From Bacteroidota bacterium (GTDB lineage: Bacteria > Bacteroidota > Bacteroidia > Cytophagales > Microscillaceae): 47,319 nt of DNA. Every line of letters begins with the position of its first letter. Within the stretch, counting starts at the first letter, position 1. The notes beneath the pieces are model-generated. The model did no database searches and was not told the origin of the DNA. It saw nothing but the letters and a program-made list of their open reading frames with translations. Below, piece by piece: positions 1 through 47,319 of the stretch. The translations under genes were made by a program, and so were the position numbers. The stretch lies in assembly GCA_004293265.1 (NCBI GenBank), contig RDXZ01000018.1, positions 1 to 47,319 on the forward strand. The letters are read 5' to 3'.

Positions 1-18
1 ATTATTATTTTGAACTTC

Positions 19-77
19 GTGCAAGCGTGGACGCTTGCACGAGATATTAACTGGTGCAAGCGTCCACGCTTGCACCA
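19..77. repeat. Pair of palindromic hairpins that are reverse complements of each other (GTGCAAGCGTGGACGCTTGCAC at 19-40; TGGTGCAAGCGTCCACGCTTGCACCA at 52-77)
   Basis: Direct reading: each unit is self-complementary apart from a 2-nt centre, and the two units are mutual reverse complements. Confidence 0.8.
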
Positions 78-159
78 AAATAACCTAAATAGTTACAAAT
101 TACATAAAAAAAAACCTATAAAATTTTTCTACTTTATAGGTTTTAAATAAAAATGTAAC

Positions 160-729
160 TTATTTTTTTTTCCAATTTGCCAAGCATAATTGCCCTTCTT
201 TTTCGAAAAGTTGAACGGCATCTAATTCTCTTAAAACTGCATCAATATCTCTTGCTACAGTAAAAAAATTGATAGATTCGTGCATCACAATTCCTTTTGG
301 ATTGATAATAAATGTGCCTCTCAATGCAATAGGAGAACCTTCGAATACAAATCTTCCCTCTTCGTCATAAGTAAAATCGCCACCCAAAACACCATAATTG
401 CTTGCAATAGTTTTAGCCAAATCAGACACCAAAGGAAACGTAATTCCTTCGATACCATTTTGATTTCTTGGCATTTTTAACCAAATTTTATGTGATTCGT
501 CGCTATCACCAGAACAACCTACCACCACAGCGTTTCGGCTTTCAAACTCAGATAATTTTTCTTGAAAAGCCCAAAATTCGGTAGGACAAACGGCAGAAAA
601 ATCTTTTGGATAGAAGAAAAAAACGACATATTTTCCTTCATATTGCTCTAAAGAAAAATTTTGTTCTACTTTGTCGCCTATCACAGCGGGTGCAGAAAAA
701 GCAGGTGCTTTTTTAAGAACTAAACTCAT
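160..729 (-). CDS. Peroxiredoxin (AhpC/TSA family, 2-Cys type)
   Basis: FFFYPKDFSAVCPTEF peroxidatic motif, RGTFIINPKG, C-terminal Cys in GQLCLANWKKK. Confidence 0.92.
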   Translation of the reverse strand: MSLVLKKAPAFSAPAVIGDKVEQNFSLEQYEGKYVVFFFYPKDFSAVCPTEFWAFQEKLSEFESRNAVVVGCSGDSDESHKIWLKMPRNQNGIEGITFPLVSDLAKTIASNYGVLGGDFTYDEEGRFVFEGSPIALRGTFIINPKGIVMHESINFFTVARDIDAVLRELDAVQLFEKEGQLCLANWKKK

Positions 730-874
730 AATTGTTATTTTTGAAAATATTTTAATATACCAATAACAATTTTTAAAGCAATTATGTTTTTAAATTTTAG
801 TATAATTTTTTGTGTATTTTATACCTCCAATGATTTTTGAAAAATAAAAATCACTCACAAACAAAATTCTTTTT

Positions 875-3457
875 TTAAACTTTCACACCCATAATCGTAA
901 TATCATCACGTTGTTCGGAGCCTTGTTGATGTTCGATAATTTCTGTAAGCATAATTGATTTTTGTTGTTTCATATTTCGGTTTATATTTTCTAAAACTAC
1001 TTCTCTAAATCTTTTAGCGCCATATTTTTTGCGTTGTAAATTAGGCGTATCCATCATTCCGTCACTGGTAAGATATATCAAATCACCTGCTTGCAATACA
1101 ATTTGTTCTTGTGTAAAGGCTCTATAGTCCTCTCCTTGCCAGCCTCCGATTGATTTTCTATCTCCTTTCAATTCCAACAAATCATTTTCTTTTTGAGAAT
1201 AATAATACAAAGAACGTTTCGCACCTGAAAAAGTAAGCGTAACTTCAGGGCTTAAACAATTATCAATTCTACACAAAACCACGTCCATTCCATCTTGATT
1301 AGTCGTTTCGCCTTGTCTTAATTTGCTTCTAACGCCCAAGTGTAACAATTCTAAAATTTTATGTGGTTCAAAAACTTGTTGCACATTCACAATTTCGTTC
1401 AATAAAGTATTACCAATAATTGACATAAATGCACCCGGTACTCCATGCCCTGTGCAATCTACGACAGCAAAAAATGCTCTGTTTTCTATTCGGCTAAACC
1501 AATAAAAATCACCTGAAACAATATCTTTAGGCAAATAAACGACAAAATAATCTTGTATTGTTTCTCTAATTTTATCATCTGCGGGAAGAATAGCCCTTTG
1601 AATATTTTGAGCATAGTTAATACTCGAAGTAATCATTTGGTTTTTGGTTTCGATTTCTTTGTTTTTATTTTGTAGATTCAATGCTTCTTCTTCTTTGAGT
1701 TGAATAATTGCTTGGTTTTTTGCATTGATTTCTTCTTGTGCAGTTTGAAGATTTGACATATTTTGCCTCAATTCTTGCTCTTGCAATTGTAAAATATTGG
1801 CTTGTGATTGTGTTTCTTCTAATAATTTTTTGTTTTGAGTAATATCAAAAGCCAAAGAAATTACTTTTGAAACTTTATTATTGGTATCAAAAACGGGGGA
1901 AAAAATAGCATTTATCCAAAAACTTTCACCATTCCAGTCTACAAAACAATATTCTCCGTATTGGGGTTTTCCATTTTTTAATTTATTCCAAAATTTTTCA
2001 TATCCATTATTTTTGAGATGTCTTTCATCTAAAAATCTTTCGTGATTTTGTCCTTTGAGTTTCGTAATTTCACATTTTACCATATCACAAAAACTATCAT
2101 TGGCAGAAATAATTATCCCACTCAAATCAAACTCAATTTTAGCAATCGTACTCGAATTGATAGCGTTGAGTTGTCCATCAAGTTCTGTTTGTGCAATTGT
2201 CATCTGTTCTTGCGTCAGCACCAACATTTCCATATTTTGCTGCATTTGTTTTTCTTGTATTAATAACAATTCAGATTTTTGGGTTTGTTCTGCTAATGCT
2301 TTTTCGATGGCTTCTTTTTGAGTTTCAATCAAAGAATTTTTCCTTTCTATCATTTCTTGCGTGGCTCTCAATTCTTCATAATTTTGCCTCATCTCTTCCT
2401 CTTGCACTTGTAATTTTTGCGTCAATTCTTGTGATTCTTGCAATAATTTTTTAGTATGTTCATTGACTTTGATAGATAAAATAGCAGAGGCAATATTTTC
2501 AGAAATTTTTTCTACAAAAGTAATTTGATATTTTTCAAAAGGTTTAAAAGCCGTCAATTCCACTATTCCTTCCATTTTTCCGTTGAGTTGTAAAGGCACA
2601 ATCAAGATTGTGTTTGGAATTGCCTCACCCAAACCTGAAGATATTTTTACATAATCCATTGGTACATTGGTCAGGTGCAAAGTAGTTTTTTCTAAAAAAG
2701 TTTGCCCAACCAATCCTTCACCAAAATTATCTTTGATAATTATTTTTTGATGATATTTTTGGTCTTGTGGATAAGAATAAGTAGCCACTAATTCCAAATG
2801 TTGCTCTTGATTTTGATTTTCATTTAATACATACACACCCCCATTACAAGCGTGCAAATATTCGACTAAATTATTAATAATTTTTTGGGATAAATGATGC
2901 AAATCTATATCATCAGACCTCAAAATTTCGGTAAAATTAGCCATTCCCATAGTTATCCAATTTTCCTTCCTTTCAGCTTCTGACAAACTTTGTAATTGAT
3001 TTTTCATTTGTTGCAATGAACCAAACAATGTATCTTCATTAGTAATAAGTGTGTTATCGGTTGTCAAATCGTCAATATCATAATCACCTTTTCCTATTTT
3101 TTGACTAAAATCTCTTGCTTTTTTGATGCTATTCGCCAAAACCAAAGTGTTTTTTGTGATAGATTCTATTTCAAATTCGACAGGAATATTCATCTGCACC
3201 TCTAAATCGCCCTCAATAATTGCTTCCGTAATTTTATTTAATTGATGCAAAGGCTTGTCAATATATATTAATAAAGTTTGCCACAAAGTATATTGCACCA
3301 AAAAATTGCCAACGCCTATTATAATCAACAAAAAATAAGGAATTGGGTCTAAGGCATTGAACCAAGAAAACAAACCAAACACAAGCCCAATAGTTGTAAA
3401 AACTACGGAACTAATGATAAAATTGTTTAATCGTGCTTGAATCGTACTTTTTTTCAT
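875..3457 (-). CDS. SpoIIE-family PP2C serine phosphatase with N-terminal TM region, GAF-like and PAS-like domains and coiled coils
   Basis: C-terminal GDFYWFSRIENRAFFAVVDCTGHGVPGAFMSIIGNTLLNEIV; two N-terminal hydrophobic helices; PAS-like DLSGIIISANDSFCDMV...FWINAIFSPVFD. Confidence 0.88.
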   Translation of the reverse strand: MKKSTIQARLNNFIISSVVFTTIGLVFGLFSWFNALDPIPYFLLIIIGVGNFLVQYTLWQTLLIYIDKPLHQLNKITEAIIEGDLEVQMNIPVEFEIESITKNTLVLANSIKKARDFSQKIGKGDYDIDDLTTDNTLITNEDTLFGSLQQMKNQLQSLSEAERKENWITMGMANFTEILRSDDIDLHHLSQKIINNLVEYLHACNGGVYVLNENQNQEQHLELVATYSYPQDQKYHQKIIIKDNFGEGLVGQTFLEKTTLHLTNVPMDYVKISSGLGEAIPNTILIVPLQLNGKMEGIVELTAFKPFEKYQITFVEKISENIASAILSIKVNEHTKKLLQESQELTQKLQVQEEEMRQNYEELRATQEMIERKNSLIETQKEAIEKALAEQTQKSELLLIQEKQMQQNMEMLVLTQEQMTIAQTELDGQLNAINSSTIAKIEFDLSGIIISANDSFCDMVKCEITKLKGQNHERFLDERHLKNNGYEKFWNKLKNGKPQYGEYCFVDWNGESFWINAIFSPVFDTNNKVSKVISLAFDITQNKKLLEETQSQANILQLQEQELRQNMSNLQTAQEEINAKNQAIIQLKEEEALNLQNKNKEIETKNQMITSSINYAQNIQRAILPADDKIRETIQDYFVVYLPKDIVSGDFYWFSRIENRAFFAVVDCTGHGVPGAFMSIIGNTLLNEIVNVQQVFEPHKILELLHLGVRSKLRQGETTNQDGMDVVLCRIDNCLSPEVTLTFSGAKRSLYYYSQKENDLLELKGDRKSIGGWQGEDYRAFTQEQIVLQAGDLIYLTSDGMMDTPNLQRKKYGAKRFREVVLENINRNMKQQKSIMLTEIIEHQQGSEQRDDITIMGVKV

Positions 3458-3625
3458 AAAATCTTTTTATTTTTATTATAACATACTAAAAATCAATGTA
3501 GATTTTGAGGTTTAATTTTTTACTCAATTCACTAATTTTTTTTAAGTATTCTATTTTTGTCAAATCATTGTTCAATATCACTGAATTTAACTAACTAAAA
3601 TTTTGCCATTTTCTTTACTTCATTT

Positions 3626-3922
3626 TTATTTTCTTTTTTTATGGATAAGAATTGGAAAAAATGAAGAAGAAGGAAAATGCTCGTGATACGCAGGAAAATC
3701 TTGAAAAGGTGCAAAATAATCAGGCATCGAAAAATGTCTTGTATGCCTTGATTCTGTACTCAAACAATAATCTGTCAATAATAATTTTTCTGCTAATCTT
3801 TTTTTTTCGTTCCAATTTTTTGGTGGATAAATATAAGAATAATTACAAAAATAAATAATTATAATTATATTCATAAACCAAAAAAACAATAATAATCGAA
3901 TGAATGATATTTTTTTTTGCAT
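3626..3922 (-). CDS. Small hypothetical protein with N-terminal signal anchor
   Basis: 98-aa ORF in an otherwise empty intergenic region, hydrophobic N-terminus; no recognised family. Confidence 0.3.
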   Translation of the reverse strand: MQKKISFIRLLLFFWFMNIIIIIYFCNYSYIYPPKNWNEKKRLAEKLLLTDYCLSTESRHTRHFSMPDYFAPFQDFPAYHEHFPSSSFFPILIHKKRK

Positions 3923-4038
3923 AAATAAATAATTTTAAGCATTTTTGCATTGCTTAATAAAAAGCATAAGATTAAAATTAATAATTTTTCCTCAAATATA
4001 AACCATAATTCTTTAATAACATAAAAAAATTGTAAAAT

Positions 4039-6273
4039 ATGAAAAAAAATTTACTCTTAATTCTATTTTTATTCATTTTCATCAATATAATCAATGCACA
4101 AAATATCGATACAAATGATACTTTAAAGATTACTGACTTACAAGAAGTAGTTATCTCAGCTACCAAAACGGGCGAAAAACGCATAGATGTAGCCCAACCC
4201 ATTACACTTATTAAATCTTCACAAATGAGGTTTGGTAATTTTCAAACTACAGGTGATGTGTTACAAAATTTGGGCAATGTATTTGTGCAACGCTCACAAA
4301 TGGGCGGCGGAAGCCCTGTCATTCGTGGTTTTGAGGCAAATAAAGTTTTAATTGTGGTAGATGGAGTGAGAATGAATAACGCCATTTATCGTGGTGGACA
4401 TTTACAAAACATTATCACATTAGACCCCAATATTTTAGAAAGAATTGAAGTTTTGAATGGCACAGGTGCGGTAATGTATGGCTCTGATGCGTTGGGAGGT
4501 GTGATGAGTATTTATACCAAAAATCCTTTGTTGAAATCAGAAAGTAATGGTAAAAACTTTAAAGGAAGTGCGTTTGTGAGATATTCAAGTGCTAATTCGG
4601 AAAACACATTGCACACTGATTTTAATTTTATAGGCAACCGATGGGGAAGTCTGACCTCGATTACAATGTCATCTTTTGACGATTTACAAAAAGGAAAAAA
4701 TGTTATCAATCAATACAATCAATTTGGTTTGTGTAACAACGAAATCGTACAAATTTTAGGCGTAGATAGTATGGTAGTCAATAATAATCCACATTTGCAG
4801 TTACAAACAGGTTACAAACAAGTTGATATTTTACAAAAAATTCGTTTTTCTGCGTCTAAAAAACATCAACATTTGTTAAATTTACAATTTTCTACTACGA
4901 ACAATGTTCCAAGATATGATAGATTGACAGATAGAAGCAATAACGGCAATTTAGTTTTTTCAGAATGGAATTATGGTCCTCAAATCAGGTCTTTGGTTTC
5001 TTATCAATATACCTTAGAAACAGAAAATAATGCTTTTTTTGATAAAATGCGTGTAATGCCTTCTTATCAATTTATAGAAGAAAGTCGTTTGACAAGGCGT
5101 TTTAGAAGCCAAAATCGTTCTGAAAATATTGAACAGGTCAATATTTATAGTATGAATATTGATTTTCAAAAAAATGAAAACAAACGAGAACTCAGATATG
5201 GTATAGAACTCAGTTCGAACTATGTGGGAAGCAGTGGAATTAATAGAAATACAATTACAAATACCCAAACTAATATCCAAACCCGTTATCCAGACCAATC
5301 AAAATATGATTTATTGGGTGTTTATTTTTCTGAAAATTGGGAAATCACGCCAAAATGGGTATTAAATATTGGTTTGCGTTATTCTTATTTTTGGTTAAAT
5401 TCAAGTTTTAATTCACAATTATTTCCTGTTTTGAATACATTAGATAATAATGTTTCTCAAAAAAATGGAGCATTAAGCCATCAAGTTAGCATTGTAGGAA
5501 AATTAGGAGATTTTAGAATCAGTGTTTTGAGTTCATCAGGTTTTAGAAATCCAAATTTAGATGATATGTCAAAGTTTTTTGTTGCTACTCAAATCGGTAC
5601 AAACGCCAATCAATTAAGACTTACCATTCCTAATCAAAATCTAAAACCTGAATATGTTTGGAATAATGAAATTACTTTGATTTATTCAAAAGAAAACAAA
5701 TTTCAAATCGAGGGAACTGCTTTTTATAGTCGTTTGAATGATGCCATTGTCATCAGAAACACCACCATAAACGGACAAACAAGTATAAATATTCCGCCGC
5801 GTACTTATTTTTATCAAACAAGCACCAATGCAGGTTTGGCTGAAATTTGGGGCTTTTCGGGGCGAATTTCTGCTAAAATCAACGAAAACTTTTCTGCCAG
5901 AGCCAATATTTCTTACACTTGGGGCAGAGATTTGACGGCACAAGTGCCACTTGACCATATTCCACCACTTTTTGGTAGTTTTTTCTTCAATTATCAAACT
6001 AAAAAATTAGAATTATCAGCTTATACAATTTTTAATGGTTGGAAAAATTTGGCTGATTATAGTCCTTCGGGAGAGGATAATTTGCAATATGCTACCAATC
6101 AAGGTATGCCTGAATGGTACACATTGAACTTCAAAGCCTCTTATCAAATCAATGAAAAACTAACCGCACAAGCAGGCGTGGAGAATATTTTAGACCAAAG
6201 TTATCGCACTTTTTCGTCAGGCGTACATGCGCCGGGTAGAAATCTGATTTTAAATATAAGACTTAATTTTTAA
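4039..6273 (+). CDS. TonB-dependent outer-membrane receptor
   Basis: Signal peptide, plug motifs (GGGSPVIRGFEANKVLIVVDGVRMNNAIYRGGHLQNI; GTGAVMYGSDALGGVMSIYTK), C-terminal barrel ending in aromatic residue (NIRLNF). Confidence 0.93.
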   Translation: MKKNLLLILFLFIFINIINAQNIDTNDTLKITDLQEVVISATKTGEKRIDVAQPITLIKSSQMRFGNFQTTGDVLQNLGNVFVQRSQMGGGSPVIRGFEANKVLIVVDGVRMNNAIYRGGHLQNIITLDPNILERIEVLNGTGAVMYGSDALGGVMSIYTKNPLLKSESNGKNFKGSAFVRYSSANSENTLHTDFNFIGNRWGSLTSITMSSFDDLQKGKNVINQYNQFGLCNNEIVQILGVDSMVVNNNPHLQLQTGYKQVDILQKIRFSASKKHQHLLNLQFSTTNNVPRYDRLTDRSNNGNLVFSEWNYGPQIRSLVSYQYTLETENNAFFDKMRVMPSYQFIEESRLTRRFRSQNRSENIEQVNIYSMNIDFQKNENKRELRYGIELSSNYVGSSGINRNTITNTQTNIQTRYPDQSKYDLLGVYFSENWEITPKWVLNIGLRYSYFWLNSSFNSQLFPVLNTLDNNVSQKNGALSHQVSIVGKLGDFRISVLSSSGFRNPNLDDMSKFFVATQIGTNANQLRLTIPNQNLKPEYVWNNEITLIYSKENKFQIEGTAFYSRLNDAIVIRNTTINGQTSINIPPRTYFYQTSTNAGLAEIWGFSGRISAKINENFSARANISYTWGRDLTAQVPLDHIPPLFGSFFFNYQTKKLELSAYTIFNGWKNLADYSPSGEDNLQYATNQGMPEWYTLNFKASYQINEKLTAQAGVENILDQSYRTFSSGVHAPGRNLILNIRLNF

Positions 6274-6591
6274 TTGAAGTAAACCTATACTTTGAATGTA
6301 TTTATTTAGGCTAATTTTTGAAAAATCTTGTGATTTCCACCGACAACTCAGCGTTTATGTGTTAGTATATAAATATTGATTTTTTTTTCGTTCATTTATA
6401 TTTTCAAAAATAAATTTCTATCTTTGTGGAAAATAAAAAGATGTTGATAAACAAACGTAAATCTTAACAAAAATATAAGTTTTACTGCAGTTTTCGACAT
6501 ACGAACAACAACGGAAAAAATTATATTAACAATAATTTTATCAAAAAAACAAAATTATTTAATAATTTGTCAAAGAAATCGTTAATAATTT

Positions 6592-7506
6592 ATGAAAAAA
6601 ATATTTTTGTGTTTGATTTTTATTTATTTTAGCCATATTTTAGTGGCACAAAACGCCCAAGATTCTTTATACACTTACGCACAAGCGTTAGCCAAAATGA
6701 AAAAAGAAACGCAAGCATTGGTTACAATCTCAAAACATATCAACGCATATCCAAAAGATGCCAAAGGATATTTTTTGAAAGGAAGTTTGGAGTTCAAGAC
6801 TGGTAATGCTTTGCAAGCAGAAGCTGATTTTAGTACAGCCATTAGTCTCAAAAAAAATTATTTTGAAGCATATTTTAATCGTGCCGCAGTTCGAATTGGT
6901 ATGACTAAATATGGGGAAGGTAAAAACGATTTGAGTTATATTTTGTATCAAAATCCTAATATTCCACTTGTTTGGCACGAAAGAGGCAAATTATATACAC
7001 AATTGGCTATGCCTGATTCTGCTTTGTATGATTTTTCGCAAGCCTTAGTACTCAAACCCGAATTAGAAGAAGCACAAAGTTTATCAGCTACGATTTATTT
7101 TCAAAAAAAAGAATATCAAAAAGCAAAACAATACGCTTTGAACGCCCATAAAATCAATCCATCTAACGAAAAAACATTGGTTACTTTGAGTGAAATTTAT
7201 TTTTTAGATAATCAATATACAACTGCAATGCCTTATTTTGATGAAAGATTACGTTTAAATCCTTATGATTGGAATGGTTTTTTGATGCGTGCAAAAATAT
7301 ATTTTGAACAAAAACAATATCAAAAATCAAAAGAAGATTTGGAAAAAATTATCGAAAAAGAAAAAAATAACCCCGAAACTTATTTTTATTTGGCAAAAAT
7401 ATATTATGAACTCAAAAATTTGAAAGAGGCTTGTTTGCATTTAAAAAAATCTATAGCACTTAATTTCAATGACGCAAAAAAATTAGAAAAAAAATATTGT
7501 GATTGA
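6592..7506 (+). CDS. Tetratricopeptide-repeat protein, exported
   Basis: Signal peptide; repeated TPR-like helices (AKGYFLKGSLEFKTGNALQAEADFSTAISLKKNYFEAYFNRA...). Confidence 0.85.
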   Translation: MKKIFLCLIFIYFSHILVAQNAQDSLYTYAQALAKMKKETQALVTISKHINAYPKDAKGYFLKGSLEFKTGNALQAEADFSTAISLKKNYFEAYFNRAAVRIGMTKYGEGKNDLSYILYQNPNIPLVWHERGKLYTQLAMPDSALYDFSQALVLKPELEEAQSLSATIYFQKKEYQKAKQYALNAHKINPSNEKTLVTLSEIYFLDNQYTTAMPYFDERLRLNPYDWNGFLMRAKIYFEQKQYQKSKEDLEKIIEKEKNNPETYFYLAKIYYELKNLKEACLHLKKSIALNFNDAKKLEKKYCD

Positions 7507-7539
7507 TTTGTAAGAACTGCTAATTTTAGTATATCTTTG
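7507..7539 (+). promoter_or_regulatory. Bacteroidota-type promoter TTTG-N21-TATCTTTG upstream of response regulator
   Basis: TTTG 7507-7510, TATCTTTG 7532-7539; matches the known -33 TTTG / -7 TAnnTTTG pattern. Confidence 0.6.
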
Positions 7540-7571
7540 CTTTTTAAAATATAAAAAATGGGAAATAAAGC

Positions 7572-8264
7572 ATGGAACACAAAGCAAAAATTTTATTAGT
7601 CGAAGACGATATGAGCTTGGCATTGGTTACAAAAGACAGCCTCGAATTAAGAGGTTATGAGGTAACACACGCCGAAAATGGCGAAATTGGATGGCAAAAA
7701 TTTAATAAAGATAATTTTGATATTTGTATTTTAGATGTGATGTTGCCCAAAGTTGATGGATTTGCCTTAGCAACACAAATTAGAAATAAAGACCAACAAG
7801 TGCCTATTATTTTTTTAACTGCTAAATCTTTGCAAGAAGATAAAATCAAAGGACTAAAATTAGGGGCTGATGATTATATTACCAAGCCTTTTAGTGTGGA
7901 AGAAGTGGCATTGAAAATTGAAATATTTTTAAAAAGAACTCGCCCACAAATCAATGAAATTCAACCCGTAAAAAAATATTCGATTGGTTTATACGAATTA
8001 GATTTTGATAATTTACAATTGAATATTGGCACTATCACGCATAAACTCACGCCACGCGAGGCAGAGGTTTTAGAATATTTTGCTTTGCACCCCAACGTCA
8101 TTATGCGTAGAGAAGATATTTTGAAAAAAATATGGGGAAAAGATGATTATTTTATGGGTAGAAGCCTTGATGTTTTTATTACTCGATTAAGAAAATACCT
8201 CAAAGAAGATGACAATATTAAAATCGAGAATATTCCCAGCATTGGTTTTAGGTTTATTTTTTAA
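7572..8264 (+). CDS. Response regulator, OmpR/PhoB family
   Basis: Receiver (LLVEDD, ILDVMLPKVDGF, FLTAKS, KPF) plus winged-helix C-terminus (LTPREAEVLEYFALHPNVIMRREDILKKIWG...SLDVFITRLRKYL). Confidence 0.95.
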   Translation: MEHKAKILLVEDDMSLALVTKDSLELRGYEVTHAENGEIGWQKFNKDNFDICILDVMLPKVDGFALATQIRNKDQQVPIIFLTAKSLQEDKIKGLKLGADDYITKPFSVEEVALKIEIFLKRTRPQINEIQPVKKYSIGLYELDFDNLQLNIGTITHKLTPREAEVLEYFALHPNVIMRREDILKKIWGKDDYFMGRSLDVFITRLRKYLKEDDNIKIENIPSIGFRFIF

Positions 8265-8291
8265 AATAATTAAAAAAAAATCATTCTAAAC

Positions 8292-8354
8292 ATTTTTCAA
8301 AAAACGAGGTCTGTACCGAAGTTTATGGAGGTCTGACCTCGTTTTTTGAAAAAT
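8292..8354. terminator. Bidirectional terminator/hairpin between convergent genes
   Basis: Perfect 20-bp stem ATTTTTCAAAAAACGAGGTC / GACCTCGTTTTTTGAAAAAT with 23-nt loop. Confidence 0.75.
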
Positions 8355-8415
8355 TACACACTTTTTTGAACTATTATTATCCTAAACTCACGTTATAATT
8401 ACAATTTTTTTATCC

Positions 8416-9411
8416 TCAATCAAAATTATTCTCAAAGATTTTCCATAAATCTTTCGCCGCCTGCCAAGGTGGAATATGTCCATTTTTTACGTTATTTTCG
8501 TATTCTTTCAAAGATTTTTTGATATTTATATGCTGATAAAATCGTTCTTCAAAGACATCTTTTATGTTTTGATGTAACCAATATAAATTTTGATTTTCTC
8601 TTTGTTGATAAAAAAAATTATTATTTTTAGTATGAATGACATATTTTTCAATCATTTCTAATACTTCGTTCATGCCTTGATTTTGAATAGCGGCACAAGT
8701 CAAAACAGGCGGAATCCATTTATTTTCTTTGCTTGGAAACAAGTGCAAAGCATTTTCATACTCAATTTTGGCTCGATAAGCGTGTTTTTGATTTTCCCCA
8801 TCACTTTTGGTAATCACTAAAGCGTCTGCGACTTCCATAATTCCTCTTTTTACACCTTGTAATTCATCGCCTGCCCCTGCAAGCATCAACAAAAGAAAAA
8901 AATCTGTCATTTGTTTGACCGCAATTTCAGATTGCCCAACTCCAACGGTTTCGACTAAAATTATTTCAAAGCCTGCCGCTTCGCACAAAAGCATCGTTTC
9001 TCTGGTTTTTCGTGCTACTCCACCCAACGAATTGCCTGCGGGAGTGGGGCGAATATAAGCATTTTTATCAATAGACAAATTTTCCATTCGAGTTTTGTCG
9101 CCCATAATACTTCCACCTGAAATTTGGCTGGTAGGATCGATAGCCAACACAGCAATTTTTTTATTTTGATGCGTAAACAATCCACCAAAACTTTCAATAA
9201 AAGTACTTTTACCTACACCCGGCACCCCCGTAATGCCTATGCGAAGACTTTTGCCTGTATGCGAAATAATGGCTTGTAAAACTTCTTGTGCCAATATATT
9301 ATCGGTATCCAAATTACTTTCAATCAAAGTAATGGCTTGGCTCAAAATCACTCTATTTCCTGCCAATATGCCGTCAATATAAGTTTTTGCGGATAAACGT
9401 GGGCGTGCCAT
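8416..9411 (-). CDS. meaB: Methylmalonyl-CoA mutase-associated GTPase MeaB (ArgK family)
   Basis: RIGITGVPGVGKSTFIE, LAIDPTSQISGGSIMGDKTRM, IRPTPAGNSLGGVARKTRETMLLCEAAGFEIILVETVGVGQSE. Confidence 0.95.
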   Translation of the reverse strand: MARPRLSAKTYIDGILAGNRVILSQAITLIESNLDTDNILAQEVLQAIISHTGKSLRIGITGVPGVGKSTFIESFGGLFTHQNKKIAVLAIDPTSQISGGSIMGDKTRMENLSIDKNAYIRPTPAGNSLGGVARKTRETMLLCEAAGFEIILVETVGVGQSEIAVKQMTDFFLLLMLAGAGDELQGVKRGIMEVADALVITKSDGENQKHAYRAKIEYENALHLFPSKENKWIPPVLTCAAIQNQGMNEVLEMIEKYVIHTKNNNFFYQQRENQNLYWLHQNIKDVFEERFYQHINIKKSLKEYENNVKNGHIPPWQAAKDLWKIFENNFD

Positions 9412-9434
9412 AAATAAATGTTAAAATTTTAAAA

Positions 9435-10274
9435 TCAAATAAAATCTTCTATTTTCATATTTTTTGTATCTTGCCCTATCAAAGTCAAAGCCTCTAATAC
9501 TTTTTCAATATCATTGACAGGCGAAACAAATTCGGTTGCCCAATGCACACTTGCTAACCATTGTTGGACATCAAATTCTGATAAATTAAATTTTTGCACA
9601 ATTTTTTGAGTAATATTTTCTGTGGTAATAAATTGATGACAAACGTGATTGATAGTTTGACATAAAACATTTATTTCTGTTGGAAATTGGCTTAAAATAT
9701 CGTTTCGAACCGCCACCACAAATGCTCCCCAAGGGGTAGGACATTCTCCCAAACATTTAATTAAGCCTTTGTCCACAAAAGATTTTGTCATCAGTTTTTC
9801 CCACAAAAAACGACCACAAGTATTTTCAGTTAGTTTTTGTATGCCTCCTTTGAGTCCGTTGGTGGTTTCAAATTCCATTTTTTCTATATCCCAATTTCTT
9901 TGTTTGGCATCTAACAAAGCCATCAAATGCGAGCCAGAGCCAAAACGACTGATGGCAGTTTTGAGGTGTTGAATTTCGTCTAAATGATTGTATTGCAATG
10001 GCGTATGAATTCCCCAAACCAATGGCGAACAGACGTACATTTGTAAAATTTTGCTTGGATTTCCTTTTAAAATATCTGCTGTAATTCCTTCGGTTAAAAC
10101 GACAGCGACATCAAGTTTTCCTTCTCGCAGGTCTTGCGCCATTGCGCCTGTTCCTGCGTGATAGTCAATCCAATGTAAATCTAAATTTTTTTTTTGAAAA
10201 AATTTTTGTTCTATTCCCCAATGCCAAGGCATATTAAAATGCTCAGGTACTCCTCCGATTTTTAAAGATAACAT
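9435..10274 (-). CDS. Substrate-binding-domain protein, periplasmic-binding-protein-2 fold without signal peptide (NMT1/THI5-like; resembles Ca3427-like group)
   Basis: KIGGVPEHFNMPWHWGIEQKFFQKKNLDLHWIDYHAGTGAMAQDLREGKLDVAVVLTEG; no N-terminal signal. Confidence 0.7.
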   Translation of the reverse strand: MLSLKIGGVPEHFNMPWHWGIEQKFFQKKNLDLHWIDYHAGTGAMAQDLREGKLDVAVVLTEGITADILKGNPSKILQMYVCSPLVWGIHTPLQYNHLDEIQHLKTAISRFGSGSHLMALLDAKQRNWDIEKMEFETTNGLKGGIQKLTENTCGRFLWEKLMTKSFVDKGLIKCLGECPTPWGAFVVAVRNDILSQFPTEINVLCQTINHVCHQFITTENITQKIVQKFNLSEFDVQQWLASVHWATEFVSPVNDIEKVLEALTLIGQDTKNMKIEDFI

Positions 10275-10401
10275 TTATGTTTAAATTTTGTCTAAATAAA
10301 TTATAATTATTGTTCTTTTTGTATTTTTTTAAGCGATTAAATTTTGTATAAAGTTTTTTTTTAAGAAAAAAATTTATCTACTTAAACAATACAATTTTTT
10401 A

Positions 10402-11361
10402 TTAAATTACTTTTGAATAACGCAAAGTTTTAATGTATTTTTCCATAAAATCCCAATCAGGTGTGCCTTCGGGCGTTGCAGGTAGTTTTATTTTTTCATA
10501 AGGAAATCTTGAGAGGCGAAATTGTCGCCCATACGCATAACGATAATGTAATTTGCGTAAAATACCCACCAAAAACAATGATGTATATGTATTTAGATTT
10601 TCTTTGTATTCATTTTTGGGAATAAGTGTATGCACATTATCATCACTAAAATATCTATTTGGCTGATAAAATACATTAAAAAACATATCAATCGTAATTT
10701 TATTTTCAAACATTTTTTTATTTTCCTCAAATTCCTCCAAAGAAATATAATCCGCTACGCCATTATTTTCGGAAGATGCAGTGATAAGAGGTAAATTTTC
10801 ATCTCCTTGTATTCTGTCGGGCTGTGTAAGTCTTTCTCCTTTTTGGAGGGTAAAAAATTGGTCAAGAGAGAAAATACGCCAAGTATGTATTTCTAAGTTT
10901 ATTTCTTGTTCTTTCATATTTGCATCATAAAAAGGTGTTTTTATTTCTAAAAATGCTTTTGGAATTGCTGAAACATCAGGAATACCAATATTTTTAAGTG
11001 TTTTGTTTGCTTGTCTGCCATAATTATACCTATATTTATTTGCCTGCAAAATCATACAATAATATAACATTTGCATCACAGATAATTCAACTTTTGGCTT
11101 CAAATAATACAAATCTCGCCCACTATAATAAGGCTTTTCTTGGTAAAAAGACGACAAAACACTTCCACTTCCTGCCACTGAAATAGTATGAGCAGGATTA
11201 GGTATTAAGTCATAATCTTCTTCAATATACGCCACAACACCATTATTTTTTGAAGTACGAGAAACGAAAGGTATCCCGTTTTTTTTGTCTGTTTGGATAC
11301 AATGCACAAGTTCTAAATTGACACCATAAACTACCTCAAACAAATCTTTTACTTTTATCAT
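10402..11361 (-). CDS. DNA specificity subunit of RM system with two tandem target-recognition domains (BcgIB/HsdS-like)
   Basis: Two half-repeats, each with a GIPFVSRTSKNNGV / NLPLITASSENNGV strand and a YRYNYGRQ / YRYAYGRQ terminus; adjacent to fused methylase. Confidence 0.85.
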   Translation of the reverse strand: MIKVKDLFEVVYGVNLELVHCIQTDKKNGIPFVSRTSKNNGVVAYIEEDYDLIPNPAHTISVAGSGSVLSSFYQEKPYYSGRDLYYLKPKVELSVMQMLYYCMILQANKYRYNYGRQANKTLKNIGIPDVSAIPKAFLEIKTPFYDANMKEQEINLEIHTWRIFSLDQFFTLQKGERLTQPDRIQGDENLPLITASSENNGVADYISLEEFEENKKMFENKITIDMFFNVFYQPNRYFSDDNVHTLIPKNEYKENLNTYTSLFLVGILRKLHYRYAYGRQFRLSRFPYEKIKLPATPEGTPDWDFMEKYIKTLRYSKVI

Positions 11362-11373
11362 TTTGATGTATTT

Positions 11374-13212
11374 TTATTCGTTAATAATTTTAAAAGCATA
11401 GAGTGATTTTACTACTTTTTCAAAATCCTCTATGGTCAATGTACTGTAATCCGTTTCCATATATGCCTCTGCGCACCATTCATCGTTTGCATTCACAGAT
11501 TTTTTGACTGAAAGCCCTTCTATTTCTTTTGAATTTTTGTAGGCATTTACAAATTTTTCCCTGATACCTTCCCATTTTTCCTTCACATCTATTCTACCTT
11601 TGTGTTTGCGTTTTTCAAAACCATCATCTTTTAGGTAGCCAAACCACGTTTCCAAACCTTTATTTTGTTTATTTGCTTCCCACACCATCACACACGTAAC
11701 CACAGAGGCGGCAGGGCTAAAAATTTCATTGGGCATTGAAATTACTGCTTTCAGGTGGTGTTTTTCCAATAGTCTTTTTTTGATGGCGATTAGGTCTTTT
11801 TCGTTTTTGATAGCACAACTCATCTGCACAATTGCGACCACAATTCCGTTATTTTTGCCTATAACTTTCAAGCCATGCTCTATAAATTCCATTTGTCCCG
11901 CAGGACGCACATCATAAGGAGGATTGAGAAAGACGACATTTATATTGTGGTTTTGTACGATTTGTGTTTCTAAATTAAAACAATCTCCACAATAAATATT
12001 TGATTTGCCATCACCTCTAAAAAGCATATTCGAACACGCATACGTAAACATATCAGGTCTGCGTTCTACACCAACAAGTTGAGAGGATTTGATTTTATTT
12101 TTTTGTTCACTATCATTGCCCGCCAATGCAAGCATACGTTTCATTGCCGCAATCAAAAAACCACCTGAACCACAACAAGGGTCATAAACCACACTTTCGG
12201 TGGTAATATTTGCCAAATCACAAAATAAATCAGTAATATGAAAAGGCGTAAGCACCAAGCCTTGTGTTTTGGAACTGCCTGCATAACGTATAAATTCTGT
12301 ATAAAATTTACCCAAAATATCAATGCCTGCCTCGTCCATTTTGATGAGTGGAAAAATATTTTTGTGCAAATAATCTATAAAATTTTTGGCTATCTCAATG
12401 GTTAAAATTTCTTCTTTTTTGCGTTTGATTTTTGCTTGTTTAAAAATAGGTTCATTTGTTATTTTTTGAAATTCTCCCAACATTGAATCTTGGTTTCTTA
12501 CTGTATTTTTGTTCAAAACCCTTTTCAAAGCATCTAAAATTCCTTCTGCCAATTCGTGGCTCTGTTCATAAGTAGCATAACTTGTTTTGAAAGTATTATC
12601 CAACAAACTTAATAAAATAGCACTTACAATCGTACAGCGTGTGTTTTCGGTGATAGAATAACTTTGAAATTCGTCATTCAAAAAAACTGCTTTTTGGATA
12701 ATATCAATATTTTTGAGGTTTTCAGAAAAATTATCATTCTGAAATATTTTCAAATAATCATTGATTGAAATTAATTTATTGGTATTTTCGTTGCTAAAAC
12801 TTGGCTCGCCTTTTTTCCACCTAAAAGTAGAAACTTTGAGTTCTTGCTCATTTTCGCCACTCACACCTATTGCGACCACATCAAATTCTTGACTTAAAAA
12901 TTTGGCATAATGCAACACACCATCTACCGCATAATCTTTTGCTTTATCAAAATCTTGGCTTTCATGTTTGCTCACAGAGGCTTTACATTCCACCAAAATC
13001 AAAAAATCAGAATTTTGCACAGGAAAAGAGATAATAAATTCAGGTTTTCCAATGCCTTCGCCTGATTTAGAGGCGTTTTTTAGGCGTTCTTGGATTTTTT
13101 TATTACTTGATTTTTGTTCTTCTATTTTGATAACATTATGTAGTACATCATTTTTAAAATGATTTCTTACTATTTCTTCTGTAAGTCTTTCGTTTGCCAT
13201 TGTATTTTTCAA
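11374..13212 (-). CDS. Fused restriction nuclease / N6-adenine DNA methyltransferase (BcgIA-like)
   Basis: N-terminal PD-(D/E)xK-like PEFIISFPVQNSDFLILVECKA; methylase motif I VVYDPCCGSGGFL and motif IV VVFLNPPYD. Confidence 0.85.
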   Translation of the reverse strand: MKNTMANERLTEEIVRNHFKNDVLHNVIKIEEQKSSNKKIQERLKNASKSGEGIGKPEFIISFPVQNSDFLILVECKASVSKHESQDFDKAKDYAVDGVLHYAKFLSQEFDVVAIGVSGENEQELKVSTFRWKKGEPSFSNENTNKLISINDYLKIFQNDNFSENLKNIDIIQKAVFLNDEFQSYSITENTRCTIVSAILLSLLDNTFKTSYATYEQSHELAEGILDALKRVLNKNTVRNQDSMLGEFQKITNEPIFKQAKIKRKKEEILTIEIAKNFIDYLHKNIFPLIKMDEAGIDILGKFYTEFIRYAGSSKTQGLVLTPFHITDLFCDLANITTESVVYDPCCGSGGFLIAAMKRMLALAGNDSEQKNKIKSSQLVGVERRPDMFTYACSNMLFRGDGKSNIYCGDCFNLETQIVQNHNINVVFLNPPYDVRPAGQMEFIEHGLKVIGKNNGIVVAIVQMSCAIKNEKDLIAIKKRLLEKHHLKAVISMPNEIFSPAASVVTCVMVWEANKQNKGLETWFGYLKDDGFEKRKHKGRIDVKEKWEGIREKFVNAYKNSKEIEGLSVKKSVNANDEWCAEAYMETDYSTLTIEDFEKVVKSLYAFKIINE

Positions 13213-13232
13213 AAAATCGTTAAAAAGATGTG

Positions 13233-13264
13233 CAAAATTAGTGTTTTTTTTAATATATTACAAA
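13233..13264 (-). promoter_or_regulatory. Promoter of RM operon, TTTG-N20-TAATTTTG on minus strand
   Basis: Plus-strand CAAAATTA 13233-13240 and CAAA 13261-13264, immediately upstream of the methylase start. Confidence 0.6.
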
Positions 13265-13400
13265 ATAAAGAGAATATAAATTGAAAATTATGAGATTTTT
13301 ACATAAATAATCTTTTATTGACAAGGTTAATGGAAACTTACTTTCAGAATTGGGGACTGAATAATGATAAAAAAATATTATTTACAGAAAAAATAAAAAA

Positions 13401-13431
13401 AAAGACTGCTTTTCTCAAAAAAACAGTCTTT
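13401..13431 (-). terminator. Intrinsic terminator downstream of the RRM gene
   Basis: AAAGACTG...CAGTCTTT hairpin followed by a T tract on the minus strand. Confidence 0.65.
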
Positions 13432-13557
13432 CTATAAAACCAAAGGGCAAAGTGAAACAAAATTCTCAAAAAAAACAAAAACAAATAAATTATCTATATT
13501 TTAAAAAAAAAATTATATCTTCTTTGGATTGGTACTTTTTAGCATACCAACGTAATA

Positions 13558-13803
13558 TTATTTACGAGGTAATGCTTTTTTAACTACCAAAGGACGATCT
13601 TTAATCTCTAAGCCGTTTAATCCTTCAATAGCTTTGTCACCTGCTTGATCATCACTCATCTCTACAAAGCCAAATCCACGTGATTTGCCTGTTTCGCGAT
13701 CAACAATAATTTTAACAGATTCCACATTGCCATACTTAGCAAAATGTGAACTTAATTCATTTTCACTCACTTGGAATGAAATGTTCGAAACGTAAATGTT
13801 CAT
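13558..13803 (-). CDS. Small RNA-binding protein, RRM domain
   Basis: RNP2 NIYVSNIS and RNP1 KSRGFGFVEM. Confidence 0.95.
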   Translation of the reverse strand: MNIYVSNISFQVSENELSSHFAKYGNVESVKIIVDRETGKSRGFGFVEMSDDQAGDKAIEGLNGLEIKDRPLVVKKALPRK

Positions 13804-13915
13804 TGAAATATAAAAATAATGTAATAAAACGTTGTAAAGTTAAAGTATTATTTTGACAATTCCAAATATTTATCAAAAAAAGTTAAAAAAAAGTTAAACT
13901 TTTTATTATTTCTGC

Positions 13916-16045
13916 TTAAAATAGCCCTTTTTGAGAAGAATTACTTTTATTTTTATCAGAAATTACATTTGTATTTATATTTATTGTTGTATTTTCTCCT
14001 ATCATTTCCAAAAAATCTTTTTCAGTAATCATAGTGATTTTAAATTTTTCTGCTTTTTCCAACTTGCTCGGTCCCATATTTTCGCCTGCCACCAAAAAAT
14101 CTAAATTTTTTGAAACCGTAGTACCTAATTTTCCTCCAAATTGCAAAACTTTATTTTGTAAATCTTCTCTGCTTTGCGAAAATGTACCCGAAAACAAAAA
14201 AGTTTTTCCCGCTAATTTATCATCGCTGACAATAATTTTATTTTCATTGGTTTGAGAAAATTGCAATCCATAATTTTTTAAGTTTTTGATGAGTTGTAAA
14301 TTTTCATCATCTTTAAAAAAATCAACCACGCTTTGTGCTGTTCTTTCGCCTACATCTCTCACATTCGATAATTCTTCCAAAGTTGCTTTTGCCAAATTAT
14401 CAATATTTTCAAAATGTTCTACTAATTTTCTTGCTCCTGTTTCGCCTACAAACCTAATTCCTAAACCAAATAAAACCTTTTCGAATGGAATTTCTTTTGA
14501 TTTTTCTAAGGCTGCCAAAATATTTTCTACCGTTTTTTCTTTAAAACCTATTTTTTTTGATTTTCCTGTTTGTTCATCAACGATTATTTTTTCTAAACCA
14601 AACAAACTTTTATAAGTCAAAGTATAAAAATCGTCAATATTTCTCAAAAGTCCTTTTTCAAACAATAATTCAATTTTTCCTTCTCCCAAACTATCCATAT
14701 TCATTGCTTTTCGATGGATAAAATGCTCCAATTTTCCTTTGATTTGTGGCGGACAACCTTTGGAATTAGGACAAAAATGATTTGCTTCGCCCTCATTGCG
14801 TACTAAAATCGTGTTACATTCAGGACAATTGTTAATATAATCAATAGGTGTTGCGTTCAAACCGCGTCTTGTCATATCGACTCCTGTAACTTTGGGGATA
14901 ATTTCTCCTCCTTTTTCTACAAAAACATAGTCATCTTTGCACAAACCCAATCTTTCTATCTCATTGGCATTGTGCAAAGAAGCACGTTTGACCGTAGTTC
15001 CTGCCAAAAAAATAGGCGTTAATTCAGCCACAGGCGTAATTGCTCCCGTCCTTCCTACTTGATAACTCACCGATTTTAATTGTGTAGAAATACTTTCTGC
15101 TTTGTATTTATAAGCAATCGCCCAACGTGGACTTTTTGAAGTAAAACCAAGTGCATTTTGATAATCATAACGATTGACTTTGATAACAACGCCATCGGTT
15201 TCGACAGGTAAATTTTCTCTTTCTTTGTCCCAATATTTGATAAATGCTAAAACTTCTTCTACATTTTTACATTTTTTATAGGTATTAGACACAGGAAAAC
15301 CAACATTTTCTAAACTTTCGACTGCTTCTGAGTGCATTTTAAAAGGAATATTATCAGCATAATAAAAATAAATAAAAGCATCTAATTTTCGTTTGGCTAC
15401 TTCACTTGATTCCTGCAATTTCATTGTGCCAGAGGCAGTATTTCTTGGATTGGCATATTTTTCTAATCCAATTTCTTCTCTTTCTTGATTGATTTCTTCG
15501 AATACTTTTTTAGGCATAAAAATTTCGCCTCTCACCTCAAATTCTGTTCCTAATCGCGTTGCGTCTATACGCATAGGAATTGTTTTGATGGTTTTTACAT
15601 TGTTTGTAACTTCATCACCTTGCACGCCATCGCCACGCGTAACGCCACGCACAAGCAAGCCATTTTCATAAATCAAACTTATCGAAACGCCATCAAATTT
15701 TAATTCACAAACATATTCCACATCTGCAAAACTAAAATCTGCTTCAATCAATCCTTTTTTTACTCTTTTATCAAAATCTATCAAATCTTCTTCTGAATAA
15801 GTATTGCCCAAAGAAAGCATTTGATATTTATGTTTGACCGTTGGAAAATCTTTGCTTATCGTCCCTCCTACTCTTTGCGTGGGCGAATCAGGTTGTTTGA
15901 ATTGTGGATATTTTATTTCCAAACTTTGTAATTCTTCTAACATTTTATCAAACTCAAAATCTGATACGACAGAAGTATGTTTTTGATAATACATCAAATT
16001 ATAGTAATTTAATTTTTCGGTAAGTTCTTTAATTTTTTGCTCCAT
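13916..16045 (-). CDS. ligA: NAD-dependent DNA ligase LigA
   Basis: CELKFDGVSISLIYENG adenylation motif, Cys4 zinc finger CPECNT..CPNSKGCP, HhH and BRCT (LAGKTFLFSGTFSQSREDL). Confidence 0.98.
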   Translation of the reverse strand: MEQKIKELTEKLNYYNLMYYQKHTSVVSDFEFDKMLEELQSLEIKYPQFKQPDSPTQRVGGTISKDFPTVKHKYQMLSLGNTYSEEDLIDFDKRVKKGLIEADFSFADVEYVCELKFDGVSISLIYENGLLVRGVTRGDGVQGDEVTNNVKTIKTIPMRIDATRLGTEFEVRGEIFMPKKVFEEINQEREEIGLEKYANPRNTASGTMKLQESSEVAKRKLDAFIYFYYADNIPFKMHSEAVESLENVGFPVSNTYKKCKNVEEVLAFIKYWDKERENLPVETDGVVIKVNRYDYQNALGFTSKSPRWAIAYKYKAESISTQLKSVSYQVGRTGAITPVAELTPIFLAGTTVKRASLHNANEIERLGLCKDDYVFVEKGGEIIPKVTGVDMTRRGLNATPIDYINNCPECNTILVRNEGEANHFCPNSKGCPPQIKGKLEHFIHRKAMNMDSLGEGKIELLFEKGLLRNIDDFYTLTYKSLFGLEKIIVDEQTGKSKKIGFKEKTVENILAALEKSKEIPFEKVLFGLGIRFVGETGARKLVEHFENIDNLAKATLEELSNVRDVGERTAQSVVDFFKDDENLQLIKNLKNYGLQFSQTNENKIIVSDDKLAGKTFLFSGTFSQSREDLQNKVLQFGGKLGTTVSKNLDFLVAGENMGPSKLEKAEKFKITMITEKDFLEMIGENTTININTNVISDKNKSNSSQKGLF

Positions 16046-16316
16046 TTTTTCTTTTTGAGTATATAAATGTATATTTTTTTTGCAAAAATAATATTTTTTT
16101 TAATCATAATATAAAATTTAATCTTTTTTTTATGAAAAATAATATTTTTGAATACTTATTTTTTTATTTTGATTGGCACTAAAATTGTCCGAAAAGAAGT
16201 GTGTTTTTTTAAAAAAGTAGATAAATGAGTTATGGTTTTCAGTTTTTTATGAGATGTTTTTGGGTTTAGGTAAGAACTTGAATTAGTTAGAAATAAAATT
16301 AATTATTATAAAAATT

Positions 16317-17207
16317 ATGTCCATGAAAAATATCATAAAAATATTATTTTTACTTGTATTTGCTTTATTGGTAGGTTGTAATAGTAAAAAAAATCAAAAA
16401 ATAGAAAATATTAAAAAATCTCATCTTGATGGAACTTGGCTTTTGGTTGATGTAATTGATAGTGTTTTGAAGCAAAAAAAGATTGTGGAAAATATTTTTG
16501 GAGGTGAAGTCAATATAGAAATGATTTTGATAGAAATTCATCATAATAAAATAAACACTTTTGGCATTTTTCATAGGATGATGGATACTATAAAGAATAC
16601 TCATAAAGATACATTAGCACATATAGGTCTAAATATATTACCACAATCTCGTAAAAAATATGTATTATGTTTTGATGAAAAGAAAGACATTATATACACA
16701 CAAACAAAAATAAGAAAATATATTTACAGACGCATTACACCAAAAGATAGTATTTTATATGCAGGAGATAATAATGATTCTTGGTTGAAGGATTTAGAAA
16801 AATTTTACATAAAAAAATTCATAGCAGGTACATACAAAGCAATTGATAATCAACAAAATATTTCTAATTTTGTATTACATTATGATGGAAAAGTAGAAGG
16901 ATTTAAAAACTTTTATAATTTTGAAATTTATATCCCTTCTGGTACAATATGGAGGTTTAATACAGATGCTATTTCTTTCGAATCAAGAGAGGAATCATCT
17001 CCTATGCCACAACAACTGCCAAATGAAAGTAACGAAATTTATCACAGAAAAATTATTCAGCATCTTGATAAAACACGACAAAGTTTTTCATTTGATTTTA
17101 AAGGTGATACATTGATTTTGAATAAATTAGAACCAAAATTAAACGACTTCCTGCATTATGAATTGGGCGTGCAAAAATATTATTTTTTGAAACAAAAATC
17201 AAAATAA
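16317..17207 (+). CDS. Hypothetical lipoprotein
   Basis: Lipobox-like LLVFALLVGCNSKK; no recognised family. Confidence 0.6.
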   Translation: MSMKNIIKILFLLVFALLVGCNSKKNQKIENIKKSHLDGTWLLVDVIDSVLKQKKIVENIFGGEVNIEMILIEIHHNKINTFGIFHRMMDTIKNTHKDTLAHIGLNILPQSRKKYVLCFDEKKDIIYTQTKIRKYIYRRITPKDSILYAGDNNDSWLKDLEKFYIKKFIAGTYKAIDNQQNISNFVLHYDGKVEGFKNFYNFEIYIPSGTIWRFNTDAISFESREESSPMPQQLPNESNEIYHRKIIQHLDKTRQSFSFDFKGDTLILNKLEPKLNDFLHYELGVQKYYFLKQKSK

Positions 17208-17444
17208 ACTATCTTTCTTTTGTTTATTGATATGTTGAAAAAAATATACTTAGGAAAAGTCAATTACTTTAATTATATTTAATTTTATATGGAAAATTAT
17301 CGCAAAAAAAAGCACGCAGATAACGCAGATTTTACAAATTAAAACAGATTTCTATTTTTATAAAAATTTTATCAGTATAAATGTTGGAAGAATCCATATT
17401 TTTTATTAATTTTGAACGTAAAAATAAAAATTTAAACAAAAAAT

Positions 17445-18284
17445 ATGACTACAACATTTCAAGATTTGCTTGAACTGCTGAAAAGCAAAAATAAAACCGA
17501 CATTGAAAATGCACTTTCGCAATTTCAATACCACCAAGAAGCATTTAAAAATTATTTTGCTTTGGATTGGAATGAAGATACACAAGAATTAATGAATTTT
17601 TTGATTGAGAATAAGGCTTGGAGCAGAAAAGCACCTTTTGTCAAAATTAAAAAAATATCATTGAAACTCAAAGCAATTCAAAAAATCCCAAAAATGATTG
17701 GAAAACTCAAAAATTTGGAATTTTTGTGTTTGAGTGATAACCAAATTCAATCTATTCCCAAAGAAATTGGAGAACTTAAAAAATTAAAAACATTGTATTT
17801 GGATTCAAATGAAATTCAAAATATTCCAAAAGAAATAGGCAAATTGCAAAACCTCACATTGTTGGTTTTGAAATACAACAACATCAAAGAAATACCGCAA
17901 GAAATAGCAGAACTTCCCAAATTGTAGCATTTGGATTTGGATAATAACCAATTAGATGAAATTCCAAAAGGTATTACTGAAATCAAAAATTTGGAACATT
18001 TGACTGCAAACGACAACAAAATTCAAAACATCAGTGATGAAATCAAATCATTAAAAAAAATAAGAGGTTTGTATTTGGACAATAACCAAATTCAACACAT
18101 TTCAACAGAAATCATTGCACTACAAAATTTAGAAAATTTGTATTTGAAAAATAATCAAATCCAAACATTGCCAAAAGAAATTGGAAAACTTCAAAAATTG
18201 GAAGCATTGGACTTGGAAGAAAATCCTATTCAAAATCAAGAAGAAATCAAAAAACTTTTGCCAAATTGTACAATTTATTTCTAA
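17445..18284 (+). pseudogene. Leucine-rich-repeat protein gene interrupted by an in-frame TAG (17925-17927); ORFs 17445-17927 and 17931-18284 share a frame
   Basis: Codon-by-codon reading ...IAELPKL*HLDLDNNQLDEIPK...; combined span 840 bp equals the intact downstream paralogue. Confidence 0.8.
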
Positions 18285-18313
18285 TCTTTTTTATTAATTT
18301 TTGAACAAAAAAT

Positions 18314-19153
18314 ATGACTACAACATTTCAAGATTTGCTTGAACTGCTAAAAAGCAAAAATAAAACTGACATTGAAAATGCACTTTCGCAATTTCAACAC
18401 CACCAAAAAGAATTTAAAGCACATTTTAAACTCGAATATAGCGAAGATGTGCAGGAATTGATGAATATGTTGCTTGTGTATGAGGCTTGGGACGGAGAAG
18501 AGGAGTTGATGGTTATGGAGGAGTTTGATTTTTATAGAAAACAAATCACACATATTCCAACTGCGGTTTGGAAAATAAAAAATTTGAAACAATTAAACTT
18601 TATTGGCAACCAAATCACACATATTCCTGTGGAAGTGATGAGGCTCAAAAAATTAGAAGCGTTGTTTTTGAGTGAAAACAACATTCAAAATATTCCAACA
18701 GAAATCTCAGAACTCAAAGTTTTAAGGCGATTGGATTTGAGCCACAATCAAGTTACACATATTCCCGAAGAAATCGCAGAATTACAAAATTTGAGAGAAT
18801 TGATTTTATATGATAACCAAATTAAAGAAATTCCAAAAAGCATAGGAAATGCAAACAATTTGGCAGATTTATCTTTGTCTGATAATCAAATTGAGATAAT
18901 ACCAACAGAAATCAAAAATTTGAAGAAGTTAACAAAACTGGATTTGAACAACAACCAAGTCAAAAGTATTCCTGAAGAAATTGGGGAATTAAAAAAAATG
19001 CAAATTATACTTTTGGCAAACAATCAAGTGCAAATTGTCCCAAAAACACTCAAAAAACTCAAAAATTTGTTTGCAATTCATTTACAAAATAATCCTATTG
19101 AAAATCAAGACGAAGTGAAAGAACTCTTGCCAAATTGTACAGTTTATTTCTAA
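18314..19153 (+). CDS. Leucine-rich-repeat protein (intact tandem paralogue)
   Basis: N-terminus MTTTFQDLLELLKSKNKTDIENALSQFQ identical to upstream copy; repeats LKNLxxLxLxxNQIxxIPxEI. Confidence 0.92.
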   Translation: MTTTFQDLLELLKSKNKTDIENALSQFQHHQKEFKAHFKLEYSEDVQELMNMLLVYEAWDGEEELMVMEEFDFYRKQITHIPTAVWKIKNLKQLNFIGNQITHIPVEVMRLKKLEALFLSENNIQNIPTEISELKVLRRLDLSHNQVTHIPEEIAELQNLRELILYDNQIKEIPKSIGNANNLADLSLSDNQIEIIPTEIKNLKKLTKLDLNNNQVKSIPEEIGELKKMQIILLANNQVQIVPKTLKKLKNLFAIHLQNNPIENQDEVKELLPNCTVYF

Positions 19154-19179
19154 TCTTTTTTGTTTCCCCGCAACTCGTA

Positions 19180-19324
19180 CAAGCCACAGGCTTGCATCAG
19201 TTGGGTGTTTAGCCTGTTGTTCCAAAAACAATCACAACAGGCTAAAGCCCATTAGTACAATTTTCGAGAATATACAAGTGGTCTTAACATAACACTAAGA
19301 CCACTTTGGGTATTCTCGAAAATT
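19180..19324. repeat. Cluster of three strong hairpins
   Basis: CAAGCC-aca-GGCTTG (19180-19194); TTTAGCCTGTTGT / ACAACAGGCTAAA (19208-19246); AATTTTCGAGAATA..AAGTGGTCTTA / TAAGACCACTT..TATTCTCGAAAATT (19259-19324). Confidence 0.8.
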
Positions 19325-19372
19325 ACAAATAGCATTACAAATATAGCAATACCAAAGAATTTTATCTAAAAA

Positions 19373-19405
19373 TTTGTAAACTTAACAAAAAAAACAATAC
19401 CTTTG
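19373..19405 (+). promoter_or_regulatory. Promoter TTTG-N21-TACCTTTG
   Basis: TTTG 19373-19376 and TACCTTTG 19398-19405 upstream of the YhhN-like gene; implies the true start is the downstream ATG (about 19457). Confidence 0.55.
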
Positions 19406-19456
19406 CACTTAAAATCAACTGAAAGTAAATGTATATTTTTTAAATTTATTGAAAAA

Positions 19457-20434
19457 ATGGAAAAATACAAAAATATTGTGTTCAATAATGATGGTAAAAT
19501 AATAGAAAAATTAGAAATTAAATTAGATGTAATTCCAAAAATTTTCTTAATCGTTGTTTTTCTTAATCTTCTATCTATTTTTATAGGGGCTTTTTGGTTA
19601 GAACTTATTACCAAACCGCTTATTGTTCCTATTTTATTAATCCAAAAAATAATAACATTTACTTTTTTGCATCTGTTGGTCGATGAGGCACAAACGCTTT
19701 TAAGAAGTAATGAATACAAAGATGAAGACGAAGATAAAAATGAATTAGACACAGAAACTATCTCGTCTGTTAGTGTGTTAAAAGATTTTGAGAAAGTATT
19801 ACAAAAATCATCTATTTATAATTATGCTTTATTTTTTTGTTTTCTTGGAGATGTATTTTTATTATTCAATGCTACTTTTTTAGTCGGTTTGGTGTTTTTT
19901 TTGATAGCACATTATATTTTTTGTAGGGCTTTATGGGGTGATTCTAATAAAAAACAAGGTTTTGTAATGAAAAATATAGCCTTAGTAATTCCTTTTTTGG
20001 TATATTTAGGTACATTGTTATATTTCATTTTGCCACATCTGAAAAACGATATTGTTTTACAAATTGCCGTTATTATTTATGGCTGTGCCTTGACAGCATC
20101 AGGTATTTTGGCTTTAAATCGTTATAATTCTACTTCATTTTCTTCTTTTTTGTATATTTTTATTGGTTTTTTATTTTTTATTGCCTCTGATACTTGGATT
20201 GCGTGGCAAAAATTTGTACTCAAAACTGACAATGTTTTCAATGGATTGGGTATAATGGCTACTTATATTTTTGCGATGTATGCTATCACAAAAGGAAGTA
20301 CGTTAGGAAAAAGATATTTACTTAGTAAACTTGAAAATGAAATCATAGTAAAAAAAATCAAAGAAATAGAAGAAATGGAAGAAATAGAAAAAGTAAAAGT
20401 AATGCCTTACCGTAAATCAAAACGTAAAAAATAA
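19457..20434 (+). CDS. YhhN/TMEM86-like (lysoplasmalogenase family) integral membrane protein
   Basis: Multiple TM helices and YhhN-like FLGDVFLLFN...GLVFFLIAHYIFCRALW; start moved from 19403 because the promoter -7 element overlaps the annotated ORF start. Confidence 0.7.
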   Translation: MEKYKNIVFNNDGKIIEKLEIKLDVIPKIFLIVVFLNLLSIFIGAFWLELITKPLIVPILLIQKIITFTFLHLLVDEAQTLLRSNEYKDEDEDKNELDTETISSVSVLKDFEKVLQKSSIYNYALFFCFLGDVFLLFNATFLVGLVFFLIAHYIFCRALWGDSNKKQGFVMKNIALVIPFLVYLGTLLYFILPHLKNDIVLQIAVIIYGCALTASGILALNRYNSTSFSSFLYIFIGFLFFIASDTWIAWQKFVLKTDNVFNGLGIMATYIFAMYAITKGSTLGKRYLLSKLENEIIVKKIKEIEEMEEIEKVKVMPYRKSKRKK

Positions 20435-20474
20435 TTTTTCTGAAAATTTTTAGCCACAAGTCCTATCTTTTCAA

Positions 20475-22049
20475 ATGAAAATTTTTTATCTATTTTTATT
20501 ATTTTTAAATGTATTTTCAATCTACGCACAACCTACTCCTGATTTAATTCCTTATCGAAAAGGTAATTTTTGGGGCTTCTCTGATGTATATAAAAAAATA
20601 AAAATTCCTTGTGAATACGAAGAAGTCAAATTGTTTGTCAATGAATTAGCAAAAGTAAAAAAAAATGAAAAATGGGGCTTAATTGATAAAAAAGGAAAAA
20701 TTTTTGTCGAATGTGAATACGATTTAATCTATGGAGCAAGCAAAAACCACGCGATAGTCGTTTGCAAAGGCGGAGATAAAGACGGCAACAACGGCAAATG
20801 GGGCTTAATAAACAACTATCAAGGCGGCGAAATAGAACTCAAATTTGATTTGATTAGAGAATGTTTTTTTCCAAACCTTTGGGGAGCATTAAAAAATGGA
20901 AAATGGGGAATTATCAACCGACAAACATTCTGGCAAATACAACCCGAATTTGATGTAAGTAATATAGAAAATCACCCTTTCGAACAAGAACAAATCATCG
21001 ATTTTGGTACAAAAAACGCTAATGTGAGCAATATTTACCAAAAAATAAGATTCTCACGTGGACGCTCACGCGTAGGAAAAAATGGTTTGTGGGGATTTGT
21101 GAATGAATATGGAAATCCTTTGTTAAATATCGAATACGATTATGTAAGTGAATATATAAACGATTGGGTGATGGTCAAAAAAGGACAAAAAGTTGGTTTT
21201 TGGCATTATGATAGACAAAAAAATATCCCATTAGAATATGAATGGGACAAACTAAATTATTTACAACAAAATTTTTCTGAAAATAAAGTACAAGTCAAAA
21301 AAAATGGATTGTGGGGATATATCAACCCTGAAAACAAAATTATCATTCCTTTTCAGTATTTTCAAGCCAATTCTTTTCACGAAGGAGTGGCATTAGTGAA
21401 CAAAAACCCAGATATAATTTTTCCTGCTTGGGAAGTGATAGACAAAAATAATACTACAATTTTTAAAATTGATAACCAAAAATATAAAATTTTAGATAAT
21501 CAATTTCAAGGAAATGCTATTCGTTTACAAGAAAAAAATTCAAAAAATATTTATTTGATAGATAAAAAAGGAGTTTTACTCAATGAAAAACAACCTTACA
21601 AACAAGCTACTTTTTTGTATGCAGGTTATTGGAAAGTAGTCAATTTTGAAAATAAATTAGGTTTTTGGCACGAAGAAAACAAAAAACAAATTCCCTTAGA
21701 ATATGATTTTTTACAAGCTGTTGGTTTGAATACCGAGTTCAGAAGCAATGTTTTTAAAGTATATAAAAATGGAAAATGTGGACTTATCAACACAAAAAAA
21801 GAGGAACTTTTACCTTTTATTTTTGAAGACATCAAACTACCAAACGATTTTAAACCTGAGTTTCCTACTTTAGCAAGAATTGCAGTCAAAGAAAATAATC
21901 TTTGGGGAGTAGTCAATTTGAAAGGAAAAAAAATGGTGGCTTGTCAATACGAATCTGTAACGCCTTTCGAAAACGGCTTATCAAAAGTAAAAAAAAATGA
22001 AAAAATTTATTATATTGACGGCATTGGCAACGAATTTTATGAGCAATAA
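20475..22049 (+). CDS. WG-repeat protein, exported
   Basis: Signal peptide; repeated KWGLIDKKGKIFVECEYD, LWGYINPENKIIIPFQY, LWGVVNLKGKKMVACQYE units. Confidence 0.9.
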   Translation: MKIFYLFLLFLNVFSIYAQPTPDLIPYRKGNFWGFSDVYKKIKIPCEYEEVKLFVNELAKVKKNEKWGLIDKKGKIFVECEYDLIYGASKNHAIVVCKGGDKDGNNGKWGLINNYQGGEIELKFDLIRECFFPNLWGALKNGKWGIINRQTFWQIQPEFDVSNIENHPFEQEQIIDFGTKNANVSNIYQKIRFSRGRSRVGKNGLWGFVNEYGNPLLNIEYDYVSEYINDWVMVKKGQKVGFWHYDRQKNIPLEYEWDKLNYLQQNFSENKVQVKKNGLWGYINPENKIIIPFQYFQANSFHEGVALVNKNPDIIFPAWEVIDKNNTTIFKIDNQKYKILDNQFQGNAIRLQEKNSKNIYLIDKKGVLLNEKQPYKQATFLYAGYWKVVNFENKLGFWHEENKKQIPLEYDFLQAVGLNTEFRSNVFKVYKNGKCGLINTKKEELLPFIFEDIKLPNDFKPEFPTLARIAVKENNLWGVVNLKGKKMVACQYESVTPFENGLSKVKKNEKIYYIDGIGNEFYEQ

Positions 22050-22228
22050 TTTTTTTTTCAAATAAATCATAACATTGGACTTTATTTTCTTGTTTTATTT
22101 TCAAATAATACTTATTTTTGTGGTTTAAAAAGTGAAATTATAAAAATAAATAAACCCAAGTATTATCTTGTGCAAACATCTACACTTTCAAATATTTATT
22201 TTTATACACGCAAAAAATTAACAAACCA

Positions 22229-23260
22229 ATGTCAAATACAAAAAAAAATGCTTACTATTCTTTATTTTTAATCGTTGTTTTTATGACAATTTATTATTAT
22301 AGACAATGGACTTCGCCTACGCCCCTCACACACATAGAAGGCGTTACGATGGGAGTTGTGAAATATAATATTAAATATATTGATGAAAAAAATAGAAATT
22401 TTAAGTCCGAAATTGATACTATTTTAAAAAATTTTAATGACGCACTTTCTACTTATATTCCTAATTCTGATATTTCAAAATTTAATAAAGATAGTGTTTT
22501 TGTGTTCAAATCACCTCATTTTTTAAAAGTTTTGAAAGCCTGTAAAGAAATTTATCAAAATACAAATGGTGCTTTTGATGCCACAGTTGCTCCTTTGGTC
22601 AATGCGTGGGGTTTTGGTTTTAAAAAACAACAATTGCCTGACTCCAACCAAGTCAATGAATTAAAAAAAATAATTGGTTTTGAAAAAATTGAATTTGATA
22701 ACACATCTGTAAGAAAAAAAAATAAAAATGTAATGCTCGATTTTGGTGGAATTGCAGGGGGATATGCAGTGGATATTGTGGTTGATTTTTTAAATGAAAA
22801 AGGAATCAAAAATTATATGGTCGAAATTGGTGGAGAATTGATTTGCAAAGGAAAAAATAACGAAAATAAATTGTGGCGTTTGGGAATCAAAAATCCATTA
22901 TACAAACAACAAAATCAACCTGAACTCAGTTATATTGTGGAGGTAGAAAATAGGGCTATGAATACCTCAGGAAATTATGAAAATTTTTATATCAAAGATG
23001 GTAAAAAATATGCGCATACAATCAATCCAAAAACAGGTTTTCCCGAAAATAATGAAATGCTAAGTTCGAGTGTTTTTACCAAAACTTGTATGATTGCCGA
23101 TGGTTATGCTACTGCTTTTATGGTTTTAGGAATCGAAAAATCAAAAGAAATACTCAAAAAACACCCTGAATTAGACGCTATTTTGATATATCAAAACAAA
23201 AATAATAAAATTGAAACGTTTATGACAGAAGGAATTAAAAAATACACTACTCAATTATAA
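22229..23260 (+). CDS. apbE: FAD:protein FMN transferase (ApbE family)
   Basis: TMGVVKYNIKY, DATVAPLVNAWGFG, MLDFGGIAGGYAVD, YAHTINPKTGFP, MIADGYATAFMVLG. Confidence 0.93.
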   Translation: MSNTKKNAYYSLFLIVVFMTIYYYRQWTSPTPLTHIEGVTMGVVKYNIKYIDEKNRNFKSEIDTILKNFNDALSTYIPNSDISKFNKDSVFVFKSPHFLKVLKACKEIYQNTNGAFDATVAPLVNAWGFGFKKQQLPDSNQVNELKKIIGFEKIEFDNTSVRKKNKNVMLDFGGIAGGYAVDIVVDFLNEKGIKNYMVEIGGELICKGKNNENKLWRLGIKNPLYKQQNQPELSYIVEVENRAMNTSGNYENFYIKDGKKYAHTINPKTGFPENNEMLSSSVFTKTCMIADGYATAFMVLGIEKSKEILKKHPELDAILIYQNKNNKIETFMTEGIKKYTTQL

Positions 23261-23301
23261 AAATAAATTTATCTTTTAAATTTAAAAAATATCTAAAAAA
23301 A

Positions 23302-24207
23302 ATGAAAAAATTATTACTATCATTGATTTGTCTATTGTTTTTGGCAAATACAACTTATGCACAAGAAAAACCTCAAAAAATAAAAATTGGTGTTTATTTG
23401 ATGAGTATTAGCAAATTTAATTTTACTGACGGAACGTATATGGCAGATTTTTATTTGGCAATCAAATCTGACAAAGACCTTCCCGAAGGACTAAAAATTG
23501 ATGCTATGAATGGACAAATTATAAGCCGAGAAATTGCTGATAATTCACCAAAATATAAAATATACCGATATAAAGTAGCTTGTAACGAAAATATTAATTA
23601 TAGAAGTTTTCCTTTTGATAGTCATACTTTGAGCCTTCAATTTGAGGACAATGTGTTAGATGAAACCAAAATTATTTTTGAACCTGATGATAAACTATTA
23701 GGAGTAGATGAAAAAGTTGGGATTATTGGTTGGGATTTATCTAAAAAAACTTCACACAAAGTTTATACACATTTTTATCCAAATTTTCAACAAAAATATT
23801 CAAGGTATATGTTTAATGTAACTTTGAACAAACCGATTACCGCAAGTTTTATCAAAGGCGTTTTACCTTGTTTTGTGATTGTTTGTGGGGTATTTTTGTT
23901 GTATTTTATGAATCCAAAAGAGCCAAAAGACCGCATCAATGCGATGGCTTCCTTATTGATTGCCAATGTGATTTTGCATATTAATAGTACTGCCGCTTTG
24001 CCACCTTTGGCTTACCTGACTATTCAAGATAAACTAATGATAACCAATTACTTAGCCATTTTAGCGAGTATAGGCGTAACCGTTATTTTGATTCGAAATA
24101 TGCCGAAAAGACCTGATGAATTGTGGAAAATCAATAGAACGGCTCAATTTATTGTTTATCCAAGTTATGTTTTATTGCAAGTTATTAATATTTTGTATGT
24201 GTATTAG
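23302..24207 (+). CDS. Prokaryotic pentameric ligand-gated ion channel homologue (GLIC/ELIC-like)
   Basis: Signal peptide, YLMSISKFNFTDGTYMADFYLAIK, YRSFPFDSHTLSLQFED, TM1-TM3 with DRINAMASLLIANVILHINSTAALPPLAYLTIQDKLMI, short M3-M4 loop and TM4. Confidence 0.85.
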   Translation: MKKLLLSLICLLFLANTTYAQEKPQKIKIGVYLMSISKFNFTDGTYMADFYLAIKSDKDLPEGLKIDAMNGQIISREIADNSPKYKIYRYKVACNENINYRSFPFDSHTLSLQFEDNVLDETKIIFEPDDKLLGVDEKVGIIGWDLSKKTSHKVYTHFYPNFQQKYSRYMFNVTLNKPITASFIKGVLPCFVIVCGVFLLYFMNPKEPKDRINAMASLLIANVILHINSTAALPPLAYLTIQDKLMITNYLAILASIGVTVILIRNMPKRPDELWKINRTAQFIVYPSYVLLQVINILYVY

Positions 24208-24219
24208 TCTTAAATTTTT

Positions 24220-24252
24220 AACTTTCCAAAAGTTTTAAATTTTTGGAAAGTT
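24220..24252. terminator. Hairpin AACTTTCCAAAA / TTTTGGAAAGTT after the pLGIC gene
   Basis: Perfect 12-bp stem just after the stop codon; no strong U-tract follows. Confidence 0.55.
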
Positions 24253-24300
24253 ATTGATAATTTATTTTTATTTGCTTTTAAACTTATTCAACACAAAAAT

Positions 24301-25035
24301 ATGATGAAGATTATATATATATTTTATTTTTTATTTTTACTTCCTATCTTTTTAGTGGCACAAGAAGATGAAAAGAATGAAAAAACAATTGCTATTTATG
24401 GCATTGCTACGATTCAAATGCCTGAATTTAGTAATTTTAATACTATTTTGCAAGCAAATAATTATTCAACCTTGCCAGCACTCAAAACAAATCTTGGTGG
24501 TGGGATAATGTTTAGACGAGGAGATATTTCAACTCAACTTGAATTAAGAAGTTATAAAAATGACATTACAAACAAAATTTCAAATGGTACTTTGAATGTT
24601 AGTTTATTTCAATTAAATATAGGGTATAGTTTTTTAAGCACCGATAAATTTAAGATAACGCCTATGTTAGGGGCAGGCGTAGCGCGTGGCAATTTGAGTA
24701 TTTTTCCGATTAGCAATCCAAATAATACACTTGGAGGGCTTTTGACAGCACCAACAGGTTTTGCACAACTTAATACCACACAATTTAGTTTACATTTGGG
24801 GTTACAAGCTGATGCTTTTCCCATTTATTTTAATATAACAGGTGGCAAAAAAGTACGTACATTGGTGGCACTCAAAACAGGTTATTATTTACCTTTTCAA
24901 GAAGTAACTTGGAGAACAGGCAATACAAGTATGTTTGGAACAGGTGGCAATCCTGTCAGTGATAAAATCAATATGAATTTTGGTGGTTTTTATGTAAGTC
25001 TGATAGCAGGAATTGAGTTTTTGAGGATTCGATAA
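24301..25035 (+). CDS. Outer-membrane beta-barrel-like exported protein
   Basis: Signal peptide, amphipathic strand pattern, small-residue-rich turns. Confidence 0.6.
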   Translation: MMKIIYIFYFLFLLPIFLVAQEDEKNEKTIAIYGIATIQMPEFSNFNTILQANNYSTLPALKTNLGGGIMFRRGDISTQLELRSYKNDITNKISNGTLNVSLFQLNIGYSFLSTDKFKITPMLGAGVARGNLSIFPISNPNNTLGGLLTAPTGFAQLNTTQFSLHLGLQADAFPIYFNITGGKKVRTLVALKTGYYLPFQEVTWRTGNTSMFGTGGNPVSDKINMNFGGFYVSLIAGIEFLRIR

Positions 25036-25390
25036 TTCTTTTTTTGAATATACACATCGGAAAATAGTAAAAATCTTAAAAAAATATTTATTATTCTTGC
25101 ATTTTAATATTTATTGATTTAATTTTGCAAAAATTTTAAAAAAAAACATACATATAAAGATGTTACAATTCAATAAAAAAAACCTATTATATTATAATTC
25201 TTACTAATAATATTACTCAAAAAGGGTTTTTTAGAGTTTCATCTTAAATTATAATAAATTAGAACACATCAAGGATTTTTTGGATATTCAATAAAATTGT
25301 ATAAATTTAGAAATTCAAAAAATACTTCTTGATGTGTGGATTTGTTATTTAATAAATTTTTTAAACAATTCATTGTAAATAAAATTCAAT

Positions 25391-26119
25391 ATGAAAAAAA
25401 TATTTTTAATTTTATGTTTGATAGGTATCTCAGGCATTTATGCACAAGAAAGATTTTTTGAGATTAGCCCCGTGATTGGTATAAACTATGCCAAAACAAC
25501 AGGATTAAGAGATGGAAATAGAGTTATACTTCCTAATTTAGGTGTAAGGTTTAGTTATAGGGTTACCAATAATTTTTTAGTATCAATTACGCCAAGTTTT
25601 TCACAAAAGGGAGATAAAGCACCTTGGAGATTTTATAATTTTACCACAGGGGGTTTAGACACACGTTATGAAACTTTAACCACCACTTACATCGATTTTC
25701 CAATCACTTTTCAAAGAAATTTTAATTTTAAACGGTTTACTATTTATCCTATTCTTGGTTTACAGTTGGGTTATATGACAGGTGGAAAAATTCAATTACC
25801 TACTGGTTTGGAATCTATTTATAGTGTTAGAAGTCAAAATTTGATTGATGCTTCGTCTAATTGGGGAACACAACCAAGTCAAATTTATCCTGATTTTACA
25901 ATAGATAGATTTGACTTTGGACTGACTATTGGTGTAGGTGTATCTTATAAAGTATCTCAAAATGTAAGAATGTTTCATGAAGTAAGATATACGCATGCTG
26001 TGAATAGATTTTTATCTGAAAGTGCTGCGTCAAGTTATTATATGATGAATAATTTTTTTACTTTAACAAATGGAGTAATATTTGGTGCTGGCAAGAAAAG
26101 AACTTTACTGGGCTTTTAA
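25391..26119 (+). CDS. Outer-membrane beta-barrel protein (PorT-like fold)
   Basis: Signal peptide; ISPVIGINYAKTTG, LGVRFSYRVTNNFLVSITPSFSQKG, TIYPILGLQLGYMTGG barrel strands. Confidence 0.7.
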   Translation: MKKIFLILCLIGISGIYAQERFFEISPVIGINYAKTTGLRDGNRVILPNLGVRFSYRVTNNFLVSITPSFSQKGDKAPWRFYNFTTGGLDTRYETLTTTYIDFPITFQRNFNFKRFTIYPILGLQLGYMTGGKIQLPTGLESIYSVRSQNLIDASSNWGTQPSQIYPDFTIDRFDFGLTIGVGVSYKVSQNVRMFHEVRYTHAVNRFLSESAASSYYMMNNFFTLTNGVIFGAGKKRTLLGF

Positions 26120-26129
26120 TTGTAGCCAC

Positions 26130-26229
26130 TGATTTAAGTCTATTCCAAAAAAAGCAAAACTGGCGCAAGGTTTGAACAAAACGACACCTTGTGCCTTTGT
26201 ATTTAATAGAAGTTTTTGGACTTAAGTCA
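26130..26229. repeat. Nested inverted-repeat element, about 100 nt
   Basis: Outer TGATTTAAGTC / GACTTAAGTCA with CCAAAAA / TTTTTGG; inner GGCGCAAGGT / ACCTTGTGCC. Confidence 0.7.
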
Positions 26230-26488
26230 TTCGAAAAATAACAATGTTGTATCTAAGCCTGTTTTTACTTTTAACAAAGGTAGATATATTTTCTTATTCA
26301 ACCAGATATTTATCAAAAAAATCCTTCTCAAACCAAAAAATACCTGACAAACAAATTCATTTTCCACTCTCCGAGTGGTAAAGTATGGAAACCTCTATTA
26401 ATGCAGAGGATTCGATAATTCTTTTTTTGAGTTAAAAAATTAAATTGATTGTAAATAAACACATTCACACAATAAAAAAGTATTATTT

Positions 26489-26520
26489 TTTGCCTTTTCC
26501 AAAAATTAAGCGTAATTTTG
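26489..26520 (+). promoter_or_regulatory. Promoter TTTG-N20-TAATTTTG of mtaB
   Basis: TTTG 26489-26492, TAATTTTG 26513-26520. Confidence 0.6.
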
Positions 26521-26541
26521 CACTTTAAAATCAATAAAAAG

Positions 26542-27933
26542 ATGAAAAAAGTTGCATTTTATACATTAGGTTGTAAACTAAATTATTCAGAAACTTCTAC
26601 TATTGCTCGACAATTCACAGAAAAAGGCTTTCAAAAAGTAGATTTTTATGATAATCCTGATATTTTTATTATCAATACTTGTTCTGTAACCGAAAACGCA
26701 GACAAAAAATGCAAAAAATTAGTGAAAGAAGCCCAAAAAATATCGCCTAATGCGTACATTGCGATAATGGGCTGTTATGCACAACTCAAACCTCAAGAAA
26801 TTGCAAACATTGAAGGAGTTGATGCGGTTTTGGGAGCGGCAGAAAAATTCAGATTGTTTGATTTAATTCCAACTTTTGAAAAAAATATCAATACAAAAAT
26901 AGATAACAAAGATACAAATACTATTAAAAATAACCAAGAAACTTCTTGTACTGATATTGCCCAAGCAAAAATTTTTGTTGGCGATGTCAATGAAGCAAAA
27001 ATATTTCATTCTTCTTATTCTTATGGTGATAGAACTCGAACTTTTTTAAAAGTGCAAGATGGTTGTGATTATAGTTGTACTTTTTGCACCATTCCACAAG
27101 CACGTGGAGAAAGCCGAAGCGATAGCATTGCCAATGTCATCGAAAAAGCCAAAGAAATTGCACAATCAGAGGTAAAAGAAATTGTTTTGACAGGTGTGAA
27201 TACAGGTGATTTTGGACTACAAAATGGTAAAAGAGTTGAAAAATTTTTTGATTTAGTCAAAGCATTGGATAGTTTGGAAGGCATCGAAAGAATCAGAATT
27301 TCGTCTATCGAGCCAAATCTTTTAACAGACGAGATTATAGAATTTACTTTAAAAAATGCTCGTTTGTTTGTACCACATTTTCATATTCCTTTGCAATCTG
27401 GCTCAAACAAAATTTTAAAATTGATGAAAAGACGCTATTTGCGTGAACTATACGCAGATAGAGTGGCAAAAATAAAAGCCATTCGTCCTGATTGTTGTAT
27501 TGGAGTTGATGTCATTGTAGGCTTTCCAGGGGAAACTCAAGAAGATTTTTTGGAAACTTATCAATTTTTAAATGATTTAGATATTTCATATTTGCACGTT
27601 TTTACGTATTCTGAACGTGCTAATACAGAAGCACTACACATAAAACCTGTCGTTCCTGCGCACATACGTAACGAAAGGTCAAAAATGTTACATATTTTAT
27701 CTGATAAAAAAAGAAGATATTTTTATGAGCAAAATATTGGGAGTGTAAGAAATGTTTTATTTGAAAATGATGTAGAAAATGGACAAATGGAAGGTTTTAC
27801 AGAAAATTATATTCGTGTGGTTGCTAAATATGATGCTGTTTTGGTAAACGAAATTAAAACTTTACAACTTTCTAAAATCAATGAAAATATGTTGATGGAA
27901 GTCGAGGAATGTGAAGAAATTTTAACACATTGA
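26542..27933 (+). CDS. mtaB: tRNA t6A37 methylthiotransferase MtaB (MiaB-like radical SAM)
   Basis: MKKVAFYTLGCKLNYSET, INTCSVTENADKKCKK, CDYSCTFCTIPQARG, HIPLQSGSNKIL; start chosen at internal ATG after the promoter. Confidence 0.93.
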   Translation: MKKVAFYTLGCKLNYSETSTIARQFTEKGFQKVDFYDNPDIFIINTCSVTENADKKCKKLVKEAQKISPNAYIAIMGCYAQLKPQEIANIEGVDAVLGAAEKFRLFDLIPTFEKNINTKIDNKDTNTIKNNQETSCTDIAQAKIFVGDVNEAKIFHSSYSYGDRTRTFLKVQDGCDYSCTFCTIPQARGESRSDSIANVIEKAKEIAQSEVKEIVLTGVNTGDFGLQNGKRVEKFFDLVKALDSLEGIERIRISSIEPNLLTDEIIEFTLKNARLFVPHFHIPLQSGSNKILKLMKRRYLRELYADRVAKIKAIRPDCCIGVDVIVGFPGETQEDFLETYQFLNDLDISYLHVFTYSERANTEALHIKPVVPAHIRNERSKMLHILSDKKRRYFYEQNIGSVRNVLFENDVENGQMEGFTENYIRVVAKYDAVLVNEIKTLQLSKINENMLMEVEECEEILTH

Positions 27934-27942
27934 ACCACAAAA

Positions 27943-29502
27943 TTAAATGGCGGCAATAGGAAAAGATATGATAAATGTTGTACCTTTTCCTTCTTCGCTT
28001 TCTATGTTTATTTTTCCGCCCATTGTTTCGACTTGTGTTCTGACCAAATACAAACCCATTCCTTTTCCTTCTACGTGTGAATGAAATCTTTGGTATAATC
28101 CAAAAACTTTTTGTTTGTATTTTTCTAAATTGATACCAATGCCATTATCAGCAAAAATCAACTCTATTTTTTCATTTTGAATTTGTGTTTTTACAGATAT
28201 AGACAAGTTTACGTTTTCCTTTTTATATTTTATAGCATTACTCAATAAATTATACAAAACACTTTCTAAATAAGGTCTGATTGTTTTGAGTTCATCGACT
28301 ACACTCAAATCAATATCAATATGTGTGTTATTTTTATCGATTTCATTTTTAAATTCTTTAGATAATGTTTCCCAAATTTCAGAGATTTTTACATTTTCTA
28401 ATGGTTTTTGTTGTCCTTTTTTTACCTCTAAAATTTGGTTTAAATCTTTAATTACTCTATCCAATTCAGAAGTGCAATTTATAATATGTTTGATAATTTC
28501 TTGGTTTTCAGTACCTAAACCATCTTGATTTAATAAACTAACCAGACCTAAAATTCGGGCGACAGGTGAACGCAAATTATGAGCAGTAATGTACGCGAAT
28601 TGTTCTAATTGGTGGTTATGCGTGATAAGTTCTTCGTTTGTTTCGGCTAATTCTTTTGTTCTGATAAATATTTTATTTTCGAGGCTAATATTATGATTAG
28701 ACAATTGTTCGTTTTGAGCATTGATAATAGTTTGTGCCCTTTGTAATTCCATATTTTGTTCTGCCAATAGGTTAGATTGCGTTTCCATTTCTTCCTGTTG
28801 TTGCCTTAATTCTTCATTTTGGGCAATAATTTCTGATTGTTGTTCTTGCAACACAACGGTTTGGTTTTCAATCTTTGATTTTTGTTGTTCTAATTGTTGG
28901 TTATGAATTTGTGCATTGGTATATAAATCTTGGATTTGTCTATAACATAATTTTAGTCTTATTTTTTCATATACCAAAGAAATAATCATTCCCATACAAT
29001 TGGTGTACATTACTTCTTCGTTTGTCCAGACTCTTGGTGCGTGCAAATTTTCATAACAAATAACGCCTTTTAGCACGCCATCGTCATAAAAAGGCACATC
29101 AAGCATTGATTTTATGTTATGTTCTTTGAAATAATTATGTACAAATTCGCGTGTAAAAGGATGTCTTTCTACCTCGTCTGCTTTGATGATATTATTATTA
29201 ATGATGGCATTAAAATATCTTGGATAAATCTCCGACCTCAAAATTGAACCTTTTGTATGTATATCTTCGGCTAAATGATAGGCATCTAAACAAACGATAC
29301 AGGTTTGGTTTTCGGATAATTCCCAAATACTTACTCTTGATACTTGCAAATTTTTGGCTAATGTTTCAGTTAAAATAGGCAATATTTTTTCCAAATTACC
29401 TTCACTTACTTCTGGCAATTGTTTAAAGCTCACTAACCACTCTGATGAATGAGAAAGTGAAGGTGGAGAAGTAGCGGCGTGTTTGTTTGGTTCAAAATTC
29501 AT
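27943..29502 (-). CDS. GAF-domain sensor histidine kinase
   Basis: GAF region, long Gln/Glu coiled coil, H-box EQFAYITAHNLRSPVARILGL, ATPase N/G boxes NLLSNAIKYKK, FADNGIGINLEKY, GKGMGLYLVR. Confidence 0.93.
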   Translation of the reverse strand: MNFEPNKHAATSPPSLSHSSEWLVSFKQLPEVSEGNLEKILPILTETLAKNLQVSRVSIWELSENQTCIVCLDAYHLAEDIHTKGSILRSEIYPRYFNAIINNNIIKADEVERHPFTREFVHNYFKEHNIKSMLDVPFYDDGVLKGVICYENLHAPRVWTNEEVMYTNCMGMIISLVYEKIRLKLCYRQIQDLYTNAQIHNQQLEQQKSKIENQTVVLQEQQSEIIAQNEELRQQQEEMETQSNLLAEQNMELQRAQTIINAQNEQLSNHNISLENKIFIRTKELAETNEELITHNHQLEQFAYITAHNLRSPVARILGLVSLLNQDGLGTENQEIIKHIINCTSELDRVIKDLNQILEVKKGQQKPLENVKISEIWETLSKEFKNEIDKNNTHIDIDLSVVDELKTIRPYLESVLYNLLSNAIKYKKENVNLSISVKTQIQNEKIELIFADNGIGINLEKYKQKVFGLYQRFHSHVEGKGMGLYLVRTQVETMGGKINIESEEGKGTTFIISFPIAAI

Positions 29503-29578
29503 AGCATATCAAAAGATTTATACAATAAAATATTATTGTTTATGTATTTAAACGTAAATGACGTATAAATATTGTAAA

Positions 29579-29616
29579 AAAATGATTTCTTAACATAAAA
29601 ATTAAGAAATCATTTT
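29579..29616. terminator. Hairpin terminator
   Basis: AAAATGATTTCTTAA / TTAAGAAATCATTTT perfect 15-bp stem. Confidence 0.65.
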
Positions 29617-29629
29617 GTTTGAATATATT

Positions 29630-30301
29630 TTATTTTTTACCAATAAAAATACGAACCCCAAAAGTTGGCAAAAATGAATTAACACCTAATTGAAAACCAG
29701 AAATATTGGTGGTATTAGTTGTATTATTAGTAGTATTAGTAAATTCAGAAGTAGCACTCGAATATCCTATCCCTGTAAAACCAATGTCAATACTCCAACT
29801 TCTTGTAGGAAAATATGAAAGATTAGGTGAAATAAACAAGCCATAACCGTTTGTTTTTCCATTTGAAGTAGAAGTAAATGTAGGACTTTTATTTTCGTTG
29901 GTTATTGTGCCAAAGTCAAGATTAGCGCGTGCTTGTATAAAAAACTTAAATGTTTCAGAGGAAGTTGGCATATAATAGCGGAAAGTAGGATTGATTGAAA
30001 AAGTACCCGTTGTTGTGGTATTTTCAGTACTTCCTGAGCTACTTTTTGAGTTTACTTTTTCGTTTGCATAACCAATGCCTAAACCAATTGCCATATTATC
30101 AGCAAAAAAATACCCTACATCAGGTATGACAAAAAATGAAGTTCTTTTTTCTTCGTTTGTAGTTACGCTTGATGATTTTGACGTTTGATTTCTTGAATTA
30201 ACCCCAAAAGTTCCTCCTACATAAATAGTTCCTTTTTCAGTTTGTGCGTTTAGGTTGGTAAATGTGAAGAAGGCAATCAAGCCAATAATTATTTTTTTCA
30301 T
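29630..30301 (-). CDS. Outer-membrane beta-barrel protein
   Basis: Signal peptide, GTIYVGGTFGVNSRNQ, barrel strands, C-terminal FGVRIFIGKK. Confidence 0.75.
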   Translation of the reverse strand: MKKIIIGLIAFFTFTNLNAQTEKGTIYVGGTFGVNSRNQTSKSSSVTTNEEKRTSFFVIPDVGYFFADNMAIGLGIGYANEKVNSKSSSGSTENTTTTGTFSINPTFRYYMPTSSETFKFFIQARANLDFGTITNENKSPTFTSTSNGKTNGYGLFISPNLSYFPTRSWSIDIGFTGIGYSSATSEFTNTTNNTTNTTNISGFQLGVNSFLPTFGVRIFIGKK

Positions 30302-30461
30302 ATTTTTAATAATTTTTTGAGTTTACTAATTTGTTTGGCAAATATCTATAAATATTAAGTAAAAACAAAAAAAAAGCATAAGTTTTTTTGAAAACTTTAA
30401 AAAAGTTTTTTTATTGTCAAATTTATTTTATAATTTTGTGGAGATTTAAACGCTATTCAAA

Positions 30462-30530
30462 ATGTCTATCACTCCACAATACAAAAACGCAAACAAAGAA
30501 ATATTCGCACCATTAAGGAACAGTAATTAA
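30462..30530 (+). CDS. Candidate 22-aa small ORF MSITPQYKNANKEIFAPLRNSN preceded by a TAATTTTG element (30431-30438)
   Basis: ATG..TAA read directly; -7-like element about 24 nt upstream; no clear -33 element. Confidence 0.2.
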   Translation: MSITPQYKNANKEIFAPLRNSN

Positions 30531-30620
30531 ATATAACTTATAACAATTTTATAATCATTACTATTTGATTATAAACCTGTTATAATCTTAAAATTTATAT
30601 GTTATTTGGTTTCTGTTCCT
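30516..30620. repeat. Nested inverted repeat upstream of the DUF488-fusion gene
   Basis: Outer AGGAACAG / CTGTTCCT; inner TTATAACAATTTTATAATC / GATTATAAACCTGTTATAA (17 of 19 paired). Confidence 0.7.
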
Positions 30621-30714
30621 AAAAGATAAATGACGGGTTTTGAGAAAAAAATTTTTAATTAAAAAATAACTAAAACAATGTTATTTTTTCTGAAAAACAT
30701 GTAATTTTGCACTT

Positions 30715-31605
30715 ATGATGTATTACCGCAGAAAAGTATTATTAGCATTATTAGAAACCTTTGGAGGAAGTTTGGGAAAAACAAGCCTCCAAAAGTTGTT
30801 GTTTCTTTTTTCTGAAAAATTAGAAAAGCCCATTTTTGATTTTGTGCCTTATCAGTATGGTTGTTATTCTTATCAATCTGTATGGGATTTGGGTGCATTG
30901 TCTTTAAAAAATTTTATTGAAGTAAAACGTACTTTTTGGCAGTTAAAAAATGTAAATGCAAATTATATTTCTTTGCTTAAAGAAAATGATCAGCAAAAAC
31001 TAACTGACTTGTTTCAAGATTTCAATAGTTTTTCCAGTCAAAAATTACTACACTTTACCTATTTAAAATATCCTTATTATGCTACAAAAAGTAAAATATT
31101 AAAAAAAGTATTGTCCACGCCTGAAATCACAATGATAAAAGAAAGCATTGAAAAAAGTAAAGATACTATTTTACATACCATTGGTTATGAAGGTATAAGT
31201 TTGGAAACGTATTTGAATAAATTAATCAAAGCAGATGTTAAGTTACTTTGTGATGTAAGAAAAAATCCGTTCAGTCAAAAATTTGGATTTTCAAAAGACA
31301 TGTTATCAAATACTTGCAAAGCAATGGGTATAAAATATTTGCATTTACCAGCATTAGGCATTCAAAGCGAAAAAAGACAAAACCTAAAAACGCAAACAGA
31401 TTATGACTTACTTTTCATGGAATATGCTACTGACACTTTGCCAGAAGCAGAAATATATATAAATGAAATACTTATACTATTAAAAAAATATAAAAGAATT
31501 GCCTTGACTTGTTTTGAGGCTCACCACTGCCAATGTCATAGAGGTATATTAGCAAAATATATTATTGAATTACCTGAATCTAACTTTGAATTAAAACACT
31601 TGTAA
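30715..31605 (+). CDS. DUF488-domain protein with an N-terminal SocA/Panacea-like extension
   Basis: C-terminal HTIGYEGISLETYLNKLI...LLCDVRKNPFSQKFGFSK...LTCFEAHHCQCHRGILAKYI (DUF488 hallmarks); N-terminal KTSLQKLLFLFSE...YGCYSYQ. Confidence 0.75.
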   Translation: MMYYRRKVLLALLETFGGSLGKTSLQKLLFLFSEKLEKPIFDFVPYQYGCYSYQSVWDLGALSLKNFIEVKRTFWQLKNVNANYISLLKENDQQKLTDLFQDFNSFSSQKLLHFTYLKYPYYATKSKILKKVLSTPEITMIKESIEKSKDTILHTIGYEGISLETYLNKLIKADVKLLCDVRKNPFSQKFGFSKDMLSNTCKAMGIKYLHLPALGIQSEKRQNLKTQTDYDLLFMEYATDTLPEAEIYINEILILLKKYKRIALTCFEAHHCQCHRGILAKYIIELPESNFELKHL

Positions 31606-31611
31606 AAATAT

Positions 31612-32421
31612 ATGGCACTTACAAAAGTACTTATTACCGTAAAAACATACCCTACTATCTCAACAAAATATGATGAATTGGTTTGTACTGCAGGTTTTCG
31701 AGAAGATGGTAGTTGGGTACGCATCTACCCCATACAATTTCGTCAATTGCAGTACAATGACCAATACAAAAAATATGAATGGATTGAGATTGATATAGAA
31801 AAAAATACATCTGATTTTCGTCCTGAAAGTTACAGACCACATAGTTTAGATACTGAACCTAATATCTTAGGAAAAATTGATACAAAGAATTTTTGGGCAG
31901 AACGTAAAAAAGTATGTCTAAATAAGATTTATACCAATCTTACCATACTTATTGCAGAAGCAAAAGATAACTGTACATCTTTGGCTACTTTCAAACCCAC
32001 AAAAATCATTGATTTTATATATGAGGAAGTAGAGAGGGAATGGGATGCTAAAAAAATAACTGCTATGAAGCAAACTAACCTTTTTCAATCAGTTGAAAAT
32101 GAAAACTTTGAAGTCGTCCAAAAACTACCTTTCAAATTTAGTTATATATTTGAAGATGATGAAGGTAAAAAAAGTACACTTATGATAGAAGATTGGGAAT
32201 TAGGAGCATTGTATTGGAATTGTTTAAAAGATGCTAAAGATGAAAAAGTTGCTTGTCAAAAAGTAAAAGAGAAATATTTTGATAACTTTACCATCAAAAA
32301 TGATTTATATTTTTTCTTAGGTACTACAAGAGAACATCATTTTGTAAGTAAAAATCCCTTTATTATTATAGGACTTTTTTACCCTTTAAAAGAAGACAAA
32401 ATACAAGGGAAACTATTTTGA
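31612..32421 (+). CDS. Conserved-looking protein of unknown function, co-transcribed with the DUF488 fusion
   Basis: 6-nt gap to upstream gene; ELVCTAGFREDGSWVRIYPIQFR, MIEDWELGALYWNCLKD, FFLGTTREHHFVSKNPFIIIGLFYP. Confidence 0.75.
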   Translation: MALTKVLITVKTYPTISTKYDELVCTAGFREDGSWVRIYPIQFRQLQYNDQYKKYEWIEIDIEKNTSDFRPESYRPHSLDTEPNILGKIDTKNFWAERKKVCLNKIYTNLTILIAEAKDNCTSLATFKPTKIIDFIYEEVEREWDAKKITAMKQTNLFQSVENENFEVVQKLPFKFSYIFEDDEGKKSTLMIEDWELGALYWNCLKDAKDEKVACQKVKEKYFDNFTIKNDLYFFLGTTREHHFVSKNPFIIIGLFYPLKEDKIQGKLF

Positions 32422-32455
32422 AAAAAATATTCGTATATAAATAACCAATAATGTT

Positions 32456-32601
32456 GTTAATGTAATGCTTTATCCTGCTGAACGAAGTGAAGCGACTGCT
32501 TGTTGAATAGCATTTGGTAAACGTAAATTCATATTTTTCGCTTCACTCAAAATCAGTTTGATTTTAAACCTCAAATCAGATAAAAACATTACATGTATAA
32601 C
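32456..32601. repeat. Imperfect inverted-repeat element, about 146 nt, possibly MITE-like
   Basis: Ends GTTAATGTAATGCTTTATC / GATAAAAACATTACATGTATAAC; inner AGTGAAGCG / CGCTTCACT; AAAATCA-gtt-TGATTTT. Confidence 0.55.
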
Positions 32602-32770
32602 ACTACCAAATAACCAAACCCAAATACTCAAAAAATAGCAAATTATCAAATTTCTTTATTTGCTCTTTATATCTAAAACAAGTTATTCTAAAAAAGACAA
32701 TATGTTTTTATATTTCATCAACGAACGATTAAAAAAACTTCTCGGTAATTACAAGTATGTTTCATATATT

Positions 32771-32806
32771 AAAAAAAAGAGGAACAAAAGTTCCCCTTTT
32801 TTATTT
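32771..32806 (-). terminator. Terminator of the glucan-utilisation locus
   Basis: AAAAAAAAGAGGAAC-aaaa-GTTCCCCTTTTTT hairpin with T tract on either strand. Confidence 0.7.
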
Positions 32807-32824
32807 TAGAAAAAATTTAGTAAT

Positions 32825-35800
32825 TTACCTCTTAATCATTTTTTTCACTGCTTTACCTTTTTCTGTACTGAAATGTAAGAAATAAGTACCTTGTGCAAAT
32901 TTACTTACATCAAAACTTGTTTCGATTTCATTTTCAGGCATTTGTAAAGTTGCGATTGATTTACCCATCACATCTCTTACTTCTATTGATACCATTCTCA
33001 ATATTTGTGGCAAACGTACTTTTATTGTTTCGTTAGCAGGATTAGGATAAATTGTGATTGCTTGCGCGAAGGCATTTGATTCTAAAGACAATATACTTGA
33101 AGTAGTGGCTTCATCTGAACACGCTTCTAATTGATTAGGTGCTGTTCCTCTCACTGCACAAACTTGATAAGTATAAGCACTTGCTAAGGGTGCTGAGGCA
33201 TCAGTATAAGTAGTAACGTTGGCAGCAGTAGTAAAAATAGGGCTATATGTTCCCGTAGGTGATGCTTTTCTTTTAATAACAAAACCTGCCTCATTGTTTG
33301 AGTTATCAGCCCATTGCAAACTTACTGCTGTATTTCCATTCGTCAAATTCAGTGTAAGATTAGTAGGAGCCATAGGTGCTGTCATCAAAGTAGTTGCATC
33401 AGCCGCTACCGATTGATTTTGTCCAAATATATTAAAATTCTCAATTTTATAAAAATATCGTGTCAATTCGGTCAAACCAGTATCCGTATAATTAAGGGTA
33501 TTGGCAGATAAATTAGCTACTACACTATATGTTCCTGTTAAAGTTGAAGACCTTAATACTCTCACGCCTGTTTCATTTGTTGCTCCATCAGTCCAATTCA
33601 AAACGATTGATGTTCCACCTACTTGGGCTACCGCAGTCAAAGCAGTTGGTGTAGCATCAGGTACATTTGTTGAGATTGAAATTTCATTTGAGTAAGTTCT
33701 TGTTTCGCTCATTCCTGCTCCTTTGATAGAGGCTACTCTATAAAAATAAGTATTTCCAGCCATAATTGTCGCATCAGAAGTGGAAGTTGTATTAGCTGCC
33801 AAATTACTTGCTCCTAAATCTGTGTATGTACCTGCCACGCCTGTTTTTCTTTGTACTCTAAAACCAACTTCATCTGTAGAATTATCAGTCCATTGTAAAT
33901 TGACAGATGAAGCGGTTAAATTTGATGAAATTAAATTGGAAGGAGCCACAGGAGGTGAAGCCAAAGTGGTTACTTGCAAACTATTTGAGGTAGTAGTACC
34001 ATTCACATTAAATGCTACAATCGTATAAGTATAAGTAGTTTGTTGCGCTACTGTATTATCTACATAGGACGTAGCAGTAGGTGGAAGCGTGATTGTTTCA
34101 CATACGGTATTAGCAGGTGCTATACATCTTCTTATGGTAATTCCCGTTGCATTGCTTGTAACATTTGTTCCTGACCAGTTAAGTGTTACCGCACTTGTAT
34201 TGCTGATAATAGAAGGAGATGCCGTTACAAGATTAGCCATAATGGTAGGAGTTGCCAATAAATTTACCATTTGAACATCTGTAAACAAACGATATTCACC
34301 AGGTCCTAATGTAACTGCCTGATAACCAGGTGGATTAAGATTGGTTACATTAAAAGTAGCATTATTTTCAAAATAACTATACCAAGTTCCTGTATGATTA
34401 AACCTAACACCAATCGTTTGACTGACTACATCAAAATTAGTTACAATCACAATATTAGCTTGGTTTGGATTAGTTGGACTTGCATTAAAAGGCTCAGGCT
34501 GGATTCGAAGTTGTTTTACCAGACCTGAAAAATCACCTTCATATATTTGCACATTGGTTGCCATAAACGCATCATATTTTAATTTTAATTGGTTTACTGC
34601 CGCATAAAATTTATACAAATCATTTCTGTTTGCATTTTGGTCAAAACTTTGAGGAGGAGAAAATGCCAAAGGTTTTGGGTCTGTTCTACATTGGTCGCCT
34701 GTTCCTTGTGTTCCATTAGGACAACGATTTAAAGAAAAATCATAGCCTAACTCTCCAAATTGCCAAATCATTTTTGGTCCCGTAATAGGCATTTGCATCA
34801 AAATAGCAGGTTCTACTCTTTTTAGTGCAGTGTTGAGTGTTCTTACGTTGTGTCCTTGTCCTGCTTGAGAAGTATTACCAAATTGCAAGGCTTTATACAT
34901 AACCCTTTCTTCGTCGTGGCTTTCCATATAGCTAATCACACGTGGTTGTTGGAAAGCATTTGAACCTTGGTCAAAGTCAGCCACAGCAATAGAGTTGTTA
35001 GAAGCAAAGCCCATAATATTTTGTGCGTATCTTTGTTCCATATTTCTCCACATCATCATACCACCTTGTGCTGTACCACCTAAAAGAGGGTCATTTAATC
35101 TATAATCTGCATATTCTTTTTCTTCTGCACCACCTTCACCCAAAAATTCTAAGATAACATAAGAAGTGCCATCTGCCTGCCATTGCCAATCTGCAATGCG
35201 TTTGATATTAGCTACACGCCCTGCATCATAAGCATTCCACGCACCTACATCAGTTGTGTTTCTTTGTGTAAAACCTTTGGCTAAATCATAGCGATAACCA
35301 TCGATTTTATACTCATTTATCCAATATTTAATGACTCTTTCTGCAAATTTTCTTGTATAAGGTGAATCGTGATTGAAATCTTGAAACACGTTAAAAGGGT
35401 GAGTAGCTTGCACATTAAACCAAGGGTTATTAGCAGATGGTTGATTTGTGGCACTATTCCAATACATTTTACAGCCAGGAAATTCAAATTCTGCTTGATT
35501 TAATACAATGTCTAATACAACCGCAATACCTCTTTGGTGGCATTTATCAATCAATTCCTTTAATTTTTCTCTTGTTCCATACATTTTATCTACCGCAGTG
35601 TAAAAAATCGGAGAATACCCCCAACCAATATTACCCGTAAATTCATTGACAGGCATCAATTGTAATACATTGATACCTAAATTTTGGATATAGTCTAATC
35701 TATTGATAACATCTTGAAAATTTCTATTAGCATCAAAATCGTGTACCCATAATTCATAGATATTCAAACGTTTTTTATCAGGTTTTACAAAATTCAAAGT

Positions 35801-37030
35801 AGCATTTGACCAAGCATAAGGCATTTGTCCTGTTTGTAGTACTGAAACAAAACCATTTTGTCCCGCAGGATAGGGAGTAGGATTTGGATAAGAAACAGCA
35901 GAAATAAATTGGTCATTATTGGGGTCTAATACTTTTTCAGAATACATTTCAGCTATTTTTACCAAATTTTCATTCAAATCATATACCCAATACTGAAAAC
36001 GGTATTCTACGCCAGGTGTAAGTCCTTGTAATTCTATCCAATAACGATTATTATCAGGGTTCGAACCTGCACCACTTCCACCATAATTGGGAGTTTGACG
36101 CATCAAATAATTTGGATTCAGTTGCCAATTATTAAAATCACCCACCACATATACAAATTTTTTCTCAGGGGCGGTCATTGCTAAAGTTAATCTACTAGCA
36201 TCGGTAGAATTATAAGTAATACCATCTAAAATCCCTGAGGGAACTGCTTGTGAGGTAGGCGTTTGTCTAATTAAAAAATTAGCTGTTCTTGTGATGGGCG
36301 CACCAGCAGTAGGTGTTCCGATTACTTCAACATTATAACCTGCAGTAGCAGAAACTATATTTAATGTATGGTTTAGAGATGTAGCATTATTTTGAGCTGC
36401 AACTTGTGTACCATTCACTCTAATTACTAAATTTCCTGCAATATTTGCAGTAGCACTGATATTGATAGTGTTTCCTACGTTTACAAAAGAATTTGAGGGA
36501 ATACTTGTACTTAAAGCCACATCAAACGTTCCTTGATTGACATTCAAAAAAATATCTTGTCCTGTAGAAGATTTACCTTCTTTACAAGCAGTAGCCACTC
36601 CACTAAAATTTCCACAAGCACCATTTTCACGCAATACCATACCTACTCTAAAAATTGGGGTAGTAGAAGGTGCAACCAAAGGAGCACCAAACATACTTCT
36701 AATTCCATTAGGCAAAGTCAAAGTATAGATATTAGTTGTACCTGTTCTTGTGAACTTAGGCTGTGCCGCTGGGTCTCCCCAAGTTCCCGGTACATTTGTC
36801 CAAGTTGTACCATTGGCATCTGTTAAGATTGCTCCTATGTGTGCGGTAATACTCGTAACACTGGCAGGGAGGTTAGCCAAAGCCTGCCCTTGACTTTGTG
36901 TTGCGTCATACGTGAGCGTAACCGCCTGATTTGCCGTAAAAATAGCAGGATTAGCAGATATTTGTGCCTTTAACCCATAAATATTGAGAATAAAGACAAA
37001 TAAAAAACTTAATAAATACGTTTTTTTCAT
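32825..37030 (-). CDS. GH13 alpha-amylase-family protein with FN3 repeats and T9SS C-terminal sorting domain
   Basis: DGYRYDLAKGF, VILEFLGEGG, YMESHDEERV catalytic regions; three FN3-like repeats; C-terminal ITIYPNPANETIKVRL...GTYFLHFSTEKGKAVKKMIKR. Confidence 0.93.
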   Translation of the reverse strand: MKKTYLLSFLFVFILNIYGLKAQISANPAIFTANQAVTLTYDATQSQGQALANLPASVTSITAHIGAILTDANGTTWTNVPGTWGDPAAQPKFTRTGTTNIYTLTLPNGIRSMFGAPLVAPSTTPIFRVGMVLRENGACGNFSGVATACKEGKSSTGQDIFLNVNQGTFDVALSTSIPSNSFVNVGNTINISATANIAGNLVIRVNGTQVAAQNNATSLNHTLNIVSATAGYNVEVIGTPTAGAPITRTANFLIRQTPTSQAVPSGILDGITYNSTDASRLTLAMTAPEKKFVYVVGDFNNWQLNPNYLMRQTPNYGGSGAGSNPDNNRYWIELQGLTPGVEYRFQYWVYDLNENLVKIAEMYSEKVLDPNNDQFISAVSYPNPTPYPAGQNGFVSVLQTGQMPYAWSNATLNFVKPDKKRLNIYELWVHDFDANRNFQDVINRLDYIQNLGINVLQLMPVNEFTGNIGWGYSPIFYTAVDKMYGTREKLKELIDKCHQRGIAVVLDIVLNQAEFEFPGCKMYWNSATNQPSANNPWFNVQATHPFNVFQDFNHDSPYTRKFAERVIKYWINEYKIDGYRYDLAKGFTQRNTTDVGAWNAYDAGRVANIKRIADWQWQADGTSYVILEFLGEGGAEEKEYADYRLNDPLLGGTAQGGMMMWRNMEQRYAQNIMGFASNNSIAVADFDQGSNAFQQPRVISYMESHDEERVMYKALQFGNTSQAGQGHNVRTLNTALKRVEPAILMQMPITGPKMIWQFGELGYDFSLNRCPNGTQGTGDQCRTDPKPLAFSPPQSFDQNANRNDLYKFYAAVNQLKLKYDAFMATNVQIYEGDFSGLVKQLRIQPEPFNASPTNPNQANIVIVTNFDVVSQTIGVRFNHTGTWYSYFENNATFNVTNLNPPGYQAVTLGPGEYRLFTDVQMVNLLATPTIMANLVTASPSIISNTSAVTLNWSGTNVTSNATGITIRRCIAPANTVCETITLPPTATSYVDNTVAQQTTYTYTIVAFNVNGTTTSNSLQVTTLASPPVAPSNLISSNLTASSVNLQWTDNSTDEVGFRVQRKTGVAGTYTDLGASNLAANTTSTSDATIMAGNTYFYRVASIKGAGMSETRTYSNEISISTNVPDATPTALTAVAQVGGTSIVLNWTDGATNETGVRVLRSSTLTGTYSVVANLSANTLNYTDTGLTELTRYFYKIENFNIFGQNQSVAADATTLMTAPMAPTNLTLNLTNGNTAVSLQWADNSNNEAGFVIKRKASPTGTYSPIFTTAANVTTYTDASAPLASAYTYQVCAVRGTAPNQLEACSDEATTSSILSLESNAFAQAITIYPNPANETIKVRLPQILRMVSIEVRDVMGKSIATLQMPENEIETSFDVSKFAQGTYFLHFSTEKGKAVKKMIKR

Positions 37031-37152
37031 TGTTCTAAAAAGGTTTAAAATTATAATAATATTAATATTTGTTTATACTTTTTTAAGTTGTTAAGTAAAC
37101 TAAAAAAAAAGAGAATTGTTTAAAAATAGTAACACTTTTTTTTCAAGGTAAA

Positions 37153-37187
37153 AAAATAACGTAAGACGTTTTTTCTTACGTTATTTT
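37153..37187. terminator. Intercistronic hairpin between SusE-like and amylase genes
   Basis: AAAATAACGTAAGA / TCTTACGTTATTTT, perfect 14-bp stem. Confidence 0.65.
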
Positions 37188-37206
37188 AATATTTTTATGA
37201 AAAAAA

Positions 37207-38370
37207 TTACTGAATTGTATAAGTATAATTACCTGATGGGTCTAAAACCAAAGTAACTACTTTATTGGCACCTCCAGTAACAGGTATATTTGAACCACCG
37301 TAAGTCATAGAACCGCTTGCTCCGCCTAAATTGATAGGCCAATCTCCTGCTCTAAATTTCATATCATTCGTGGTCAAAGTAACAGGAGCAGATTTCCAAG
37401 TATAAGAACCCTTAAATACACCTGGAGAAACAGGTTGTAAAGTCATAGCCGTTTCGCTACCCCAACCACCTGGTGTGGCATCGCCTATAATACCCCAATT
37501 AGTTCTTACTACTTCTAATTTTTTAGGAGTAGTAACAAAATTTAGAGTAATACGATAAAATCCATTACCTGCAGTAGGTAAAGGGCAATCTGTATTACCA
37601 TTATTCACTATATCGGCTGTATAACCTGTAAAAGTAGAACCACTGATAGGATCAGTAGACATGCCATTTATTTGAGATCCCAAAAGACTCGTAGTGTTTG
37701 AAGCAAGTTCCCAATCACCATTCCAAGAACCTATAGTTGGTAAGAATTTGAATGAACCATCAATATAAGCATATATTTCAAATATACCATCAGCAATTCT
37801 TTTCATCGGTATAGCAGCAGCATTGTTCCAACCTGCTGAAGTTCCACCTCCTACAAGATTCATTGTTAATGGATAGTTAGGTTTGCGAAATAAGCTTACT
37901 AAAAACGGAGAAGGTGCTAAAGTTTTTTTACCTGAAGCAGAAGTCGCTTCTACTGTCCATTTAAGATTAACAGTCGAGCCATACGCCACAGACAAAGAAC
38001 CTAATTCGTCATCTAATCGTTGATTAGTAAGGGTTAAAACTGGATTTTTTCCCATGTTATCCGATACAAAACTTAATAATGGTGCATTAAAATTAGGTGT
38101 AGTTGCTAACACTGCCAACCATTTGTAAGTAACCAAAGAACCATCGTTAGAAGTGGTTGCGTCCCAAGTAATTGTTTTGGTATCTGTTGGGAGTGCTACT
38201 TCAACGGTTACGGTTTGTCCACTGGCTGGTGCAACGAGTCTAAAAGCTGAAAAATCAGTTTTTATTGATAAAACATCTGGCATTTTAGGCTCAGGATATT
38301 TTTTTTCGCAAGACCACAATACCAAAGTAAATAAAATTGGTAAAAGTAATAAATAACGATATATTTTCAT
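37207..38370 (-). CDS. SusE-like starch-binding outer-membrane lipoprotein
   Basis: Lipobox LVLWSCEKK; SusE-like N-terminal Ig-like region and SusE/F-like beta-sandwich repeats; position in SusCD locus. Confidence 0.8.
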   Translation of the reverse strand: MKIYRYLLLLPILFTLVLWSCEKKYPEPKMPDVLSIKTDFSAFRLVAPASGQTVTVEVALPTDTKTITWDATTSNDGSLVTYKWLAVLATTPNFNAPLLSFVSDNMGKNPVLTLTNQRLDDELGSLSVAYGSTVNLKWTVEATSASGKKTLAPSPFLVSLFRKPNYPLTMNLVGGGTSAGWNNAAAIPMKRIADGIFEIYAYIDGSFKFLPTIGSWNGDWELASNTTSLLGSQINGMSTDPISGSTFTGYTADIVNNGNTDCPLPTAGNGFYRITLNFVTTPKKLEVVRTNWGIIGDATPGGWGSETAMTLQPVSPGVFKGSYTWKSAPVTLTTNDMKFRAGDWPINLGGASGSMTYGGSNIPVTGGANKVVTLVLDPSGNYTYTIQ

Positions 38371-38397
38371 ATTTTTATAAATAAAAATGTTTTTGTT

Positions 38398-39273
38398 TTA
38401 TTGAGCTCTGAATAAATTAGAAACTTTTTGACCACCATTTATATTTTGGTCGTTTTGGCTTCTTACAGTATAACGAATCTTAGTTAAGCGTTGTCCCGCA
38501 GGTATTGTAAAAAATCTATTGGGTACAAAAGTATAAGTAAACATTTTGTTACCTTTGTCAATCATTCGCATAGATGGTGTTGTACTTGTGCCTACGTTTG
38601 CTTGTGAAACAGGGATAGTATTGTTACCATTGATATCACCTTCAATATATAAGTAAACAGTAGTTGATGCTTTCATCGCTGCATTATCTTCTAAGTTTTG
38701 GTCATAAATAATCGTTACAACATCTTCTTGTGAATAGTTAGCAGGAAATGTTCTTGTTTCTGTTGGAATATATACAGGACCTACAAAAGGAATTTCTATA
38801 TCTCCAGATTTAATACCACCATCACCATTTTTACCTTTTACTAAGAAGCCAAGTCTTGTAGCCGTTTCTGGGCGACCTGCCGCTACTGCGACTTGCTTTG
38901 CTTGATTATAGGTTATAGCAACAAACTCTTTTACAGATGGAATAACAATAGACCATTTGTATTTATCAGCACCTGCAGCACCTACCTGAGTCATACGATT
39001 TGCCTCATTAGAATTTAGCCACTGACCATTAGTTGGTGCATCAGAACCTATAAATGCCCAAATATAAATAGGTTTGTTGGCATCAACTTCTGCTTTTAAA
39101 ACAGGTACACCTGATACATCTACTATCAATTTAATAGGATCACTGAAACCAAAAGAAGGTACATTACTAATAAAAGAATTATTAGTAGAGGCATTAATCG
39201 GAATATTTATTTGTGCTTGTGCTACAAAGGCAAAAGCAAGCACGCTTAATAAAGAAAAAAATATTTTTTTCAT
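38398..39273 (-). CDS. Exported protein of unknown function in glucan locus
   Basis: Signal peptide AFVAQAQ; two beta-sandwich-like segments; gene order. Confidence 0.6.
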   Translation of the reverse strand: MKKIFFSLLSVLAFAFVAQAQINIPINASTNNSFISNVPSFGFSDPIKLIVDVSGVPVLKAEVDANKPIYIWAFIGSDAPTNGQWLNSNEANRMTQVGAAGADKYKWSIVIPSVKEFVAITYNQAKQVAVAAGRPETATRLGFLVKGKNGDGGIKSGDIEIPFVGPVYIPTETRTFPANYSQEDVVTIIYDQNLEDNAAMKASTTVYLYIEGDINGNNTIPVSQANVGTSTTPSMRMIDKGNKMFTYTFVPNRFFTIPAGQRLTKIRYTVRSQNDQNINGGQKVSNLFRAQ

Positions 39274-39297
39274 GTGTTTAATAATTTTAATAGTGAT

Positions 39298-39837
39298 TTA
39301 TTGACGAGTAAATTCATACTCATAAAACAAAAACATAGTACGTTTATCAGGGTCTGGGTTAGCACTTGCGGCATCTCTGCGTTCCATACGCAAAGTCAAA
39401 CGATCTTTATCTATCATTTTTACAACAAATCTACCTACTGTTGTTACATTTGGGTCTGAAAACATAATCACATTCGCAAAAACAGGATGATTTACTGACC
39501 AATTTCCACTCGTTAAAGCCAAATAATTAGGGGCAGTACCAGGTGTAAGTGTGTAGGTAGTTGGTCTATTTTGTGCGTCTAAATTAAAAGTAATCGTGTA
39601 ATCAGAAAATGGATAATTACTCGTAATATCTTGTTGTTGTACTGACACAGGAAAACCATTATCGATGGCTTCTTGGTCATATTGTGTTACTTTACTTGCT
39701 TTCCAAGTTCCTTTCAAATAAGTCGTTTTGATCGACAAAGGCTCTACCAATTCGGGGTAGTTAGGGCGACAACCATTGATAGAAACAAACGCTACCAACA
39801 ATAATAAATAAGCCCAATTATGAATGTTTTTTTTCAT
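39298..39837 (-). CDS. Lipocalin-like lipoprotein (DUF5004-like)
   Basis: Lipobox SINGCRPNYPEL; LKGTWKASKVTQYDQEAIDNGFP. Confidence 0.65.
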   Translation of the reverse strand: MKKNIHNWAYLLLLVAFVSINGCRPNYPELVEPLSIKTTYLKGTWKASKVTQYDQEAIDNGFPVSVQQQDITSNYPFSDYTITFNLDAQNRPTTYTLTPGTAPNYLALTSGNWSVNHPVFANVIMFSDPNVTTVGRFVVKMIDKDRLTLRMERRDAASANPDPDKRTMFLFYEYEFTRQ

Positions 39838-39910
39838 TTTGAATAATATTTTATTTTATATTTATACTAAATAACCACAAATAGTAAATAATTTGTATAG
39901 AAAAATGTTT

Positions 39911-39948
39911 AAATAATTTGGAAATAATAAAATATTTCCAAATTATTT
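39911..39948. terminator. Intercistronic hairpin downstream of susD-like gene
   Basis: AAATAATTTGGAAATA / TATTTCCAAATTATTT, perfect 16-bp stem. Confidence 0.65.
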
Positions 39949-39954
39949 ATTTTT

Positions 39955-41352
39955 TTAATCCGGATTTTGAACGATAGCATTATTACCAGAAGTTTCGCTT
40001 ACAGGAATTTTCAATAATAATTTATTGCTATTGTAAGGTACAGCTGGTCTAATGACATTTGCCCCATTTTTTACCTCGCTCATCAAAGGCGTTTGTAAAC
40101 GACGTAACTCGTGATATCTATCTCCTTCAAACATCAACTCTAAGCGACGTTCTTTACGAATAGCATCTAAAGCGGCGGCTTGAGTCGTAAAAGTAACAGG
40201 AGTATAAGGTGTTACATTAAAACCACGCACTGCATTATAAGCGTTAGAAGCCAACGTTAAATTATTCGTTTGTGCAGCTGACTCTGCCGTCGATAAGGTA
40301 ACCTCAGCCAATCTAACCACAGGTACATTGATTAAGTTTGCGTCCCATTTTAAAGAATAGAAACGGTCTGAATTAGCTACCACACCATTTATACCTGCCC
40401 TAAAATCATTTGTGCCACTTGCATCAAGTGCCTCTTTTAAACTTCCAGCACCCTGACTAATAGAATATTTTACAGAGGCAGGACGAAAATCTCCAAAAGG
40501 ATTTCCACCATTGACCAATTGAAAAACTACCCCAGCATTGGCAGGAACATTGCCTGTATTTCTAAACGAAGAGTAAGCCCCCCCTGTAAATCCAAAAGGA
40601 CCAGGAAAAGAATTCCCAGCAGTTACTACGCCTGCATAATCCCTTTTATCAAAAAGAACTCTTACCAAATAACCTCTTGCCGCCCAAGAAGTAGCACGAT
40701 TGCCATTGGTAGTAGGTAAACCTGAAATAGCCGCTTGTAAATCTGCAATTACTTGGTTATAAACTTCTGCCACAGTAGAACGTGATATTTTATCGTCTGC
40801 TACCAAATATTTGATACGTAAAGGTATCCCTAAGTTTGCCCCATTGCCATCACTAAAAGGTTTTGAGAAAAAGCGAGTCAATTCAAAATGAGCTACTGCT
40901 CTAATGAATAATGCCTCCGCTTTCCATCTTTGTTGAGTAGTCGCTGGTGTACCGTCGGTAATTCTATTATTATCGACAACATCTATGACGGTATTTGCGG
41001 CAGCAATGGCTCTATAAGCGGTCTGCCATAAATTATCAATATCTTTGTTTAAGATATTTGTGTTGCGAAAAGCAATTTGCCCTGTAAAATCTGTAGCAGA
41101 AAACGCAATCTCATTCAAGGCTATATTATCCCCTATTAATTCAGCATATACGGGTACATTAAAACCTAAAAACCCACCAGATGCTACATTGCTGTAAGCA
41201 GAAATTAAAACTGCTTCTACATTTTTGCTATTGTTAAGAACAAATTGAGAAGGTATTTGCTCTATCGGATTTATTTCAATAAATTTAGTACAAGAAACAG
41301 AGGTAAAAACCATTGATACTCCTAATACTAATTTTAGCCATATTTTTTTCAT
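39955..41352 (-). CDS. RagB/SusD-family nutrient-binding lipoprotein
   Basis: SVSCTKFIEINPIEQIPSQFVLN; RWKAEALFIRAVAHFELTRFFSKPF; IRKERRLELMFEGDRYHELRRL. Confidence 0.95.
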   Translation of the reverse strand: MKKIWLKLVLGVSMVFTSVSCTKFIEINPIEQIPSQFVLNNSKNVEAVLISAYSNVASGGFLGFNVPVYAELIGDNIALNEIAFSATDFTGQIAFRNTNILNKDIDNLWQTAYRAIAAANTVIDVVDNNRITDGTPATTQQRWKAEALFIRAVAHFELTRFFSKPFSDGNGANLGIPLRIKYLVADDKISRSTVAEVYNQVIADLQAAISGLPTTNGNRATSWAARGYLVRVLFDKRDYAGVVTAGNSFPGPFGFTGGAYSSFRNTGNVPANAGVVFQLVNGGNPFGDFRPASVKYSISQGAGSLKEALDASGTNDFRAGINGVVANSDRFYSLKWDANLINVPVVRLAEVTLSTAESAAQTNNLTLASNAYNAVRGFNVTPYTPVTFTTQAAALDAIRKERRLELMFEGDRYHELRRLQTPLMSEVKNGANVIRPAVPYNSNKLLLKIPVSETSGNNAIVQNPD

Positions 41353-41372
41353 ATTTTTAATCGTTTATGTTT

Positions 41373-44300
41373 TTAGAAACTAATATTAACACCAACTATG
41401 ATTGTTCTTTGTTGTGGCAATGGATTTTGTGCCGCGTTAAATGTAATATTTGCTTGTTGAAATTGAGAAACCAAACCAGAAGAACCAAAAGGTGAAAAGA
41501 ACTGACCTGTATTTCCTACGTTAGCAGTATTCACAAATTCAGGATCCCAACCCGGATATTTTGTGAGAACTAACAGGTTTTGACCTGTGATATACATTCT
41601 TACTGCGTTTAATTTTACTTTATCCAACCATGTTTTTGGGAAATTGTAAGCCAAAGTAACCGTTCTCAAACGTAAAAACGAAGCATCATACATAAATCTA
41701 TCTGAGTTAAGTCCACGACCAGAGCCAGGACCTGAGGCAAATAAACCTGGCGTTTTGCCATCTCCTGGATTAGAAGGGCTTTGCCATCTGTTCAATACTT
41801 CACGTCTTTGTGCATTGTTAAACACTTCACCTACTTGGAATTTTGCCTCGTTATCAAATACAGTATTACCATATTGATACGTCAATAAAAATGATAACTC
41901 GATACCTTTATATCTTAATGTATTCATCATACCACCTGCAAAGATTGGAAAAGGACGACCTGTTGTTTGTCTCCAATCTGTATTCTCCACACTTAATTTA
42001 TTATTACGAGAACCATCGTTAGGATTCACAAACATCTCACGACCATCTGCAGGATCTACGCCTGCACTTTGCATCATATACCCTTGTCCTACAGGATAAC
42101 CCACAATCATACGACTTTCACCCAAACCTGCGGCAAAAGCTTCTATTGGCAATCCACCCACATCTAATACCCTATTTTGGACAGAGGTAATATTAAAATC
42201 AGTAGTCCATTCCAATTTGCTGGTAGGAGCTAAGTTTTTAGAACTAATATTGAGTTCAACGCCTTGGTTACGAATCACAATACCTGAATTTCGCAATATT
42301 GCGGTTAAACCGATAGAGGATTGAATAGGATTAGCAAATAATATATCAGAAGAGCGTTTATTGAAATAAGAAACGCTACCTGAGATTCTACCTTTGAAGA
42401 GTCCAAAATCTATGCCCAAGTCAATATTTCTATTTCTTTCCCATCCTAAATCACGATTAGCAATACGAGTTACTCCCAAGCCTTGTTGTCCCAAATATCC
42501 ACTTGTACCTCCATAGGTAGCAATATAATTGAAGTTACCAATCTCAGCATTTCCTGTAATTCCCCAACTTCCTCTTAATTTTAAATATTCAATGGCAGAT
42601 ATATCTTTTAGGAAGTTTTCCTCACTGATAATCCAACCTGCTGAAACCGAAGGAAAAAAGCCAAATTGTCTATCTGGTCCAAAACGAGATGAACCATCTG
42701 TACGCAAACTGGCAGAAGCAATGTATTTTTCACCCATTTTATAATTCACACGTCCAAAGAAAGAAGCAAAATTATAACGATTGTCCAAATCTGAATTATA
42801 GCCACCCATAACAGGATTAGAACCTAAGGTGTTTCTATCAAACACTTGTAAACCTGCTACTGTATTAGTATAATAAGGATCTGAAAAACCTGCATTACTA
42901 TTGGTGTAAGCACCTGTGGTTCTTTGCGCAGATTTTTGGGCTTGGAAACCTAATAGAAAATTAAATTTATGTTTTTCAGCAAAAGTTTTGTCATAATTAA
43001 AAGTAATATTTGTATTCCAGTTAAATACATTCAAACGTCTTTCTTCAAATGCACCTGCTTGTACTCTTGGTAAAAAACGTCTTGGATCCTGAGTAGCTGG
43101 ATCGCCAGTGTTAGGATATAAATGATCTATTGGAAACAAAAAACGATTTTGCGCTGAGGTAATGATTTCGTCATATTGGTTGTAAAAGTCAGTACCAAAC
43201 TCTGCACGGAAAGATAAATCTTTAACAATTTTATAATTCAAATAGGCATTTGCCAACACACGAAATCCTTTGGTTGTAAATTTATTTTCCATTTGTGCTG
43301 TTGGATTTTGATTAGTATTCTCTTGTGACTGTGGTAAATTATTGCCAAGAAAATATCCCCCATTAGCATTACGAATAGGAAAAAAAGGCAAAGCACTACT
43401 ATTAACACTTCCCCACACATTTGGTACTTGGTTATTGATAGTTCCTGTAACAGAAAGTTGTACGCCTAAATCTAATTTATCTGTGGCAGAGTTGTCTAAG
43501 TTCAAGCGACCGCTGATACGTTTGTAATTATTGCCTTTAAAAAAGCTATCTTCATCACGATAAGAAACCCCTGTATAAAAACGAGTTTTTTCGTTTCCAC
43601 CTCTTGCACTCAAATTTGCCTCTTGGACATATCCTTGACGCAATACTTGGTCAAACCAATTAGTGTTATATCCATTATCTACTATAGTTGCAGGAGTTAA
43701 ACCTCTTTGCAAAGAAAAATTAGAAGGCATTGGTAAACCACCATTTGCGTTTCGATAGGCTTCGTCCATTAATTGTAATTGTTCGGTCGCATTGATAAAA
43801 GGCAATTTACGGGTTACTTGGTTGATACCATAATAATATCCCATATCAAAAGCAGTTTTACCTGCTTTTCCTTTTTTAGTAGTAATCAAAACAACTCCAT
43901 TCGCCGCACGCGAACCATAAATAGCCGCCGCACCTGCATCTTTTAATATTTCCATTGATTCAATATCATTTGGATTTAAGTCTGCTAAAGCATTTCCATT
44001 GATACTATTGGCAGCCCCATCTCTTTTGCTAAAATCACCTGTCGTAATAGGCACACCATCAACAATATACAAAGGTTCACTATTTCCTGATACAGAAGCC
44101 TGTCCACGAATACGAATACGCACTGCAGAACCTGGTACCCCACTTGATTGCACTACTTGTACCCCTGCGGCACGTCCTTGTATAGCAGAATCAAAGCTGG
44201 CAACAGGTACGCCTTTGATTGCGTCCCCCTTGATAGAAGAAACAGAACCTACATTGTCTAATTTAGTAGTTGTTCCATAACCAATCACGACTACCTCGTC

Positions 44301-44705
44301 CAAATTTTGAGTGTCTTCTTTGAGTGTAAAGTCGATGGTTGCTTGTGCATTAACTGGTATTTCTTGTGTTTTATAACCAGTAAAAGTTACCACAACCACA
44401 CCATTAGCAGGCACACTCAAAGAGTAAGTACCATCAATTTCGGTAACAGTACCTCTTGCAGTGCCTTTCAAAAACACAGATGCACCGGGTACACCTTCAT
44501 TTTTTTCATCTACTACTTTTCCTTTCAAGACTATGTCTTGTTGAGCAAAAGCCAAATTTGTGCAGAGCCACAACATTAACATCAAAAACCCGACTAACCA
44601 AGCCGAAACTTGCTTTTGAGGAATATTTGTTGGAGTGGCAATAATACCTACTTGCTTCTCTTGTTGAGAATTGCGAAACCTCGCTTTGTAATTATTGTTC
44701 ATCAT
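41373..44705 (-). CDS. SusC/RagA-family TonB-linked outer-membrane protein
   Basis: CarboxypepD_reg domain GKVVDEKNEGVPGASVFLKGTARGTVTEIDGTYSL; DEVVVIGYGTT; IEILKDAGAAAIYGSRAANGVVLITTKKGK. Confidence 0.97.
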   Translation of the reverse strand: MMNNNYKARFRNSQQEKQVGIIATPTNIPQKQVSAWLVGFLMLMLWLCTNLAFAQQDIVLKGKVVDEKNEGVPGASVFLKGTARGTVTEIDGTYSLSVPANGVVVVTFTGYKTQEIPVNAQATIDFTLKEDTQNLDEVVVIGYGTTTKLDNVGSVSSIKGDAIKGVPVASFDSAIQGRAAGVQVVQSSGVPGSAVRIRIRGQASVSGNSEPLYIVDGVPITTGDFSKRDGAANSINGNALADLNPNDIESMEILKDAGAAAIYGSRAANGVVLITTKKGKAGKTAFDMGYYYGINQVTRKLPFINATEQLQLMDEAYRNANGGLPMPSNFSLQRGLTPATIVDNGYNTNWFDQVLRQGYVQEANLSARGGNEKTRFYTGVSYRDEDSFFKGNNYKRISGRLNLDNSATDKLDLGVQLSVTGTINNQVPNVWGSVNSSALPFFPIRNANGGYFLGNNLPQSQENTNQNPTAQMENKFTTKGFRVLANAYLNYKIVKDLSFRAEFGTDFYNQYDEIITSAQNRFLFPIDHLYPNTGDPATQDPRRFLPRVQAGAFEERRLNVFNWNTNITFNYDKTFAEKHKFNFLLGFQAQKSAQRTTGAYTNSNAGFSDPYYTNTVAGLQVFDRNTLGSNPVMGGYNSDLDNRYNFASFFGRVNYKMGEKYIASASLRTDGSSRFGPDRQFGFFPSVSAGWIISEENFLKDISAIEYLKLRGSWGITGNAEIGNFNYIATYGGTSGYLGQQGLGVTRIANRDLGWERNRNIDLGIDFGLFKGRISGSVSYFNKRSSDILFANPIQSSIGLTAILRNSGIVIRNQGVELNISSKNLAPTSKLEWTTDFNITSVQNRVLDVGGLPIEAFAAGLGESRMIVGYPVGQGYMMQSAGVDPADGREMFVNPNDGSRNNKLSVENTDWRQTTGRPFPIFAGGMMNTLRYKGIELSFLLTYQYGNTVFDNEAKFQVGEVFNNAQRREVLNRWQSPSNPGDGKTPGLFASGPGSGRGLNSDRFMYDASFLRLRTVTLAYNFPKTWLDKVKLNAVRMYITGQNLLVLTKYPGWDPEFVNTANVGNTGQFFSPFGSSGLVSQFQQANITFNAAQNPLPQQRTIIVGVNISF

Positions 44706-44889
44706 GAATTAAATAAATTAAAAATAGTGCTTATTAAATTTTTCAAAATTAAATTAAATATAATTTCATTGAAAAAGTACAATAATTTATAATTAAAGTA
44801 TAATTTATTGCCTTTAAACGTTCAATATTAGCAAATAAATTTTAGAAAAATACAAATTTTTATAAAAAAAATTTAATTTTTTTTTTGAT

Positions 44890-44910
44890 AACGTTTTCGC
44901 AAACGTTTGC
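44890..44910. promoter_or_regulatory. LacI-type operator in the susC/lacI intergenic region
   Basis: AACGTTTTCGCAAACGTTTGC including the perfect palindrome GCAAACGTTTGC (44899-44910). Confidence 0.65.
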
Positions 44911-45107
44911 AAAAAAAAATATCTTATAAAAATTTGTTATTATACAAAAATAGTCCATTTTATTCTTCAAAAAATTATAATTAAAAAATCTTTGATAAGT
45001 ACAAAACTAAATGATGTTTTTTTTGTTTAATAAATATCTACTTTTTTTTAATTATTTTTATTGCTATTTTATTATATTAGTTTTTAACATTTTAACATCA
45101 TTTTTCA

Positions 45108-46127
45108 ATGGAATCTCCACAAACTACAATTAAAGATATTGCCAGGGCTTTGAACATATCACCTTCTACTGTATCACGTGCTTTAAAAAATCATCCTGAT
45201 ATTAGTAAAGAAACTAAACGAGTAGTTTTAGAAATGGCAGAAAAATTTGACTATCAACCCAATATTGTTGCTTTAAGCCTTAGAAAAAGCACAAGTTTTA
45301 TGTTAGGCATTGTTATTCCTAAAATTGTTCATCATTTTTTTTCTACTGTTATTAGTGGTATAGAAGATGTAGTAAACGAAAAAGGATATAGAATCATTAT
45401 TGCTCAATCGAATGAAGACAGCAAAAAAGAATCTGATTGTGTGCATACTTTAGCGGCAAGTCGTGTAGATGGAATTTTTATGTCGTTGGCAAGTCAAGGT
45501 GAAAATCATACCCACCTTACTCATATCAAAAAAAGAAATATTCCTTTGATTTTTTTTGATAGAAATTTAGAAACCATAGAAGCAAGTAGTGTAGTTATTA
45601 ATGATTATGAAGGTGCGTTTCAGGCTACTGAGCATTTGATTTTTCAAGGGCGAAAAAATATTTTACATTTGGCAGGTCCAAAAGGGCTAAAAATCACAGA
45701 AAACAGAATCAATGGATACAAAAATGCACTTGCCAAACATCATATCGAAATAAAAGAAGAATTAATTATTCCTTGTGATAATTCGAAAACTGCCAAAGAA
45801 ACGATTAAAAATTTATTAGAGAATAACTTATTTTTTGATGGTATTTTTGCTGTCAATGATGATACCGCCATTGGTGCAATGATGATGTTAAAACAATACA
45901 ATAAACAAATTCCAAAAGATGTAGCTATTATTGGCTTTGGTGATGACCCTATGGCAGAAGTTGTAAGTCCTTCTTTGAGTAGTGTTAGTCAATCAGGCTT
46001 CGAAATGGGGCGAGCAGTAGCCAATATTTTTTTGAGTGAATTAGAAAAAAAACAAAAAGGACAAACTATAGAATATACTACTCAAATTATTCCAACTCAT
46101 TTAGTTATTAGAGAATCAAGTCAATAA
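45108..46127 (+). CDS. LacI-family transcriptional regulator
   Basis: TIKDIARALNISPSTVSRALKNHPDISKETKRVVLEMAEKFDYQPN HTH; sugar-binding domain. Confidence 0.95.
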   Translation: MESPQTTIKDIARALNISPSTVSRALKNHPDISKETKRVVLEMAEKFDYQPNIVALSLRKSTSFMLGIVIPKIVHHFFSTVISGIEDVVNEKGYRIIIAQSNEDSKKESDCVHTLAASRVDGIFMSLASQGENHTHLTHIKKRNIPLIFFDRNLETIEASSVVINDYEGAFQATEHLIFQGRKNILHLAGPKGLKITENRINGYKNALAKHHIEIKEELIIPCDNSKTAKETIKNLLENNLFFDGIFAVNDDTAIGAMMMLKQYNKQIPKDVAIIGFGDDPMAEVVSPSLSSVSQSGFEMGRAVANIFLSELEKKQKGQTIEYTTQIIPTHLVIRESSQ

Positions 46128-46314
46128 TTTTTTATACCAACATTTCGTTTGGTAAAAATATGAAACAAAATTAAAAATGGGACGATTTAAACATAGTTTA
46201 TATTTAGAAAAACATACTGATTTTATGAATTAAAACGGAATTTTTTTAAATATTTTTTACACATTTATTTCGTCCCATTATTCAATCGCTTAAACAATAA
46301 CATTTTTTTTGATT

Positions 46315-46968
46315 TTATAAGTTCATTTCGTTTTGAAAGTTCCAATGATATTGATATCCCAGAGAAGTCATTAAAACAGTTGCTTGATTTTTTTCGGATT
46401 CATCTTTAAGCAAATCGATGGCTCTTTCAATATTTTCCTTATCCAGATGGCTAAAAGGTTCATCTAATAGTAAAACCTCAAAAGGTTGCAAAACTGCCCG
46501 AATAATAGCGATTCTTTGCCTTTCACCATAAGATAAAAAAGCAGTTTTTTTATCTAATAAATGATTTATTTGTAGTTTTTCAGCCATTTTTTTGATATTT
46601 TTTTGTTTTCCAATATCTGTCAAATTAGCTTTAACCAAAAGGTTTTCTTCTGCTGTGAGATGCAAAAAAAGCCTTAAATCTTGAAAAACAATTGCTATTT
46701 TACTTTGTCTGATATTTGCCCAATTTTGCATTGAAAATTTTTGAATATTTTGATTATCTAAAAAAATATTACCTGTATAGTCATTTCTTATTCCATATAA
46801 AAAATGAATAAAGGAAGACTTACCTTTGCCTGAGTGTGCAGAGATTTGTGTAGTTTGCCCCATAGAAAAATTGCAAGTTGTTTGCCAAATATTTGAAACA
46901 ACTGATGAATTTTCCAAGTTTTGTGAAGCCAAAGGAATAGGTAAAACGTTTTCAAGCGTAATTTGCAT
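46315..46968 (-). CDS. ABC transporter ATP-binding protein (LolD/FtsE-like size) with degenerate motifs
   Basis: SAHSGKGKSS Walker A, LSYGERQR signature, VLLLDEPF Walker B. Confidence 0.85.
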   Translation of the reverse strand: MQITLENVLPIPLASQNLENSSVVSNIWQTTCNFSMGQTTQISAHSGKGKSSFIHFLYGIRNDYTGNIFLDNQNIQKFSMQNWANIRQSKIAIVFQDLRLFLHLTAEENLLVKANLTDIGKQKNIKKMAEKLQINHLLDKKTAFLSYGERQRIAIIRAVLQPFEVLLLDEPFSHLDKENIERAIDLLKDESEKNQATVLMTSLGYQYHWNFQNEMNL

Positions 46969-46986
46969 AGTTTTTTTGATAATTTG

Positions 46987-47319
46987 TTATTTTTGATTGA
47001 GTTTTCGTTTTAACTCCTCAATTAATTTGTCTTTTTCATCGAGTGCTTTTTTATTTTCATCGAGTGCCTTGTCTTTTTCATCGATTACTTTTTCTTTTTC
47101 ACCAAGTGCTTTATTCTTTTCATCAAGTGCTTTTTTATTTTCATCGAGTACTTTTTTATTTTCCTCAAGTGCTTTTTTATTTTCATCGAGTGCTTTTTTG
47201 CTCTCCTCCAACATTTTTTCTTGTTGGATAAGTTTTTTTCTATTCTCTTGAAAATAACTATTAATTGTACGCATTGCCTCTTGCTCTTTCAACAATTCTT
47301 CGCGCTCAGTTTCGCTTGT
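46987..47319 (-). CDS. C-terminal part of a coiled-coil heptad-repeat protein, truncated by window edge
   Basis: Frame stays open to 47319 (TSETEREELLKEQEAMRTINSYF...); (KKALDEN)n repeat. Confidence 0.75.
   Translation of the reverse strand, partial: TSETEREELLKEQEAMRTINSYFQENRKKLIQQEKMLEESKKALDENKKALEENKKVLDENKKALDEKNKALGEKEKVIDEKDKALDENKKALDEKDKLIEELKRKLNQK
47035..47215. repeat. Imperfect 21-nt tandem repeat in coding sequence (heptad unit)
   Basis: Repeated TTTTCATCGAGTGCTTTTTTA-type units on the plus strand. Confidence 0.85.

Follow-up and report, generated by a model that had tools for sequence, protein, structure and literature searches.

A SocA/Panacea-like DUF488 protein and its predicted dual OB-fold partner form a PDC-M19 phage-defence candidate in a Bacteroidota genome

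The phage-defence candidate PDC-M19 is listed in PADLOC, where its entry carries no domain description; our literature search found no main text that names it, and no published mechanism or functional test of it. PDC-M45, also found in PADLOC, combines DUF488 genes with a gene of the Pfam family DuOB (PF22557). DUF488 belongs to the RapZ-C/DUF488/DUF4326 clade of the rhodanese-phosphatase superfamily, and Burroughs and co-authors, writing on this superfamily in NAR Genom Bioinform in 2023, reportedly predicted that DUF488 systems process DNA ends in virus-host conflicts. Phage-defence candidates of the PDC type derive from guilt-by-embedding, with experimental validation pending for most of them (PMC12988326). 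SocA/Panacea domains (PF13274, DUF4065; PanAT) are the antitoxin domains of two-gene loci in which the antitoxin usually comes first, and a GPV signature is critical for Panacea neutralisation (PMC8832971).

Here, we describe a gene pair, A and B, in a stretch of 47,319 nucleotides from a Bacteroidota bacterium (contig RDXZ01000018.1), which is called the window (Table 1). Judged by its sequence, the pair is a member of PDC-M19. Gene A matches the PADLOC model PDLC04505 (PDC-M19A) with E 6.7e-116, residues 2-296 aligning with positions 1-294 of 294, and gene B matches PDLC04508 (PDC-M19B) with E 1e-126, residues 1-263 aligning with positions 1-265 of 269. The full-length matches, the gene order and the adjacency are all alike, and no difference from PDC-M19 was found. 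Full-length matches were also obtained in PHROG (phrog_14939, 1.5e-67, for A; phrog_25907, 3e-72, for B), and an NCBIfam search of A and B gave no useful match. Since many homologues with conserved residues exist (29-51% identity for A and 35-65% for B; conservation was read from 38 aligned homologues of A and 32 of B), A and B are genes and not chance ORFs.

A preliminary description of this DNA had already listed the two ORFs, which are the longest of that region and lie on a common strand with 6 nt between them. The motifs that it quoted are all present, namely KTSLQKLLFLFSE...QYGCYSYQ and CFE...CHR in A, and CTAGFREDGSWVRIYPI, MIEDWELGALYW and FFLGTTREHHF...NPFIIIGLFYP in B. It had also held that B could not be assigned to a characterised family, which was wrong: the full-length PADLOC and PHROG matches rule out an unassignable partner. 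The SocA/Panacea and dual-OB assignments were made here, and it is this domain reading, together with the link to DuOB and PDC-M45, an empty site in a congener and a partial association with restriction systems, that constitutes the modest novelty of the present analysis.

Table 1. Positions of the gene pair, its domains and other features in the window
Feature	Coordinates	Strand	Remarks
Type IIG restriction system	10402-13212	-	About 17.5 kb from A-B; nearest restriction genes in the window
OMP gene	29630-30301		Part of the segment absent in the congener G396
Hairpin upstream of A	30538-30585		20-nt arms, 90% complementary, z -5.2
Possible Bacteroidota -7 element TAATTTTG	30702-30709	+	5 nt before the ATG of A
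Gene A	30715-31605	+	296 aa; PADLOC PDC-M19A; SocA/Panacea-like N-terminal domain fused to DUF488
SocA/Panacea-like domain of A	30715-31158	+	About residues 1-148; hhalign
DUF488 domain of A	31159-31605	+	About residues 150-296; Pfam PF04343
Gene B	31612-32421	+	269 aa; predicted dual OB-fold; PADLOC PDC-M19B
Imperfect palindromic element downstream of B	32449-32605 (about)		23-nt arms, 78%

The proposal that A joins a SocA/Panacea-like segment to DUF488 is supported for both parts. Against the SocA_Panacea alignment, the N-terminal part of A reached an hhalign probability of 96.6% (E 5.5e-10 over 139 columns), with unrelated control profiles at 6% at most, and on this profile evidence the domain is homologous to SocA_Panacea. 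The relationship lies below direct Pfam detection, as PF13274 gave no match in A up to E 1; a search of the window's own genome with PF13274 likewise gave no match. Based on the predicted structure of A (pLDDT 94), the best Foldseek match among solved structures is the DarT-binding half of DarG (PDB 7yk3; E 1.2e-3, probability 1.00), to which a sequence search of A also points weakly. The model thus suggests that the SocA/Panacea-like domain has the general fold of this half of DarG. Homology to DarG by sequence was considered and rejected, the profile similarity being marginal (5.6%) and SocA/Panacea being the clear sequence relative, and no match to DarT or to the macro domain of DarTG systems was found in either protein. 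Elsewhere in the same genome (L179, C53:6772-7398), a sequence like the second half of DarG was observed (E 1.5e-39); it has an internal TAG.

The C-terminal part of A matches DUF488 (PF04343), the sole Pfam family detected in this protein, with E 4e-24 and 85.9 bits, against a gathering score of 22.2. Its invariant residues are D180, R182 and, in the signature C-x-E...CHR, C266, E268 and C274-H275-R276. The signature is shared by 13 DUF488 domains whose contexts range over phages, archaea, cyanobacteria, proteobacteria and DuOB-linked loci, and the domain in A therefore appears to be catalytically intact. The DUF488 half of the model has weak solved-structure matches only, to phosphatases and tetrapyrrole methylases. 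A Gordonia phage protein, the 'immunity repressor' gp44, was also considered as a homologue of A and gave no match; the DUF488 gene of that phage is the convergent gp42.

For B, the Pfam search gave no match, DuOB included, and no solved-structure relatives were found by sequence. Its predicted structure (pLDDT 89) has its best Foldseek matches in RPA (6e-6), Teb1 (3e-4), CST, HIN domains and POT1, and the matched proteins are mostly ones that hold single-stranded DNA with at least two OB folds. B is therefore predicted from the model to be a dual OB-fold protein that is structurally closest to RPA, Teb1 and POT1, in line with the nucleic-acid theme that had been proposed for it. TM-scores to the OB proteins stay low, at 0.2-0.35, which means that B arranges its two OB folds differently from the matched proteins.

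In profile-profile comparison, B matched DuOB with probabilities of 72-78% (E 2e-5 to 4e-5), against 6% or less for the controls, and the match covers the N-terminal half with one alignment and the C-terminal half with the other. Relatives of B in Gordonia phages and on a Sulfolobus plasmid matched DuOB weakly, with an E of 0.002 that lies under the cut-off. B is probably a divergent relative of DuOB. In G396, a genome of the same genus, and elsewhere in the phylum, DuOB genes adjoin one or two DUF488 genes, and PADLOC assigns the DuOB protein of the G396 locus to PDC-M45A and its two DUF488 neighbours to PDC-M45B and PDC-M45C. We regard the designs of PDC-M19 and PDC-M45 as related, each combining a DUF488 enzyme with a dual-OB partner. 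PDC-M45 differs in that it comprises three genes, two of which encode stand-alone DUF488 proteins, and has no Panacea-like domain, and the OB proteins of the two systems are weakly similar by profile only. It was also observed that G396, which is without A-B, carries this PDC-M45 set of two DUF488 genes and DuOB at L074, positions 421-2136. Additionally, the second half of divergent homologues of B (L080, L081 and L045) contains the motif Cx4CxGH, a possible metal site, exemplified by CQEPACRGH, CPNINCNGH and CLDPDCRGH; the Bacteroidota copies are without this motif.

We infer that A-B is a horizontally moving two-gene defence module with an anti-phage effect, in which B binds DNA, the DUF488 domain acts and the Panacea-like domain regulates. 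This is the best explanation, and one to which we give guarded preference, at slightly better than even credence. B would grip the invader's nucleic acid with its two OB folds, the most likely form being single-stranded DNA or DNA ends. The DUF488 domain of A would be the catalytic part, modifying or processing the DNA presented by B, and the SocA/Panacea-like domain may couple A to B or hold the enzyme silent until infection. On this reading, A would exemplify a Panacea-like domain that acts in cis on an enzyme, and PDC-M19 becomes testable with respect to its residues, its substrate and its cooperation with restriction.

Genome neighbourhoods bear out the conserved pairing that had been suggested. 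A lies directly upstream of B nearly everywhere in the first 49 loci fetched. In a set of 75 loci with B, which includes same-order genomes and viral contigs as well as a few near-duplicates, 72 loci (four of them with an interrupted B) have a DUF488 gene immediately upstream on a common strand, and in 68 it is within 250 nt. The exceptions to the 250-nt rule are the four interrupted B genes directly downstream of A, a locus with a larger gap (L012), one in which a stand-alone DUF488 gene is convergent to B (L045) and one that is cut by the contig end (L214). The distance matrices of A and B are correlated with r 0.76, a value reached by 0 of 5000 permutations. The two genes are thus commonly and not rarely adjacent, and the partner is PDC-M19B and no member of a known housekeeping family.

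The composition of the DUF488 protein is more variable. Among the 74 loci with both genes, an N-terminal module beside DUF488 is present in 67 and absent in 7. B is accompanied by a stand-alone DUF488 protein on Rhizobium, Burkholderia and Calothrix plasmids and, near an integrase, in Gordonia temperate phages. On the Sulfolobus islandicus plasmid pSOG1 (L081, 2930-4858), a fusion of a ParB N-terminal/HTH part with DUF488 is followed by a B homologue, so that the control module is swapped. The third gene of the pSOG1 locus had been considered as the DUF488 gene and was ruled out, DUF488 being fused to the ParB protein upstream. An archaeal ParB-fold fusion to DUF488-HTH has been reported to bind CTP (PMC12704722). 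Relatives of A-B swap the Panacea-like module for a ParB N-terminal/HTH part, or do without.

Because B occurs with DUF488 proteins that have no Panacea-like part, whether stand-alone or fused to ParB, it is not dependent on that domain. This bears on the main rival to a defence module, namely a toxin-antitoxin system in which the toxin is either B or the DUF488 part of A, is neutralised by the Panacea-like domain and is freed on infection. The two-gene layout resembles that of antitoxin-first Panacea loci, with A in first place and B 6 nt behind it, and both the clear SocA_Panacea homology of the N-terminus and the structural resemblance to the half of DarG that binds DarT fit an antitoxin. 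However, the domain of A is fused to DUF488, its GPV position reads GC[YF]S throughout the A family (with G49 and S52 invariant), so that the signature is not kept, and the partner is an OB protein whose modelled fold is of a DNA-binding type and corresponds to no recognised toxin. We therefore regard a toxin-antitoxin system as unlikely.

The presence of A-B across the phylum is patchy. A was found in 24 and B in 22 genomes of a fixed sample of 396, mostly the same genomes, which amounts to about 5%. Among 57 relatives, with the window's own genome counted, seven have A-B, one of them as fragments only. B is broken by stops or fragments in G011, G016, G137, G162 and G393, and relatives of the pair also occur on plasmids, phages and viral contigs. 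In the congener G396, the neighbouring genes for a histidine kinase (79% identical) and an amylase-like protein (75%) are kept, whereas A, B and the OMP gene are absent, with about 130 bp unaligned between the kinase and amylase genes. The indel thus sets window positions 29602-32824, which hold the OMP gene and A-B, against about 130 bp of G396 (L141, 10635-10764), and either the window gained about 3.2 kb or G396 lost that segment. These results support the view of A-B as an accessory, mobile module.

They also weigh on the idea that A and B are a housekeeping pair for DNA or RNA repair or modification, outside any conflict. DUF488 proteins are widespread, ordinary genes immediately flank A-B in the window, and its defence role is inferred, all of which would suit such a pair. 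A function of this kind is, however, difficult to reconcile with occurrence in so few genomes, an empty syntenic site in a congener, carriage by phages, plasmids and viral contigs, and the broken copies of B, and we consider it very improbable.

The preliminary description had likewise spoken of a mobile cassette, on the ground that inverted repeats flank the pair. Mobility is upheld by the empty site in G396, but the repeats do not serve as its evidence: the left hairpin and the right element are unrelated and there are no matched terminal repeats. Bases 32449-32553 of the right element have about 40 copies in the genome at 72-88% identity. A cassette defined by these flanking repeats was rejected, since the two differ and the one on the right is a repeat dispersed through the whole genome; as a whole, the element at 32449-32605 resembles a miniature dispersed repeat.

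A defence-like setting, which had also been anticipated, is supported by restriction genes near the relatives of the pair. Of 20 A-B loci, 10 have a DNA methyltransferase motif at a distance of up to about 10 kb, compared with 0 of 13 control stretches (p 0.002); the motif covers amino-methyltransferases only. A later sample at the level of the order had it near 0 of 5 loci, which lowers the pooled association to 10 of 25 loci against 0 of 13 controls (p 0.007); the motif thus did not reproduce, among same-order relatives, the association with restriction. PADLOC shows a type II cytosine-type methyltransferase in the control stretches, and the true control rate must therefore be above zero. 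At a threshold of 1e-20, 129 neighbour genes from 17 loci match 159 PADLOC models, with type I restriction subunits and mads genes in the lead, compared with 59 models for 136 genes taken as controls from this set of genomes, where each listed model is matched by a single gene; both tallies count overlapping models and not genes.

At individual loci the contact is close. The order is hsdR-A-B-hsdS-hsdM in L093 (hsd names given by eye from sequence, with the PADLOC tally in support) and methyltransferase-A-B in L101 and L104, and a 1324-aa methyltransferase ends 9 bp upstream of A in L004. With L024, these loci place A-B inside or beside restriction-modification operons, and in three viral-contig loci (L210-L212) a methyltransferase of 264 aa, a stand-alone DUF488 gene and B are consecutive. 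Such arrangements, and an OB-type fold in B that would suit DNA ends, could also mean that A-B serves restriction-modification as an accessory, by modulating restriction or by repairing, protecting or recycling DNA ends, and is itself no immune effector. Yet the window copy, the five same-order loci and many others are, by the motif, without adjacent restriction-modification genes, and A-B therefore cannot depend on them; an accessory role seems to us distinctly unlikely. In the window, the neighbours of A-B are housekeeping genes, and the distant type IIG system listed in Table 1 comprises a restriction-methyltransferase of 612 aa (PDLC03608, 2e-109) and a type II specificity subunit of 319 aa (PDLC03594, 1e-30). 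As a defence module in its own right, A-B would often accompany restriction-modification systems and may have as its target the DNA ends that those systems make.

A broader and tentative proposal, which we hold to be doubtful, is that PDC-M19 and PDC-M45 are branches of a single immune family. Its dual-OB protein would hand single-stranded DNA or DNA ends, such as those produced by a co-encoded restriction enzyme, over to a DUF488 enzyme for chemical capping or alteration, and its control module would be swappable (Panacea-like, ParB or none). If this were true, the family would provide a DNA-end modifying second step after restriction.

Two minor observations concern the surroundings of the pair. 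The sequence TAATTTTG, earlier described as the pair's own -7-like element, is present, and its role as a promoter is weak: the motif TAnnTTTG is frequent (137 occurrences in the window versus 95 expected), and no TTG was seen at the -33 spacing from it. As a -7 element, it would make the mRNA of A nearly leaderless. Lastly, in L190 (2286-4191) and L095 (6697-8555), A-B lies near a likely PIN-type protein of about 500 aa that is followed by a small ASCH-like protein (identified by eye), and this PIN-type and ASCH-like pair is possibly a further recurrent neighbour of A-B.
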